The notes under the pieces were generated by a model, which did no database searches, was not told the DNA's origin, and saw only the letters and a list, made by a program, of their open reading frames with translations. The position numbers and the translations under genes were made by a program. Positions 1 to 64,000 of a stretch of 64,000 nucleotides of DNA are shown here, in pieces. Origin of the DNA: Zasmidium citrigriseum (taxonomy: Eukaryota; Ascomycota; Dothideomycetes; Mycosphaerellales; Mycosphaerellaceae); NCBI GenBank assembly GCA_002786025.1, contig NHNW01000030.1:372001-436000 (forward strand), written 5' to 3'. Every line of letters begins with the position of its first letter. Positions within the stretch are counted from its first letter, which is position 1.

Positions 1-1980
1 GAATATCCCTCGAATGAGGATGTTGAGGTAGAGAGGCTGAAGGAGGAGGCGTTGTCGCAAAAGGCGAAGCAGGATGCGGAGACAGCGAGAGAGAAGGGTT
101 TTCAAAAGCGAGAAGAGACGTTCTTGGACCGGGCGATGAGGTTCGACCCAGTGGCGAAGACCGATCGGAAAGAGTACGAGCCTGCTGTGAAGTGCTATCT
201 GAATAACAAGACGAAGTTGGAAGTACCGCAGCTTTTGAGCTATGAGGGTGTAACTCAGGGATTCCCAGAACCTGTAATGGGCAGCTACGAGTTGTTTGGA
301 TTGCGGAACGACATGTGTTTTGAGCGGTACGGGAGATTAGGGCCATACGGATACGGCTACAGCAAGAAATACGGCGGCAGCGGTGCTGGTATGGATGGTG
401 AGATGGAGGGTTCTGAGAAGGTGTGGGGCGATAGTCTGGAGATTGATTACACCAAGGTTAAGTGGGCAGACGTACAGGATGAATGTATGCAGGCCAACAA
501 GCATCGATTCAAGCCCTCGCCAAAGCAAGCCATGAACCACTTCTTCACATCGATGGGCAGCGGCGGCCCAGCCAAGGAGCGAGGTTCCAAGGACGAAGAG
601 AGGACCAAGTCGAAGGACGGCAAGCAACTCATGAGTCGCACCGCTGTGCTCATCCGGACATGGTGGGACTACAAGTACGACGACGAGGACATGTTCTATC
701 TTCGAGCCTTGATGAACGAGCTGTCGATCCAATCAGGCGGAGAGTACACGGTGCATTTCCTGGTCCATGTCAAGGACGACAACATGCAGATCTGGGCCGA
801 CGATGAGACGTACCAACGCGTGCTCGACGACGCTCTTCCGGAAGAGTTCAAAGGCATGGGTACGCTCTGGTCTGAACGGCAAATGGGCTTGATATATGGC
901 GGCGTTGCTGAGAGCTTTTACCGCGATTTGCCTGTTCATGGCGCATACCGCAGCACTTACATGCCTGTCCAGTACTTCGCACACATGCATCCAGAGTTCG
1001 ATTTCTTCTGGCACTGGGAGATGGATATTCGATATACTGGCCACTTCTACCATCTGTTCACGCAGGTCTCCCAGTGGGCAAAGCAACAGCCAAGGAAAGG
1101 ACTCTGGGAAAGAAATGGCAGATTCTATGTGCCATCTGAACATGGCAGCTGGGAGGACTTTCGCCAGATGGTGCGTGTTCAAACTGAACACGGGACAGCG
1201 AGCAAGCAGAATATCTACGCTAAGCTTGCCGCTGATGCCGGTACGAAGAACCCAATGGATGATGAGAGCCGTAAGCCGGAGACGCCCATCTGGGGCCCGC
1301 AGCGTCCCACTGGAGAAGGTGACGAGACGGACAGGCCTGAAGACGATCCAGAGCCACCTACGACGTACGACAATGACAAATATGAATGGGGCGTTGGTGA
1401 GGAAGCAGACTTCATCACCTTCAATCCCCTTTTCGACCCACACACCACCAACTGGATCCTTGCTGAGGATGTGACTGGATACAACACCACCGGTAACAAC
1501 TACCCACCGCGTCGGACGGCCATCATCACCGCTTCACGCCTCAGCAGACGATTGCTCGAGACAATGCACAGAGAGACCGCTCTCAAACGCCACACAATGT
1601 TCAGCGAAATGTGGCCCGGCAGCTGCGCGCTTCACCACGGCTACAAAGCCGTCTACGCCCCCCATCCGGTCTACATCGACCGCGCCTGGCCCACCTCCTA
1701 CCTCGCCGCGATCTTCAACAATGGCCGAAACGGTGCTGCCGGTGGCGCGAGGACGTCTGTCTTCTCCGACGAACGGCAACATAACTTTCTGGGCACGACC
1801 TGGTACTATCACGCCGGCTTCTCGCCTAATTTGTGGAAGAGATGGCTGGGGTATAAGGTCGATAATGATGGTGGGGAGGAGTGGGAGGTGGCGAATGAGG
1901 GGAGGATGTGTTTGCCCGCGATGCTGCTGCATCCGGTGAAGGATGTGGAATTGATTTATGAACATCGGGTTGGAGAGTGA
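1..1980 (+). CDS. DUF3405 family protein, 5'-truncated by the window edge
   Basis: The frame is open from base 1 and ends at TGA 1978-1980, so the start codon and N-terminus lie outside the window; at least 659 residues are visible and no intron is needed. The central and C-terminal parts (for example LIRTWWDYKYDDEDMFYLRA, then HVKDDNMQIW, FFWHWEMDIRYTGHFYHLF and CALHHGYKAVYAPHPVY) match what I know of the fungal DUF3405 family, whose biochemical role is not established. A charged, Lys/Glu-rich segment precedes the domain. The frame has the balanced codon use of a normal gene, and the ORFs opposite to it are shadows. It runs towards the tandem array that starts at 2.3 kb. Family assignment is by recall of motifs. 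Confidence 0.85.
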   Translation, partial: EYPSNEDVEVERLKEEALSQKAKQDAETAREKGFQKREETFLDRAMRFDPVAKTDRKEYEPAVKCYLNNKTKLEVPQLLSYEGVTQGFPEPVMGSYELFGLRNDMCFERYGRLGPYGYGYSKKYGGSGAGMDGEMEGSEKVWGDSLEIDYTKVKWADVQDECMQANKHRFKPSPKQAMNHFFTSMGSGGPAKERGSKDEERTKSKDGKQLMSRTAVLIRTWWDYKYDDEDMFYLRALMNELSIQSGGEYTVHFLVHVKDDNMQIWADDETYQRVLDDALPEEFKGMGTLWSERQMGLIYGGVAESFYRDLPVHGAYRSTYMPVQYFAHMHPEFDFFWHWEMDIRYTGHFYHLFTQVSQWAKQQPRKGLWERNGRFYVPSEHGSWEDFRQMVRVQTEHGTASKQNIYAKLAADAGTKNPMDDESRKPETPIWGPQRPTGEGDETDRPEDDPEPPTTYDNDKYEWGVGEEADFITFNPLFDPHTTNWILAEDVTGYNTTGNNYPPRRTAIITASRLSRRLLETMHRETALKRHTMFSEMWPGSCALHHGYKAVYAPHPVYIDRAWPTSYLAAIFNNGRNGAAGGARTSVFSDERQHNFLGTTWYYHAGFSPNLWKRWLGYKVDNDGGEEWEVANEGRMCLPAMLLHPVKDVELIYEHRVGE

Positions 1981-2299
1981 TGAGCGTTTTGTGTTGGACT
2001 GGAGCATCAGCGGTGGCGTTTGAGGGGTCTTTGTACATTGATGAAGTATCTGCACAGAGAGACAGGTCGAAGGCCGACATATGTTACCCGGCGACTGCCA
2101 TTCCAATTACCGATTTTCCAATTCTCGACAATCCTGAAGGAGGTGATGGCCCCATCGAAAGTCCAAAGCGCCTCTTTGGCTGCTTCTTGCTTCGTCAGCA
2201 ACCTCGAGAGTGCTTCCCGAAGGCATCCTGACCTACCATGATTTGCGCTTCATCCACATGCATTTCACAACCATGCAACAAGCACCAGAAGGCAGCGCC
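1981..2299. other. intergenic between convergent genes
   Basis: About 320 bases between the DUF3405 stop and the first array gene on the minus strand. It presumably holds both 3' UTRs. I see no further gene. Confidence 0.5.
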
Positions 2300-2776
2300 T
2301 CACCGCTTCTCATCCAGAAGCCCCGCCGCTCTCAACCCCCTCACATACGCCGTGACCCACTTCTTCACAGGCCACTTCGTCTTCCGCAACCTCGTCGCCT
2401 CGGTCCTCCACCAATTCGACGCTCTGACAGCCGCATCCAGGGCTTTCTTGTATGCCTTGCGCTTGACAAGGAACTCCTCCTTGTCGGCCGCCTCGTACAT
2501 CTCATGATCGGCTTTGAAAATCGCCTGCCGTGCTTCGTTGAAGACGCGATTGATGTTGATGAAGTAGATTGGCATGACTTCGATTCGGATTTGGCGGTTT
2601 ATCGCTACGAGAGAGGGTCGGATGGGGAGGTGGCCTAGGTCGTAGGCGTGTCGGGGGCGGGAGGTTTCGATTACGAGGCGGTAGACTTCGTTGCGGAGTT
2701 CGGCGGGGAGGCGGAGGATGTGGCAGGCTCCGCTTGGGTCGGGGTCGGCTGGGTTGGCGGGCACTGGGGCCGCCAT
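2300..2776 (-). CDS. array gene A: small F-box-like (LPAELR) protein, 158 aa
   Basis: The first hydrophobic motif, LRLPAELRNEVYRLVI, lies near residues 21-36 and is typical of the fungal F-box-like/2EXR/DUF7730 families. The second, AINRQIRIEVMPIYF, corresponds to the LLQTCRLIRxEA motif of its neighbours. The C-terminal third is basic and Trp-rich (SNWWRTEATRL, KWPVKKW). A 48-nt intron (2782-2829, GTAAGT donor, AACTAAC branch point, CCAG acceptor) can be read in the 5' leader and ends five bases before ATG; the same arrangement recurs in genes D, F and G, which supports this start. Molecular function is unknown; an SCF adaptor role would be inference. It is the most downstream member of the eight-gene array. 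Confidence 0.8.
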   Translation of the reverse strand: MAAPVPANPADPDPSGACHILRLPAELRNEVYRLVIETSRPRHAYDLGHLPIRPSLVAINRQIRIEVMPIYFININRVFNEARQAIFKADHEMYEAADKEEFLVKRKAYKKALDAAVRASNWWRTEATRLRKTKWPVKKWVTAYVRGLRAAGLLDEKR

Positions 2777-2781
2777 GGTCG

Positions 2782-2829
2782 CTGGTGATGTTAGTTGGAG
2801 TTGAAAGTGGCAGTGTTCAAACGACTTAC
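2782..2829 (-). other. 5'-leader intron of array gene A
   Basis: On the minus strand the segment starts GTAAGTCG, contains CCAACTAACATC and ends ACCAG, five bases upstream of the ATG. Length is 48 nt. Comparable introns occur in genes D, F and G of the array. Confidence 0.7.
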
Positions 2830-3197
2830 GCAGGTCGAGCTGCCGAGTGGGCGGTGATGTGTTGATGTTGTTGTTTGTTGACAGCGGGAGCGGGAAAGTT
2901 CAAAAGGGAAGGAGCACGATCGGAGTCACATGTCGTTGGGGAAACGCCACACAAACAGGACTCTTAGTCTCGAGCGACAACAAGCGCCCAAGCAGTCCCA
3001 GCAAGACTAACACTACGTAGAGTCGGAAAAGAGTCATAGCAACATCTCTGAGAAAACCATCGTGAAAGTCGGAGAAACTTTCAACCGCGCACGGACGATT
3101 CTTTCACATGCGAACTGAAAGCGGAAGCTGGTACTCTTTACCCAAACAGTACTCCACAATACATCTTCCGCATCACCACTGATCATAAACATCACAA

Positions 3198-3253
3198 ACC
3201 AACCACTCTCCAACCGGCCACCCCTACCAACCACTCTCCAACCGGCCACCCCT
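3198..3253. repeat. perfect 28-bp tandem duplication at the 3' end of array gene B
   Basis: Copy 1 is 3198-3225 and copy 2 is 3226-3253; both begin ACCAACCACTCTCC and end GGCCACCCCT, and they are identical. Because 28 is not a multiple of three, the duplication shifts the frame, and the TAG stop of gene B (3224-3226) is formed at the junction of the two copies. With one copy the frame would stay open for about 54 more codons, to the stop at 3034. Confidence 0.95.
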
Positions 3254-3643
3254 CAACACTTCCTCCATCCTCCCCAGCATCTTATTCGCCCTCACCCAGG
3301 CCCGCAAAACCTCCCAATCCCGATTAAACCATTCCGAATACTCTTCCAGCTCACAAGAAAGTCCCGGTGAAGCAGCCTTGGACTCTTCCAGTCGCTCCTC
3401 GCACTCGGCGACGTGGCGGCGGAGTTGAAGAAAGTATTGTTTCGTGCCTTCTTCTTGGATGAGGTGGCAGGTGCGGAGGAGAGGTGGGAGGGTTGGGTGT
3501 TCACCGGAGGGGTCTGAGGATTCGGGTTGTGTGGAGAGGAAGAGGTGGCGGTAGATGCGGAGGCGGAGTTCGGGGGCGAGGGTCATGAAGCTGGGTTTCG
3601 GGGTATCACCTTGAGAGGTTGTGGGTTGGGGTTGGCAGTCCAT
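3224..3643 (-). CDS. array gene B: small F-box-like (LAPELR) protein, 139 aa
   Basis: The motif FMTLAPELRLRIYRHLFL is near residues 19-36, followed by LLRTCHLIQEEGTKQYF near 55-71 and a charged, helix-prone stretch. This is the two-motif layout of the other array members. The stop codon is created at the junction of a perfect 28-bp tandem duplication, so the present C-terminus (GGRLESGW) probably arose recently; the single-copy version would read into a tail of about 54 residues. No clear leader intron was found here, unlike in A, D, F and G. Function unknown. Confidence 0.75.
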   Translation of the reverse strand: MDCQPQPTTSQGDTPKPSFMTLAPELRLRIYRHLFLSTQPESSDPSGEHPTLPPLLRTCHLIQEEGTKQYFLQLRRHVAECEERLEESKAASPGLSCELEEYSEWFNRDWEVLRAWVRANKMLGRMEEVLRGGRLESGW

Positions 3644-3819
3644 GATGGGTTTGGCTAGTAGTAATGGTGCAGGTGAGGACTTGGAAGCTTAATAATAGTT
3701 TGAAAGGATGTATTTCCGGAATGGTATGTGTCCTTGCCAAACATTCAATGAAGCATTCGTCCAAATCTCCATGCAATGTCACACTTTCCCTTCCCCTTGA
3801 AAAGACCTATCGGCAAGTC

Positions 3820-4338
3820 TCACGCCTTCTTGTACATCCTCATCCACCATTCCCCAACGGGATACCCCATCTCGTGAATCCTTCTCATTGCAGACTTCTG
3901 GATCCCAAATGCCTTGGCCGAAGCCTCCAAGGCTGCTTCAGTGTTGTGTCGACGCTTTGCATCGGGGCTGCAGGGTTTCAAGCCGTTTATCTCACGCAGG
4001 ATCTCGCGGTTTTGCTGGTGGTCGCGACAAGCACGAAAAAAGTACAGCTGCATGGCTTCATCTCGGATCAGTCGACAGATGTTGAGGATTGGTGGGAAGA
4101 TGGCCTTTCCATGGAAGGATGGCATGGGTCGCAACATGGATCCGAATGTCCCTTCCATAAGAGCGGCGAGTTCTGGGTTTTGTGGTGGGTCAGGAAACGC
4201 TGGTCTTGGTGGCGGTGGATCGGGAATGAAGTCGAGGTCGATGGTGTCGATCACCCATTGGTAGATTTGAAGGCGGATCTCGGGAGGAAGGTCGAAGAGG
4301 GTGAGCTTTGGCTTGACAGTCTGACGGTCCGTGTCCAT
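3820..4338 (-). CDS. array gene C: F-box-like (LPPEIR) protein, about 172 aa
   Basis: I chose the ATG at 4338-4336 (MDTDRQTVKPK), which puts the motif LTLFDLPPEIRLQIYQWVID about 12 residues in, as in the neighbours. The frame is open upstream to an ATG at 4476, which would give 218 residues, but that extension is low in complexity. A Pro-rich insert (DPPPPRPAFPDPPQNP) separates the first motif from ILNICRLIRDEAMQLYFFRA. The C-terminus ends VGEWWMRMYKKA. It has the longest spacer between the two motifs in the array. Function unknown. Confidence 0.75.
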   Translation of the reverse strand: MDTDRQTVKPKLTLFDLPPEIRLQIYQWVIDTIDLDFIPDPPPPRPAFPDPPQNPELAALMEGTFGSMLRPMPSFHGKAIFPPILNICRLIRDEAMQLYFFRACRDHQQNREILREINGLKPCSPDAKRRHNTEAALEASAKAFGIQKSAMRRIHEMGYPVGEWWMRMYKKA

Positions 4339-4751
4339 GTGCCGTGAAGGGTTTCCTTGAGTTTGGTGGAGTTGCGTATCAGTGCAGTCGAAACGATGGT
4401 CTGGAAGTCCTATTCTTAAGTGAGAAGATTTTGAGTGGGCCTTTGATACACTGTTTGAGCCTCTCTCGGCAATCAACAGAAGGAGTAGGCAAACATCGTC
4501 TTTGCCTTACTTGGAAAGGACCGAAAGCAAGGTTTCCTTGATGCACTTTTGTTGCTTTGCGTCACTTGTATACCTGGATCTGTTGTTTGATTCTTCCATC
4601 AATTTCGGCAGCTCCTTATCGAGGCCTTTCTGGGAACCCCATGCAATGGCCGTGGTGTGTCTTGGCCATCCTCAGCTTCTCTTCAACCCTGCCTCGATAG
4701 ATTGATCATGCTCCTAGCCCTCCAATCTCATACCGCGGTTGACCAAGGTTC

Positions 4752-5129
4752 TCACGAGGAACCATTCGCTCGAGCTTGAGCCGCATAGTTGAGAAGTGTG
4801 CGCCGAACAAAGAGGATGAGATCTTGAGCAGAACCTACGACCTCCAGCAGGTCGATCTGTAGCTGTTGTTCTTTTTCGCGCTGATCCAGCTCGCGCTTCT
4901 TGCTTCCGAGGATTTCGAGGTACTGGTCTTGACGAGCCATGAAGACCTGGCAAGCCTCTTTGCGCACCAACCGACAAATTTGCAGCAAAGCTGGCCTAGA
5001 ACCGGGTCGGTCTGCAACAACATCGGCGATGGTGATGACTTGTTCGTAGATGATGAGGCGGAGCTCGGGAGGGATTTCGAGGAAGGGACAGTCGCCTGAC
5101 GCTGGCGCCGACGCTGGTGAAGGCGCCAT
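4752..5129 (-). CDS. array gene D: small F-box-like (IPPELR) protein, 125 aa
   Basis: The motif FLEIPPELRLIIYEQVI is at residues 16-32 and LLQICRLVRKEACQVFMARQ near 49-68, followed by a Gln/Glu/Lys-rich segment likely to form a coiled coil. A 47-nt leader intron (5136-5182; GTATGT donor, TGCTAAC branch point, GGTAG acceptor) ends six bases before ATG. The upstream exon contains an out-of-frame ATG whose product would start MSSTKSS, and gene F has a very similar upstream ATG (MSSTTKSS). Function unknown. Confidence 0.8.
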   Translation of the reverse strand: MAPSPASAPASGDCPFLEIPPELRLIIYEQVITIADVVADRPGSRPALLQICRLVRKEACQVFMARQDQYLEILGSKKRELDQREKEQQLQIDLLEVVGSAQDLILFVRRTLLNYAAQARANGSS

Positions 5130-5135
5130 GGCGGT

Positions 5136-5182
5136 CTACCGATGTTAGCAGAAGTTCATTGGGCGTAAACGGAAGGACATAC
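5136..5182 (-). other. 5'-leader intron of array gene D
   Basis: 47 nt on the minus strand, beginning GTATGTCC and ending CTGCTAACATCGGTAG. It lies directly before ACCGCCATGG. Confidence 0.75.
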
Positions 5183-5492
5183 TTGGTTGAGTATTGCAAT
5201 GGTAGGTGCGGCGCTGGCTTCGAGGATTTCGTGGATGACAAGTGTCGGTGGCGGCAAGTTTGAAATGGTGGAGGAGCTTGGGAAGCCGCCCACTAGCGCA
5301 AAGTTTCAGTCTAAGCGGGGAAGGAAGCGAGCATGTGAAAGTGAAGGCACGACAACAACTTTTTCATTCCGCAGCTCAACATCCATCATTATCTCCGCCG
5401 CTAAGTCATAGACCATGTTTCTACTCAGTCTCGTAATGAAAGCCCCCCTCGCGGTGATGTTGTCACCTTGTCATTGTCCTCCGACGCAATCC

Positions 5493-6040
5493 TCAAATCA
5501 CAGCTTCCATCGACTGGAGAAGCTCGCGAAGCTCTTGGGCTTTCCTCGAAACAAGGAGCCGGTCGAGTTGGATCTTGTGGCTTGCCAGTATAGCCATGTA
5601 GCGTGGATCAGCCTGAGAATCCTCAATGAATGCTTCTGGGCACTCCTCCAGCCGCCGACAGTCTTTCTTGTACGTGGACTCGGCATCTTCCTCGATTCGG
5701 TCCAAGCGGCCGAGGCACACTGGGAGTGCCTCGCGGCGGATGAGTCGGCTTGTCTGTAGAATGGAAAGCATATCTTTGGGGCTTTGATTCAGGTCCTTCA
5801 CTATGCCGGTCTCAGAGACAGTTCGCATCCTCGCCGCGGCCTTGTAGCCACCCTCGACGTCGATTTCGAGAGCCGAGAAGAAGTACTCGTACACCTTGAC
5901 ACGCAGCTCCGCTGGTAGCTTGAGGATCAGGTCTTCCTCTTGGTCGGATGCTACAGTTGCGGCAACCTGCGTAGGTCAGTGCTTGCTCATGCGGGTATGA
6001 TGATGAAGGCGCTTACCTCGGACTTGTCTTGCGACTCCAT
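5493..6040 (-). CDS. array gene E: F-box-like (LPAELR) protein, two exons, 165 aa
   Basis: Exon 1 is 6040-6017 (MESQDKSE). A 50-nt intron follows (6016-5967; GTAAGC donor, CTGACC branch, CGCAG acceptor), then exon 2 from 5966 to 5493. Splicing is in frame and restores LILKLPAELRVKVYEYFF, which is missing if the frame is started at the downstream ATG (5894). The second motif is ILQTSRLIRREALPVCLGRL. The rest is charged and helix-prone. The intron sits within eight codons of the start, close to the leader introns of A, D, F and G. Function unknown. Confidence 0.85.
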
Positions 6041-6401
6041 CGCGAATACACCGTCTGCGGAAATGGATGGGAATTTGGTGATGTTGTTGTTGTTTGATGA
6101 GAAGTAGAGCTCCGTGGAAGGAAGTTGAGGGAAGCAAAAGTGCATGCGGGATCGGCCGTCTGACGCAACGACATGTGATTGCGCTAGCGGAGTTAATCTG
6201 AAACAAGTCACCTATCCTCGACTTAAACACAGTGCACGATAACTATCCCGGCAGCACTGCATCCGTCGGTCTTCTCTCAGACCCCTCCTCGATTCTCTCC
6301 CAGTCCGACCGACTCTCAGCAGAACCCCAAATACGCAAGTAGCAAGAATGCCAGCAGTAGAGTATTCCCTCCCAAGTCTCTAGGCCTCGCCCTGCCGACT
6401 C

Positions 6402-6731
6402 TCATACCACAGTCTCCATGGCCTCGTACCTTGAAATCCTAGAGCGAGTCGCAGTCCACTTGGCTAAGATCTCCTTAGCTTTGGTGGCGGGACGACGCTC
6501 GTGGATGAGGTTTTGAAATGCTTCCTCGTGACTGGCTTCGAAGTCATTCTTGATCTCCCCCAGACGAGCACGAAACACTGGCATAGCTTCAACGCGGACT
6601 TGCTTGCAAGTCTGAAGCAGAGGTAGCGCTTGCTTGAGTTCTTCGTCGTTGATCTGAGCGAACACAGCTTCGTAGACCATAAGACGGAGCTCCGCCGGGA
6701 TGGGCTCGCCGTTAGGAGTTGGGGCGAACAT
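6402..6731 (-). CDS. array gene F: small F-box-like (IPAELR) protein, about 109 aa
   Basis: The preferred start is ATG 6731-6729, three bases after a 50-nt leader intron (6735-6784; GTAAGT donor, CTACTAAGC branch, GTCAG acceptor). The frame is open to an ATG at 6905, but that stretch runs through the intron. Motifs are PIPAELRLMVYEAVFA at residues 9-24 and LLQTCKQVRVEAMPVFRARL. The distal ATG opens a small frame beginning MSSTTKSS, very like the upstream frame of gene D. Function unknown. Confidence 0.75.
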   Translation of the reverse strand: MFAPTPNGEPIPAELRLMVYEAVFAQINDEELKQALPLLQTCKQVRVEAMPVFRARLGEIKNDFEASHEEAFQNLIHERRPATKAKEILAKWTATRSRISRYEAMETVV

Positions 6732-6734
6732 ATT

Positions 6735-6784
6735 CTGACGTGCGCTTAGTAGTGAGCGGAGACTATGGAAGCCGATGCACTTAC
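6735..6784 (-). other. 5'-leader intron of array gene F
   Basis: 50 nt on the minus strand, from GTAAGTGC to CGCACGTCAG, with ACTACTAAGC as branch region. It ends three bases before ATG. Confidence 0.7.
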
Positions 6785-7228
6785 TTCGCCGAAGTATTGT
6801 GTTGACCAGGGTACACTTGTCTTCAAGGAATGACTTAGAAAGTCCGATGTGTGCAGACGGAAGGTCTGTGCGTGTGATCAACGAGGATTTGGTCGTTGAA
6901 GACATCCGGGAGATTACAGAGCTATTTCAGGAGTAAGTGTTACGGCGTCGGTGTCGGTGTCGCGAGTCACTGGCGGCGAGTGACTTCAAAGCTTTTAGCA
7001 TGACGTAATAACATGTGATCGTCGGTCAAGTGAAGGCGACCAGGGAAACTGATGTTTGATTCCAAGTATCAGCGCAGATGTCGCCGCATTGATCGAGTAT
7101 CACGAACATGTCCATGTGAGAGTCCTCATCGATCGCCTCTTCCCACCATCAAGCCCGTTTGAACCCTTTCCGCACCCGTATCCAATCTTCGCTCATGCCA
7201 AAAGCCCAGACCTTGCCACCCCTCCGCT

Positions 7229-7567
7229 TCAAGCAACAACTTCCAACGCCTTCTCGATCTCATAAATGATCCCGCTCTTCTGGGATATCATCATGTACAT
7301 CATCAACTCCAGCGTCCAGTTCCCCGAGTTCATTGCCTTCTCAGACTCGTCGCATTCTGCCTCCAGACGGCCCTTGTGTTCCTCCAGACGGGCGCGAAAG
7401 ACTGGCAGAGCCTCTCTGCGGATGCCCCGGCTGGTTTGAAGTAGTGGGAGAGAGTTCTTGAGGTCCGGGTAGCCGAGTTGGTAGTACAGGGCCTCGTAGA
7501 TCATGACGCGGAGTTCGGCGGGGAGCTTGTTGAGAGTGTTGGTGTTGATGGCGGCTGTGGTAGCCAT
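7229..7567 (-). CDS. array gene G: small F-box-like (LPAELR) protein, 112 aa
   Basis: The motif LNKLPAELRVMIYEALYY is at residues 12-29 and LLQTSRGIRREALPVFRARL near 41-60, then a charged tail ending EKALEVVA. It resembles gene F closely in length and in the second motif, which suggests a recent duplication. A 49-nt leader intron (7571-7619; GTATCT donor, CACTAAC branch, CTCAG acceptor) ends three bases before ATG. Function unknown. Confidence 0.8.
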   Translation of the reverse strand: MATTAAINTNTLNKLPAELRVMIYEALYYQLGYPDLKNSLPLLQTSRGIRREALPVFRARLEEHKGRLEAECDESEKAMNSGNWTLELMMYMMISQKSGIIYEIEKALEVVA

Positions 7568-7570
7568 CTT

Positions 7571-7619
7571 CTGAGCGGTTAGTGACGTTCGGGAGGCAAT
7601 GATGTGTCTTTGGAGATAC
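7571..7619 (-). other. 5'-leader intron of array gene G
   Basis: 49 nt on the minus strand, from GTATCTCC to CACTAACCGCTCAG, followed by AAG and ATG. Confidence 0.7.
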
Positions 7620-7839
7620 CTCGAGCTGTTTTGAGATCAGGTTCGATTGAATTGTGTGTTTGTAAGAAGTCAGAGGGTCGGTGGAGTTTGAAGAAATTGG
7701 AGGAGCTTCTTAAAGGTCGGGTTGCCCTGACGACGAGTCACTAATACTGCGAGTGAGTGAATACACAAATGCGTCCGTGCGCTACCCTCGAGCCTCGAAT
7801 ATGAGAAGTGCTCAACACACCCGAGTCTTAATTCCCTAC

Positions 7840-8430
7840 TCAATCCACAATCAAATGCGCCAAAACCGCACCAACAACCACCACCGCACCGTACAGAGCC
7901 ACCTTGCCCAACCATCTGGCCTCGAGCCCCTTTCCCTCCTCCTCTCCCTTCCCCTCCGTAACCTCCCTCATCTCCCCCACCAATCTCAAAACATCATCCC
8001 TCCTCATCCTCGACCGCTCAACATAAGCCCTCGCCCACTTCCCCATGTCCACATCCTCCTCGAACCTCTCACAGACCATTTCATGCCTCTCTCTCGCCTC
8101 CTTGGCAATAGCCTCGAGTCGCTTGAAATAGACTTCCTTCGCTTCATGCCGAATGAGCTGGCACGTCTGGAGGAGCGGGAGTTGTACGGTTGTGACTGTG
8201 GGTGTGACGCTGACGGTGGAGAAGACGTGGGAGTAGATTATGAGGCGGAGTTCTGGAGGGAGCTTGAGGAGGGTGTTGTTGCCGGGGACGTCGTCCTCGG
8301 CCGATTCTACTGGCATGGCGTCTTGCGAGTCTGGTTCGAAGGCCCCGATTTTGAGGGGCGGGATCTCGAAGTCGAGATGGAAAGTGTTTTGACACATTTG
8401 CTCCAGAGTATCCTGATTTGGCTGGGGCAT
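7840..8430 (-). CDS. array gene H: F-box-like (LPPELR) protein with C-terminal membrane anchor, 196 aa
   Basis: The N-terminal extension is acidic. The motif LLKLPPELRLIIYSHVF is near residues 54-70 and LLQTCQLIRHEAKEVYFKRL near 85-104. A long charged helix follows (Glu/Arg/Lys-rich, including EGKGEEEGKGLEARW). The last residues form one strongly hydrophobic segment, VALYGAVVVVGAVLAHLIV, directly before the C-terminus, as in tail-anchored proteins. No other array member has this. An internal Met (39) could also serve as start. This is the most upstream member of the array. Function unknown; membrane location is inferred. Confidence 0.8.
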   Translation of the reverse strand: MPQPNQDTLEQMCQNTFHLDFEIPPLKIGAFEPDSQDAMPVESAEDDVPGNNTLLKLPPELRLIIYSHVFSTVSVTPTVTTVQLPLLQTCQLIRHEAKEVYFKRLEAIAKEARERHEMVCERFEEDVDMGKWARAYVERSRMRRDDVLRLVGEMREVTEGKGEEEGKGLEARWLGKVALYGAVVVVGAVLAHLIVD

Positions 8431-9065
8431 GTTATGGGAAGGCCTCCGTTTCCTTTTGTTCGGACTTTGGAATTGACGGAGCGAACATCGAGAGATGCAG
8501 AAACATGACTATTAATCCCAACGCGCCGACGAGCGTCGAGTCACAGGAGGGAGGTGAATGGGGGCGCGTGAAGGCCGGAGCGCAGGAAATGCTTTCAAGG
8601 AGATGTATAGTGGTGCTGCCATTCAAACCTCCAACTTACCTTCCAATCGATGAATACTAGATGGCTCAGCAATAGAGGAGACTTCAAGATGATTGACGGT
8701 AGCGTGAGCAGATGTTCCTTACCTCGAGGCTTTTACGTATGCCATACTAGAACAGCAATTTAGGGAGACGGCGAGATACTGGGCGAGTGCATGTGCGTGT
8801 CCAGACGAAGTCGTTGTCGCCCAGGACAATCTCGACACCGCCATAGATGATCTGCATCCAAACGACAAGAAGTCCTCCAAGCCTCTCCGACAACATCGAT
8901 CTTCCGCGGCGACTCTTGAGCTCTTTCACATGGCTCCAACGAAGCCTTTCCGTGACCTCAGTACGTATTCTCACGACGAGAACACTTCGACACGGTCCGG
9001 ATCGTCGTCTCAATAACGTCACCTATCGGCCTTATCGCATCTTCCTCTCACCGCTCCGTGCATCC
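8431..9065. other. intergenic, upstream of array gene H
   Basis: It contains the presumed promoter of gene H. I see no convincing gene. An open plus-strand frame from 8847 runs into the small gene at 9066; whether its upstream part (including an ATG at 8930) is coding is unclear. Confidence 0.4.
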
Positions 9066-9423
9066 ATGACACGTCCACAAGGCCGCGCAGTCCGTCGTCG
9101 GGGCCGGCACCGTGAAGAGAAAGACGAAGCCAAGCAAGCTCTCGCGGCGGCCGAAACGGTAGGTATACCACTTCCAGTCCTTCCTCCCGAGATCGATCGT
9201 GTTTCAGACTTCAGGCCATCAACGCACGGAAGACCACCGCAACAGTGCGAAGTTCGTCGTTGTAAAAGGGCAAGATACTAAGGGACCAAGACTGTCTCGG
9301 CCTCCGATCCTTTCGGCGTCTCCGGCGCACGGCTTGTTGGTCGAAACAACAACCCAATCGCAACCCCAACCGGGAAGTGGGACGAAACGAAATGGAGCAA
9401 TTCTTCAAAAAGAGATCCTGTGA
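9066..9423 (+). CDS. small spliced hypothetical gene, about 102 aa
   Basis: Exon 1 begins MTRPQGRAVRRRGRHREEKD and runs from 9066 to 9158. A 49-nt intron (9159-9207; GTAGGT donor, TTTCAG acceptor) is spliced in phase 0 to exon 2 (9208-9423), which ends ILQKEIL and TGA. The predicted protein is basic at the N-terminus, otherwise polar and Pro/Ser-rich, with no recognised domain. The exact start is uncertain because the frame is open to 8847. The main support is a clean in-frame splice, so this is tentative. Confidence 0.4.
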
Positions 9424-9824
9424 CGAATAGGAAAGAGAAGAAAAAATACCAACAAAAAAGGATGGTGATACGAAAGACGGAAGTCAGACCGAAGGACTAT
9501 TGCCTACTCTCGGTAGACGTCCGTCGAGGATTGTGTTGGCAGTGCTTACGGTTGCGTTGGTTGGAAGTATGCGTGTATTCCTTTGCGCGGTCCCTGCTTC
9601 ATAGTTAGTGGAGTTCGTTGTTGGTTGTTGCCACCAGTGTCAACATTGCCTATCTCAGGCAGTCGAACGAGGCTCGGACTGGGCAGGTCATCGAATGGCG
9701 ACCACACCGACCGTCGTCCCTGCAGTCTGATCGGTGAAAAGCTGGGCCGATGTGAAGTCCCTGAGCCGTAGCGATGTCGAGCTGAAAGATCTACATCAAG
9801 GCTGCAGATAGGGCTGCCGTCTGT
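9424..9824. other. intergenic
   Basis: No convincing gene or repeat seen. Confidence 0.3.
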
Positions 9825-10770
9825 TCACCGGCCGGGTGGCGTGAAGATGTACCTGCGGTCGGCTATCAGCACATCATGTAGCCGTGTTGATGGCAATGTC
9901 TGCCAGACAAGTAACATAGGGTTCGGCCGAACAATAGGTGCGACTTCAGCAATCGGAACTCCGATGCAGTTACACATCTCCGTGTGGCCAAGCGAATGAT
10001 GTAGAGCTGTACTTGCAAAGCTTTGAGCTAGCAATGGATGATCGAAGACGCCATTCGGGTCCCTTGGATTCGTATCGCCGTAGTCGAATCTCGCATTGCA
10101 ACAGCACGTCATGTCTGGACACTCACATGCACCGGACATAACTGTAGGGTGGTATGAAGCCTTCCGATGTATTGCCTTGATGAAGAGGTGCATCCTGAAC
10201 GAAGAGCATACGTCAACTCAAATCCTCACAAGCAAGGTGAGGTCGTCGGAATTGCCACGTGCTGGTACCAAGGAAGGTTTGGTGAGTTCCTTCGGTCGAT
10301 ACGCAAGGAATCTCCGTGACAAGCCATGTAACTGTGCGAACGCGTGGGAATATGTATATTCCTCCTCCAAAATTAGTGCCGTGGATGGTGTTCACGACTT
10401 CTGAAAGCGCCGATGAGGTGTCGTCGAGCAAATAGGGCTGCATCTGGTGAGCAACCTTCCTCGGCACCTCCACCTCTCATCTTCGTGCCATGTAGCACGA
10501 TAGGCAGATGCGCGTAGAGGATCAAGATAAGCTTTATCCTGATGGAGGACATTGAGATACTGTGCGAATGGCGGTAAGAGCCGTCGTCTGCTGGCGTGCG
10601 CTGCGTGCTTTGCTCATCATGTCGATCGCTTGTGCTCGTTCGATGGCATGGTGCATGGAATGATGCCAGAGAGCATGATCTCGGGGATCAAAAGTCATGC
10701 ATGCGCGGTAACCGCAGAATTGATATCGAAGATGTAATAGCCTGAGCATATCCGTCGACGCATTTGCCAA
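9825..10770 (-). pseudogene. possible decayed gene on the minus strand
   Basis: Three short minus-strand frames follow one another and read like pieces of one protein: 10770-10534 (FCGYRACMTFDPRDHALWHH), 10473-10213 (LLDDTSSALSEVVNTIHGTN) and 10193-9825 (GACECPDMTCCCNARFDYGD). The frame changes between them are not explained by good introns; the best candidate between the last two would be only 35 nt. I recognise no domain. This could be a frameshifted pseudogene, a multi-exon gene I have not resolved, or chance. Confidence 0.25.
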
Positions 10771-11659
10771 AGATGCCTCAACGGTTTCGCATTCGTCGTT
10801 TCAACGGGCGCCGAAATAGGAAGCCATCGCTTGATATGTCCAAGGTCAAGTGAATGAACGGCCTATAACCAGGACTCCAGACATGTAGGGCTAGCGATAT
10901 GGAGTATGCTCTTTACCGCTGCTCCGCTGTGATTGGCAGTCGGGCTCTTTCGAAAACCCGAGAAGCCCCAAAGCAGGTCTCCTGCCCCTCCGGTCTTGTG
11001 AGAGAGAGGCGGACAGTCATCAAAGGATCCATGCCGGGGGTCGATCACTCTCGCTGGATTATGCAGCTAGAGAGCATTTCTTGGGGAGCCTCCTTGCTGT
11101 TGGCGAGTTGAAGGCGAGAAGGTGGAGAGCGTAAGCAGAGCCCAAACGAGATCGGGAAGAGAAGGAGCATCAAGCGTCGAAGGTTAGCCGTAGCGTAGAT
11201 TGATACTTGTGACCTTCCCTTTCGAGAATGGCCCAGCTTGCCATGTGGTCCTGGTCTGTGACTCCGCGTGCTTAGCACATGCTGCATGCTGCAGCGACAA
11301 GAAACCGACAAGGCCCGGCTAGCCGTGTAGAAGGCAGTGATCTTCACAACTTCACGACTCGAGCGCTGCGAAACTCGGGGACGTCGTCTTGACTGCAGAT
11401 GGCGAATTTTGGCTCAAGTTCCATTAATGTCCGAAGTCCGTCATCTCCCTGGACGCCTTGATGATGAATATGACCAAGCATAGGTGATGGCGTACCTCAT
11501 GCCCGACGCAAGACTGGCGGCAAGCAAAGACTTGGAAAGCGAGCTGAAGAAGTACTGTCGCTAAGAGCAGACTGACGGAGTTGCTACTCGTTCAGTCTCG
11601 GTCCGGGTCCGGGCCGATGATATTGACAGCGGTTTGCAGCGTCTATCTCACAGCAAGAC
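10771..11659. other. gene-poor stretch
   Basis: Only short overlapping frames on both strands, none with recognisable content or good splice sites. Nothing supportable seen. Confidence 0.3.
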
Positions 11660-12580
11660 CTATCGCAATACGCCTCGCTTGGGTTGTGTAGGGGCTTGAA
11701 ACCGAATGCTGTTAATGAGAGAACCAGCGATCTGCGCGTCATCCACACGTGGCAGACATGCACACATCCCAGCCATATGTGATATCGCCGCCGTGGCACT
11801 GCGAATCATGCCCGTACCTCGTCTCGGCTCAAGTCTGGGCCACTTCGGCGTGCTCTCGCGCGAGGAGGCTGGCAGGAATGTGAAGTTCGCCGGCATATCA
11901 GTTCTGCTGAGCTGCTGGCTGCGGTACCGTGGAACCGCGCCTTCACATAGAGTGCGGAGGCGTTCTCGGGCGGCTCGATTGTCGGTTAAATGGGCAGGCC
12001 TTGCTTCTTCCACGGGCGGTGCGTAGAGTCTGGCCATGGGCGCGAAAAGCATCGTCGACGTCGCTTGTGTGACGGCTTCCACGTGGCTCGGCAGGGTTGT
12101 GATGGTGAATCGCACGGCTCCATCCTCTTGCGACTCGGCATCGCGCGTGATGATGTGGGCGTCAAGGGCGTCCATCAGCGATCCACGCCATCTAAACTCG
12201 AAGAAGGGCCCCTCTGGCCACGAAGGGCTTAGACCGGTCAGCAAACGACAGCAGCTAGACGAACCGCGCCGGCTAGCGCTCTGGCTGCCACGTGTGAAAT
12301 CTGCAACACATCTGCACGCACGGGACTCGTGCTTCTCGACCGATGTCTGCACGAACCCACTGCCGCTCCCAGTCTGCAGACCAAATGGTGTGCTGTCAAA
12401 GCCCGTCGGCGTGCAGCAACTCTCGTCTTCGTCGCCGCTGCTCATTTCCCCGCCAGCAGCGCAGCGGCATTGAAGGCCGAGCGCAGACTTGTGGCCGTCA
12501 GATGGCATTTGAAATCCAACACGCAGCCGTTGCAGCAGGCCTGGTGGCTTGATCCTGCTCGACAGCCTCCCGCGTTTCAC
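11660..12580 (-). CDS. uncertain open frame, up to 306 aa
   Basis: An uninterrupted frame in GC-rich DNA. A stretch near the middle (FFEFRWRGSLMDALDAHIIT, then TITTLPSHVEAV) looks protein-like, but the rest is Cys/Ser/Arg-rich and unlike any family I know. A competing plus-strand frame (12329-13264) overlaps it. Either or both may be chance frames in GC-rich non-coding DNA. Confidence 0.22.
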   Translation of the reverse strand: MKRGRLSSRIKPPGLLQRLRVGFQMPSDGHKSALGLQCRCAAGGEMSSGDEDESCCTPTGFDSTPFGLQTGSGSGFVQTSVEKHESRACRCVADFTRGSQSASRRGSSSCCRLLTGLSPSWPEGPFFEFRWRGSLMDALDAHIITRDAESQEDGAVRFTITTLPSHVEAVTQATSTMLFAPMARLYAPPVEEARPAHLTDNRAARERLRTLCEGAVPRYRSQQLSRTDMPANFTFLPASSRESTPKWPRLEPRRGTGMIRSATAAISHMAGMCACLPRVDDAQIAGSLINSIRFQAPTQPKRGVLR

Positions 12581-15101
12581 TATTTTTGGCCGGTGGGCTC
12601 ATTTCACCGTCCACCACAGCGCAGAAAGTCGCACGCACACAGACTAGGTCGCGCAGACATCTCACGACAGCACGACAGCTGCAAGAAAACCTCCGAACGG
12701 CTACCAGTATGTTGGTCGCCGTACGATTTTGCCGGACTTGCTCGCCCTCGAGTCATGCGGTGGCCAGCGTTTCCGACTGCTCGGTGTCGGCGGTTGACTC
12801 AGACAGCATGCCGGATGCGGGCCACTGCATCTGAATTCCTCAGACACGAGGGGGTAGGGATGTCTGCCTGCCGGCGAGCCATGTCGTGTCACCGCCTATC
12901 AGAGACGGATGCTGACGGGTGGGAGTGGTGGACGGGCAGTCATCGGGCCAGCACAAGCACGTCGACAGGCGCAGCAGGAGGGGAGCATGCAGGCGGGCGA
13001 GGGCGGCATTCCTCCGCCATGGCAGCGAGTTTCATGATGGTTGCAGCCCGCTCAAAGCAGACACCTCCTCCCGTGCAGCGTCCTATCGTGTATATCAGTA
13101 CATGCCAAGCCCGCAGGACTGCACGACGCTCCGCTCAGCGCTGGCGGTGGACACAAGACTGCCGCATTGGAGACGGCGATAGGCTTGGCGACGACGGCAA
13201 AGGCAATCTCACCCCAATGTTACCTCAAGGCTCACAATGTCCAAGCAGAGATGTGGCTGTCTAGTGTAGAAGGCCAAGATGTTCGAAAATGCTTCTAGCG
13301 CCGTCGATCGCGGATACAGCGGCCAGCAACCTTTTCTCAGCGCACGATAGACTCGTAGGGCGCTGCGACGCTGCGAGCGAACAACGACCGAGACTGCGAA
13401 GAGGCCATATCGAAGTCGCCGCTGTCGCCGCCCATGGTACAGGCCGCGCAAGGGACTCACGCAGACAAAGGCGGCGCATGCAGCGCAGCGTGTGGTGGCG
13501 TTCGGTGAAGCGCGCCAACTGGCGATGGATGGATGGCGGCCACGTGCTGGGAAAAAGGCGCGAAAGCAGGAACGACCAAGCTCCTTCCCTTCCATCCTGC
13601 GGGCGCCGACTTCTGGCCGCCGCGAGCCCCAATTGCCGAGCGGCAGCACATGGCTGGTCGCACGCATGAATGACTTGTGCGACGAGCGGTTATTGCACGG
13701 CGTTCCATGTCGATGATGAGATGCCGTGGAGGTCGTTGAGAACCCACATTCCGCGCAGCAGCACCGGCACGAAGTCCTGGTGAAGAGTCTGAACGCGGTC
13801 GTCCGCATCCTCCTACCCGAAACAGCGTCGAGGTGAGGTTACATCAGGAAAAAGTGAGTTACGTACAGGTGCAGCGGCTCCCTACACCGAGGCAGATGGC
13901 CCAGGGCGTGACTGGCCGTCGAGGAAATACGGTCAGGCCCAGGCTTTATAGGTGCAGCATCTCCTGAGCAGCGTCTGGTATATTTTAGTCACGTCGTCGG
14001 GAGGCAGTAGTAATGGCCTGCAAATAGTGTCGCATCATCATCTCCATCGCCAACGTCTCAGGGACAAATTCTCGGGGGGTTGATGGGAGGCCAATCGTAG
14101 CAAGCTTTGGTCGCGGAGATCGAGGCAGAGACATCACGAGGCGTCTGCACACGGTCATGGTAAATAATAATCACAATCATCTCGCTGACGGGCATAACGG
14201 CTGCGATGCCGTATCATCTCGCAGCAGTCATCTTGATCATGTCGAGCGGAGTGCCAGGAGCAGCGCTCGGCCGCGCGTGGCCTCCATGCAGTCGCATGCA
14301 TGCCATGCGGACGTCGAGCGCATTCGGAGGCGACATGCCGTTTGCGTGCTGAGATGAGCAGAGCGTGTCTCGTCACTCGTATCGTCGCCCCTCTGACTGC
14401 TCCGACGGGGGTAGGGGCGTGAAACAAAGAAAACGTGAGCGTCGGCGAGCGTGGCCATCCATGCCAGAGCGTGGCCGGGCGACCAGCAGACCAGACATGA
14501 TGCTGGCAGTCTCCTAGCGGCGCCTGGCACCACTACGTAGTTGAACAATGCGTGCGGTGCGGGCAGGATGGTGAAACGCGCAAACAAGACGCCGGGCAGG
14601 CCGTGTCGCACGGCGGGACAAGCGTCAAGGAGAGCGCAGAAGACATTGATGAGACACTTCTGGCTGGACGGTCTCTTGTTGCCGTCGTCGTGGGAGAGGG
14701 CGGTATTTCGTATGATCTGAGAGACAGACTGTCGCGGGCTCTTGCCCCCGAATCGCAGCAGCGTGCTCCCTGCAGCGGGAGGCGAGCAAGGATGATGCAT
14801 CGCGGCGGGTGCGCGCGTGGTGCGCAGCGTGGGCGGCAGAAGTCGCGTGCGGCAGGCGAGGCATCGCGCATGCGCCAGTGCGTGGTGTGCCTGCAAGGCG
14901 CAGTGCCGCCACGAGATGGACGTGGATGGTGGATGGTGCTGGGCGCTGATTCAAGGCCATCCTTGTGGTCCGCCGGCGCACGGGGCAGATCAGCGTCGTG
15001 CTCTGCTGGTGCTCTGCTGTTTAGCTGCGCGAGGCCCTACCCTTGTAAGGTGCAAGCGTCGCCGGCCCACTCGCTGCTACAAAGACACTGCCTGCCAGGC
15101 C
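12581..15101. other. long GC-rich region upstream of the flbA-like gene
   Basis: About 2.5 kb with many overlapping frames on both strands, none convincing. Direct visual signs of coding (consistent domain content, splice sites) are absent. It probably holds the promoter and long 5' leader of the downstream regulator, which in other filamentous fungi also has a large upstream region. Confidence 0.4.
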
Positions 15102-17582
15102 ATGACATCCGCCGCCTCATATGCTGGCTCGTCTGGCACATCCCGCATTCCACTCCCATATCAGCAGCATTCCGCCGCCCACGCTCCACCACGAGGCAGC
15201 GACCGCCACGAGACGACCGCATGCCTTCCTGACGTAACCCACGCGCTGCCCGAGAACGAGCAACATCACGACCGCCCGTCCGCCCAGCACCGCCGCTCGC
15301 CCTTTCCTGTCCGCTGCGACAGCGCCGCCGCCAGCGCCCAATCCCACTCCCAAGCCCGCACCACCCCCGACCCCCTCGCCGCCCTCAACGCCAACTCCGC
15401 CCGTCGGCGGCAGCAGCAGCCCCCCAGCGCCGCTGTCCGCCCTCTGTCCCGCCTGAGCATTCTTTCAACCGACAAGGTGGAGTCCAAAACGAAACCCGCG
15501 GCCGGCAGCAAGACCAAGGCCCACTCCCGCCTGGCTTCCTTTGGCCGCCAGCGCCTGCGCGGGATTGTCTCGAGCGGCGACGCCCACCCCCAAGGCGAGA
15601 CACTGCCACGAGTGCCTGTCTCGCCTTCGGACGCCAGCTCGCAGCACAAGCGCTCAGACGCCTCGACCCGGTCTAACACCTCGTCTGAGACCACTCTCAC
15701 CGACGACGCAAAGTCGGACATAAAGTCGCTCGACGACCGCCCCAGCATCGTCGACACCGCAACCTGGCTCGACGGCGAAAACCAGTACGATCTCGACGAG
15801 TACGAGCGGTTATTGAAGAGGAGTCCACGCATGATGCATCAAACATCGTCCAAGCTGCTCCGCATGACGGATGACGATCGGCCATTCACGAGGGTATGTT
15901 CAAGGTCCCACTTTTTGTTAAACGATGGCGCTACTTAAGTGCACATCATGCCCCCCATGTGCCCTTTCAATCCATTCCGTCATTTTTCAACCACTGCGAA
16001 CATGGAGGCAACTCCTCATCGCAGCTGGCTGGCCCAATGGCGAAGCAATCGCACCTTTCACCTCGACCAAGACGACAAGACAGGCCAGCTAATTCCAAGC
16101 CAGGACTTTAAGGACCTCTTCTCGACGCTGATGGTCAGCCTGCCATTGACCTCGCATCGGGTGCGGTTTTCCAAGATCGACCACACATTCACTACCGAAG
16201 AGGCCACGACCAATCTCGGCTCACTCAAATTTTCCCAATCAAATCGCATGCCGGATCCAAAGGACACGTCAAGAATAGTGACGACCACGACAACGACCAC
16301 CTTCTCGATGGCCAGGGAGATGGCACGTGCGATATGCCAGCGATTCCTCGAGGCGCGGTTCATCGAATCGGTCGACGGCAAAACCGACTTCTCCTCTCGC
16401 GGCTCAGTCTGGCAGCTGACTCCAAAGGGAATGCATATTTTGGCTCGATTCTGCCAAAGAAACGGTATTCATCAACGGCATGTCAACGAGCTTTTGGATT
16501 CGCCACGAAACATGATGCAATTAGTCATTTTGGAGAGAGATCCCAACACTGACAAAATCTACCCCGACCGACCATCGATAGAAGTCATTTTCCGACGATT
16601 TGCTGGCGATGCAGGCCCAAATATCAAAGCCAGTACGACTACCTCGGAATCAGACTCGATGAACGACTACGCCACTGGACTCGTGGGTGTCAAGATGCAG
16701 CGATCGAGACGAGAGAAGGAAGCACCGTACCTGTTCTCTGGCAAGGCCGCGTTCGATTGGCTGATGGACTGTTGCACGACAGTCGACAAGCGCGAGGCAT
16801 TCGAGCTTGGCAACCTGTTCCTGCACTACGGATTCATTGAGCCTTACGAGCACGATCGATCAACGAACGGCAGCCAGAAATCACAAAACGGCAACCCGCA
16901 ACGATTTACAGCGTCGAAACAGGTGCTCTATGCCGTCACTCGCCGCGGTCAGCAAGTCGCAGGCTGGATTACAAGTCCTAACGGAACCGTTAACGGCGAA
17001 GCGACCGTGTCTCAGCGAGTGCCGCAGGGTGTCGTTCGAGACTCCAACACCAACCGCATGACGGTCATCATTCGCGATCCTGCGTTGAGACTACTGTTCC
17101 GAGAGTACTTGCGGGAGACCCACTGCGAAGAGAACCTGTCGTTCTACTTGGAGGTCACCTCTTTTCTTGCCGAGTATGAGCGGGCAAAGCGCGGCTCCTC
17201 AGTGCCTAGGCCGGACACGATCAGGGAGACCCTCGCTTCTGCCTACAGCTTATACAACGCCTTCCTTGCTCCAGGGTCGCCATGCGAGCTCAACATCGAT
17301 CACAACCTGCGAAACGCTCTCGCTGGTCGAATGACTCGTGCAGTCGGTGAGGATGAGCAGATGATCAGGAGCTTGGACGAGGTAGCTGTTCTGTTCGATC
17401 AAGCACAGAACAGCGTTTTCAAGCTCATGGCAAGCGTAAGTCTGATCACAACACCGAAATGATGGTGCTTTTACTGACCTGACTAGGACTCGGTGCCCAA
17501 ATTCTCCCGCGAGCCCAAGTACGCAAACATTCTCCGAGAGCGAAATCTCGAGTCCATGCTGGCTGCCGCAGTACCGAGCTAG
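15102..17582 (+). CDS. flbA: FlbA/Sst2-type regulator of G-protein signalling (DEP-DEP-RGS)
   Basis: Exons are 15102-15893, 16104-17435 and 17487-17582. Introns of 210 nt (GTATGT...GCCAG) and 51 nt (GTAAGT...GACTAG) are both phase 0, giving about 739 residues, close to the known FlbA length of about 720. The N-terminus is Ser/Pro-rich. The conserved block DDRPFTR joins DFKDLFSTLMVSLPL across intron 1. A first DEP-like region lies near residues 330-390 (MAREMARAICQRFLEARFI), a second near 460-550 (YLFSGKAAFDWLMDC), and the RGS domain near 580-715 (DPALRLLFREYLRETHCEEN). FlbA proteins act as GTPase activators for a G-alpha subunit and so shift growth towards conidiation. The start is the first in-frame ATG that gives a plausible length; ATGs further upstream are possible. 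Confidence 0.85.
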
Positions 17583-18525
17583 GAGCCCGATCTGGAGGAG
17601 CCGCAGTTCTCACAACCACATCCACCGACGCCGTAATTTGCCACGCTCCAAAAGCAGAGCGGCATGGCGAATTTCCAGCAGCAACCCTGTGGTCAGCATG
17701 TCGGGCCCTGACGAAGCTTACTTGGCATTCTCACAACTCGTGGCATGACCCATGGACGAGTTCATCAGTAACTCGCCATGTACAGCCTGACGGATTAGGC
17801 CAATCTTCTGATCACCTATTGAAGTTTCTCGACCGAGATGAAAAGGAGACTTACGAGGAGTGCTCGACCAGACCTTTCCAAATACCCCCGCATGGAAAAG
17901 GCTGCTTACGACTTCTCTGCTTTGGATTGTTACCAGCGTCAGGCGTTCGGAGGCATTCCCACGGGAAGTTGGCGATTGACGCATTGCGACCGGCGTTTTG
18001 CTTTTTCATTTGTGAATTGGATACTAAGCAATGGGGAGGCTGTCTGGGCAATGAACCTAACACTGCATACATCGCTATCATAATACCTCTGCTATGCTAG
18101 CTGACTCAGGGGCACGAGGGTGAGGAGGAGAAGTTTGAAGAGCCCAGACGGTCTGGCGGGGCCCTTCTCCTCGGAGACAGGCCACGTTACTGGCAGGGAC
18201 GAAAGTATGGAAGAACTCTAAGACTCGGACATCGGACTTGCTAGAAGTCGAGGATGTACAGTACTGGATGGACACAGTGAAATGAAACCTAACATCGATA
18301 AGAACTTCTTGTCATATTTCTTCTTCATCGTCTTGTCACGTGTTGGTCTCCTCGAGTGAATGGTGAATGTGGTGATTGGTTGCTAGGCGGCTAGCCGGTG
18401 TTTATCGCCGCGACGCCACTCTCGCGTTTATTACTTGCAGGTCGCGTCACCCAACGTCGTTTCGTACACATCGCAATCTGTTTTCTTGCTTCTTTGGTCC
18501 TCTACATACTTGGACCACACACAAT
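17583..18525. other. intergenic between flbA-like gene and chk1
   Basis: 3' region of the RGS gene and promoter of the kinase gene, which run in the same direction. No further gene seen. Confidence 0.5.
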
Positions 18526-20325
18526 ATGGGCGGCCCGCCGAATGTAAGATGTCTCCGCGAACTGCCGCCTCGAAGCTGCTAACCTCAACATCAGTCGCAA
18601 GCTGCTCCGCTGCCCAGCAATCTTCCCTTTCGACTTGTCTCTAAAACCATTGGATGCGGCGCATATGCTTCGTGAGTGCGGCGAGAATACATACCAGTCT
18701 CCCGCTGACCCTGCAGAATACGAAAGGCAATACCGAGAAATGCCTCTGGCCCGGTAATCGCGGTCAAATTCATCAATAAAGACCACGCCTTCAAAGCTGG
18801 ACGATTACGACCGAAGCAGATACAGATCGAGCTCGCCCTCCATGCGTCGGTATGTCCGCACCAGAACATTATCCGCTTCATATCACATGGAGAAGACCCA
18901 GCGTGGGTATGGATGGCACTGGAACTGGCGGAAGGCGGTGACCTGTTTGACAAGATCGAGGCCGACGAGGGTGTGGGTGAAGACGTAGCACACTTCTACT
19001 TCACACAGCTGGTCAGCGCGATCAGCTGGTGTCATGGCAAGGGTGTCGCGCATCGAGACATCAAGCCTGAGAACATGCTTCTGAGTGGAGAGGGAGACCT
19101 GAAGCTGGCAGACTTTGGCCTGGCAACACAATTTGTCGAGCCCAAGTCCGGCAAGAGAAAGGCCTGTGGGATGGTATGCGGCAGTCCGCCATACATCGCG
19201 CCTGAGATCCTAGCGGTGGGCCAAGTCAACCAGAAGCGGAAGAATGGCGACGATAAGGTTGGCTACGATCCGCAGATTGCCGACGTGTGGTCTTGCGCCA
19301 TCGTACTCTTCGTGCTGCTAGTGGGCAATACCCCATGGGACTCGCCCGTGATGGAGGAGAGCTACGAATACCATGACTACGTCACGAGCAAGGGCCGGCC
19401 CAAGGACGAGCTGTGGGCCAATATACCAACTGCCGCGCTCAGTCTTGTGCGAGGGATGCTGAACATTGAGTCTACAGAGCGAATGACACTGGAGAACGTG
19501 CGCAAACACCCATGGTTTACGCGAGCGAATGCACATCTGAACGAAAAGGGCAAGGCCGCGAACCCCATGGCTCTGGCAACACAGATGCTGGAATCGCTGC
19601 ATATCGACTTCTCCGCCCCCGTCCAGTCATCCCAGCGGCAGCGGAAACCACAGTCACAAGGCGACCCGATGGACGTCGACAGTATCCACCTCCAACCACC
19701 AGGCTGGACCAACTTCGCCTCCACCCAGCCCGAAACCCCAATAGGCGACACACCCTTCGACTGGGAAGCACCACCACGTCTCGGAGCGGGAGCAAGTTCC
19801 TCCCAGCCCCAGACCGCCCACGATCGAGTCAACGCCGCACTGTCAGTCTCAAAGCCCAACGCCGCCCTTCTGGACCTCTTCGCCGAAGACCCGTCCATGT
19901 CCCAATTCTCCGCCACACCCTCGGTGCCACTCACGCTCACGCAAGCGGCGCGGCAGTTCAAAGACATCGTGCCGGCACACTCGCTGGCGCGCTTCATCTC
20001 AGCGTTGCCACCGTCTCAACTCCTCCCGATGCTCACGTCCGCGCTCCACCGGCTCAATATCCCTGTCGCTGCGCCGCCGACGGCCGCGCTCGAGAGCGAG
20101 GATGGCTGTGTATCCCTGCGGGTCAAGACGCTCGATGCACGGCAGCAACCATTGCAAGGGAACGTGATCGTGGAGCGGGTCGGACTGCCTGGGCAGCATA
20201 ATGTGGATGTTCTGGAGGTGCGGTTTGTGAAGCTGAAGGGAGATCCGCTGGGGTGGAGGAGGTTGTTCAAGCAGGTGGCGGTGTTGTGTAAGGATGGGAT
20301 TGTGGTGCCGGACCAGAGGGGTTGA
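18526..20325 (+). CDS. chk1: Chk1 checkpoint serine/threonine kinase
   Basis: Three exons: 18526-18543, 18595-18671 and 18717-20325, with introns of 51 and 45 nt (GTAAGA...ATCAG, GTGAGT...TGCAG). The spliced product has 567 residues and restores the whole kinase N-lobe, which is missing in the unspliced frame: a glycine loop (TIGCGAYASIRKA, residues 24-36), VIAVKF with the catalytic lysine at 49, HRDIKPEN at 144-151 and DFG at 164-166. A Ser/Pro-rich linker and a C-terminal region resembling the Chk1 regulatory (KA1-like) domain follow. Chk1 is phosphorylated after DNA damage and delays mitosis. The sequence GEDPAWVWMALELAEGGDLF is characteristic of fungal Chk1. Confidence 0.92.
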
Positions 20326-22128
20326 AAGATGGATCTGCGGGATGGATTGATGGGATTTTGAGTTTGATATGCCCTTCACGAAGGGTGTCTTTGGGTTACG
20401 ATGAGGAGTTTGTTGGGTCGCCACGTGGTTTTGCATGGCATGGTTGGATACGCATTCACGAGCATGATACATTGGGCATTTCCACAGCATGGGAAGAAAG
20501 CAAGACAGGATCACAGCATGGACTGGAGTAGTACATAATGCATTGGACAAGGGAGTTTCTCACAGTCAGATTCGATGATGGGACGAGCTGACAGCACTAT
20601 CGAGCTTCTAGACCTTCTTCTTCTCCGTGTTCCTGCATATCTCACCGTATCACTCTCCAAGAACAGAGTGGCAAAAAGGTCAACTACCGCGAAACCCTCT
20701 CTCACTCGTACAGTAGGGCAAGTGTGCGAAGTCATCAACGAACGTGACTGCCGGAGATGCTCTAAGATCCAGCCCTCCCCCTTGCCATGCAACTCACGCA
20801 TACCAGGATCCCCTCCCTCCCTTCGCATTCGGTCATCGAGGAACTCCCTTCTGTCCGGGGCCGGCCTCAGAGCCAAGGATGCTTGGGAGCAGAAAGCTTG
20901 GTGGGCAACGTGTCGACTGGGATGGGCTGGGTTGGCTTTTTATGGATTGGGTTTCTGAAGGTGATGGGGTTTGGAGGTTATTGGGTACCGAGCCGATGCT
21001 TGTAGAGAAGGGGAGAATGTTCGGGGGATGGTAAATGCGGCTATTGGGCTTGGGGTGGTGTGGTGTGATTGAGTTGGGGAGTGGTGATGAGGGATGGAGG
21101 GGGAACGGAGGGGTGCTGTTCTTCGTTTGAGGAGATCTTGAGTGAAAAGCAGGTGACTTTTCGGTAGGTTTCTGTTTGAGGTTTTGCTAATCGGAGGACG
21201 AAAGCGGCCGGCTCCCCAATATTCTCTTCGACAAAATGCCCCGAATACCCTTCCCAAACACCCCCTTCGAACCGCATTCCGTTGAGAAGAACATCTTTTC
21301 TCCGAACAGAAGAGAGTCGCAGTCTTCGAGTCATCCATTTCGGAAAGCGGAAAGTCTGTTTGGCGGACTTCACGCCGGTGGACTTCCTTTGGCCGAACGG
21401 ATTGGGCAGTTGCTCTGGATTGGGAAGGACGAAATTGAGGCTCTTCTTCGATGTATAGGATACTTGACTCCGGCTGCGAGAGACGGGGCCGTGGAGAGGT
21501 GTGGTGAAGGGAGATGCGGAAGAGAGTGGGTGAGCTCGGGGCCGAATGGGAATTGGAAAGCGGGTGTTGATGAGGAATGGATTGTCGAGGGAAATTGAGG
21601 ACTTTGGTGGATTGCCGAATGATCCTGGGTTGCGGTGAGTGTGCTGGTCTTTGATGTGGCTTGTGGGTTGCAAGCGATGGACTTTTGCATGTGAAAGCCA
21701 AGCTAATGCATGTGGCGCCTGCTTTCATTCACTTCAGTTCGATGACGTAAGTCGAAGAGATTCGATTCTTCGAGATGAAGCAACTGAGCCATCTCAATTC
21801 GATGTGCTGTTGCTAAGACTGCTTTGCGGACCGTGTTTTGATTTTGACTGTTGGGCACCTACGTCGTTCAACACGTGCCTTCCTTTCTTGCTCCTGCCTT
21901 TGAAGACGCCGGCTCGAAGCCAGCGCCTTCCGAAGCAAGCTCAGGCAGCAGCGAACACAGCACCGGAAAGTTCAAGCAACAGCATTCGCTGCTTCTCTTT
22001 CTTTCGCACAATCTCCTTCGCCCACCTCGACGCCGCAACAACCGTCTCTCACCGATTCAGCCGCTCAACACCTCGGAAATCGAACCCTCGCCTTCAGCTT
22101 CAACGCAACTCATTCAAATACACCCATC
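20326..22128. other. intergenic with uncertain open frames
   Basis: About 1.8 kb. A minus-strand frame (20940-21728, His/Pro/Ser-rich) and a plus-strand frame (21236-21598, with LPLAERIGQLLWIGKDEIEA) overlap; neither has a recognised domain, and I cannot choose between them or non-coding DNA. The last few hundred bases are probably the 5' leader of the next gene. Confidence 0.35.
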
Positions 22129-23061
22129 ATGGTTCATTACAAGACCCGCGATTCTCCAAAGGATGATTACTGGAAGCTCCCGTGGCACATCAGAGAGTCG
22201 CGTGAATGGGTTGACGAGCGCCTGAGCGACCTCAACTTCCACGTCAACTCCTCCACAGGAGGCCGTCGGCTTGCAGAGCTCATTTCGCGTGCAGAGAGAA
22301 ACATGATATCGTACGAGAGATGCAGCCTCGATGAGCTCAAAGCTTTCTGCACCGCTAGACAGATCCAAGGCGCGGACATCTCTTCACGAAAGAAGCGAGA
22401 CTACATCGCACTCTTGGAGCAGGCCGACGATGCTGGAGCCTCCTTCGATCGCTTTCTGGACCTACCAGCTGAGCTTCGTGTCCGCATCTGTTCGTACTAT
22501 ATGGACGCTCTCGATCTCAGCGACTTCTTCATTCAACGACACCGCGAACAACATGAAATCACGTTCCCTCGAGTCCTTGCTCCTCCACCAGTGACACAGG
22601 TCTGCACCCTGCTGCGCAAGGAAACCATGCCGATGTTCTTCGACATCTTCCGCCTGACTATCGACAATCGAAGTCGTTACATGTGGCCCGCGGCGTTAGA
22701 AAATGACTTGTCTCATCTCGCACAACACATCAAGAAGCTAAGCTTCAATGGCTGGATCTCTCTCCCAGGCGCCGGCAAATACTTCAGCAACTCCGTCAGA
22801 TACGAGGTCAAGATCGATTTGGCTACGTTGCACAAGCCTGCTCGTTACGACAAGTTCGAATTCCTCTATTTCTACTCTGGCTCGGACAAGGAGGAGCGAA
22901 AGAAGACGTTCAACGAAATTATTGATCGGGAGTTTGACCACTTTCTCGATTCTCAGAGGGCTGATGAAGGTGGCTTCGCCGTTTTGACAAAAGATGGCTA
23001 CCGTGCACTGAGCGAATGTACAATCAGGGTTGCACAGCAAGTGCTGGATGCAGTCAAATAG
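22129..23061 (+). CDS. SAP-like plus F-box-like (LPAELR) protein, 310 aa
   Basis: Single exon. Residues 65-100 (YERCSLDELKAFCTARQIQG and the following basic helix) fit a SAP-like helix-extended-loop-helix motif, often a DNA or chromatin binding module. Residues 106-125 (FDRFLDLPAELRVRICSYYM) are the same F-box-like motif as in the tandem array, followed by VTQVCTLLRKETMPMFFDIF. The C-terminal half resembles the longer fungal LPAELR proteins. It is a dispersed relative of the array at 2.3-8.4 kb. The partner and role are unknown. Confidence 0.8.
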   Translation: MVHYKTRDSPKDDYWKLPWHIRESREWVDERLSDLNFHVNSSTGGRRLAELISRAERNMISYERCSLDELKAFCTARQIQGADISSRKKRDYIALLEQADDAGASFDRFLDLPAELRVRICSYYMDALDLSDFFIQRHREQHEITFPRVLAPPPVTQVCTLLRKETMPMFFDIFRLTIDNRSRYMWPAALENDLSHLAQHIKKLSFNGWISLPGAGKYFSNSVRYEVKIDLATLHKPARYDKFEFLYFYSGSDKEERKKTFNEIIDREFDHFLDSQRADEGGFAVLTKDGYRALSECTIRVAQQVLDAVK

Positions 23062-23587
23062 AAGAAACATGCGGATTCTCTCGTCGGAATCTTCCGACTC
23101 TTGCGGCAGAGGTCAGGGTGATGCTGGCTCGCTTCAAGGACTGTCTGCGAATGATATTGATGGGATGCGATGCTTGGAAGTCTGCGCCCGAAGTGAAACG
23201 ATGAGCATTAGCTTGTGTTGCTGTGGTATAAGATATGAGATATGTACACTCGAAGCAATCTTCCAATAACATGCCCACGCTTTTTGCAAGATCTATGCAT
23301 ATCAAACAGATCACAGCCAGTCTTAAAATATTCACAGTGAATGGAGATGTGCCTTCCAAATCAGGAGCGAAGTGAGCATGTGAAACAGACGCTCGGGCCG
23401 CAAAGCGAGCCGCCCTCAAAGCTCACCTCGTGCTTGTTATGAAGTGCAATGCTCGCGCTTCCTTTTGCAACGACATCAAGCACGCAGCAGCAGCAGCAGC
23501 AGCGGCAGAGCAAAGAGCAGAGCAACCCCCAGCGACATCGCTCGATCCACGCTCCCAACAAGCTTATAGCCCCCAGACCCCAAAATA
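23062..23587. other. intergenic with a short CAG microsatellite
   Basis: Contains six CAG units at 23485-23502 shortly before the BTB gene. Nothing else seen. Confidence 0.6.
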
Positions 23588-24546
23588 ATGGCTTCGAACA
23601 ACCCCCCAAACCCCAGTGACTTCATCTTCGACCCGCCCAAAATCGGGCCAGTAACAGGACTTTACAACCCCATCATGGTCACGATCCTAGTGCGCGGCGA
23701 GAGATTCTCAATCCCTCGCGCTTTGATTTGCGAGAAATCGCAGTATTTCAAGAGTATCTTTTTGGGTGGGTTCGTGGAGAGTGAGCGGTGCGAGACGGCG
23801 TTGCCGGACGTTTCGCCCAAAGTTTTCAAGGTCTTTGTGGGATGGCTGTATTATTGGCGGGTCTTTGTCGATGGCGGCGAGCGAGATGAAGCCAGATGAA
23901 GACGAGAAGCGCCCGGCGTACGAGGAGGCAAGCCCATCTCAGCAACCAGCAGCTCCATCAGCAGCATCGACTTGTCCTGAGCCAGAAGAACGCGACGACG
24001 CCAATCCCATCACCTGGAGCTGGAAGTTCCTCTTCGAATTGTACCTCTTCAGCGACCAATACGTCACCCGACACCTGCGCATGCAACTCATGAACATCAT
24101 TCAACTCAAGCACCTGCAAGTCTGGCCCGCTGTCAATGAGCCGCCTTCAGTCGAAAGCACAATCTTCGCCGTCACAAAACTCGCACCGACCTCGCCACTC
24201 CGCCGCCTCCGGGACGAAATGCCACACCGGTCCAAAACAATCCCAACACAGATACTTCAGCCAGATGCCGCATGATTTCCTTGTCGAGTGTTTGGTCTCG
24301 CAGAAAGCGCATTGTGCTGCCATGGCGCTGTGTCTGATGCAAGGGAGGTGTGAGGAGGACGGATCGCATGAGGAGAGTGACCACGCTGGTTTACAAGAAG
24401 ATGACCCGTGCTTGTATCATGAGCATCCGGAAAGACAGTCGGAAGAGAAAGATCAGTGTTCGGACTTGTGGCGGAAGCTGCGGGAGAATTTCTGCGAGCC
24501 GCGCACTGCGTTTGATGCCTGGAAGAACGACGGGAAGGATGATTGA
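23588..24546 (+). pseudogene. BTB/POZ-domain protein gene with two apparent frame breaks
   Basis: The first frame (23588-23899) encodes a BTB core: MVTILVRGERFSIPRALICE, then SQYFKSIFLGGFVESE and VFKVFVGWLYYWRVF. The match continues in a second frame (to 24275: WSWKFLFELYLFSDQYVTRH, IIQLKHLQVW, APTSPLRRL) and then in a third (to 24546: MPHDFLVECLVSQKAHCAAM). Each change is a +1 shift. No good intron of normal size fits: the first break could use a weak GTCTTT donor with an 82 or 112 nt intron, and the second would need a 31-nt intron. The most likely reading is a frameshifted gene, or sequence errors. Intact relatives are fungal BTB proteins of unknown partner. Confidence 0.6.
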
Positions 24547-24879
24547 GTGCTGAGGATGATGGGAGATGATGCTTTGATAGAAAGCTTGGAGCGGGTCTGA
24601 ATTGCCTTGCTGCAGAATATGAGAGAGGTCTTGTTGCTCAAGTGGGATGGACAATAACAAGAGGTTGGACGGCAAGTCTTGCAGCACTGGCAACATGTTA
24701 GACACGGCATACTGGCAGCGGAATGAAACGAGGAATTGGACGATGAGGTCGGATTGAAGTATTGACGTATATTCATCATACCCACAAGCTCGCGCATCGC
24801 CGGCGCACAGCTTTTTTAGACGCCATGAACGCCGCATCGCTGGTATCTTTCACGACCTGTTTCCCCATCTGCCCATCAT
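24547..24879. other. intergenic, 3' regions of convergent genes
   Basis: Nothing beyond the 3' UTRs expected of the BTB and eL31 genes. Confidence 0.5.
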
Positions 24880-25439
24880 CTATGCGGCATCCTCAACAAC
24901 GGCGGTCTGGAGACCCTTGGGGTTCTTGACGTTGACGGCCTGGACGTAGGAGTACAGCTTCTCCTTGGCGCCCTCCTCGTCGTTACGCTTGCGGCTGATG
25001 CGGACACGGAGGCGGAATGGGACGCCCTTGATGCCGGACTCCCAGACCTTCTTGTTCAACTGAGGGTCGAGGCGGACGTCGGAGGTGCCCTACAAACGTG
25101 AATAGTTAGCATTGATCGATGTGCGACACAGGGAAAATAAGCAAATGTCAGTACACACCATAGCCTTCTCAGCGAAAGACTTGATCTCCTTGATGGCGCG
25201 AGGAGCCCTCTTCTTGAAGCTGATGCCGTGGACCTTTACAATCACGATATGTCAGACTTTACATGCTCTTCTTCAGTCTTCCGTCCGATGCACAGCCATT
25301 GTATTGCATGTGCCATCCGTGGACTTCATCAAACTGAACGTACTCTCTTGTGGAGGTGGATGGTGTATTCGCGGGCGACGACATCCTCGATGGCGCTGCG
25401 GCCAGTCTTGCCGGCGGAGGGCTTGGCAGACTTGGACAT
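24880..25439 (-). CDS. rpl31: 60S ribosomal protein eL31
   Basis: Three exons on the minus strand: 25439-25344, 25233-25159 and 25089-24880, with introns of 110 nt (GTACGT...AAG) and 69 nt (GTGTGT...TAG). The spliced 126-residue protein reads EYTIHLHKR, VHGISFKKRAPRAIKEIKSF, GTSDVRLDPQLNKKVWESGI and VPFRLRVRISRKRNDEE, all diagnostic of eL31, a component of the large subunit near the peptide exit tunnel. All junctions are phase 0. Length matches the family (about 113-126). It is divergently arranged with the PP2C gene, with 298 bases between the start codons. Confidence 0.95.
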
Positions 25440-25737
25440 GGTGTCGGCGGTGGTGTCGGCGGTGGTGTGGTCGTCGGTGGGCGGTGCGATTATTTCCTCG
25501 TCGCTGGAAGTCGGAACATCTCGAAGGAAGCGACGAAATCTGGTGAAGTCCAGTGCGGCGCTAGCGATGAGCTTGGCACGGGCGCGGCCGATTGGCTCGT
25601 GACCGCGATCAATCACAAGCCCCGGAAACGTCCGCAGCGCAGCAACAGAAGAAAGTCGCCAGCGTCCTACCAACGACCTACACACACCACCACATTCACT
25701 CACCTCCTGCCCGATGCGGTAGCAGCATCACAGTGCG
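25440..25737. promoter_or_regulatory. shared upstream region of eL31 and PP2C genes
   Basis: 298 bases separate the two divergent ATGs, so both promoters must lie here or overlap the genes. No specific element was identified. Confidence 0.4.
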
Positions 25738-27703
25738 ATGCGACGCGCCGTGATCCAAAACCTGCGCACTTTCCGCCGGCCGACGCCCCGCAAAGCGCTC
25801 AAGAGCCTGCGCATCGCCGCCAACCAGCATGCCCAGTTCAGTCGCAGCGTAGTCAACCGCTCGCCGTCTCCTCTCCAGTCGTCCATGCGCCTGTCTCGTC
25901 GTATCTCGATACCCGTTGCGTTCGGTGTCGGCGCTGCGGCGTTGTATTACGGTTACGAGCAGCAGCAAAGAGCGCGATTCCAGCCCAGCACCGCGTCAGA
26001 TGTATCCCCGGTCTCTTCTGCTGTGAGCGGGAGCCAGGGACGAAGTTACTCCTCAGCAACCGCCGCCGCGACCCATGCACCCTCCTCTTCGATACCGGCT
26101 GGCGTACCTCTAGAGGCAGAGAGCGTCCCAGAATCTGTGAGGAAGGCGTTGATTGTCGAGCAAGGCCAACTCTTCACCGCGCAAATACCGGCCGATCAGC
26201 CCATCAGCAAAGAGACGGACTTTTCAGGACGAAAGGTGTTGGAGATGCTGACGCCAGATCAAGCAACTGCGAAGCTCAGGACCAACGAGGAGAGCTATTT
26301 GGTCGGGCGAGGCGAGGGCGTGGTGCGTTATGATGTGGTACAGATTCCGAGCAACGACCCGATCGAGGATGATCATGTCGAGAAGATCGTTGAGGTACCG
26401 AACACGACAGCAGCCGCCGATGAGGGCAAGACCAGCTCGGACTGGATGTTCTGGGGCGTGTTCGATGGGCACTCTGGCTGGACAACCTCTGCGAAGCTGC
26501 GTCAAACGCTCGTGTCCTACGTTGCACGTGAGCTGAATGCCACATACAAGTCAGCCTTGCAGGATCCAAAACTCACCTTTCCAACCGCCGATTCCGTGGA
26601 CGCCGCCATCAAGAAAGGGTTCGTCAAGTTGGACAACGAGATCACGCATGAGTCTGTAGCGAAAGTGCTCAAGGCTCAATCGAAAGTAGTCGCCGCAGAG
26701 ATCCTCGCCCCAGCGCTTTCCGGATCGTGTGCTCTGCTTTCTTTCTACGATAGCCGATCGAAGGAGCTCCGAGTGGCATGTACGGGCGACAGCCGGGCCG
26801 TGCTCGGTCGCCGAGGGAGCAGCGGCAAGTGGACAGCAACTGCGCTTTCCATCGATCAGACCGGCGGCACGCCTTCCGAGGATGAACGACTACGGGCCGA
26901 ACATCCGAATGAGCCATATGTCACACGCAACGGACGCATCCTGGGTGGTCTGGAGCCAAGTCGAGCTTTCGGCGATGCAGTCTACAAATGGAGCATCGAG
27001 ACTCAGGAGAAGATGAAGAAGAACTTCTTCGGGCGAAGTCCAAGTCAGTTCTTGAAGACACCCCCATATGTGACTGCAGAGCCGGTCATCACACGCACGA
27101 AGATTGACCCCACGAAGGGCGACTTTGTCGTCATGGCCACCGATGGTCTGTGGGAGATGCTCACAAACGAGGAGGTCGTTGGCCTGGTTGGACAGTGGCT
27201 CGAGAAGCAAGCCTCGCAATCGAGCGAGTCCAAGGGTGGTAACAGCGGCTGGTTGCAATCCTGGTTCAGCAGCCAGAAGGCGGGCGCCCTACCAATCGAA
27301 CACCATGACCAAGGAGACGGCAGCGGACAACGAGCTCCGGTCCGTCAGCAACAGTGGGGCATTCCAACTGGACAGGACCAGCGCTTTGTCGTCGAAGATA
27401 AGAACGCCGCAACACATCTCGTTCGCAACGCTCTTGGTGGCAAGGATAAGGACATGCTGAGTGCGCTACTCACTCTCCCTTCGCCATATAGCCGGAGATA
27501 CCGTGATGATTTGACTGTGTAAGTAAAGCAAAGGGCGCCAGCCACCGTGCAACATGTTTGAAACGCCTACTGACCTAAATCCCAGTCAGGTGATCTTTTT
27601 TGGAGAAGGCCAGGGCAACGGCCGAGTGGAACTTAACAAGGACGCCAGCGCAACCGCCAACGGGAACGGTAATGGCGCGAACGGAGTCAAGGCGAAGCTA
27701 TGA
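25738..27703 (+). CDS. mitochondrial PP2C-type protein phosphatase (Ptc5/PDH phosphatase-like), 632 aa
   Basis: Exon 1 is 25738-27518 and exon 2 is 27586-27703, with a 67-nt intron (GTAAGT...CCCAG). Splicing replaces an early stop by DDLTVQVIFFG, the usual PP2C end, followed by an Asn/Gly-rich tail. The N-terminus is basic (MRRAVIQNLRTFRRPTPRKA) and followed by a hydrophobic segment near residues 58-68 (IPVAFGVGAAALYY), consistent with import into mitochondria and an inner-membrane anchor. PP2C motifs: WGVFDGHSGW near 238-247, LRVACTGDSRAVL, and VVMATDGLWEML near 463-474. In yeast, Ptc5 reactivates pyruvate dehydrogenase; that role here is inference from overall layout. Confidence 0.85.
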
Positions 27704-28040
27704 TTTTCTCGAAGACAGGGGGAAAAGAACTTCAGCTACAAGAGACGAAGGAGCCAGGGAAGGTGTTCTTTCGCCTGAGATCTCTCTACGGGCATTACAG
27801 CATAGCGACAGGCGCATGGGTGTTTTCACAAGCGATAGAGGACAACCTCCGCTACAGAGTGCGGGCCCACAGCGGGCGACCGCTTGATTTGACAGACCTA
27901 TGTGTATGATATACTACTTCACGAATGATAAAAAAGACCGGTCTTGATGAAGCCGCCTCTCCGGTTGTAATTCAAACCTATTTTCTCGACGAAAACTTCG
28001 ATTTCGAGGCCATCGAGTCGAATCTCAAAGGTCCAAAACT
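27704..28040. other. intergenic, 3' regions of convergent genes
   Basis: Nothing seen beyond expected 3' UTRs. Confidence 0.4.
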
Positions 28041-29033
28041 TTACGCCTTGACGGAGTCCACCACGACACCGACCTTCAACGCCGTGTAATCCTTCAAAAT
28101 CTCCTCCCGCTTGGCCATCATCTCATCGACGTCCCAATGGGCCCAGGTATACCGCCCCCTCAGGAAATCGGCTTCCTTGCTACAAAGCCAGACGGCGTAG
28201 TGCGCTGGGAGAGTCACTGCCCGGAAAGTCAGCTACACACTTCGCAGCAGCATGAATGGCTTACGAGAATCGTATTCGAACTGATCTTCTTCTAACCCCA
28301 TGATATCCCTCGACCCCGGCGTGAACCCAAACGCGGGATGGAACGTGTGCACCCGGATTCCTGTACTCTGGGCTTCTTCGTGGATCGTATGGATCAGGGA
28401 CGTCATGGCGATTTTGCTGGCGTTGTAGAGGCCCATGTGCGGGACTGTGAGTTGGATTCCGGAGGTGGAGGTGTGGATTATTGTTCGCTCTGAGGGAGAG
28501 GGAGAGGGGAGGTCCATGAAGGCTTTGATCAGGGTTATGGGCCCGATGACATTGACTGCGAACGTCTCGGCGATTGTTTCGGGGGAGAAGTTGAGGACGG
28601 GGCCTGGCGTGGGGACGTATGCGGCGTTCAGTACCAGAACATCGATTGTTTTGAGCTCCGCGACGATCTCCCCGAGACGTTGCGTATCGCTCATCGAAGC
28701 TGCGAAGGTCTTCACCTCTACGCCCGCGAACTCCCGCTCGATCTCCCCTTTCGCGGCATCGAGACGTTCCGGTCGACGGGCGAGGAGGGCGATCACAGAG
28801 GCGCCCGCCTGGGCGAAGGCTTTGGCTGTTTCGAGGCCGATGCCTTCGGCTGGGAGGCGTCAGTACAGAGGATATGGGCGGAGGGTGGAATGCGTACAGC
28901 CGCCTGTGATCAGAACGGTCTTGCCCGCGAGACTGAGTTCTGGACGGGATGGTGAGATGGAAGGGTACGAGGTGGTGTGGTAGGTCTTTGTTGGGCGGGG
29001 GAGGGCCTTGAAGCGCGAGAAGATTTCTTCCAT
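28041..29033 (-). CDS. short-chain dehydrogenase/reductase, 298 aa
   Basis: Three exons: 29033-28898, 28849-28265 and 28216-28041; introns are both 48 nt (GTACGC...CCCAG and GTAAGC...GGCAG). Splicing creates the cofactor motif TGGSEGIG at residues 43-50, which is split by intron 1. Other SDR signatures are VLNAAY near 118-123 and the catalytic YNASK at 187-191, preceded by HTSTSGIQ. The C-terminus (LPAHYAVWLCSKEADFLRGR, then YTWAHWDVDEMM) is typical of a fungal clade of classical SDRs whose substrates are unknown. The TGxxxGIG motif fits NAD(P)H binding; the substrate cannot be predicted. Confidence 0.9.
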
Positions 29034-29682
29034 GGTTGGTGGCTATGACGATTGCTGGGTTTGGGAAATGGTTGAACTACTGGTTCTGATGTCCTGGACA
29101 ACATGAACCCTTTTCAATGATCTGAAGTGCATCCACGGCTCTGGATTGCAGCATGCCACGGCGACTGGAATCATCTACATCCGAGATTCTTTGGGAATCG
29201 ACCCTTTGCTGGAGCATTGAGATCCGGCCCATACAGACCTAGTCTTCCCGAAACAGGCAGTGGTATAGACGCTGCTGAGTAAAACGAGCAACGTGCAGCC
29301 GCCGCTAGCGATCCTTCAGACGCCATATGCTGCATAGACTCTCAAGATGCTACTGTGGACATCAAGCCATCGGTGCTCAAGTCGACGACCCCCGTTCCAC
29401 GCGGAGAAGGCAGCCATTCGACGCCGACCTCCTGCTCAATGCCGGACTTTCGGTCAATCGAATTCCATGCCGCATTGGGCTGTCTGAACGACTGTGATTA
29501 GAAATGGAAGAAGCTCTCTGTTGTATCAATCTTCGGGAGAACACTATGCACTTCATGAGAGGCTCAGTGTTGACGTAGAAAGTAGAGAGCAGGCTCATAA
29601 TCCAAACACTTGTTGCGTACAGATCGTCTCATCATTCGTTACTCATACAGACATTGCCTTTTCTTCACAGGTCGTGTGCTCG
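29034..29682. other. intergenic
   Basis: Promoter side of the SDR gene and 3' side of the next minus-strand gene. No gene seen. Confidence 0.4.
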
Positions 29683-31101
29683 TCAAACTTGAGAAGCCTT
29701 ATGAGCCATGGCATCACGATACCCATCACGATAGCCCGACTCATAAGCACCTCCCATTCTTCTAGCCTGCTCCGAACCCCTGGCCGCGTGATCATCACTA
29801 GTAGAAGTTGGTGAGGTCGTGCTGCCCAAGCCTCCCGCAGCACCAGAAGTGGTCTGCGTAGTCGATGGGTACGAGCCGCCAGACACATTTCTCGTCTCGC
29901 TAACATCTCCCTGCTTGTGGCTCAAGGCACTCGCACCAAGAGCTCCAGCACCCGCTCCAGCGCCCACAGCTCCCGCGGTGGTGCTGTGTGGATGTCTCTC
30001 AGAGAAGTCTTTGTTGTGCGTGAGGGGTGTGTCGGCTGGTGGACGGTCCATGTAGGAGATGTCTTGGCCGTGTCTGGTGGAGGTGGTATCGTATGTGCGG
30101 CGGTCGACGCCAGAATGCGTTGTGGACGCAGGGTGCGTGGTGGACTGGCCTTTGTACTGATCAGAACCGGAGACGCCTGAGACGGCAGAGTCGCGGGCGT
30201 AGTGGCTCTGGCTCTTCGACTGATCAGAATCGACACGAGGATCCATCTTGTTCAGCATGTCTGAGCGGTGTGGGCCTGCGGTGTTGGGTGCTGGGCCGGT
30301 TTCACGGCTTTGAGTTGCTTCGTAGGCACCGTACCCTGCGGCACCAGCACCGCCTGCGAGAGCGGCGTCACGACCGTAGTGATGTTGACCATGCGTGGTG
30401 GAGGGAGAGTTGTCGTAGGTGTCGTACGAGCCTGGCATGTTCGAGGCAGTTCCTGAACCAACTCGGTGGCCGCCTGCGGTTGGGACAGCCTCACGGTTTT
30501 CGAGCTGGGAGTGTGGGCCAGTGGTGAAGCCCTGTTCGTTCATGCTATTGCTGATACCGCCGCCTTGGGTGCGACGAACTTCTGGGTCGTCTGCAGAACG
30601 TCTGCTGCCAATGTCACCCGCCTCAGCACGGCCTTGCGAAGCACCATATCCACCGGCTGGAGTCGAGCCTGCGTTGGCGGCGATTTGCTGGCCCTTGGAG
30701 CTGTAAGGATTGAAAGGCTGTCGAGGACCATCTGAGCCAGTGCTGCTACCAAGATGCGTGTCTCTGAGCTTGTCACTGGTGGAAGAGACGTTGCCTCCAC
30801 GTCCGCTATGGCCGTGCGTACCAGAGCCGGTGAGTGCTTCAGAACCGTAACCTCCAGTGACGGCAGTACCTCCTACGATGCCACTGCTTTTGCCAGTAGC
30901 AGATCCAATGGGATGCTGGAGCTCAGAAGCCCGGCCTCCCGTCACGGTGTTCTGCATCTCGCTGGATCCTCGACCTGGTTGGCCGTAATGCTGACCTTGT
31001 TGAGCAGAACCCAGTTCTTGATGTTGTTTCTCCAACTTCTTCTGCTCGTCGTTCTTGTCCGAGCCGCTAAGCTTGTCTTCGATTTTGCTGATGAGGCCCA
31101 T
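29683..31101 (-). CDS. disordered Gly/Ser/His-rich protein, about 472 aa
   Basis: I chose ATG 31101-31099 (MGLISKIEDKLSGSDKNDEQ) over one 18 codons upstream because the N-terminus then starts with a short amphipathic helix and acidic linker. The rest is low-complexity and strongly hydrophilic, rich in Gly, Ser, Thr, His and Gln (for example HYGQPGRGSSEMQ), with one Ala/Gly segment (AGAVGAGAGAGALGASAL). The end, YESGYRDGYRDAMAHKA, is the most conserved-looking block. It resembles stress-related hydrophilins or LEA-like proteins in composition only; no catalytic domain is visible. Confidence 0.65.
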   Translation of the reverse strand: MGLISKIEDKLSGSDKNDEQKKLEKQHQELGSAQQGQHYGQPGRGSSEMQNTVTGGRASELQHPIGSATGKSSGIVGGTAVTGGYGSEALTGSGTHGHSGRGGNVSSTSDKLRDTHLGSSTGSDGPRQPFNPYSSKGQQIAANAGSTPAGGYGASQGRAEAGDIGSRRSADDPEVRRTQGGGISNSMNEQGFTTGPHSQLENREAVPTAGGHRVGSGTASNMPGSYDTYDNSPSTTHGQHHYGRDAALAGGAGAAGYGAYEATQSRETGPAPNTAGPHRSDMLNKMDPRVDSDQSKSQSHYARDSAVSGVSGSDQYKGQSTTHPASTTHSGVDRRTYDTTSTRHGQDISYMDRPPADTPLTHNKDFSERHPHSTTAGAVGAGAGAGALGASALSHKQGDVSETRNVSGGSYPSTTQTTSGAAGGLGSTTSPTSTSDDHAARGSEQARRMGGAYESGYRDGYRDAMAHKASQV

Positions 31102-31712
31102 GATGAATGACGTTCCTTCTTCTGACTTTTTCTTTTTGACAGAGGAAATGCTCACAAGTCATGGGCAGCTCAAAGATACATATAGCAATTCATGCCACTC
31201 ACCGACCTACGTCATGTCCACTGTCAAGAACAAAGGATACTCGTTCAGTTTTCCACAAACGAACGCCCTGCCAACTTTCCAGAGTCAGTTCCCTGTCGCA
31301 TCACAGATGAAGAAGAGAAGCTCTCTGAGCTGTTGTGCAGATCAACCACCAAGATCTGGACTCATTGCGCAAGAAGGTCTGTCGACGCCCAATCAGATCA
31401 ACGATCGATTCCCCACAGCGCAGGAACAATCAGATTGACTCTTGACTCGCCACACGTGGTACCGAATTCCTTGTACTGGGCGAGCATCTCTTGCTCGAAG
31501 CGACCAAGCAGACAACTCGCGTACACCGTCGTGCGTCATGGTCCTGCGTCACGATGTCGAATTGAGCTCTTTGTGTTCCCATGTTGGAGGTTGACAGGAC
31601 CAAGCCTTGAGTTCGTCTCACCTTGATCTCTGGTGGAGCCAAGTCCGGTGGCTGCGATCACCACGACGTCAGTGGCTTCGACTTCTTGTTCACTACACCT
31701 TGTCGACCATCT
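31102..31712. other. intergenic
   Basis: Upstream region of the disordered-protein gene and 3' region of the next gene. Short frames on both strands look like chance. Confidence 0.4.
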
Positions 31713-32582
31713 TCACCAGTCGTACTCCAAACCCTCCCTAAGTGGCAGATTCTGGATATGATACCTGCCAAGTGGGTGCCCAATAGGCGCATCCGACATC
31801 CTGAACATCCTCATGGATGCTTTCACAACCGCCTGAAGCGCTTCAAAGCCACTCATACCCTCCGTATTGGCAAACACCCTCCCTTGCTCTTCGACGAAGC
31901 TATTCGTCCCATAACCCCAAGCTCCGGTTTCTCCTATTGTTGGCGCCGACATCTCGTGCCCATACGTAGAGTAATGCCTCCATCCAGTGATCTTCCTCGC
32001 CTTGAGATCAAAATAGATCATCAATCTATCCGGCCAATTCGTATATCCACAGAGCGTGATCCGCTGCATGTGATCGAACATGTCTCTGGGCGTCTGTTGA
32101 AGCCATGGATCAAAACCTAGCGGTATTTGCATTTCTGAAATTTTCCAATCCGGCTGGAATTCGTTGTGGACAAGCCAGAATTCATTCTCAGCGTAAAAGA
32201 TTGGAAGTGTTTCCTCTCGTAGCAGGCGACAGACTCTTGTGATAGGGGGTTGGACTGGACGGAACTGCTTGTCGTTTCGTTTCAGCTTTTGCGTTAGACT
32301 GCAAAGTCTGTCTCGTGGGCTTCTGTCACCACTTCCTGGGCCTTTCATTTGGTCCTCTTGACATCTGCCAATGAGATATGGCCTAGAGGCGACCAGGACG
32401 TGGAGGTAGATTTGATCCCTCAACTCTGCTGGCAAGCCCAGGAGTGTCGGTGTATTGAGGCGACTTGCGTTCTTGTTGCCCTGGTTGGGGTTCACTGAGT
32501 AGCGCTTTGCTAACCTCTCCGAGCGTCGTAGTGCTTGGCCAGGCATCTCGTGAAGATGGTCGGAAGAGGACGCCGTGCACAT
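31713..32582 (-). CDS. F-box-like (LPAELR) protein, 289 aa
   Basis: Single exon. The motif TLLGLPAELRDQIYLHVLVA is near residues 46-65 and PPITRVCRLLREETLPIFYA near 109-128. The C-terminal part (DMFDHMQRITLCGYTNW, MIYFDLKARKITGW) follows the layout of the longer dispersed fungal members of this family. A basic N-terminal segment (ALRRSERLAKRY) could be a nuclear signal. It is the tenth LPxELR-type protein in the window counting the array. Function unknown. Confidence 0.78.
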   Translation of the reverse strand: MCTASSSDHLHEMPGQALRRSERLAKRYSVNPNQGNKNASRLNTPTLLGLPAELRDQIYLHVLVASRPYLIGRCQEDQMKGPGSGDRSPRDRLCSLTQKLKRNDKQFRPVQPPITRVCRLLREETLPIFYAENEFWLVHNEFQPDWKISEMQIPLGFDPWLQQTPRDMFDHMQRITLCGYTNWPDRLMIYFDLKARKITGWRHYSTYGHEMSAPTIGETGAWGYGTNSFVEEQGRVFANTEGMSGFEALQAVVKASMRMFRMSDAPIGHPLGRYHIQNLPLREGLEYDW

Positions 32583-32739
32583 AAACCGAATTTATCTGTA
32601 GCTGTGGTTCTAAGTTGTCTTTATGTAGCGCTGCTGTGCCGCAATCCACTTGGCTACCACGACAGCCAAGGTGTGTCTCGAAGTTTGTCTCCAAAAGGTA
32701 GGTATCGTAGGTATGGGAACGCATTGAGTCGAAACTTTC

Positions 32740-34266
32740 TCAACTTTGTCTTTGCGAGCGCTCGGTAGCAGAAAGAGACGGCCCAATCCCAAAATTTCCG
32801 GACAAGACCAAAACCAGAGCAAATATGACCCTCACGTTGGCCTTCAAGTTATCGCTGAAAGCGACCAGGAGAATGGCGGCGACCAACATAGGGTTGTCAT
32901 ACTTCCAGTTCGCAAGCGCCGCGAGCATGGGAAAGAGGAAACTGCCAACCATTGCCATAAAGCCGGAGAGCCTGAGGCCCCAGCGGACTCGATACGACGG
33001 ACGATGAGTGAATGATATTTGTGAGTACTGAAGCCCGGGAGCGACGTAGTGATTCATCCAGTCCCCACTGAGCCACGAGGTATGTGACAGGAACCAGTGG
33101 ATGATAGGGGTGCGTGTATTGGCGAGTTGTTTGTGATCAACACGGAAATATCGATTGGCTTGGTAACGGCCTTCGTAGCCCAGATCATTTTGTAGGGTGA
33201 TAACCAGGTCCCGATTTGGGCCTGATGTTCTCTTACAGGCGAGCTCGAATGACCTTGTAGAGACGAAGTTCCAAGGCATGATAAGCGACAAGATCAAACG
33301 AATGGAGCCGAGAGCTCGCCTCATAGGAACTTCGATGCCCATATTCGTAAGTCGGTAGGGCGGATCGAACTCTCCGCGAGGTAAAGCAATGATATCTCCG
33401 CTAGTTGCAAATTCATTGGGGCTGGTGGCAAGAAGCCCTCGCGGTAAGTCTGCTTCGACGGAGCTTGCGGACTGCCATGCAAACAAGGAGTCATCTGCGC
33501 TTTGTTGCATAATGTTCTCTTGGAGGCGGACGAAAGCTCTCTGACCCTCTCCGTAGAGCAGGGGCATGTTGACCTTGAATATGCCAAGAAGGCAATAGGC
33601 AATGTCTTCTGTTCGAGTAGTGATGCGTCTCGATGCCCAGCTCATCCGGCAAGCGATACTCGCTGACCAGAGTAATGTATTATTCACCAAGTACGGTACT
33701 CCAATCTTGGTGATGTTGCTCAGCTCCTCGGCCAGACTTTGTTTGTCACCGAAATTGACGCCGTCTTGGTCATAGAACGCGACGAGGGCAGGGGCCACCA
33801 GTTCTTGCAGCGTCCAGCCTCTCGTGAACCAGCGACTCCGTGAAAGGTCAAAGTTGGGATTGCAACCTGCCGGGACATCATCTCCATCGAGAATAGAGAC
33901 CTCACGCTGCTCTCTGTCCTGAGGGATACGCCTGCCGCACTTGTAGTCCGGCAAGAAGACGTAGCAAATCGACGACCTTTCGTACCAGGTAAACATTGAA
34001 TTGATAGCCTCGGTGAGCTCAGCGCTACTAGTCTTGTCGATGCAGCAGGTGTCGACCCACGCCCATTCGAACCCGTGCCTTCGAGCAAGATCGCAGCAGT
34101 CCAAGATCTTCTTGTAGCCATAGCCGGTCTTCTTACGTCCGCTTGCGAAGTCTGCGAACGTCACCTCATCGTCGCCCCAGCAGTGTGAGAGGATAGCGTA
34201 TTCTTTAGGTGCCTTCTCCGTGAAGAACTCGTGTAATGTTAGTGTAGTGGTGTGAATCAGCCGCAT
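32740..34266 (-). CDS. HET-domain protein with C-terminal membrane segments, 508 aa
   Basis: The N-terminal HET domain (heterokaryon incompatibility, residues about 20-160) shows its three blocks: YAILSHCWGDDEVTF (23-37), WAWVDTCCIDKTSSAELTEA (69-88) and WFTRGWTLQELVAPALVAFY (146-165). The middle holds the common follow-on AYCLLGIFKVNMPLLYGEGQ. The last 80 residues contain two or three hydrophobic stretches (FMAMVGSFLFPMLAALANW, MLVAAILLVAF, VIFALVLVLSGNF), which suggest membrane attachment and are unusual for this family. HET domains share a fold with TIR domains and trigger regulated cell death after non-self recognition. Divergent from the flavin monooxygenase, with 528 bases between starts. 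Confidence 0.9.
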   Translation of the reverse strand: MRLIHTTTLTLHEFFTEKAPKEYAILSHCWGDDEVTFADFASGRKKTGYGYKKILDCCDLARRHGFEWAWVDTCCIDKTSSAELTEAINSMFTWYERSSICYVFLPDYKCGRRIPQDREQREVSILDGDDVPAGCNPNFDLSRSRWFTRGWTLQELVAPALVAFYDQDGVNFGDKQSLAEELSNITKIGVPYLVNNTLLWSASIACRMSWASRRITTRTEDIAYCLLGIFKVNMPLLYGEGQRAFVRLQENIMQQSADDSLFAWQSASSVEADLPRGLLATSPNEFATSGDIIALPRGEFDPPYRLTNMGIEVPMRRALGSIRLILSLIMPWNFVSTRSFELACKRTSGPNRDLVITLQNDLGYEGRYQANRYFRVDHKQLANTRTPIIHWFLSHTSWLSGDWMNHYVAPGLQYSQISFTHRPSYRVRWGLRLSGFMAMVGSFLFPMLAALANWKYDNPMLVAAILLVAFSDNLKANVRVIFALVLVLSGNFGIGPSLSATERSQRQS

Positions 34267-34794
34267 GGTTACCTGTCACGAATAAGAGTCAGTCAGTCTC
34301 GCAGCTTCGAAAAAGACCGCTGAGTGCAAGTGAGTATCTCTCAGATCTCAGGAAAAAAGATTGGAAAGGCCATCGCATTCGCAGCAACAGCTGAACTTTG
34401 GCGGCCTCCTGGGCGCCAGCCACCCCATTTTCTGCAGTGCACCTGGTCATGATAGATGTGAGAGCCCATTCTCCTTCATCAGGAACGACAAGTCATAGAC
34501 GACGGCAAAGATGGCCAACAAGGTTCGGATGACTTGATGAGATGTCGTTCGAAGAGCGTTTTCGCTGAAGGTAAGGGCAGCTGAGACTTCTCAGGCCTCC
34601 AAACGCTAGCTCACTTTGGACCATGTATGGTCTGAAAGTCCCTCCTCTCAGCGTCAGAAAACCTCACTCCAGTCTCTCGCACCACCTAAGCAACACATAG
34701 GGCTCATACCATCGGCCAAAGTCCACAGGTCATCTACAATGTAAGCATCACAGGTAAACTCCAATCTCCTCTCCTACCTCCCACAAATCTCACA
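34267..34794. promoter_or_regulatory. shared upstream region of HET and monooxygenase genes
   Basis: 528 bases between divergent start codons. Leaders and promoters of both genes are expected here; no specific element identified. Confidence 0.35.
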
Positions 34795-36072
34795 ATGTCA
34801 CCCAAAATCGCCATCACCGGCGCCTCCCTCACAGCCCTCACCTTCGCCCTCTCCCTCCTCCACCAAAACCCCACCTTCAACCCCAAAACCCTCACTCTCT
34901 TCGAAACCCGTCCCCCAGCAGATCAACCCGGAGGCCAATGGTACACGCGCGGAGCCACAGCTGGCGAAAGTCCAACACGTCCACTCCTTTTGACGCCCAA
35001 CTCCCTAAAAATATTGGATGAATTGGGGATATACGACAAAATCAAAGGTAGAGGGTTTAGGATGGATCGTACAATCTATCGCGATCTCGAGGGGAAGTTT
35101 CTTGGAGCGGCGATTTTTGGTGGGGAGAGGGAGTTTGGGTATGAGGCGTTGAGGATTGAGAGGGCGGTTTTGTTTCCTGTTCTCCTGGAAGCGCTTGAGG
35201 ACAAAGGTGTGGAGATTGAGTATAACACGTCCGTCACCTCTATTCTGTCTGAGGATGAGTCTGGCGTGACGTTCACCACCCCAAACCACACCCACCGAGC
35301 GAGCATGCTAATCGGCGCCGACGGCATCCACTCCAAAACCCGCAATCACGTCCTCTCACAACGTATCGATCCCATCTACCACGGCAAGATAATGATTCCC
35401 TTCAAATTCGATACTAACAAAGTCCGCTACGGCGACATCTTCAATCCCAGCGAACTCAGTCTCGGCCTCTCAACCCCCGCAGGCACAATGATAATGCTCC
35501 CATCATCCCCCTCAGGGACACCGTCGATGTCGTTTCGACAATTCGATTATCCTGAGCAGACTCGTGAGGGATGGGAAACCCTCGATGCGGATAAGGAGAA
35601 GCTCGGGCAAATATTGACGGGTGATATCGAGTCCTGGGCAGGCGAGTCAGACTTTGTGAGGAGTATCCTCTCCCAAGTCTCACCTCAAGACACCCTCATC
35701 TGGCCCGTCTACTCCCTTCCCAGACTCCCTCGCTGGGTCAGTCAAAGCGGGAGAGTCGTGATTATAGGTGATGCAGCGCATTCGCTTATTCCGGCCGCGG
35801 CGCAAGGGGCGAATATGGGCGTTGAGGACTCGTGGACTTTCGCGAGAATTCTTGTTCAGACGATTGACGATGATGAGGAGGTAAGGAGGAGGGCGTTGCT
35901 GGAATGGCAGGATGTACGAATGGAGAGGATTGAGAAAGTGCAGAAGTTGTCGTTGCAGCTGATGAATGCGAGGTTGCCGCTGGAGGAGCAGAGGAAGTTG
36001 TCGAGGGATGAGGTGTTTGATTTTGAGAGCCAGGCGGAGGATTTGGTGTGGTTGTTTGGGGGCGTGGAGTAG
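34795..36072 (+). CDS. FAD-dependent aromatic-ring-type monooxygenase, 425 aa
   Basis: Single exon. The N-terminal dinucleotide-binding site is IAITGASLTALTFAL (residues 5-19), so the usual GxGxxG is degenerate (GASLTA). The second flavin motif GADGIHSKTR is at 174-183, and the third, GDAAHSLIPAAAQGANMGVE, at 325-344. This order is that of salicylate-hydroxylase-like group A flavin monooxygenases, which use NAD(P)H and oxygen to hydroxylate aromatic or related substrates. The substrate is unknown, and no polyketide or NRPS backbone gene is nearby, so a secondary-metabolite cluster is not indicated. Confidence 0.85.
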   Translation: MSPKIAITGASLTALTFALSLLHQNPTFNPKTLTLFETRPPADQPGGQWYTRGATAGESPTRPLLLTPNSLKILDELGIYDKIKGRGFRMDRTIYRDLEGKFLGAAIFGGEREFGYEALRIERAVLFPVLLEALEDKGVEIEYNTSVTSILSEDESGVTFTTPNHTHRASMLIGADGIHSKTRNHVLSQRIDPIYHGKIMIPFKFDTNKVRYGDIFNPSELSLGLSTPAGTMIMLPSSPSGTPSMSFRQFDYPEQTREGWETLDADKEKLGQILTGDIESWAGESDFVRSILSQVSPQDTLIWPVYSLPRLPRWVSQSGRVVIIGDAAHSLIPAAAQGANMGVEDSWTFARILVQTIDDDEEVRRRALLEWQDVRMERIEKVQKLSLQLMNARLPLEEQRKLSRDEVFDFESQAEDLVWLFGGVE

Positions 36073-36794
36073 GAAAGCATTCAGCATCGAAAGCTCAACA
36101 CGACGGCAGCGACCTAGATCAGGAATGACGAGACAGTACATTGAACTTTCAATCATAGATTGACCATCATATCTACATCTCAGATCTTGCTTTATATCCG
36201 TTTTCCAGCGACCAAGTCTCCACCTCGCAGCAGTAGACCATCAATCGTCGCTCTTGACTATTCAATATCTAGATAAAATAATACTTCTGGGATACCCATA
36301 CTGGTACAACACATAAATGCCGTGCATCAGAATGATCTGCAGCTCAAAGAACATGAGAGTTCCAGAGGCAGCTGCGTTCCAGACAGCAGCGAGTCATCAA
36401 AGACTCACTCGCACACAAAAAACGCAGATTGGGTATCCAAGGACAATAATGCCACCCATGGGGATAACTGTAGTAGAAGGGAACGAGGCGCAACTCATCA
36501 AGTCGCGCAGCGTGGTTGTCGGGCCCAAAGCCGTCTGTACATCGCGGTGTTGGATGTGTGTTTCAGGCCAGCCCATGCTTTTGATGAGGGAAACCGGTTT
36601 GCTTTTTCCATTTTTCTTTTTCTCCGTTGACGCCGCGCTCAGGACTTTTTTGTACACCGAAAATTCTAGTCGCGTGGAGGGCTTTTGGGGTCGTGATGTC
36701 GTAATCGTGAATTTCGTGTCATGTAGACAAGGATGAAGGGAGTAAAGGCGTGAAGAAGATGTGCCGAGCATCTCCCGACAAGACAGGGGATTCC
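36073..36794. other. intergenic, convergent 3' regions
   Basis: No gene seen; short frames on both strands are not coherent. Confidence 0.4.
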
Positions 36795-38405
36795 TCACCG
36801 GCGCACATTCATATTTGAACGTCCACCCAGGAGGGATGGCGGGTCCGTGAAGAGTTTGAGGAAGTTTGCCTTCTTTGCAGGCTTCTGCTCATGCTGGATC
36901 TTGGCGTAGCGCACCATGGGGCCAACAATGTCCTTCTCGTCGATGGTCGGGAATTTGGATGGCTGCTGGGGGTCGTTGAGCGACGGCATTTTCGACAATG
37001 GCTGAGTCTCGGCCAGGGGCTGGAAGAAGGGACTTTCGCCGCTGGCCTGGGCCTCAGCATTCGTCAGCTCGTGGTTGGCACGCCAGACAGCATCGATTTC
37101 GGCCCATTTCTGCTCAGTAAGCTTGTAGGTCTGCGAAGTGATGCCGTAGTGTTCGCTGATTCGTGCTGCCACGCGCATGTATTCGACACGTGCAGTTTCC
37201 CAGTCGTCTGCGAGTCGTTTGCAACTTTGTGCGTCACAAACTTCCGGGATGTAAGGTTCTGGGGTGATGTGGAAGTTTGCGTGACCCAGCTTATTTGCCC
37301 AAGGGTCCTCACGTTCCTCGGCGATTGTCAGGGGAGGAATTTCGGACGTTGATTGAGGGATCTGCCCAGAGCGAGCATTGCGTAACGAGGCCAACGAAGC
37401 TTTTGCCGAGAGCGGTGGGGTCGGGAAACCAGGTAGCACAGGTGTGCCAGCAGGTGTGTTTGCAGTCGAAGCGGCGGCGCTGTTGGCAACAGTAGGCGAC
37501 TGCAGAGGAGATTGCAACGCCTCGGTAGAGTCGCTGAAGTACTCTGCCATCATAGGCGGCAACAATGGAGTGGAAGCATGCTGCTGGCGGTCGACGGGAT
37601 CCTCCTGTGGTCGTGGTGTTTCGATGTCAATGGGTGCTGACGTAGCTTGAGAGACCGCTCGCTTTCTTGGTGGGCTGACAGAACGCTCTGAGTTTGTGGT
37701 GGCAGGCGAGAAGGGTGGCGTCATGGTGGTGCGAATGTCGGGCATAGCAGGAGCCGTGAGGGATCGGGTAGAGGGCAGTCGCAGAGAGGAAGAACGGGAG
37801 TTTGGCGCACTGCGCAAATGGGCACCGGTAACAGAGGCCGCAGACCGGTGGCCTTGAAACCTTTTGCTGATAGAAGGGAAGTGGCGACTCAGTCGCGAGG
37901 TAAGGCTGTCAGTCGACATGACTCCTGATCTTCGGCGCTTGGCGATAGGTTCCCCAGGCAATTCGCCGTCGCTGAAGTAGTCATCGCCAGGAGTCCATTC
38001 AGGAGTAAGAGCTGCGAGGGCAGGTTCAGAGGCTGCGGCTTGGCGATGCTCGCAGAACGGGGTGTCGCAAATGCAGAGAGGTTCGTTGGCGCCATTGTCG
38101 AGTCCGAAAACAAGTTCGTCGCGTTCAGAGGGATCCTCGACCAGGTCGTGGAGGGTTGATTTCGAAGTAGGTGCGGTGGCAGGTGAGTCAGGGTTGGTGG
38201 TAAGAGAAGAGCTCGAGCTGGGCCAGCGACTATGGCCACGAGTCGAGAAAGTAGGCGTAACAGGCGAGGACTGGCTGGATCCCGCAGAAGAATCGCGCGA
38301 ATGCGCCGGTGAGAAATGATAGGGAGAGGCCATGGTACAAGAATCGTCGTCGTGCGGTTTCGAAGTGTTGAGTCTGGGGAACGAGAGCGAGCGCATTCTG
38401 CTCAT
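36795..38405 (-). CDS. conserved fungal Ser/Pro-rich protein, 536 aa
   Basis: Single exon. The first two thirds are Ser/Thr/Pro-rich with many possible phosphorylation sites (SPPRKRAVS, TMTPPFSPATTN) and a Cys/His cluster (LCICDTPFCEHRQ). The C-terminal third is the conserved part: DPWANKLGHANFHITPEPYI, EVCDAQSCKRLADDWETAR, EYMRVAARISEHYG and YKLTEQKWAEIDAVWR. This block is known to me from uncharacterised Pezizomycotina proteins. A second in-frame ATG at 38333 (MASPYHF) is an equally good start. Function unknown; the composition suggests a regulatory or scaffold protein. Confidence 0.75.
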   Translation of the reverse strand: MSRMRSLSFPRLNTSKPHDDDSCTMASPYHFSPAHSRDSSAGSSQSSPVTPTFSTRGHSRWPSSSSSLTTNPDSPATAPTSKSTLHDLVEDPSERDELVFGLDNGANEPLCICDTPFCEHRQAAASEPALAALTPEWTPGDDYFSDGELPGEPIAKRRRSGVMSTDSLTSRLSRHFPSISKRFQGHRSAASVTGAHLRSAPNSRSSSLRLPSTRSLTAPAMPDIRTTMTPPFSPATTNSERSVSPPRKRAVSQATSAPIDIETPRPQEDPVDRQQHASTPLLPPMMAEYFSDSTEALQSPLQSPTVANSAAASTANTPAGTPVLPGFPTPPLSAKASLASLRNARSGQIPQSTSEIPPLTIAEEREDPWANKLGHANFHITPEPYIPEVCDAQSCKRLADDWETARVEYMRVAARISEHYGITSQTYKLTEQKWAEIDAVWRANHELTNAEAQASGESPFFQPLAETQPLSKMPSLNDPQQPSKFPTIDEKDIVGPMVRYAKIQHEQKPAKKANFLKLFTDPPSLLGGRSNMNVRR

Positions 38406-41400
38406 AATGTACTGCTGGACGCAGAAGGTTGCTATAAGCTGCGATCACGAGGCATGGTGATGGGGTTGCGTCTGGAGTCCGTTACTGCTGCATATGCGCT
38501 CGAGCTGGGATGCGTGGCTGAGGATGTTTGGCTTCAGAGTGCGACAGAGCGCGGTCGAGGGCCAGAGTCCGGGTTAAAGAGCGGCCTGATGCGCTGGCGG
38601 GGGCTGCTATCGCGTGGTCGGTATTCGTCAGGCGCAGTTGAGACGCAGTCGAGAGGGAGCGGATGCGCTGCGCTGCGGAGGCTTGAGGCGCTGCAGCGAA
38701 GGGAGGGATGGAGGTTTGGGCGAAGGTGTGGTCGTGTCGAGAGTGTGACGACGGGCGGCGGCGCGCACGAAAACAGCAATGAGGGACGGCGTGGTGTTGA
38801 CGGGGAACTGGAGAGTCGCGTGCGGTCAATGGTGGGCGCGCGAAGAGACTTTACGGGTCGGATGAGGGAGCGCAGGCCTGCTCTGTGGGAAAGTCTTCCA
38901 AAGCCGCTAGCTCGCTGCGCCGGAAGGCGGACTGGCACGCCGCTGCTGGCGAGGCTCGGTGCAATTGGTGGACCTGACGTGCGGGCGAGCTGTGCCTGGC
39001 GGATGGCCAGGCTATTTGCCGATGTTGACGCTAACTGCCCTGTTCCTTGCCAGCGCGCCCAAAGTGAAAGCGACCGATCGCGTGCAGAGGCGAGGCTGGC
39101 GGTGACGATGATGCTGCTGCTGCTGATGAGGGCGATGGCGGATGACGCTGGGCAGCCGCTGCGAGAAGATTGATTGCGCCTGCGTTTGGAGCCGGTCAGC
39201 TGCAGCACGCCCTTTGTCCCAGTGGACGGCGTCGTCTCTGTCAAACAGACACTGCGGGCGCACAAATTGTTGTTGTTGGTGTGCAGCTGTGGTGTGTGTG
39301 GTCGGCAAGATCCAGGTGCTCGGGATCCAGTGAAAAACCTTGTCGGCAGCACAAGGCCACATCAGAGACATCCCGCCATCCACACCCGCTAGGCCCAGCA
39401 AGGCAGGCCTTTGGCCATTTGTCACATGCTAGTCGGCCTTGCTCAGATTGATTCTGCCTCAATCCACACTGGACAAACATACTACGTACGACAGTCTTTG
39501 GGACTGGGCCGGCTAGTGGGCATCGCTTTGGGCAGGGCGAAACCGATGTCGCCGAGGCGAATGACCATTTTGCCGTTCGTATTCCACTCGCCGAGGCCTG
39601 TCATCAATCGATCACGATAGCAATCATCAAAGGCCCATCAATTTTGAAGGGCTTTGGGCGCGGCACTCATCGTCGGACACTTGGCGGCCACGTTGCTGGC
39701 AAACGTCGATGCAGCAGACAACGGCGACGATCGATCGTTGACAACCTGTCATTTGGGCCCTTCTTCTTACCTCAAACAAACGCTGTACAACCGTTTCATA
39801 CACACACTTGGGCACTGCTTTACCCGGCTGCAGGATACAGCTTCGCGTAGACGTCGTGCGTGCTTCTTCTGAGCTCGTCATTCGCACAATTCCCGTGCTA
39901 CCACCTGCAGCCGGCAGGTGAAGAAGGAAGCTGTTGGTGGCTGCAGCCGACGGTTGCTTCTACTGCAAGGGTCGCCAACGGCGATGCAGGTAAGCAGCTT
40001 TTGCCAGCCACAACACAAACGACTGCAAGCAGAAGCGCCCGCAGCAGAAACACACACAACACAACAACGCACAATTGTCTTGTGCTCGAATCGATGTGAT
40101 GGTCGTCTTGTGATGCCATGCCTGGGCCAGAATCACAGTGGGACCATCTTTAATCAAAAGTCCCAATAAAGCTTTTGTTGAAAATTCTTTCCCAGGCCCC
40201 TCCAATGTCCATCCTCCACCTCAGCCATCAGGATCCAATTCCTTGCTCAAGCCACAACGCTCTTCCTGCATCGGAGTTACTCGCGACGAGACGGTACATG
40301 CACTTCTCTGCCGTCCTCACAAACCGCGCTTCCATTGGAGACGAGTCCGAAGCACCGCATGGCCGTCCACTGGGCAGAAAGGATTCTGAACTGGGCAGCA
40401 GGTGGAGCAGAGACTTCTTCCATCTCGTGGGCCCAGAAGAAGAAAGAAGTTCTCCAGCAAGACCCGGGTTTTCAATGTTTGGTTCGGTATGCGCCGACAC
40501 GCAACGTGTTCAACAAAATTCTCTACCAACTCACATGCTGTTATGTTTTTGTTTGTCGTCGTTGTTTGTCAAATCGCCCGACTTCAGAATGTCACCAACG
40601 CCATCACTCTCACGCGGAATCCTTTCCTAAGGCCTTCCCGTTTTGAAGGCGAGAACCCAGGATCCTCCCTGTTCCCCGATGGAGTTCACAGTTCATGCAC
40701 ACTGCACGAATTTCACGCCTCCACATCCACACCTTCACGACTCATGTCCTCGCAGCAAGCCTCAGGAACGGGCACAGCTCCAGCCGCCTCACGCCTTCCC
40801 ATCCTCCTCCCACCGAAATTCTCCGGCGCCTTGAGGCGTTCCCCCGAGCCGTCTCTGCAGCACTCTGAAACACTTCTCTACGCCTCCAAGACATCATTGT
40901 AAGATTTTAGCATTGTCGACGGCGTGAAGTCCGTCGTTGACGCTTGGATGACTGCAAGCATTTTCCTAGGTCGTCGGCATCGACCACCACCACATCTAGG
41001 AACACGACCCGATCTAGAAACCTAGAAACTTCGCGTTACTCGATGTGGTAGATGGGCACGCAGCATGATGCCTGTAAAGTAACTTTCAACGTTTTTCTCT
41101 TTTGCTTTGTGTGCAGCGTGCACGACATGCATGCAGATGTGAAGACCATCACGAACCCGAAAAGCCTCTCGTTCTTCTCGTTCACCTAAAAGCTGACCAA
41201 CAGACTCATTCGCCTCCACAAGAACTACCTTCTCGCCTTCCCGATGCAGCGTCCTGCTTCCACTTGTGTGCAGCGCTCTGTGTGTCTGTAGAAGAATCCC
41301 TGTACTCCACACAATTGTGCTCCATTGACTGGTCAACTCCTGTCGCCATCCGATGCTGTGTCCGAAAGATTTCCGCCGGTCCAGACTCGAATCCACGGTA

Positions 41401-41613
41401 AAGCATGACACATGGCATTTCCATTCCAGAGTTTCCTGCCGTCGTGCGAAATGATGCGCCCCAGAGTGTTGACGTCGTCCGCTGCGGAGAGAGTGACATG
41501 TTGAGAATCGCCCCTCTTCTCAACAACATGTCGCTTCTGATCATGAGCGACGTCAGACAGGTGTCTGGTCACATGAAAGCGATCACAGCGACATGTCTTC
41601 TGTCTGTACCTCA
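38406..41613. other. 3.2-kb gene-poor region
   Basis: Long overlapping frames on both strands at 38.3-39.4 kb (285 aa plus, 272 aa minus) are Arg/Ala/Ser-rich and have no recognisable content; they probably reflect GC-rich leader DNA of the Ser/Pro-rich gene. 39.4-41.6 kb holds only short incoherent frames. No tRNA, repeat or gene could be supported. Confidence 0.4.
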
Positions 41614-43286
41614 TCACGAGATCCAATACCTCGACCACAGCTTCTTGTCCTCCGCCGTCCCTCGAAAGACAAAGTCGACTTTCGTGATGTCTTGGAATCC
41701 CTCCTCCACGCTCGGCTCTCGATACCGGGAGGCAAAGCCACTGAACGCCATCTTCGGCAGCAGAGCTCTCTTTTCCGGGTTCATCTGTCGCAGAAAGAGA
41801 ACGCAGTCAGCAACCGTACCAAACACCTTCACTCCACACTTCTCTTCGTGGAGAGCTGGACCTGCAGCGGGGATTGTTTCAAGTCGAACACCGCCCGCAG
41901 CAGGTACTGTAGCTAAAATCTCACCGCACTTTTTGGTTTTGCTTTTGAGGGGACTCTTGCTGGGACTTGACTTACCTTCCCGTCCGACAATGAGCGTACT
42001 GTGTCATTGTGCTCGCACAGCTTTGCTGACGCCGTGAAGTGGACGAGCCGGATTGGCACTTTGAGCTTTGCTGCAAGTCCCACCCAGGCCGCTCGAGTTT
42101 CCAGGTCGGCGTTCGTGTTGTCCACCACCACCGACTTCTTGTCCTCTTCGATGGCCAGCGTGGCTGCTTTGATGCATTTGTCTCTGGTTTTGAGCTGATC
42201 CTGGTTCACACGTTCGTAGCCCATCGGTGCCAAGTGTGTCCAGAAAAACGTCGACTTGCCTGAGCCTGGACTGCCGCAGAAGAGGACGATTTCGATGTCA
42301 TTTTTCTTGGTAAACATGATGGGATCGGCATCTGTCTGCGAGTCCAGGGTCTTCTCAAGGTATGCTTTCGGCTCGAATGCCCGCGTAAAAGGCTTTGCAT
42401 CCTCTCCAAGCCAATACTCCTCCGGCGTCTGGAACGGTATGCCGACGTTGGCTGCAAAGTCACGATCCGAACATGAATGATCCTTGCGTATCTTCGCCGC
42501 CTTATCACTCTCTCTGCCAGCTGCATCCCCAACGAAAATACTCTTCTCGCGATCGACATCTGCCGTGCCTTCCAAACCATAGTCCCTCAGCATCTGCTCC
42601 CACATCCCCGTCCGTGGCTTGCGGTAGAGGTCCTTTTCGGTCGCGGCGTACACCGTGATGGGGAGCTCCAGCGCCTTGAACACTGCCGAGACTTTCTCTT
42701 TGAAGTTGCTGAGGCTTTTCTTGTCGCTGCCCTTTTCTGACCGCAAGCTGATGCCGCTTTGGTTGCTCACCAAGATCACTGCATAGCCGTCTGCATCGAG
42801 CTGCTTGAGCTTGCCTGGAATTGTTGCATGCCACCATTGCCAGTCGTCTGCTCCACGGGCGAAGACATTGCCCGATTTGGTCTTGATGAGGGTGTCGTCA
42901 AAGTCAAAGGCGGCAACTTTCACTGGCTTTGGCCGGGGCCGAGATGATGCATCCTCGTATCTTCCTACCAGCAATGTGTCGTGCAGAATCTGGAACTTGA
43001 CTTTCTCTGGCTCCTTTTCCGATGCAGGCTTGAAGAAATTCGACACCGCCTTGTTGGTGGTGGTCGCAGTCACCTTGCGTTTGGTCGGCGGCGGCGAGAT
43101 GTCCCGGTCGGTTGTGCTGGTGCGCTTTAGCGATCCAGAGGCCATATGTGCTGTTCTTCCAAGGACTCCAGGTATTGCAGAGGAAAATGCGCGAGAGGCT
43201 GTTGCGAGACCTTTCACTGCAATCATCTGTCGGTGGTGCTGGTGATGGAAAGATCGAGGTGAGACGCGCAGCAAAGCTCGGAGCAC
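41614..43286 (-). CDS. pnk1: bifunctional polynucleotide phosphatase/kinase (Pnk1/PNKP)
   Basis: Exon 1 is 43286-41976 and exon 2 is 41784-41614; the 191-nt intron (GTAAGT...CGACAG) is phase 0 and joins LSDGK to MNPEKRALLPKMAFSGFASR, giving 493 residues. The HAD-type phosphatase site FDFDDTLI is at 127-134 and the kinase P-loop GSPGSGKST at 338-346; the end EDKKLWSRYWI is diagnostic. The enzyme removes 3'-phosphates and phosphorylates 5'-hydroxyls at DNA breaks. Residues 1-45 (MLRALLRVSPRSFHHQHHRQ and following) look like a mitochondrial presequence; an internal Met48 (MASGSLKR) would give a form with only the basic PPPTKRKV segment. No FHA domain is present, as in other fungal forms. Confidence 0.92.
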
Positions 43287-43487
43287 CTGCCGCGAAACTC
43301 AAATCGTCGCGCTGTCACATGTCAAGAACAACGGGGGAAGACTGACCACAATATATCTTGACACGGCATGGCAAGACATGACATTATACACAGATTTCGT
43401 CTATACAAGTCTAACTCGTTACTCATGCGGTCCTGTCGCTACCCAAAAACTCCACGCTATGCAGTAGACGACCCAACGCTATGCTCA

Positions 43488-45017
43488 TTACCAAGCAAGA
43501 AATGCAGTGACGAAAATGGCAACGGCAAGGCCGACGAAGCTGGCGCGCACCATCGGCGCTGCGGACTGGTCTTTGCCGCAGCAATTGAGAGTGTACTCGA
43601 CGCCGTTGGCTTTCGCGGCGACGTGGAAGATCGAGCCGGCCATAGGGTTGCCGAAGTTGTAGTAGTCGACCAGCAGGAAGTTCGGTGGGCGATCCCATCT
43701 TTCTATAAGGGATAGGTCAGTACCTTGCTTGTTGAGGAAGGGTATGGTTGACTCACCAGTGCAGTTCACGAGTGTGGCGCCGGCTTGGCCATACGAGTTC
43801 TCTAGTCCGTTGGTGATGTTGATCTCGGCAGTGTTGGGGATCAGGATCTCGGTGTCGCCAGTATTGATGCCAATGGACGACAGATCAACGCGAGTGTTCA
43901 GGTTCTGGTTGGCCAAGTACATGTACCTGTCTCTCGCATCCTCCTCGCTGAGGTTTGGTGGACGTTGCTGTGTGCATGGAAAGCTCTGGTTGGTCGGCGA
44001 GAAGGGTGTTTCCCAGATGTGCGTGAACTCGTCCAGGATATAAGGGACTTTGGACTGGTCGGCGTTGTAGTCCATGAAGATGACCATGCGCTTACCCGTG
44101 AGAATCATCTCACCCAGAGTTGGCCATTGATCTCGGTATTGCGGGACGTAATCAGGTTCATACACGTAGGGGAGGAGTCCTGCGTTGGTGATGGCCGGCA
44201 CGAAGTTTTCGACCTTGGTGAAGTCGCTGTTCACGATCAGGAACGAGAGCACGTCGTAGGGATTGTTGTCAAGCCAGTCTTTGGCGATCTCCAGTTCCGA
44301 TTGCCAGGTACCGCCATTGAGCAACTGACAGCTGGTGTGACAGTTCCAGAGGGTATTGTTCTCCCAGTGCACTTCGCCTTGTAGCATGCGAACACCATCA
44401 TTCAACTGATCTCTGATAGGCAGCAGCTGGTTGCTTGCCGCGTTATTCTTGATCACAAATGCCGAGTTATGTGCCACCACATTGGTGATGTTGCTGTACT
44501 TTCTATTGCAGAACTCCGGGAAGCCGTTGCAAGGGAGGGTATTCGAAGGGCGCGCAGAGCTGCTCGTGGAGCTCGCCGTTTGGTTGCGCGTGCTGGATGC
44601 AGTGCTATTGGACGTGATACCACCAATCTCTGTGAGCGATACGGACTTGGTGGTGCGTGTGATTTGCGAGTTCTGCGTGCTCGTGGATGTGCTCGTCAAC
44701 GTCGCGATCGACCCGTTGGTGGTCAGAGTGGTGGTGAGTGTTCGAACGGTGCTTTGTCCTGTCGGCGAGAGGTAGGTGTATTCGGAGCCGGTGAAGGCAG
44801 AGGTAGGGATGTCGCCGGTAATCGTGGACCAGGAGTTGGTGAAGGAAAGGCTTGTCTGGCCATCGCCGGGCTCGTAGCTCGTGGAGCTGGAACTGCTGCT
44901 AGATGTGCTGGCACTGTTACTGCTGCTGGAAGTAATACTGCCGCTGGATGTGCTGTCGTCCTGTGCTCTTGCGCCGACTGCAGCAAGGCAGAGCAGCCAG
45001 AGTGCGCTGGGAAGCAT
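43488..45017 (-). CDS. secreted PLC-like phosphodiesterase with Ser/Thr-rich stalk
   Basis: Start at ATG 45017, which opens a clear signal peptide (MLPSALWLLCLAAVGARAQD). Exon 1 ends at 43757 and exon 2 is 43702-43488; the 54-nt intron (GTGAGT...TTATAG) has no in-frame stop, but its removal restores CTERWDRPPNFLLVDYYNFG. The protein then has 491 residues: a Ser/Thr-rich stalk, then a TIM-barrel domain of the PI-PLC X-like type (NVVAHNSAFV, LWNCHTSCQLLNGG, PYDVLSFLIVNSDF). A hydrophobic C-terminus (FVGLAVAIFVTAFLAW) fits a GPI-anchor signal. Many NxS/T sites suggest glycosylation at the cell surface. Whether it is catalytically active is unknown. Confidence 0.85.
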   Translation of the reverse strand: MLPSALWLLCLAAVGARAQDDSTSSGSITSSSSNSASTSSSSSSSTSYEPGDGQTSLSFTNSWSTITGDIPTSAFTGSEYTYLSPTGQSTVRTLTTTLTTNGSIATLTSTSTSTQNSQITRTTKSVSLTEIGGITSNSTASSTRNQTASSTSSSARPSNTLPCNGFPEFCNRKYSNITNVVAHNSAFVIKNNAASNQLLPIRDQLNDGVRMLQGEVHWENNTLWNCHTSCQLLNGGTWQSELEIAKDWLDNNPYDVLSFLIVNSDFTKVENFVPAITNAGLLPYVYEPDYVPQYRDQWPTLGEMILTGKRMVIFMDYNADQSKVPYILDEFTHIWETPFSPTNQSFPCTQQRPPNLSEEDARDRYMYLANQNLNTRVDLSSIGINTGDTEILIPNTAEINITNGLENSYGQAGATLVNCTGESTIPFLNKQGTDLSLIERWDRPPNFLLVDYYNFGNPMAGSIFHVAAKANGVEYTLNCCGKDQSAAPMVRASFVGLAVAIFVTAFLAW

Positions 45018-45961
45018 TGTTGTGGTATCCTTGGCTAGCAACAATGCTTTGCGCGAGATGGCCGGGATGAATAAACGACACCTACTCGGCGGGGACTGGA
45101 TGGAATAGAAGACGTGTATAGCAAATACGTGCAAATGGAAGCTGGCGGCACCTCATCTCCCTCAACGCCTCGACCGCATCACGATGGCGACGGCGTGCAT
45201 AGCTACCGATTAGCTGAACCGTGCAAAAGTCAATGTCCGCCGCCGCGGCTTCAGAGCGCGTGGAATGACGTGAGTGGTGTCTTTGATTTCTCTGCCGCGC
45301 AAGCACAGAAGCACGTTTGCGGCTGTGGCAACGAGCTCAACGACTGTGTGATTCGTTGGGCGAACGAAGCGGCTCTCCTCAAGCTCCAGCTCTGACTCGC
45401 ATTTGCACGCGATTTCTGCAGCAACAAAGTGCAGTGACAGAAGCATCGTGAAGTCAGTCCATCTGATAATGTTTTGTTGCACCAACGTGAGACCAGCGAA
45501 GATCTGCAATTAGGCGCGTTCTGCCGAAGATAAAGTGCAGCAGAATACACAAATAGGGAGATTTTCGGTCGGAAGCAGCGCGGGATGCCGATTCCAGCGC
45601 GCGAAAGGATTCGGGAGTGACGTCTGGCATCGTTTCTTCCTCGACGCCAACAGCTCCCATCGCTGCTCGTGCGCCGCCGCGGGACCACGCAACACTTGCC
45701 CAGGCTGTGCTGGCGTGGCCACGGCCGCAGGATGATGTCGTTTGTCTTTTTCGCCCGTTGCTCAGTGCCATGGGCGATGTGCGCCGCGTAAACCTTACCG
45801 CAACTTGATCTCTCGCATTGAGAGAGACGTGCACCGCACTCCATGTCCCAACATTCGGCTGTTCGACGACATTCCTAACTCCGTCTGCGCTCCCAAGCCA
45901 GACCTTTATCCAACACAGAAGCTCGTCGTCTTGTCAAGTCCTCCCCTACGGCGTCTTCACC
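45018..45961. other. shared upstream region of divergent genes
   Basis: About 0.94 kb between the PLC-like gene and the SUR7-family gene, which diverge. No gene was found in it; the frames on both strands are short or incoherent. Confidence 0.4.
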
Positions 45962-47012
45962 ATGTTCGGACGCGGCAAGAAAGAGAAGCGCGAGAGCGCT
46001 GCGCCGGACACTGAGGGCCGTAGTGGTTCAGACCGCACCCTCACCAACGACTTCCAACCCTCCAAGGCCCAGATCAAGCGAGCGACCAGAACGAGATTCT
46101 GCTGGGCACTGGTATCCTCACTCCTACTCCTGATATCGGTCGTCTTCATTATCCTGGTGGAAGTCGGAGACACAAAGAACACCAGTATCCGCAACAAGAT
46201 CTGGTTTATCAAGATCGATCTGTCCGACATTATCCCAGTCTCTGTGCCCAACGCGGTCCTCATCAACAGCATCGCCCAGTCACTTGGTCTGCACGACTTC
46301 TACACTGTAGGACTTTGGGGCTACTGCGAAGGATACAATGGCCAAGGCACGACAGAATGCTCCGATCCAGAAACTCTCTACTGGTTCAATCCGGTCGAGA
46401 TCATTAAGAGCCAGCTTCTCGCAGGCGCAACAGGTCAGTAACACTCACCCATGATCCTAGTAACCTCATCTTGGCATTGAGCTTCACGAAACTAACACCC
46501 GCGTAGTCGCGCTGCCGGCCCAGATCAACGACATCCTCGACCTCATCAAGACCGTCTCACAATGGATGTTCGGCCTCTTCCTGACCGCCGCACCCCTGAA
46601 CTTCATCCTCATGTTCATCGTCCCGCTCTCCGTCTTCTCCCGCTGGGCCTCCCTTCCCATCGCAATCCTCACCTTTCTCGGCGCCCTCATCACCACCGTG
46701 GCCGCCATCATTGCCACAGTCATGTTCATCATCATGCAAAACGCCATAACCTCTGCGACGGAACTCAACATCAAAGCCCAGATCGGCGCTGAGATGTTTG
46801 CATTCATGTGGGTTGCGGCCGCGACCGCGATTCTGGCGTGGTTGATCCAGATGGGCATGTGCTGTTGTTGTGCCAGCCGAAGAGACGTTAGGAGAGGAAA
46901 GAAGAGGGGGAGCAAGAAGGCATGGAGCACGGAGACACCAGGTGTGAGTGAGAAGCCAGAAGGCAGGCGAGGACTGCCAATGTTCAAGAGAACGAAGAAG
47001 CAGGAAGACTAG
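45962..47012 (+). CDS. SUR7/PalI-family membrane protein, 325 aa
   Basis: Exon 1 is 45962-46433 and exon 2 is 46507-47012, with a 73-nt intron (GTCAGT...GCGTAG). There is a basic cytosolic N-terminus, then TM1 (FCWALVSSLLLLISVVFIIL), an extracellular loop with the family's Cys pair (VGLWGYCEGYNGQGTTECSD), and three further TMs (FGLFLTAAPLNFILMFIV, LPIAILTFLGALITTVAAII, MFAFMWVAAATAILAWLI), followed by MGMCCCCASRR and a basic tail. SUR7-family proteins organise eisosomes and cortical membrane patches and affect cell-wall growth. The CCCC cluster after TM4 is a likely palmitoylation site. The start was chosen for its position just before the basic segment. Confidence 0.87.
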
Positions 47013-47577
47013 AGGCCATGATATAATCGTAAGATGTGAATGTTTGAATTGTACAGTCTGGTTTGCATAGCGCGGGCGTGGGTTTGGTTCGGCAGCGTGC
47101 GCGGCGTGAATCTAGATTTGGGATGATGTACTTGCATGTAGACAGATACTGATGAATACGACAGCATGAATACTGCAGCCCTTCTTCATCGACAGAACAG
47201 GGTTCCCGCACGAGTCAATAGTGGAAGGTGCGGTGTGCAATTCAGTGGAAGGCGCAGCACTTCGATTCGACCAGGGAAAGAGGAAGGAGGAGTCCAAAGC
47301 ACCTGCAATGTGCAACCGACACATTTATCTCCTCTTCAACCTCTATCACAGCCCCAAGAAACGACGGCATATTGTACGTTTCGATCTACTTCGGATTGCC
47401 ATGAGTCTGGTGCCCCCACGCTTTGATGCATTTGGAAGACATGCAGCCTCCTACGCCTCAGGTGGGGGACCGCGGCTCACTGGTGTGCATCTGGCCAGCG
47501 TGTCCAGCCAGTCTTTCTGATCGAATCTCCCAACATTTCTGACGATTCGACTGCGGACACAGTCATGGACTGCCTTG
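47013..47577. other. intergenic
   Basis: 3' side of the SUR7-family gene and promoter side of the NLR. Nothing else seen. Confidence 0.4.
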
Positions 47578-50500
47578 ATGACGGCCATGGCAACACCGAA
47601 GACGGCGGAGTTCCTGGTGGGGTGGATAGCCGCGCTTCGACATGAACTGGCGGCGGCGCGATGTATGCTGGACGAAGAATTCGACGAATCCCCAGATGAC
47701 TTCTCGCCTCCTTCTACGGACAGCAACGCATATACCTGGGGACGAATCGGAAAGCACAATGTAGTCATCACCTCTCTACCGGAAGGTGTCTACGGGCCTT
47801 CGGCAGCAACGGAGGTAGCCTCACGGCTCAGTGCGTCGCTACCTCATCTTCGTTTCGGGCTCATGGTTGGTATTGGTGCTGGAGTGGCTACCAAGGACAA
47901 CGACATACGACTTGGCGATGTTGTCGTGAGCAAGCCGACCGGAACGACTGGAGGCGTGGTACAATACGACAGCCGCAAGGCCAAAGCAGACCAGGGCGAG
48001 CGGTACGATGAGCGTATTGGATCCCTCGCCAGACCCCCCACGGTTCTTCTAGGCGCTCTTGCAAAGTTGGGCTCGACGCTTGAGATGGAAGATTCGCGAG
48101 TCCCAGAAATTCTTTCGAAAGTTTTCGAGGTACGACCGAAGATGAAGAAGACTTTCGGGTACCCAGGCGCTGCAAGAGATCCCCTTCGGAATGAGGTGGC
48201 CCAGGAACATGATGAGCGTCACAACTCTCCAGAGGTTCATTTCGGGATCATCGCTTCGGGCCACACGCTGCTCAAAAGTACCGAAGAGCGAGATCGCATT
48301 CTGGCATGGCTCGGGAAGGAGAACATACGGCCTCTATGTTTTGAAATGGAGGCAGCTGGCCTAGTGGACACTTTCCCCTGCCTGGTGATACGCGGCATCT
48401 GTGATTATGCCGACGAGCGAAAGAACGACGATTGGCAGCGGTATGCAGCATTGACGGCCGCGTGTTTCGCGAAGGAGCTACTGGCAAATGTCGACGCAGC
48501 CAAGGTTTCGCAGGAGAATACGCTTCAGGGGCGCCTTGAGCACAGTCAGTAGGGTCAATACAACTCTCAAATTGGCACACGAAATGTTGACGGCTTTTAG
48601 TGGAAGAAAAAGTTCAACAGATCAACGATAATACAGCATTCTCATGCCAACATGCTCGGAATGAAGCCTTCGAAAAGCTGCTGGAGTGCATATCTTTAGA
48701 TGATTACTCTGCTCTTTTGCATGACGTGAAGAGACGCCACCAAGCTGGGACCGCGCAGTGGGTTCTTAGCAGTCGGGAATACAACGCATGGGTCGAGAGC
48801 GCTCCAGCGAATTCCCAGTCCTCGAGGACACTTTTTTGCTATGGTCATCAAGGTATGTTTGACGTGTGGTAGACGATGGAATCCTTCCTTTATAGACAGA
48901 TGTGTCACCAAATGCTGTTGCTCCATCGATCACTTGCATGCGTTAACAAAAGAGCAGGAGCTGGCAAAACGACGATCTCTGCTTTGATTGTACACGATCT
49001 CCTCAATCGGGTCCGCACCCTTGGCCAGGCTGTCATGTATGTGTTCTTCAACTTCAAGCAACAAGAGACTCAGACTTCGGAGCATGTCTTCGCGACTCTA
49101 CTCCGTCAAATACTATACGCAAGACAAACTGCTCCCGATAAAGTGGCTCTGATGCTGGAGGGACACGTCAAAAACAATACACGCGCAAGTGTGGATGAAC
49201 TACAACAGGCGCTCGAAGACACATTGGCAAGTATGGATGGCGCATATCTTGTCTTGGACGCACTGGATGAATGTCAGAGCACGACACTTAAAATAGTGAT
49301 TGAGAAGCTCCGAGCTGCGATGAAAGACTCTTGCCTTAGACTACTGGTTACCTCTCGGCGGATACCAGAAATAGAGGCTCTTTTCCCAGCTGATGTGCGT
49401 TTCGAGATCAAGGCATCTACGGCAGATCTAGCATTGTATGCCCGCAAGCGAGCAAAAGCCGAATTCCATATATACCTCACGCGCGACGAGGATCTGGTAC
49501 AGCGTGTCATCGATCGAGTTGTGGAGGTCTCGGCCGGCATGTACGTCACAAATCCCAAGGATTGCACTTTCATCTTCGATGGCACCTTAGCACCACTGAC
49601 TATGCCCATAGGTTCCTTTTGGCGCGTTTGATAATGGACAATCTAAGCATACAAGATAATCGCGCCGACATGGAGAAGGATCTGGAAGAGATACCTTACG
49701 GAGAGAGAGGTCTTGAACACATGCACGAGAAGGCCTTGGAGAGAATACAAACCCAGCCACGACCACGTGCGAATCGAGCTCTTGAGGCGCTGGTATGGGT
49801 CGTTTTCGCCACTCGTCTGCTGAGTAGTCGAGAATTGGAACATGCATTGGCCTTCGCCATTGGCGACACTATCTTCAAACAGGAGAAAGTCACACCGGTT
49901 GACGTTGTGGTCTCACAGTGTGCTGGCTTGGTCACGATCGATGAGCAAAGCACTGTCCGGACTATCCATCGAGCGACTCAAGTGTATCTGGAAAACACAT
50001 TGCAACAGCTTGCACCATACGGAATCCACTTCCTCCTGGCTTGCAAATGCATCACATATGCCACCATCGATCAATTGGTCACAACAGCGGCACAAGTATT
50101 GGAGAGATTCCCAAGAAGGGAGAACAAGCTTGAATTTCAATATCCACTCTTGCGTTACGCTGCCTCCTACTGGGTCGATCATGCTACGGCTGTGGAACGA
50201 AAGCGCGACTCAGAAGAACTCGAACAGTTCGTCCACATCTTGAAACGTGCCCAGCACGCTAAACATGTATTTGATCATGATTTGTTTGCGTCAATATACA
50301 TGTCACTTTGGCACGTGTTGGCTGCAAACGGTCTAGTCAGCTGCTACGAATTACTGTTGAAGATACTCGATCGTTCGGACGTGGAAGATAAACATGGCGT
50401 TCAGGGTCAAACGCCGTTTTACCTACCTGCGGTTCGTGGCTATACGAAAGAAAAATATGGCGTGCATGGTAAAACGCCGTTGCACCTAGCTGCGATCCAT

Positions 50501-51219
50501 GGTAGTACGGCAGTCGTGTCCCTGCTTCTTGATACCGGCCTCGGCGACCCAGAAAGATACGACCATGATGAAGCCACGCCGCTCTGGTATGCTGCCAGGA
50601 TGGGATTTGCAGACATTGTTTCGCTCCTACTACGTGCCGGCAGTATTGACGCGCAGATGCGACACAGGAAGCCTTGGGACTGGTCTGACAGTCAAACCCC
50701 TTTGCAAGTTGCTGCGAGTCGGGGACACCACGAGGTCGTTCAGATCCTTCTCGATGCTCTTAGTGAGACTACTTGACCGATTGCTTTGGCACAGACCCAT
50801 CACCTCTCGCAATGGCGGCTCGCGAGGCACACGAAGGCATTTTACAGGTTATCTTATCCTCGGTGAAACTCAACGTGGATCTCAGTCCCACCGCTTTCGA
50901 AGCAGCCAAGAGAGGGTTTGGAGCGGTATTCAGGGTATTTATGACCACAGTAAAAGTCAAGTTGGACTACCGCTCCGACAATGAAGCTTTGATGTTGCAT
51001 GCGGCGGTCGCTGGAGGTCACGAGCACATGGCGAAGCTAATCCTCCACGAGCAACGTACTGATGTGAATTACCGAGACGAGGATGGATTTACACCCCTTC
51101 ACAAAGTCTTTGACGCCGCACAAGATGCACGTAACGCTGAGTGTCTCAAAAATGGCTGTTTTGCTCGCATCGTGCATGCTTTGTTGGCGACTGGAAAGGG
51201 CGGCAGCCTGGACGTTTGA
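47578..51219 (+). pseudogene. PNP-NACHT-ankyrin NLR-like gene, frameshifted in the ankyrin region
   Basis: Exons 47578-48544, 48601-48852, 48958-49540 and 49612 onward; introns of 56, 105 and 71 nt. Exon 1 encodes a nucleoside-phosphorylase-like (PNP_UDP) domain (VGIGAGVATKDNDIRLGDVV, CFEMEAAGLVDTFPCLVIRG). The Walker A motif GHQGAGKTT is rebuilt across intron 2, and Walker B is LVLDALDEC. Ankyrin units start near 50.4 kb (GKTPLHLAAIHGSTAVVSLL). The frame stops at 50774-50776, while ankyrin homology continues at once in another frame (DCFGTDPSPLAMAAREAHEG) to a stop at 51217-51219. A 32-nt GTGAGA...CACAG segment would restore the frame but is too short for a usual intron. Fungal NLRs of this type act in non-self recognition and cell death. 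The gene ends about 20 bases before the transition to RIP-mutated DNA. Confidence 0.8.
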
Positions 51220-52111
51220 GTTTATCAAAACGTTTGTCACCTGATCACCTCAACCCTTTAGTTATCTAATCACCTCCTTAGCTCAACCCTCTGCTCTTCT
51301 AATTACCTTCTCGCACCTCTGCTTGTCAATCTATTACCCTTTTAATCTAAGCGTTAATAAGTTATTATTGTTTCTATATACGTTCGTTATATAACGCCTT
51401 CTTCTTTAATCTATAAAGTATACTATTATTAATACGTATACCTTTTATTCTACTATATATCTATTATCTATCGCCCTTATTAAGCTACCGCCCGCCTCGC
51501 TACTCTACGTATTACTAGCTACTACTACTATCGCCGTCGCTACTACTACTACTAATATAATATATTAACGTTATAGCAGGGCCTAGGCTCGGCTCTAGGA
51601 GGCAACACCCGTAGTAGTAGTGGCCGAACTAGCTAGCGGCTCGAAGAATCGCTCTAAATTAGAGCCTTTAGTAAAGGGTACCCCCTTTAGCTTATCTTAA
51701 AACGCTATAGAAGGCTAGAAGCGGTGTGTATGTAACCTATAGGCCGTATAGCTATAAATATCTAGCTATCCACGAAGAAGAAGCTTAGAAAAGCCGAGCT
51801 TAAAGAAGGTTAGGTAACCCGTTATAGCCTAAGGTAGGCTAATAGGATCTCCTACTATATACCTCCCCTACTTAGAGAAGTCGTGCCCTTACGATAGTAA
51901 AGGAGTGTTAAATCGCTCGTAAATTATCGCAAAAACCATCAAAACGCCTAAATTTTAAAACCTAGAGTCTAACTATCCTTCGCGTAGCGCGCGAAGAAAC
52001 GCTAGTAACTATATAATCTATTAAACCTATATACGCCTTAATCTAGCGCCCTTATCTATTAATCTATGCCCTAAAACGCTTAAATTAACTATCTATTAAT
52101 CCCTAAGGTCC
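51220..52111. other. transition from unique DNA to RIP-mutated DNA
   Basis: Up to about 51330, CA and TG are still common, with short repeats such as ATCACCTC. From about 51340, TA-rich, CA/TG-depleted sequence begins. I read no frame here; it may be the end of the element or an unrelated degraded repeat. Confidence 0.6.
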
Positions 52112-55100
52112 TTAAAAACCCGAATCTCTAGCGTCCTTCTTACCCTTACTCTGTAGAGTTCTCCTTAGCTTAGCTAGCTCTTCGATAGGCTCTCTATTAG
52201 CTCTAAATAACTATATATCCTTAGTAGTAGGCTTGCTAGTCTCCTTCTTGCTACGCGGCTTCTTCGTAGGCGCCTTCTTCGGCGTCTTTGCCTTCTTCTA
52301 AGACGAAGACTAGCTCTAGCTAGTACTAGCTAAAGTACTAGATCGAGTAGTTCTACTAGTCGAAACGAGCTATAAGTTAGTCTCCTCGTTACCGAGATTA
52401 TCGTTATTCTTAGAGCTAGCTCTAGCGGCCTATATAGAGGTAGCTAAGACGTTCCGAGCCTACTACGAAGGTCTAGGCTTCTTAGGGTCTAGCTATAGCT
52501 CGAGTCCTTAGCGGTAACGCTAAACTCTATACTTAAAGAAGGGTAAGTCGGCCGTATTATTTAAGTATAAGTTAGACTAGTCCCTTACCTACTAATTTCC
52601 CCTCGGCTCCTTAGCCTTACGCGTCTCCTATAATATACTAGTATTAGACGAGTAGCTCTAGTATAGTAGTAACTCCTTAGCGGCGTACTCCTTTACGGCG
52701 TAGAAATCGCCTATATCTACTAACTCTTCTTAGATTCGCTCTCTAGGAAGCACTCGGAAGCTCTTTTCTTCGATCTTAAAGCTATTATAGGCGTTAAGAC
52801 GAGCGGTATCTCTACGAACAAGACTAGTAAGTTCCTCGAAGAGTTCTCTAAAGACTAGTAAGTTCTCCTAGCGAATCTTAATAATTAGAGCGCGGCGAGC
52901 TTCGTCGTCTTTACTAAATAGTACTACTATATCCTTTGTAGTCGTCTAATAGTCCTAGCTAGCTCTATTAAGTAGAGCTCTCGTAATAGGTAGAAGCTTA
53001 TAGTATAGGAACGATATAGGGTAGGCTAGTAGAGCGGTAGGCGAAGGAGGGTACTTAAGGTTATCTCTAGTAGGTAGGAAAGGCGGCGGAGATAGCGTAA
53101 TATTAGCTTCTCGAACGTCTCTAACGTACTTTAGGCCTCCAAGTATATAGCTATCGTTAATAGGTAGAAAGCGAGTAGTATACTAAACCTAAGAGGTATT
53201 CGGCGAGAAGTAGATATTAACGCGTAGCGTACGTACTTTAAAGATACTAACGTTACTAAAGAGATCCCTAGTAAGCTTCTATAGAGGTACTCTAGTTACG
53301 GTAGCCTATAGGTACAGCCTACTAAAGGGTATTTCCTTATAACGAGAGATCGTTAGCTTTATAGTTATAGCTAGATTCGCTCTTATTATGTCGGTTACGA
53401 CTAGCTTGTAAGTGTCCTTAGACTAGCTATTTATAAATCTATTAACGACTACTAAAGACTTATTATCGAAGCTAGCTAGAGGCTTTAGAGTAATCTTTCT
53501 AGCGCTAGTCTTCTAAGGCTTAACCGCTTCTACGCCCTAATTATTATAGCCTATATAGATAACGAAATCGCGAAGAGTATCCTCGCCCGCGGCCTTAATG
53601 TCTACCTCTATATACTAGAAGGTAATATCTATACGATAAGACGTGTTATTCTTATATAGCTCGAAAGGTTACGGGTAGGCGATAACTCGGTAATTCTTAC
53701 TCTTACTAAGGCAAACAGAAAGAATATAAAGCGCCGGATCCGCGGAGATAATCTAGCTAATTAGACTATAGTAGGAGTTTAAAATTACTAGCTCTAAGAA
53801 GAATCTAGGTACGTAAGACCGTATCCGAGAAAGAAGAAGAGTATAAGACGAGATCTTAGCGCGTACTAGTTCTAGCTAGTTTATAGTATTAATAACCGTA
53901 GTACTAGACTTAGCTAGCTAGTTCTAGAGCTAAGGGTAGAAGCTCTTAAGAACGTAATTAATATCGGCTATCGCGGGCCAGAACGTTAGATCTATATCCG
54001 AGGGTATAAAGCTATTATATAGCGTATAACGGCGCCGAGTAGGAGCTACCTCGATCGTAGAACGAGTAAGAAGTAGCTTATTCTTATCCGGATCCTTAAG
54101 GAAGTTAAGGAAGTAGGTACTAGACTCTATACTCTTAAGCTAGTTCGTTAGAAAGCCTCGAATCTAGTCGCTATCTACTCTAGTTAAAGAGTCCTTCGGA
54201 TATCTAAAGGGCTATAATACTTTCTTAAGATACTACTAGTAGGGATAAAGAAGGCGCTTCGAAATAGCCTAGAAGAACTCCCGTAGACGGTACTAAGCTC
54301 TATCGTAATCTAGGGGAGGTAGATTAACCGCCTAAGTTACTATCTATTAAAACTTCTAAGTATTAATAGTCTTATACTTAGGGCTCCTCGTAGGTAAGTA
54401 TCTATACGGCTCTAACTCGTAGAAGGCTTACTTATAGTTCGTAGGAACGCTAACGGGTATAGAGTTACTATCGCTAGTATTAGGAAGCTAATCGAGGTCG
54501 ATAAGCGCTACTATTAGCGCCCTAGAATCTAGTTCTTACTAAGGCGGGTCTTCTTCTATATCTTTATCCTTAGGGTTAGGGGTAGGAAGATTATCTCGGC
54601 TAGTACTATTAATCTTACGAAGGGACTCGTTAAGATCTCCCTCGCTATCGTTATTATTCTTAGTCGATAGGAGCGCCTAAGATTCGGGTTCTAGGGCGGG
54701 CTTAAAACGAGTACTTCTTCGCGTACTACGCGAAGAATCGTTAGGTAAGGGGCCTATACTATCGAAGAGGTTATTAAGGTCGATAACGGCCTTCTTCTTA
54801 CCCTTCGAGCGTAGCGCCGTAATGTTAAACTCCTCCTAAGTATCGACTATCTCTTCGTCCTTATCCTCGTTATTATCGTTACCGTTTAGGGTAGGTAGAG
54901 ACTTCTAACGCTAAGGTAACTACTAAGTCTACGTCTTAGGCTCTAGCTAAGAGTCCTCGATAGAGGGCTAGATATCTTAAGGTTCGTCCTCGTTATTAGT
55001 ACTAGGCGGGGCTACTAATAGCGTCTTCGAGCTACGGATCTATAAGTTTATAGTCCTAGACTTCTTATTAGGACTCTAGTAATATAGTAGCTTAATACGG

Positions 55101-55225
55101 GTAAAGGACTCCTTTAACTTCTTAGGACTCTCCTCGCTCTAAGTAATAGTATAACCTAGCGCCTATAGACCAACCTACCTATAGTCGCTAAGTAGGTAAA
55201 GGAGCTAAAGAAGGGTTATAGGCAT
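52112..55225 (-). pseudogene. RIP-degraded frame g1, about 1037 codons
   Basis: From ATG 55225-55223 to TAA 52114-52112 the length is a multiple of three, and test segments along it (near 54.6, 53.6 and 52.3 kb) are in the same frame. It is interrupted only by TAG/TAA, mostly at positions expected from CAG, CAA or TGG. The N-terminal third is acidic and Ser/Asn/Asp-rich, the middle is globular-looking (for example DIKAAGEDTLRDFVIYIGY), and the C-terminus is Lys/Pro-rich (KTPKKAPTKKPRSKKE), as in nucleic-acid-binding tails. No family recognised. Palindrome 1 lies about 410 bases upstream. Confidence 0.6.
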
Positions 55226-55631
55226 TAGATCTTAATAGAGGGTGTAACATAGCTCTATTAGTAGGTTCGGATGTACGGAGGTATTCGTGTATATAGAGGT
55301 GCTTCCGAAGGAAGTTATAAAAGAAGAGAAGAAGTTTAGTATATAGGATTTTACTGTATCTATCTATGTCGCATATTGTACAAGAAGCTAGTCGTATGTA
55401 TATAAAGTAGGTGTCGTAATTATAATAAAGGTACTCGCTACTCGGAGGTTAAAGGTAGGCGCTTATAGCCTCGGCATTTGCCGTAGAAGCTAGCTAGCTA
55501 GCCTATATTCCCTCCCTTACTATAAGTCTAACCCGTAGACTTACACCTTCATACCTAGAAATTAAACGCAATCCAACATAGAACAAAGGAAAATATTAAT
55601 TAGAAACCTTAATCTATAGTACTATCTATAG

Positions 55632-55658
55632 CGTTTACACCCTAGCGGGGTGCGAACG
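55632..55658. promoter_or_regulatory. palindrome 1 of the 27-bp family
   Basis: Left arm CGTTTACACCCTA, centre G, right arm CGGGGTGCGAACG. The left arm differs from the consensus only by C-to-T and G-to-A changes. It lies upstream of g1 and ten bases beyond the stop of g2. Confidence 0.8.
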
Positions 55659-55667
55659 ATAACTAGC

Positions 55668-58600
55668 TTACTCTAGTATATTCCCGTCCTTATCTACAGC
55701 TACACCGTCGTCGTTAATGAAATTGCCTTCTAAGATAGATAACTCCTCGCCTTCTAGGAGTTCGGGAATAGGCGCCTCGAAAGTAGCTAGTAACCTACTA
55801 AAGTCCCTATTATTATTAAAGTAGGAGTTATTACCGAAGGCCTTCTTCTCTATTCCCTAAACGACCGCCCACTTCTTATGGAATTTATTCGCAGCCGTAG
55901 TACGATACTTACGAAGCTAGATTAACCACCTAAAGTTAGCGTTATTCGGTCTAGCGTTATAGTGCTCCTATAACATACGGTACATCTTATACTAGTTATT
56001 AATAACTATCGGATCGGACTACCGACGCTAAGTAATTAACGCATTACTAATAGGCTAGGTCGAATCTATCTTAATCGTAGCCGGAAAGCGGAAGGGAATC
56101 TTACCGAAGATATTAGCGAATCTAGAAGGTGTTGCCTTTAGAGCTACGAGATCGCGGTAAGACGCATTTAGATTAGTCTAGCTACTACTACCGGGAATCT
56201 CAAGTGCTTCTCCTTAAGGATCTACCTTAACGAGCTAGGGGAACAAGTTGATTCGCTCCTTAGTCTACTTTTAGGCACCGTATAGTAAAGAAGGCATAGA
56301 AATTCGAACATCGAGTTTGCCGTATAGAATAGGCTTCTAGTTAGTATCGTACTTCTTAGCGTCCTTAGGCGTCTATATCTTCTTATTAATAGTCTTAATC
56401 TTAGCTTTAGATTATAGCCCTCGGCGCTCTTTAAGTAACTTTACCTAGGGATCCCACTTCTTACGCTTGTATATACTAGGGATAATAATAGTGTAGTTAC
56501 TAGTATCTTCGGCTAGAAGAGTAAGCGAGCCCTATATTATATTCTACCTACCCTTAGGGGTGTGTATACGCTCGATATTAAAGTCTAAGTAGCGGAAGGC
56601 TTAAGCCCCTATATTGCTCTCCTTAGTACTACTAGCTATATATTAATCCTTAATATAGTAGGAGTATAACACTAGGGTAGGGCAAGAGTCCGGGCGTAGT
56701 AGTATATAGAGGAGGTAGTAGATAGGGTTAGTCCTTATTAACTACTAAATCAATCCGTAAACTATAGTACGTCCCTATCCTAGGTTGTACTTCTCTCGAA
56801 TTAAGCGCTAGTGCTATCGATACATCCGTACCTTATCTATAGTAACATCGTAGATAGTATTCCTAGCTAAGGCTAGATTATTTCTAGGGTTCTTAGCGTA
56901 GAAGGGACTCTCCTACTAGTTGAAGAGGCCTTTCAAGGTGAGGTTGCCGTTCCTCTCCTAGTTGTCCTTACTTAGTTCGCCTACTACATACGAAATAGCT
57001 AGGGCTAAGTTTAGAAAAGGAATCTTCTAGCTCGTAGGTATGTTATGTGTTTGGGCCGTAAAGCGATAGGGACCGAGAGTATTAGAAGGGACGTTAGGGC
57101 GGTAAAGTATATCGAACTAGTTAGGGTTCTAGCGGCGGAACCTATTAAGGTTGTCTTTAGTAGTAACTATAGCTCTAACCTTGCTCGTTAAGGTAGCGTA
57201 GTTACCTTGTTAGTTTAGCATTCCTAGGATTCTACTTATGAATAGTCGTAAGTAATTATAGTAGAGTAGGCTCGCGTGTTAGCGCTTGCCGTTCTCGTTA
57301 TAATCCTTAAGATACTACCGGACTTAATTATTAGTAAACTTCGGCTTATTCTTATTAGTATAATCAATCTAAGCGATTAGGGCAGTATCTACGAATCCTA
57401 GGCACTTGTTATAGATCTAAGACTTCTTATTGTTAGGTAATAATATACCGCTGTAATTAGATACCGTAGGGGAGTTACCGAAGGTGCTAGAGGTAGGACG
57501 AGAGAAGTTACTAGAGCTAGATTAGGGGAGGTTTCCTAATCCAGTACGAGGAAGGCTAGAGTTAGTTTGGCTATAGCTACCGGAGCGAGGGGGGGTAGGC
57601 AATTATTACGTAGGCGTAACTTAGCTAGAAGTAGGGTTACTCTTCGGACGGTTAGGCAAGGCATTAGATATAGAGCGCTAGTAACTAGGTCGAGGAGGGT
57701 TCTAACCCTATCCTAAGTTTAAAGGTAGTAGCTTCGTACGAGGGCGTAGATTTCTAGTAGGACCTTGTTAAGATAGAGCGGGCTTCTCTTGAATCGAAGG
57801 AGGAGTAGGGTTAGTATTAGTTCGAGGACGGCCGCTAGTAGGAGGAGGTCCTCGCTGCTTACTCTAATTTAAGGAGCTAGTATTAGGTGCGGGTGTCTAA
57901 GACTCTTCCCGGACACGAGGATCGACTAGATAAAGAAACTAATCTTCCGAGTACAGTCCGAGGTTGTTCTTCGTTAGCTAGTCTTACACTTCCGCTAAGT
58001 TGAGATCGATAGCATTAATAAGATACTTCTTCTTACTATTATCGATAGTATCTAGATTAGTCTACTCGACCCGATAGTTGTTACTTAGGCCACCCTTACC
58101 TTTACGATCTATAAGTCTCTAAACAAAGGCCTTACTAATACGAGGAGCGACTACCTTCTAATCCTTATAACTAAGGATAAAGGTAGTAAATTCCTTCTGT
58201 CGCTAAGGCGGTACGCTAACGTCGAGGAAGAACTATATAAAGTAACGCTTAAGGGGTAGAGATAGCTAGGAAGCTATAGCCTTCCTTAATACTATATACC
58301 GATTACGAGCCTTTTCTCCCTATATTAATACTTTGTCTAGTACCTTATACTTGCGACGATTAGGCGCTATATTGGCAGCTTTCTTAACACGGTCTACTAT
58401 TTCTAGTATACCGATAGACCGCCCCTCGATAAAGTAGTTAGCACATACGTAGATAAAGTTAGTAAAGTTAGTCTTGTTCTCGTCGCTTAGAGTCTTAAGG
58501 AAGTCGCTAAGCTGATCCAAGTTCTTGTTAAGTACGCTTAGGGAGTCGTCGGTAACCGAGGGGAATTAGCGGTCGCGGAAGTCTCTAATATAGTCTATAG

Positions 58601-59069
58601 ACCTAAGGAGTTACGACACCTTAAGCTCTCCTAGCTTTACGAGACTATTAGCTAGATTAGAGCTAGTTAGTGCGGCGGGTATTAGCGCTCTACCTCTAGA
58701 GCGCGCTATAGTGTCGGAGTAGGTAGAAGGTAATAGGGTTGTCGGTAGGTATTCGGTAAAGTCGGTAAGAGTAGAACTATTAATAGAGGAAGAGCTCGAA
58801 GAAGTCGGAAGGTTCGAGGTGCTAAAGGCGGTAGTATTATCGGTGTTGTTGAAGTTAAGAGGTTAGCGGAATAGAAGGGGGCTTAAGTACCTATAGCGGT
58901 AGCTAGCTTTGCGGGCTAAGCTACTATAGTTATACGCGGCATCTTTAGCAAACTATGAATATTTGCGCTTCTAAATTACTCGTGTAGGTTCCGCGTGTTC
59001 TAATACCTCGTAACTAGCTAGCTATGCTGCAATACGTACTATATATAGCAGTTAATCGGATAGCGGCAT
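55668..59069 (-). pseudogene. RIP-degraded frame g2, about 1133 codons
   Basis: ATG 59069-59067 to TAA 55670-55668 is 3402 bases, a multiple of three, and one frame can be followed throughout with only TAG/TAA interruptions. The first 60 residues look globular, then comes a Ser/Thr-rich segment, a central Pro/Arg-rich linker near 57.6-57.9 kb, and a large C-terminal part rich in Asn, Tyr and Arg that ends acidic. No known domain recognised. It is flanked by palindrome 2 (137 bases upstream of the ATG) and palindrome 1 (just past the stop). Confidence 0.6.
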
Positions 59070-59205
59070 ATCGAGAGCTAGTATTATGAATCCGGAAGCG
59101 AGAGGGTCTAGTTTAGTTCTTAAGCGAGAAAGGCGATAGTAGCATCGTCCCCGTATATATACGTAGCTTATAGAGTCGCATAGGTAGCTAGTTAGGGAGG
59201 TTAGG

Positions 59206-59232
59206 CGTTCGCACCCCGGCGGGGTGCGATCG
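59206..59232. promoter_or_regulatory. palindrome 2 of the 27-bp family
   Basis: Left arm CGTTCGCACCCCG, centre G, right arm CGGGGTGCGATCG; one mismatch between arms. It is the best preserved copy, 137 bases upstream of the g2 ATG, and is followed by GTGAAAGCG. Confidence 0.85.
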
Positions 59233-59323
59233 TGAAAGCGATATCTAGAGGCTAACTAGTTAACTATAGGTTCTCTAATTTAGCTAAAAATAGGTACCCT
59301 ATTAAAAGCCTGTCCTACAATCC

Positions 59324-60154
59324 TTAGAACATCCCTAGTATATACCTATTTATAGCGGGAGTGCCTACGGGGTTAAGCGGGGACAAGACTTAGACCTAAT
59401 CGTCTAGAATAGCGCTAAACTCTAGGCGTTATTGTCGGAGAGGAGGATCTAAGCTAGCTACTATTCGGAACGTAGCCCTCTATCGGTAGTCTAGTGCCTA
59501 AAACAGCACTAATTACGGGTCGGGGGAATTAATAAGGAGCATCTTACGCCTATCGATTTGTCGAATACGCGAGCTAGTTCTAATAATAAAGGTTAGGCTA
59601 GTAGCGGTTCTAGGAGTTCGTCTAGCATAGTCGTTAGTATGTCCGAGCCGATAGATTAAGCGGCGAGAATCTCGAGATCTAGGGGTAGGGTGTCTTCGCC
59701 GATTCTCTAGCTCCTATTATAGATCTACTGTCTAACGCCTCTATATATTGCCCTTAGTAGTATATTTAGCAAGTATCGTCTCCTATAGCTCGATCTCTTC
59801 TTGTAGTAGTTGTAGTTCGGCGTCGATCTCACCGGTATTAAAGCGTAGGTGTCTATTATTATCGCGTTAATTACTAGCGCCTCTCTACATAAGCTAGATA
59901 ATAGGCGTTCGAGGGCGACGCTAGGCGAGGCGTAGTTTAACAATATCGATTCGGTATCGTTCTCTAAAGTCCGTAGGAATCGGTTAGGTTAACTACTAAG
60001 CGACTTCTTCTTCCCGAGCTTGAATATAGCGTAGCTAAGTCCTATTATGTTCCAAGTATTCGATTAGATCCTCAATTTCGCGTACTCGCTATCGACGAGT
60101 TTCCTGTATAGAGAGAGAGGTAGACGGCAACCGGAGGATATAGTTTCGTTCCAT
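59324..60154 (-). pseudogene. RIP-degraded frame g3, about 276 codons, coiled coil
   Basis: ATG 60154-60152 to TAA 59326-59324 is 831 bases in one frame, checked codon by codon near the 3' end. The N-terminal half is Glu/Arg/Gln-rich with coiled-coil character (EIDAELQLLQEEIEL at about 59.8 kb); the C-terminal half is basic. Stops inside are TAG/TAA only. No family recognised. Palindrome 3 lies 167 bases upstream. Confidence 0.55.
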
Positions 60155-60320
60155 CTAGAGCTCTAGAGATTTAGTCTTAATAACTAATATCAATTTCCCG
60201 AATGCGGCTATAGCGAAGGATATAATCTATATCGTTTAGATATAAGTAGCGCGTATACCGAGAGAACATGCCTTCTAGCCGAGCGGGGTTATTATAGATC
60301 GTCTAGGGATTCGTTTATTA

Positions 60321-60347
60321 CGTTCGTACCCCGGAGGGGTGTAAATT
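60321..60347. promoter_or_regulatory. palindrome 3 of the 27-bp family
   Basis: Left arm CGTTCGTACCCCG, centre G, right arm AGGGGTGTAAATT. It lies between divergent frames g3 (minus) and g4 (plus). Confidence 0.75.
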
Positions 60348-60559
60348 ATAGGAGGTACTAAGCTACCCTAGTAATATAGTGCTATTGCGGAAGTAGCATT
60401 CTAGAATCGATAACACACTTCGGAGGATCCTCGATAAAGGTAGGGAACTCGTCTTATCCAGATAGGAAACTAATAAAGTAAGACTAGGGTAGAAAGGGGA
60501 AGATACAATATAATCTTCCCGCATTACATAGATAACGGGAATACAAATAGATATAATAA

Positions 60560-61413
60560 AGGAAAGAAGGAGAAGGTAGAAGTAAGCTATTTTACTAGTA
60601 GACTTGAAGTTAGAGGCTCGATATAAGTAGCAAACAGCCGCTACTATATATCCTATCCATGCCCCTATCCTTAATTCCTAGGCCTAAAGTTATCTATGCC
60701 TCCCTAAGCTTAAGGCGTTAGAGTACCTATCCCGGGCTAGGCGGATAACCTTACGACAGCAATTCGATGTTGCCTTTATTATGTTAGCGGATACGAACTC
60801 GCTAGACTAGCTATAGGCCTATTATACGATCGACCTCCTTACGACGACGCTTTAGATTAGCATAGCGGCGAGAGAGATCGGCTTTATACTCTGTCTAGTT
60901 TATAACTATACCGCGGCGGACCCTCTAGCGAATATCCGTCTATAGCTAGCTAGGGAACGAGTAGGTGCTAGGCGCTAGTATTACTAGAGGTAGGGTACCG
61001 AGACGGAAGATAGACTAACGACTATCGAAGGCGCGAGGATTAGGCTAGGTGCGGCGGCGTTCTAGATCTTACTATATGCTAAGAGTCTAGCGTCCTTAGA
61101 AGTCGCTATTCGCGCGATACTTATTAATAATACAGGCTTGTAGATAAGTATTAGAATAACCCGCTTAAAGGGACAGGTAGATCTCGTTAAGGTTAAAGGC
61201 GGGGTTAAGCTCCCCGTTTCTCTAGTTCTGTGCGCCTATACGTAGTAGGCGGACGACGGAGATGTTTAGCTGAGTAGTAAGGATACGGGGCTCGACTGTA
61301 TTGGCGTAATACTACTATCTCTCGGTAGTAGAGAGTAGGCGATACTAGCGACTAAGGAAGGTCTACTACTACTCGTTTATTATCTAATTGCTATCTTGAG
61401 TCTTATCGTATAG
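60560..61413 (+). pseudogene. RIP-degraded frame g4, plus strand
   Basis: A coherent frame with TAG/TAA interruptions, ending near 61411-61413; the start is approximate because RIP removes ATG (to ATA). It includes AREIGFILCLVYNYTAADPL near 60.9 kb and a C-terminal hydrophobic stretch (GLLLLVYYLIAILSLIV). It converges with g5. No family recognised. Confidence 0.45.
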
Positions 61414-61935
61414 TAGATCGTCTAGCTCCTTATCTATATCTATTAGTAGGCGGCGGGTACGAGAAATGTCGCTAATACGGCGCGAGGTAGCTTCTATGTA
61501 GGCAAGATTTCCGCGGCTAGTATAGGCATTCGAGTATAGATACTCTATCTCTTAACGGAGCTTAGTATACTCGAGGCGGATAACTTCTTTTAGAGCGCGG
61601 ATATCGCTTATGTTAGCGGTATTAGCGGAGGCGATCCTCGTACGATAGGCGTTTAGCTTTTAATAAAGCTCTCGCGGCTTTAGAGGAAGAAGGCTTAGAT
61701 CCGTCGCAAAAGGTACGAGTCGTAGTACGACGCGGAGAAGGTTAATATTCGAGTAGCGGCGGGAAGTTATACTAGCGATAGCCGCTAGGCCCAATTAGGA
61801 AATTACTACATATAATCTATTAGAAGCCTTTAGTTCTAGACCTAGTTACTCTAGTAATAACTTTAGATGCACCGACAATCTGCGAGTATTACCTAATAGC
61901 GTAGAGTCGGCGTAGGTACCGGGTAGCGGCGGTTC
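61395..61935 (-). pseudogene. RIP-degraded frame g5, coiled coil
   Basis: A frame readable from just left of palindrome 4 down to about 61.4 kb, rich in Leu, Arg, Glu and Ser, with helical, coiled-coil-like content (DIRALKEVIRLEYTKL at about 61.6 kb). The start codon is not identifiable. It converges with g4. No family recognised. Confidence 0.45.
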
Positions 61936-61939
61936 TAAC

Positions 61940-61966
61940 CTTTTATACCCTAGTAGGGTGCGATCG
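61940..61966. promoter_or_regulatory. palindrome 4 of the 27-bp family
   Basis: Left arm CTTTTATACCCTA, centre G, right arm TAGGGTGCGATCG, followed by TAAAAGTAACTAGC. It lies between divergent g5 (minus) and g6 (plus). The changes from consensus are mostly RIP-type transitions. Confidence 0.75.
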
Positions 61967-62199
61967 TAAAAGTAACTAGCTATTCTTAACATTACTTCTC
62001 CTATAGGTGTGAGACGTAGGCAATAGATACGGGAGTAACGATTAAGAGGAGGGGTAAAGGTTTTTATACTAGAGAGCTCTAAACTAGAAGGCTCGCGGAG
62101 AAGAAGTAGCTATTACTATAAGCTAACTCCTAATTCTTCCGTCTAATTCTCCCTAGCAAAACCCCTTTTCCATTCCTTTTATACTTCTTCTAGTGCTAC

Positions 62200-62810
62200 T
62201 CTCCTAGGATATAATCTTATCGTATAGTGCTATCCTTATAGGCGTTTAAGGCGGCGGCGATTAGCCTATATAATACGACTCTAGTCCTTAGCGACTCGAT
62301 TGTTCTCGGGCCTCTCTTACCGAAGTAGGCTATCTAGACTAGCACGACTACGGCGGGTATTCCTTCCTTACGTGTTAAGTCGGCGAACTTAGGCGTCGAT
62401 CTAAGTAGCTTACTAGTTTAGAGGGTTTAGGAACAGTCGGTCAATACTATCGATATTTCTTATAATAAAGTTAGTATTAATAGGAAGTTAAGGACCGTAG
62501 GTAGTGCCGTTAGTACGGCTAGTAGTATTATTACGATAGCCTAGACGATAGATAGAGCGGCGAGATTCGTAGTAGCTAGGAGGGTAGTAAGTGCGACGAC
62601 TCTCGAGCTTACGCTATAGATCGACATCCTAGCGAAGACGGGCGTTTCCTATAATAGTATACTCGTTAAGGATACGTTCCTATAGAGTAATATCTCGTTA
62701 AAGCAGATCCAGATTAGCGCGGATCTCGTTAATATTAAAGCGAGGGCCCGGATCGTCGTCACGCTATCCTCTAGCACCTTATTCCATAAGGCGGAAGATC
62801 TAATGCTATA
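62200..62810 (+). pseudogene. RIP-degraded frame g6, plus strand
   Basis: A coherent frame (for example LRVKSANLGVDLSSLLV at about 62.4 kb) with TAG/TAA interruptions. It is rich in Ser, Thr, Val and Ile, suggesting beta structure. Ends are approximate. It converges with g7. No family recognised. Confidence 0.45.
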
Positions 62811-62814
62811 GACG

Positions 62815-63460
62815 GGAGGCCTATAGTCTTAGTTCTACTACTCGAAACATATAATCCTCGGTAACCGTAGTAGGAACAACCGTCGCTCCTAGGTGAGCGG
62901 CGAGGTAGTCGCGGATAAAGGCGTCTATAATGTCCGACATTCTATTCTATTTACCGATTAGAGTAGAGCGGATCTAATCCTAATCTATCTTAAGGTGCTC
63001 GATAGTATTCTTAATATCGCGGACACGCTATTAGCGAGCCTCTTGCTCGTAGCCGCTATTCATAGGCAAGCTAAGGATATAGTTACACTCTAACTAGAGC
63101 TCCTTAGACTTAGTCTCTAAGACTAATTCGACGGCTTCGAGATCCGATATCTTAGCGAATAGGTAAGGTAGCTATAATAGCGTAGGGTTCGGAGGCGATA
63201 GCTAGTACAATAGCGATCTTTACTAATAGTCGGAGGCGTAGATTAAGTTACCGCTTAAAAGTGTCGGTCGTTACGCGGTAGAAGAATAGCTAAAGGCGCG
63301 AGGGTAATAGGAAGTTATACGTAGCTAGCGCTATTCCCAATGCGGAAGTTACGGCTCGTAACTACCTTAGGGGACTACTTTATGTTCCTCGCTCCTCCCC
63401 TTTACTTATTACTACAATCGCAATTCCGGAAGAGCTCGCGGATAGCCGGTACCTATCTAT
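62815..63460 (-). pseudogene. RIP-degraded frame g7
   Basis: A frame readable from about 63.46 kb to about 62.82 kb on the minus strand, with TAG/TAA only as interruptions. The C-terminal part contains a helical segment (KNTIEHLKI) and an ATG at 62939 (MSDIIDAFIRDYLAAHLG). No family recognised. Its 5' end abuts palindrome 5. Confidence 0.45.
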
Positions 63461-63493
63461 TACCGAGACTATAGCTAGTTTCCTACCGTTAGA

Positions 63494-63520
63494 CGTTCGC
63501 ACCCCGCTAGGGTATAAACG
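63494..63520. promoter_or_regulatory. palindrome 5 of the 27-bp family
   Basis: Left arm CGTTCGCACCCCG (perfect), centre C, right arm TAGGGTATAAACG, followed by TAAAAGTA as after palindrome 4. It lies between divergent g7 (minus) and g8 (plus). Confidence 0.8.
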
Positions 63521-63589
63521 TAAAAGTACGGGAATTGTCGATATCGTAATCCCTAGGAGCGTATAGAGATCCGGCATATAATAAAGACG

Positions 63590-64000
63590 TCGTAGATAGT
63601 AATAAAAGACGTGTACGCGTAGACTATCGTCTATCTATAAGGAGTATATCGAGGAAGATAAAGACGGCGACTAGGACTACGAGCTAGCGCGGAAGCGAAA
63701 GCCTATATCGTATAAGAGCACCCCGTTAACTTCGGCTTACGCGCGATCTAGGGAGTAATAGGTTTCCAAAAGCATATAGCCCTTAGTTATAAGGCCGATG
63801 TAGTAAATAGGGTAACAAGCAAGAATTTCGAAGAAAATCTAGCTAGTCGTACCTCTAGTACTCTTCCCTTTCTTTAGAGCTTAGCCGCGGGAGGCTTAAC
63901 TACGGATAAGCGATACCTAGCTTAGCAAACCGTAGGTCTTCTTCCTTAAGGTTATTATTATCTTCCAGTTTATCTTTATCTTCGGCCTTAAATAGTCGCG
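63590..64000 (+). pseudogene. RIP-degraded frame g8, cut by window edge
   Basis: A plus-strand frame starting near 63.59 kb with acidic and basic content (YKEYIEEDKDGD, then DYELARKRKP) and several TAG/TAA. It runs to the window edge with a hydrophobic stretch near 63.95 kb. Start and end unknown, family unknown. Confidence 0.35.

What the first reader, a model, noticed from the sequence alone, without database searches (positions are those of the whole stretch)
55632..63520. A 27-bp palindrome repeated five times marks the upstream side of every frame in the RIP-degraded element
Copies at 55632, 59206, 60321, 61940 and 63494 share a strict 13-1-13 layout (CGTTCGCACCCCG, one base, CGGGGTGCGAACG). 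Each lies upstream of a degraded frame (g1, g2) or between two divergent frames (g3/g4, g5/g6, g7/g8). I saw no copy at the convergent junctions g4/g5 and g6/g7. That distribution fits a promoter or activator site shared by all genes and argues against a terminator. A short flank, TAAAAGTA, follows copies 4 and 5, with a similar run after copy 2. A common cis-element for many genes is typical of a self-contained genetic system such as a DNA virus or a giant mobile element with its own regulator.
Basis: partly seen in the sequence, partly recalled or inferred. Interest (0 to 1): 0.88.

Follow-up and report, generated by a model that had tools for sequence, protein, structure and literature searches.

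The report
Palindromes punctuating a giant fungal retrotransposon
The five palindromes are real and belong to a large, mutation-riddled retrotransposon of a fungus, where a palindrome of one type stands at almost every gene border and differs from family to family, which hints at a switch that the element once worked with a protein of its own.

Summary
The five palindromes exist at the stated places, but only 59206 is near-perfect. They lie in the 3' half of a 17.1-kb, RIP-degraded LTR retrotransposon of Ty3/gypsy type on the minus strand (contig 444269 down to window 55150). It is not a DNA virus. A full family-1 copy holds seven palindromes: before gag-protease, pol and four accessory genes (C, D, E, F), and between F and the 3' LTR. 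The genes run one way; the reported divergent pairs are wrong, and 55632 lies after a gene, not before one. The genome holds 163 such places (2 for the reversed control). Three families carry three palindrome forms. Family 3 shares 87%-identical gag-pol with family 1 but has a different F, and its palindromes, also those before gag and pol, are of its own form. All three families share one nucleus, so a host factor explains this poorly. I favour a DNA site for an element-encoded dimeric protein (F the best candidate) that marks the edges of internal transcription units. The identity is secure; the mechanism is inferred (0.45). RNA hairpin punctuation and homogenisation remain open. No functional test was possible.

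The parts
55150..64000 (-). 3' part of a family-1 LTR retrotransposon; the whole copy is contig C73:427150-444269 (17,120 bp) and runs on beyond the window
   Evidence: LTR pair, target duplication CTAT
55150..55507 (-). 3' LTR, 358 bp; the 5' LTR is C73:443912-444269
55146..55149 (.). target-site duplication CTAT, other copy at C73:444270-444273
55632..55658 (.). palindrome s7, between F and the 3' LTR
55668..59204 (-). unit F (accessory gene, unknown family, broken); stop codon 55668-55670, start not fixed
59206..59232 (.). palindrome s6, before F
59233..60320 (-). unit E (related to C at DNA level), broken
60321..60347 (.). palindrome s5, before E
60348..61939 (-). unit D, broken
61940..61966 (.). 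palindrome s4, before D
61967..63493 (-). unit C, broken; no counterpart in family 2
63494..63520 (.). palindrome s3, before C
63521..64000 (-). stretch after pol; conserved pol coding ends about 450 bp before s3, pol itself continues beyond the window

Best explanation
The window ends in the 3' half of a RIP-degraded 17.1-kb Ty3/gypsy-type LTR retrotransposon with six co-oriented genes (gag-protease, pol, C, D, E, F). Seven copies of one palindrome stand at the gene borders, one more than there are genes. Shown: the element, its LTRs and target duplication, the sites, their near-constant offsets in separate copies, and family-specific palindrome forms. Inferred: the palindrome is a DNA site of two inverted half-sites (about GGGGTGYGAA) bound by a dimer of an element-encoded protein, most likely F. 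Bound at each border, it would start and/or insulate transcription of the internal genes, so that the accessory genes need not depend on the long LTR transcript alone. When a lineage changed its regulator, the sites of that lineage changed with it.
For: 163 places against 2 for the reversed pattern; family-3 form 30 against 0, strict family-2 form 10 against 0. s1 and s2 lie within 2 and 5 bases of the same offset in six copies, s3, s5 and s7 within about 120 bases. Near the sites the families 1 and 2 are mostly unalike (identity about 0.3-0.5) while coding parts are alike. Family 3 against family 1: gag-pol 87% over 6.7 kb, F only in pieces at 57-62%, yet palindromes before gag and pol are of the family-3 form; two outer pairs differ on both sides together in 8 of 9 family-3 site copies. 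At s2 change is concentrated: 9 transversions in 27 bases and 12 in 60 flanking ones, against 401 in 10,112. G.U and A.C mismatches are equal in gene sense, 67 and 63 in 47 site copies, as for a DNA site with no preferred strand.
Against: No protein-DNA binding, promoter or transcript was tested. F has no recognised DNA-binding domain. s7 has no gene after it, and pol's frame is open through s2 with no ATG or ATA between s2 and conserved pol in the three copies printed, which speaks against a promoter for pol. Family 3 shows no site at the C/D' border. The spacer between half-sites is 2 or 3 nt within family 3, unusual for a rigid dimer site. In family 2 only 3 of 6 sites of the C73 copy have the paired A...T outer bases. 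At s1 the concentration of change is weaker (2 in 26, 7 in 59), and at s3 the whole border is diverged, so it is no evidence there. The equal mismatch count mostly reflects RIP. Concerted forms could also come from homogenisation.
Confidence: 0.45

Rival explanations
1. RNA punctuation: in the full-length sense RNA each palindrome is a hairpin that is cut or bound, releasing single-gene messages (or allowing re-initiation). One more hairpin than genes is the natural count for cutting both ends of every message.
For: n+1 sites for n genes in families 1 and 2; 3 of 5 window copies fold better than shuffles as sense RNA (z -4.1, -3.0, -2.7); a spacer of 2 or 3 nt suits a loop.
Against: 2 of 5 window copies do not fold better than shuffles (z -0.4, -0.2), though RIP may be the cause. 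No excess of G.U over A.C in gene sense (67 to 63). Recurrent unpaired positions at s1, s4, s5 and s6 in separate copies. Family 3 lacks one site.
Confidence: 0.22
2. Homogenisation without a partner protein: recombination or gene conversion between the sites of one element keeps them alike and spreads a new form through the element; the sites are also hot spots for gene exchange, so genes behave like cassettes.
For: Family 3 is a mosaic whose likeness to family 1 ends 76 bp from s4; unit C is absent from family 2, with sites on both sides in family 1; the ACTTTYACG flank is shared by s3, s4 and s6.
Against: Sharing hardly goes beyond the palindrome at most sites; no recombinase found in A-F; only one exchange point was seen near a site, and it is not inside it.
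Confidence: 0.15
3. Host regulator or silencing site: a host protein binds the palindromes, as an activator, insulator or silencing mark.
For: The sites are dyad-symmetric and isolated in intergenic DNA.
Against: Three families in one nucleus have three forms, each repeated through its element; places of the near-perfect pattern that were listed lie on contigs that carry the element.
Confidence: 0.1
4. Packaging or replication signal of the genomic RNA or cDNA, present in several copies and confined to gene borders because coding sequence leaves no room elsewhere.
For: Sites run from the leader to just before the polypurine tract.
Against: Families 1 and 3 share gag-pol at 87% but not the palindrome form; Gag or RT would be the expected partner.
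Confidence: 0.08

Closest known systems
Ty3/gypsy LTR retrotransposons of fungi (PMC3248453, passages seen)
   Same: LTRs, polypurine tract, gag with protease, RT then RNase H then a weak integrase match
   Different: 17 kb; four accessory genes after pol; a palindrome at most gene borders; that paper describes two ORFs as usual
Plant LTR elements with additional ORFs, such as Grande and Retand (PMC7264820, PMC11963269, passages seen)
   Same: long stretch between pol and 3' LTR with extra genes; gene23 of Grande has a promoter of its own
   Different: the Grande gene is antisense; no palindrome at gene borders is mentioned in the passages seen
Giant retroelements: Burro, Ogre, Terminons (PMC6431247, passages seen)
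   Same: far larger than the usual retrotransposon, with extra coding capacity
   Different: other hosts and other extra domains; no repeated border palindrome in the passages seen
Foamy virus internal promoter and Tas (PMC7390438, passages seen)
   Same: works like, if the reading is right: an element-encoded DNA-binding protein acting on an internal promoter
   Different: Tas targets have little sequence likeness; here seven like palindromes; no protein relation shown

Membership tests
Ty3/gypsy LTR retrotransposon | paired LTRs and target-site duplication | tested here: met
   358-bp LTRs; CTAT on both sides; the interrupted reading frame continues over the joined flanks
Ty3/gypsy LTR retrotransposon | reverse transcriptase and RNase H | tested here: met
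   RT_RNaseH above cut-off in three families' copies; RVT_1 at 0.0012 to 2.6e-6, below cut-off; 66 RT relatives, up to 49% identity
Ty3/gypsy LTR retrotransposon | integrase after RNase H (order RT-RH-IN) | tested here: inconclusive
   rve in the right place but E 0.025, below cut-off, in one of two copies; likeness by eye
Ty3/gypsy LTR retrotransposon | gag and aspartic protease | tested here: inconclusive
   Asp_protease_2 E 0.0098, below cut-off
Ty3/gypsy LTR retrotransposon | primer-binding site | not tested
   sequence after the 5' LTR seen, no tRNA match attempted
Large DNA virus or virus-derived element | DNA polymerase, capsid or packaging genes | tested here: not met
   no such Pfam match in A-F; LTRs and RT instead; broken genes could be missed
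Starship giant transposon | tyrosine-recombinase captain (recalled from memory) | tested here: not met
   no such Pfam match in A-F; LTRs instead
Internal promoter with own transactivator (foamy-virus-like control) | element protein binds the internal site and activates transcription | not testable with these tools
   only the family-wise matching of F and palindrome form

The most novel reading that the evidence does not exclude
A retrotransposon that runs its own regulon: internal genes are separate transcription units, bordered by one palindromic operator read by an element-encoded dimer (F), with a family-specific cis-code so that families living in one nucleus do not cross-talk. An element that swaps its regulator must rewrite all its sites.
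Probability: 0.3. Interest if true: 0.82.

Novelty: new variant of a known kind. Interest (0 to 1): 0.6.

Why it matters
LTR retrotransposons are usually taken to express their genes from one LTR promoter. A 17-kb element with six co-oriented genes and an operator-like palindrome at most borders suggests virus-like internal gene control in a fungal retroelement. Three co-resident families with three palindrome forms make co-evolution of site and protein directly testable. RIP has broken every copy of F that was scored (27 of 27), which may be why such elements are easily overlooked.

Tried and rejected
DNA virus: rejected (LTRs, target duplication, RT). Starship: no captain-like match in A-F, LTRs instead. 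Divergent promoters: rejected by coding strand. Palindrome as a translated N-terminal tag: in family 1 it is in the same frame for gag, D, E and F but another for pol and C, and in another frame for F of family 2, so I take it as chance. G.U wobble as evidence for RNA: TTTA arms can arise by RIP from TTTG or TTCA, and counts are equal. Half-sites in the LTRs: none seen in the first 1.7 kb and last 0.9 kb of one family-1 and one family-3 copy beyond the palindromes; the others of the 12 and 11 half-sites were not listed. CT-rich tract about 150 bp upstream: mean C+T 0.62 in that bin over 18 sites, elements 0.51; one of 22 bins, weak, not used. Relatives: F none (7991 candidates, low-complexity words may have crowded them), D none, IMG/VR none, solved structures only one hit at E 0.22 for the first 380 residues of F. 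Pfam was run on 8 of the 13 translations and on pol of two other copies. Papers: searches listed nothing that I recognised as this; titles and abstract starts only, apart from the five papers named; subscription journals are mostly not held.

Limits: of the 163 places only exact matches up to contig C90 were listed. The 41 LTR matches are a lower bound. The fetched C6:1-20000 holds 3,735 N. The 5' LTR of the family-2 copy lies beyond the contig end. Family 3 s1 was read in one copy. The host was not identified.
Full report
What is there. The last 13 kb of the window are RIP-degraded: TA/AT about 1.5-2.7, few CA and TG, G+C about 0.40-0.45 against about 0.55 before. The RIP-tolerant core TTYRYAYYYYRSYRRRRTRYRAA occurs five times in 51001-64000 and in none of 200 Markov simulations. 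In the 44.4-Mb genome it occurs at 163 places with up to 1 mismatch, against 2 for the reversed pattern.

The element. On contig C73, of which the window is 372001-436000, 358-bp repeats lie at 443912-444269 and 427150-427507. They start TATAGG and end TTATA, as a RIPped TG...CA would. A polypurine tract precedes the 3' copy. CTAT flanks both ends. When the flanks are joined, the frame with 7 stops in 120 codons on one side meets the frame with 7 stops on the other; the other frames have 12-17 (the script's setting cut three bases beyond the exact junction, which keeps the frame). LTR matches number 41; eight pairs are 17.1-17.25 kb apart (C73, C13, C57, C90, C5, C76, C96, C140) and three 15.83 kb (two on C6, one on C75). 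LTR pairs differ almost only by transitions: 22 and 1 transversion in C73, 21 and 2 in C13, 21 and 0 in one C6 copy.

The genes. A scorer trained on native genes with simulated RIP of 11 segments of the C73 element on the minus strand and 11 of 12 of the C90 copy in sense. Unit A resembles gag with an aspartic protease (E 0.0098, below cut-off). Unit B is RT and RNase H, the latter above cut-off. In family 3 the order RVT_1, RNase H, rve is seen, with rve only at E 0.025. RT relatives reach 49% identity. C, D, E and F match nothing in Pfam. C and E match each other (59% over 692 bp); D shares a short stretch with them by eye. A 353-residue part of F has 27 matches in the genome, 16 at 76-100% and 11 at 24-36%; all 27 contain stops.

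The sites. In gene sense a full family-1 copy has s1 before gag, s2 before pol, s3 before C, s4 before D, s5 before E, s6 before F, and s7 between F and the 3' LTR: 7 of 7 in C13 and C73; in C90 six in the stretch held and the seventh. The window holds s3 to s7. F stops 9 nt before s7 in family 1, 14 in family 2 (where the stop may be RIP-made) and 10 in family 3. The family-2 copy has six sites for five genes. Family 3 has five sites for five genes, with none seen at the border of C and the next unit.

Three forms. Family 1: CGT-TCGCACCCC...GGGGTGCGA-ACG. Family 2: AGT...ACT in 3 of 6 sites of the C73 copy, the other three mixed. Family 3: ATT...AAT in 8 of 9 site copies, with 2 or 3 nt between the C run and the G run. 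Family 3's gag-pol is 87% identical to family 1 over 6.7 kb; F aligns in three pieces at 57-62%. Families 2 and 3 share F at 59% over 3.4 kb, while gag-pol of 1 and 2 is 64% identical. So family 3 is a mosaic; its likeness to family 1 ends 76 bp from s4. At s2, change against family 1 is concentrated in the palindrome and its flanks (9 of 27 and 12 of 60 transversions, 401 of 10,112 overall); at s1 it is weaker (2 of 26, 7 of 59); at s3 the whole border is diverged and says nothing.

How it may work. The three families share one nucleus, so a host protein does not readily explain three forms. An element-encoded partner does, and it should differ between families 1 and 3: D, E or F rather than gag-pol or C. 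F is the one found in all three. This leans to a DNA site with two half-sites, though RIP makes it a weak test. A promoter alone does not explain s7; a terminator alone does not explain s1, which follows a 1.1-kb leader without coding signal. A border element that acts on both sides, or RNA punctuation, explains one more site than genes. The pol frame is open through s2 and no start codon follows before conserved pol, which fits a Gag-Pol fusion and speaks against a promoter for pol. I hold the mechanism at 0.45 and the identity of the element at above 0.9.

Comparison. Extra genes after pol are known in plants, one with its own promoter (PMC7264820, PMC11963269, passages). Giant retroelements are known in animals and plants (PMC6431247, passages). 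Foamy viruses use an internal promoter driven by their own Tas protein (PMC7390438, passages). None of the passages seen describes a palindrome repeated at the gene borders of an LTR element.

Noticed in passing
window about 52000-55145 and C73:444270-447900: The element sits inside another RIPped repeat with a long minus-strand reading frame of unknown family, which continues over the joined flanks. Part of it (C73:424917-425811) is 95% identical to DNA next to a family-3 copy on C6.
   Followed up: partly
window about 55508-55545, and matching places in families 2 and 3: AAGTCTACGGGTTAGACTT, a short hairpin-like sequence just before the polypurine tract, is nearly the same in the three families.
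   Followed up: no
C73:439483 and matching sites on C19 and C6 (gag/pol border): A second small inverted repeat just before s2 seems to change on both arms between families (by eye).
   Followed up: no
C73:447941-463410 (L021, L022): A family-2 copy, about 67% alike in pol, lies 3.7 kb beyond the 5' LTR of the window's element and runs off the contig end.
   Followed up: partly
palindrome centres in the window and other copies: CCCCG often reads CCCTA, so CpG as well as CpA seems to be mutated in these repeats.
   Followed up: no
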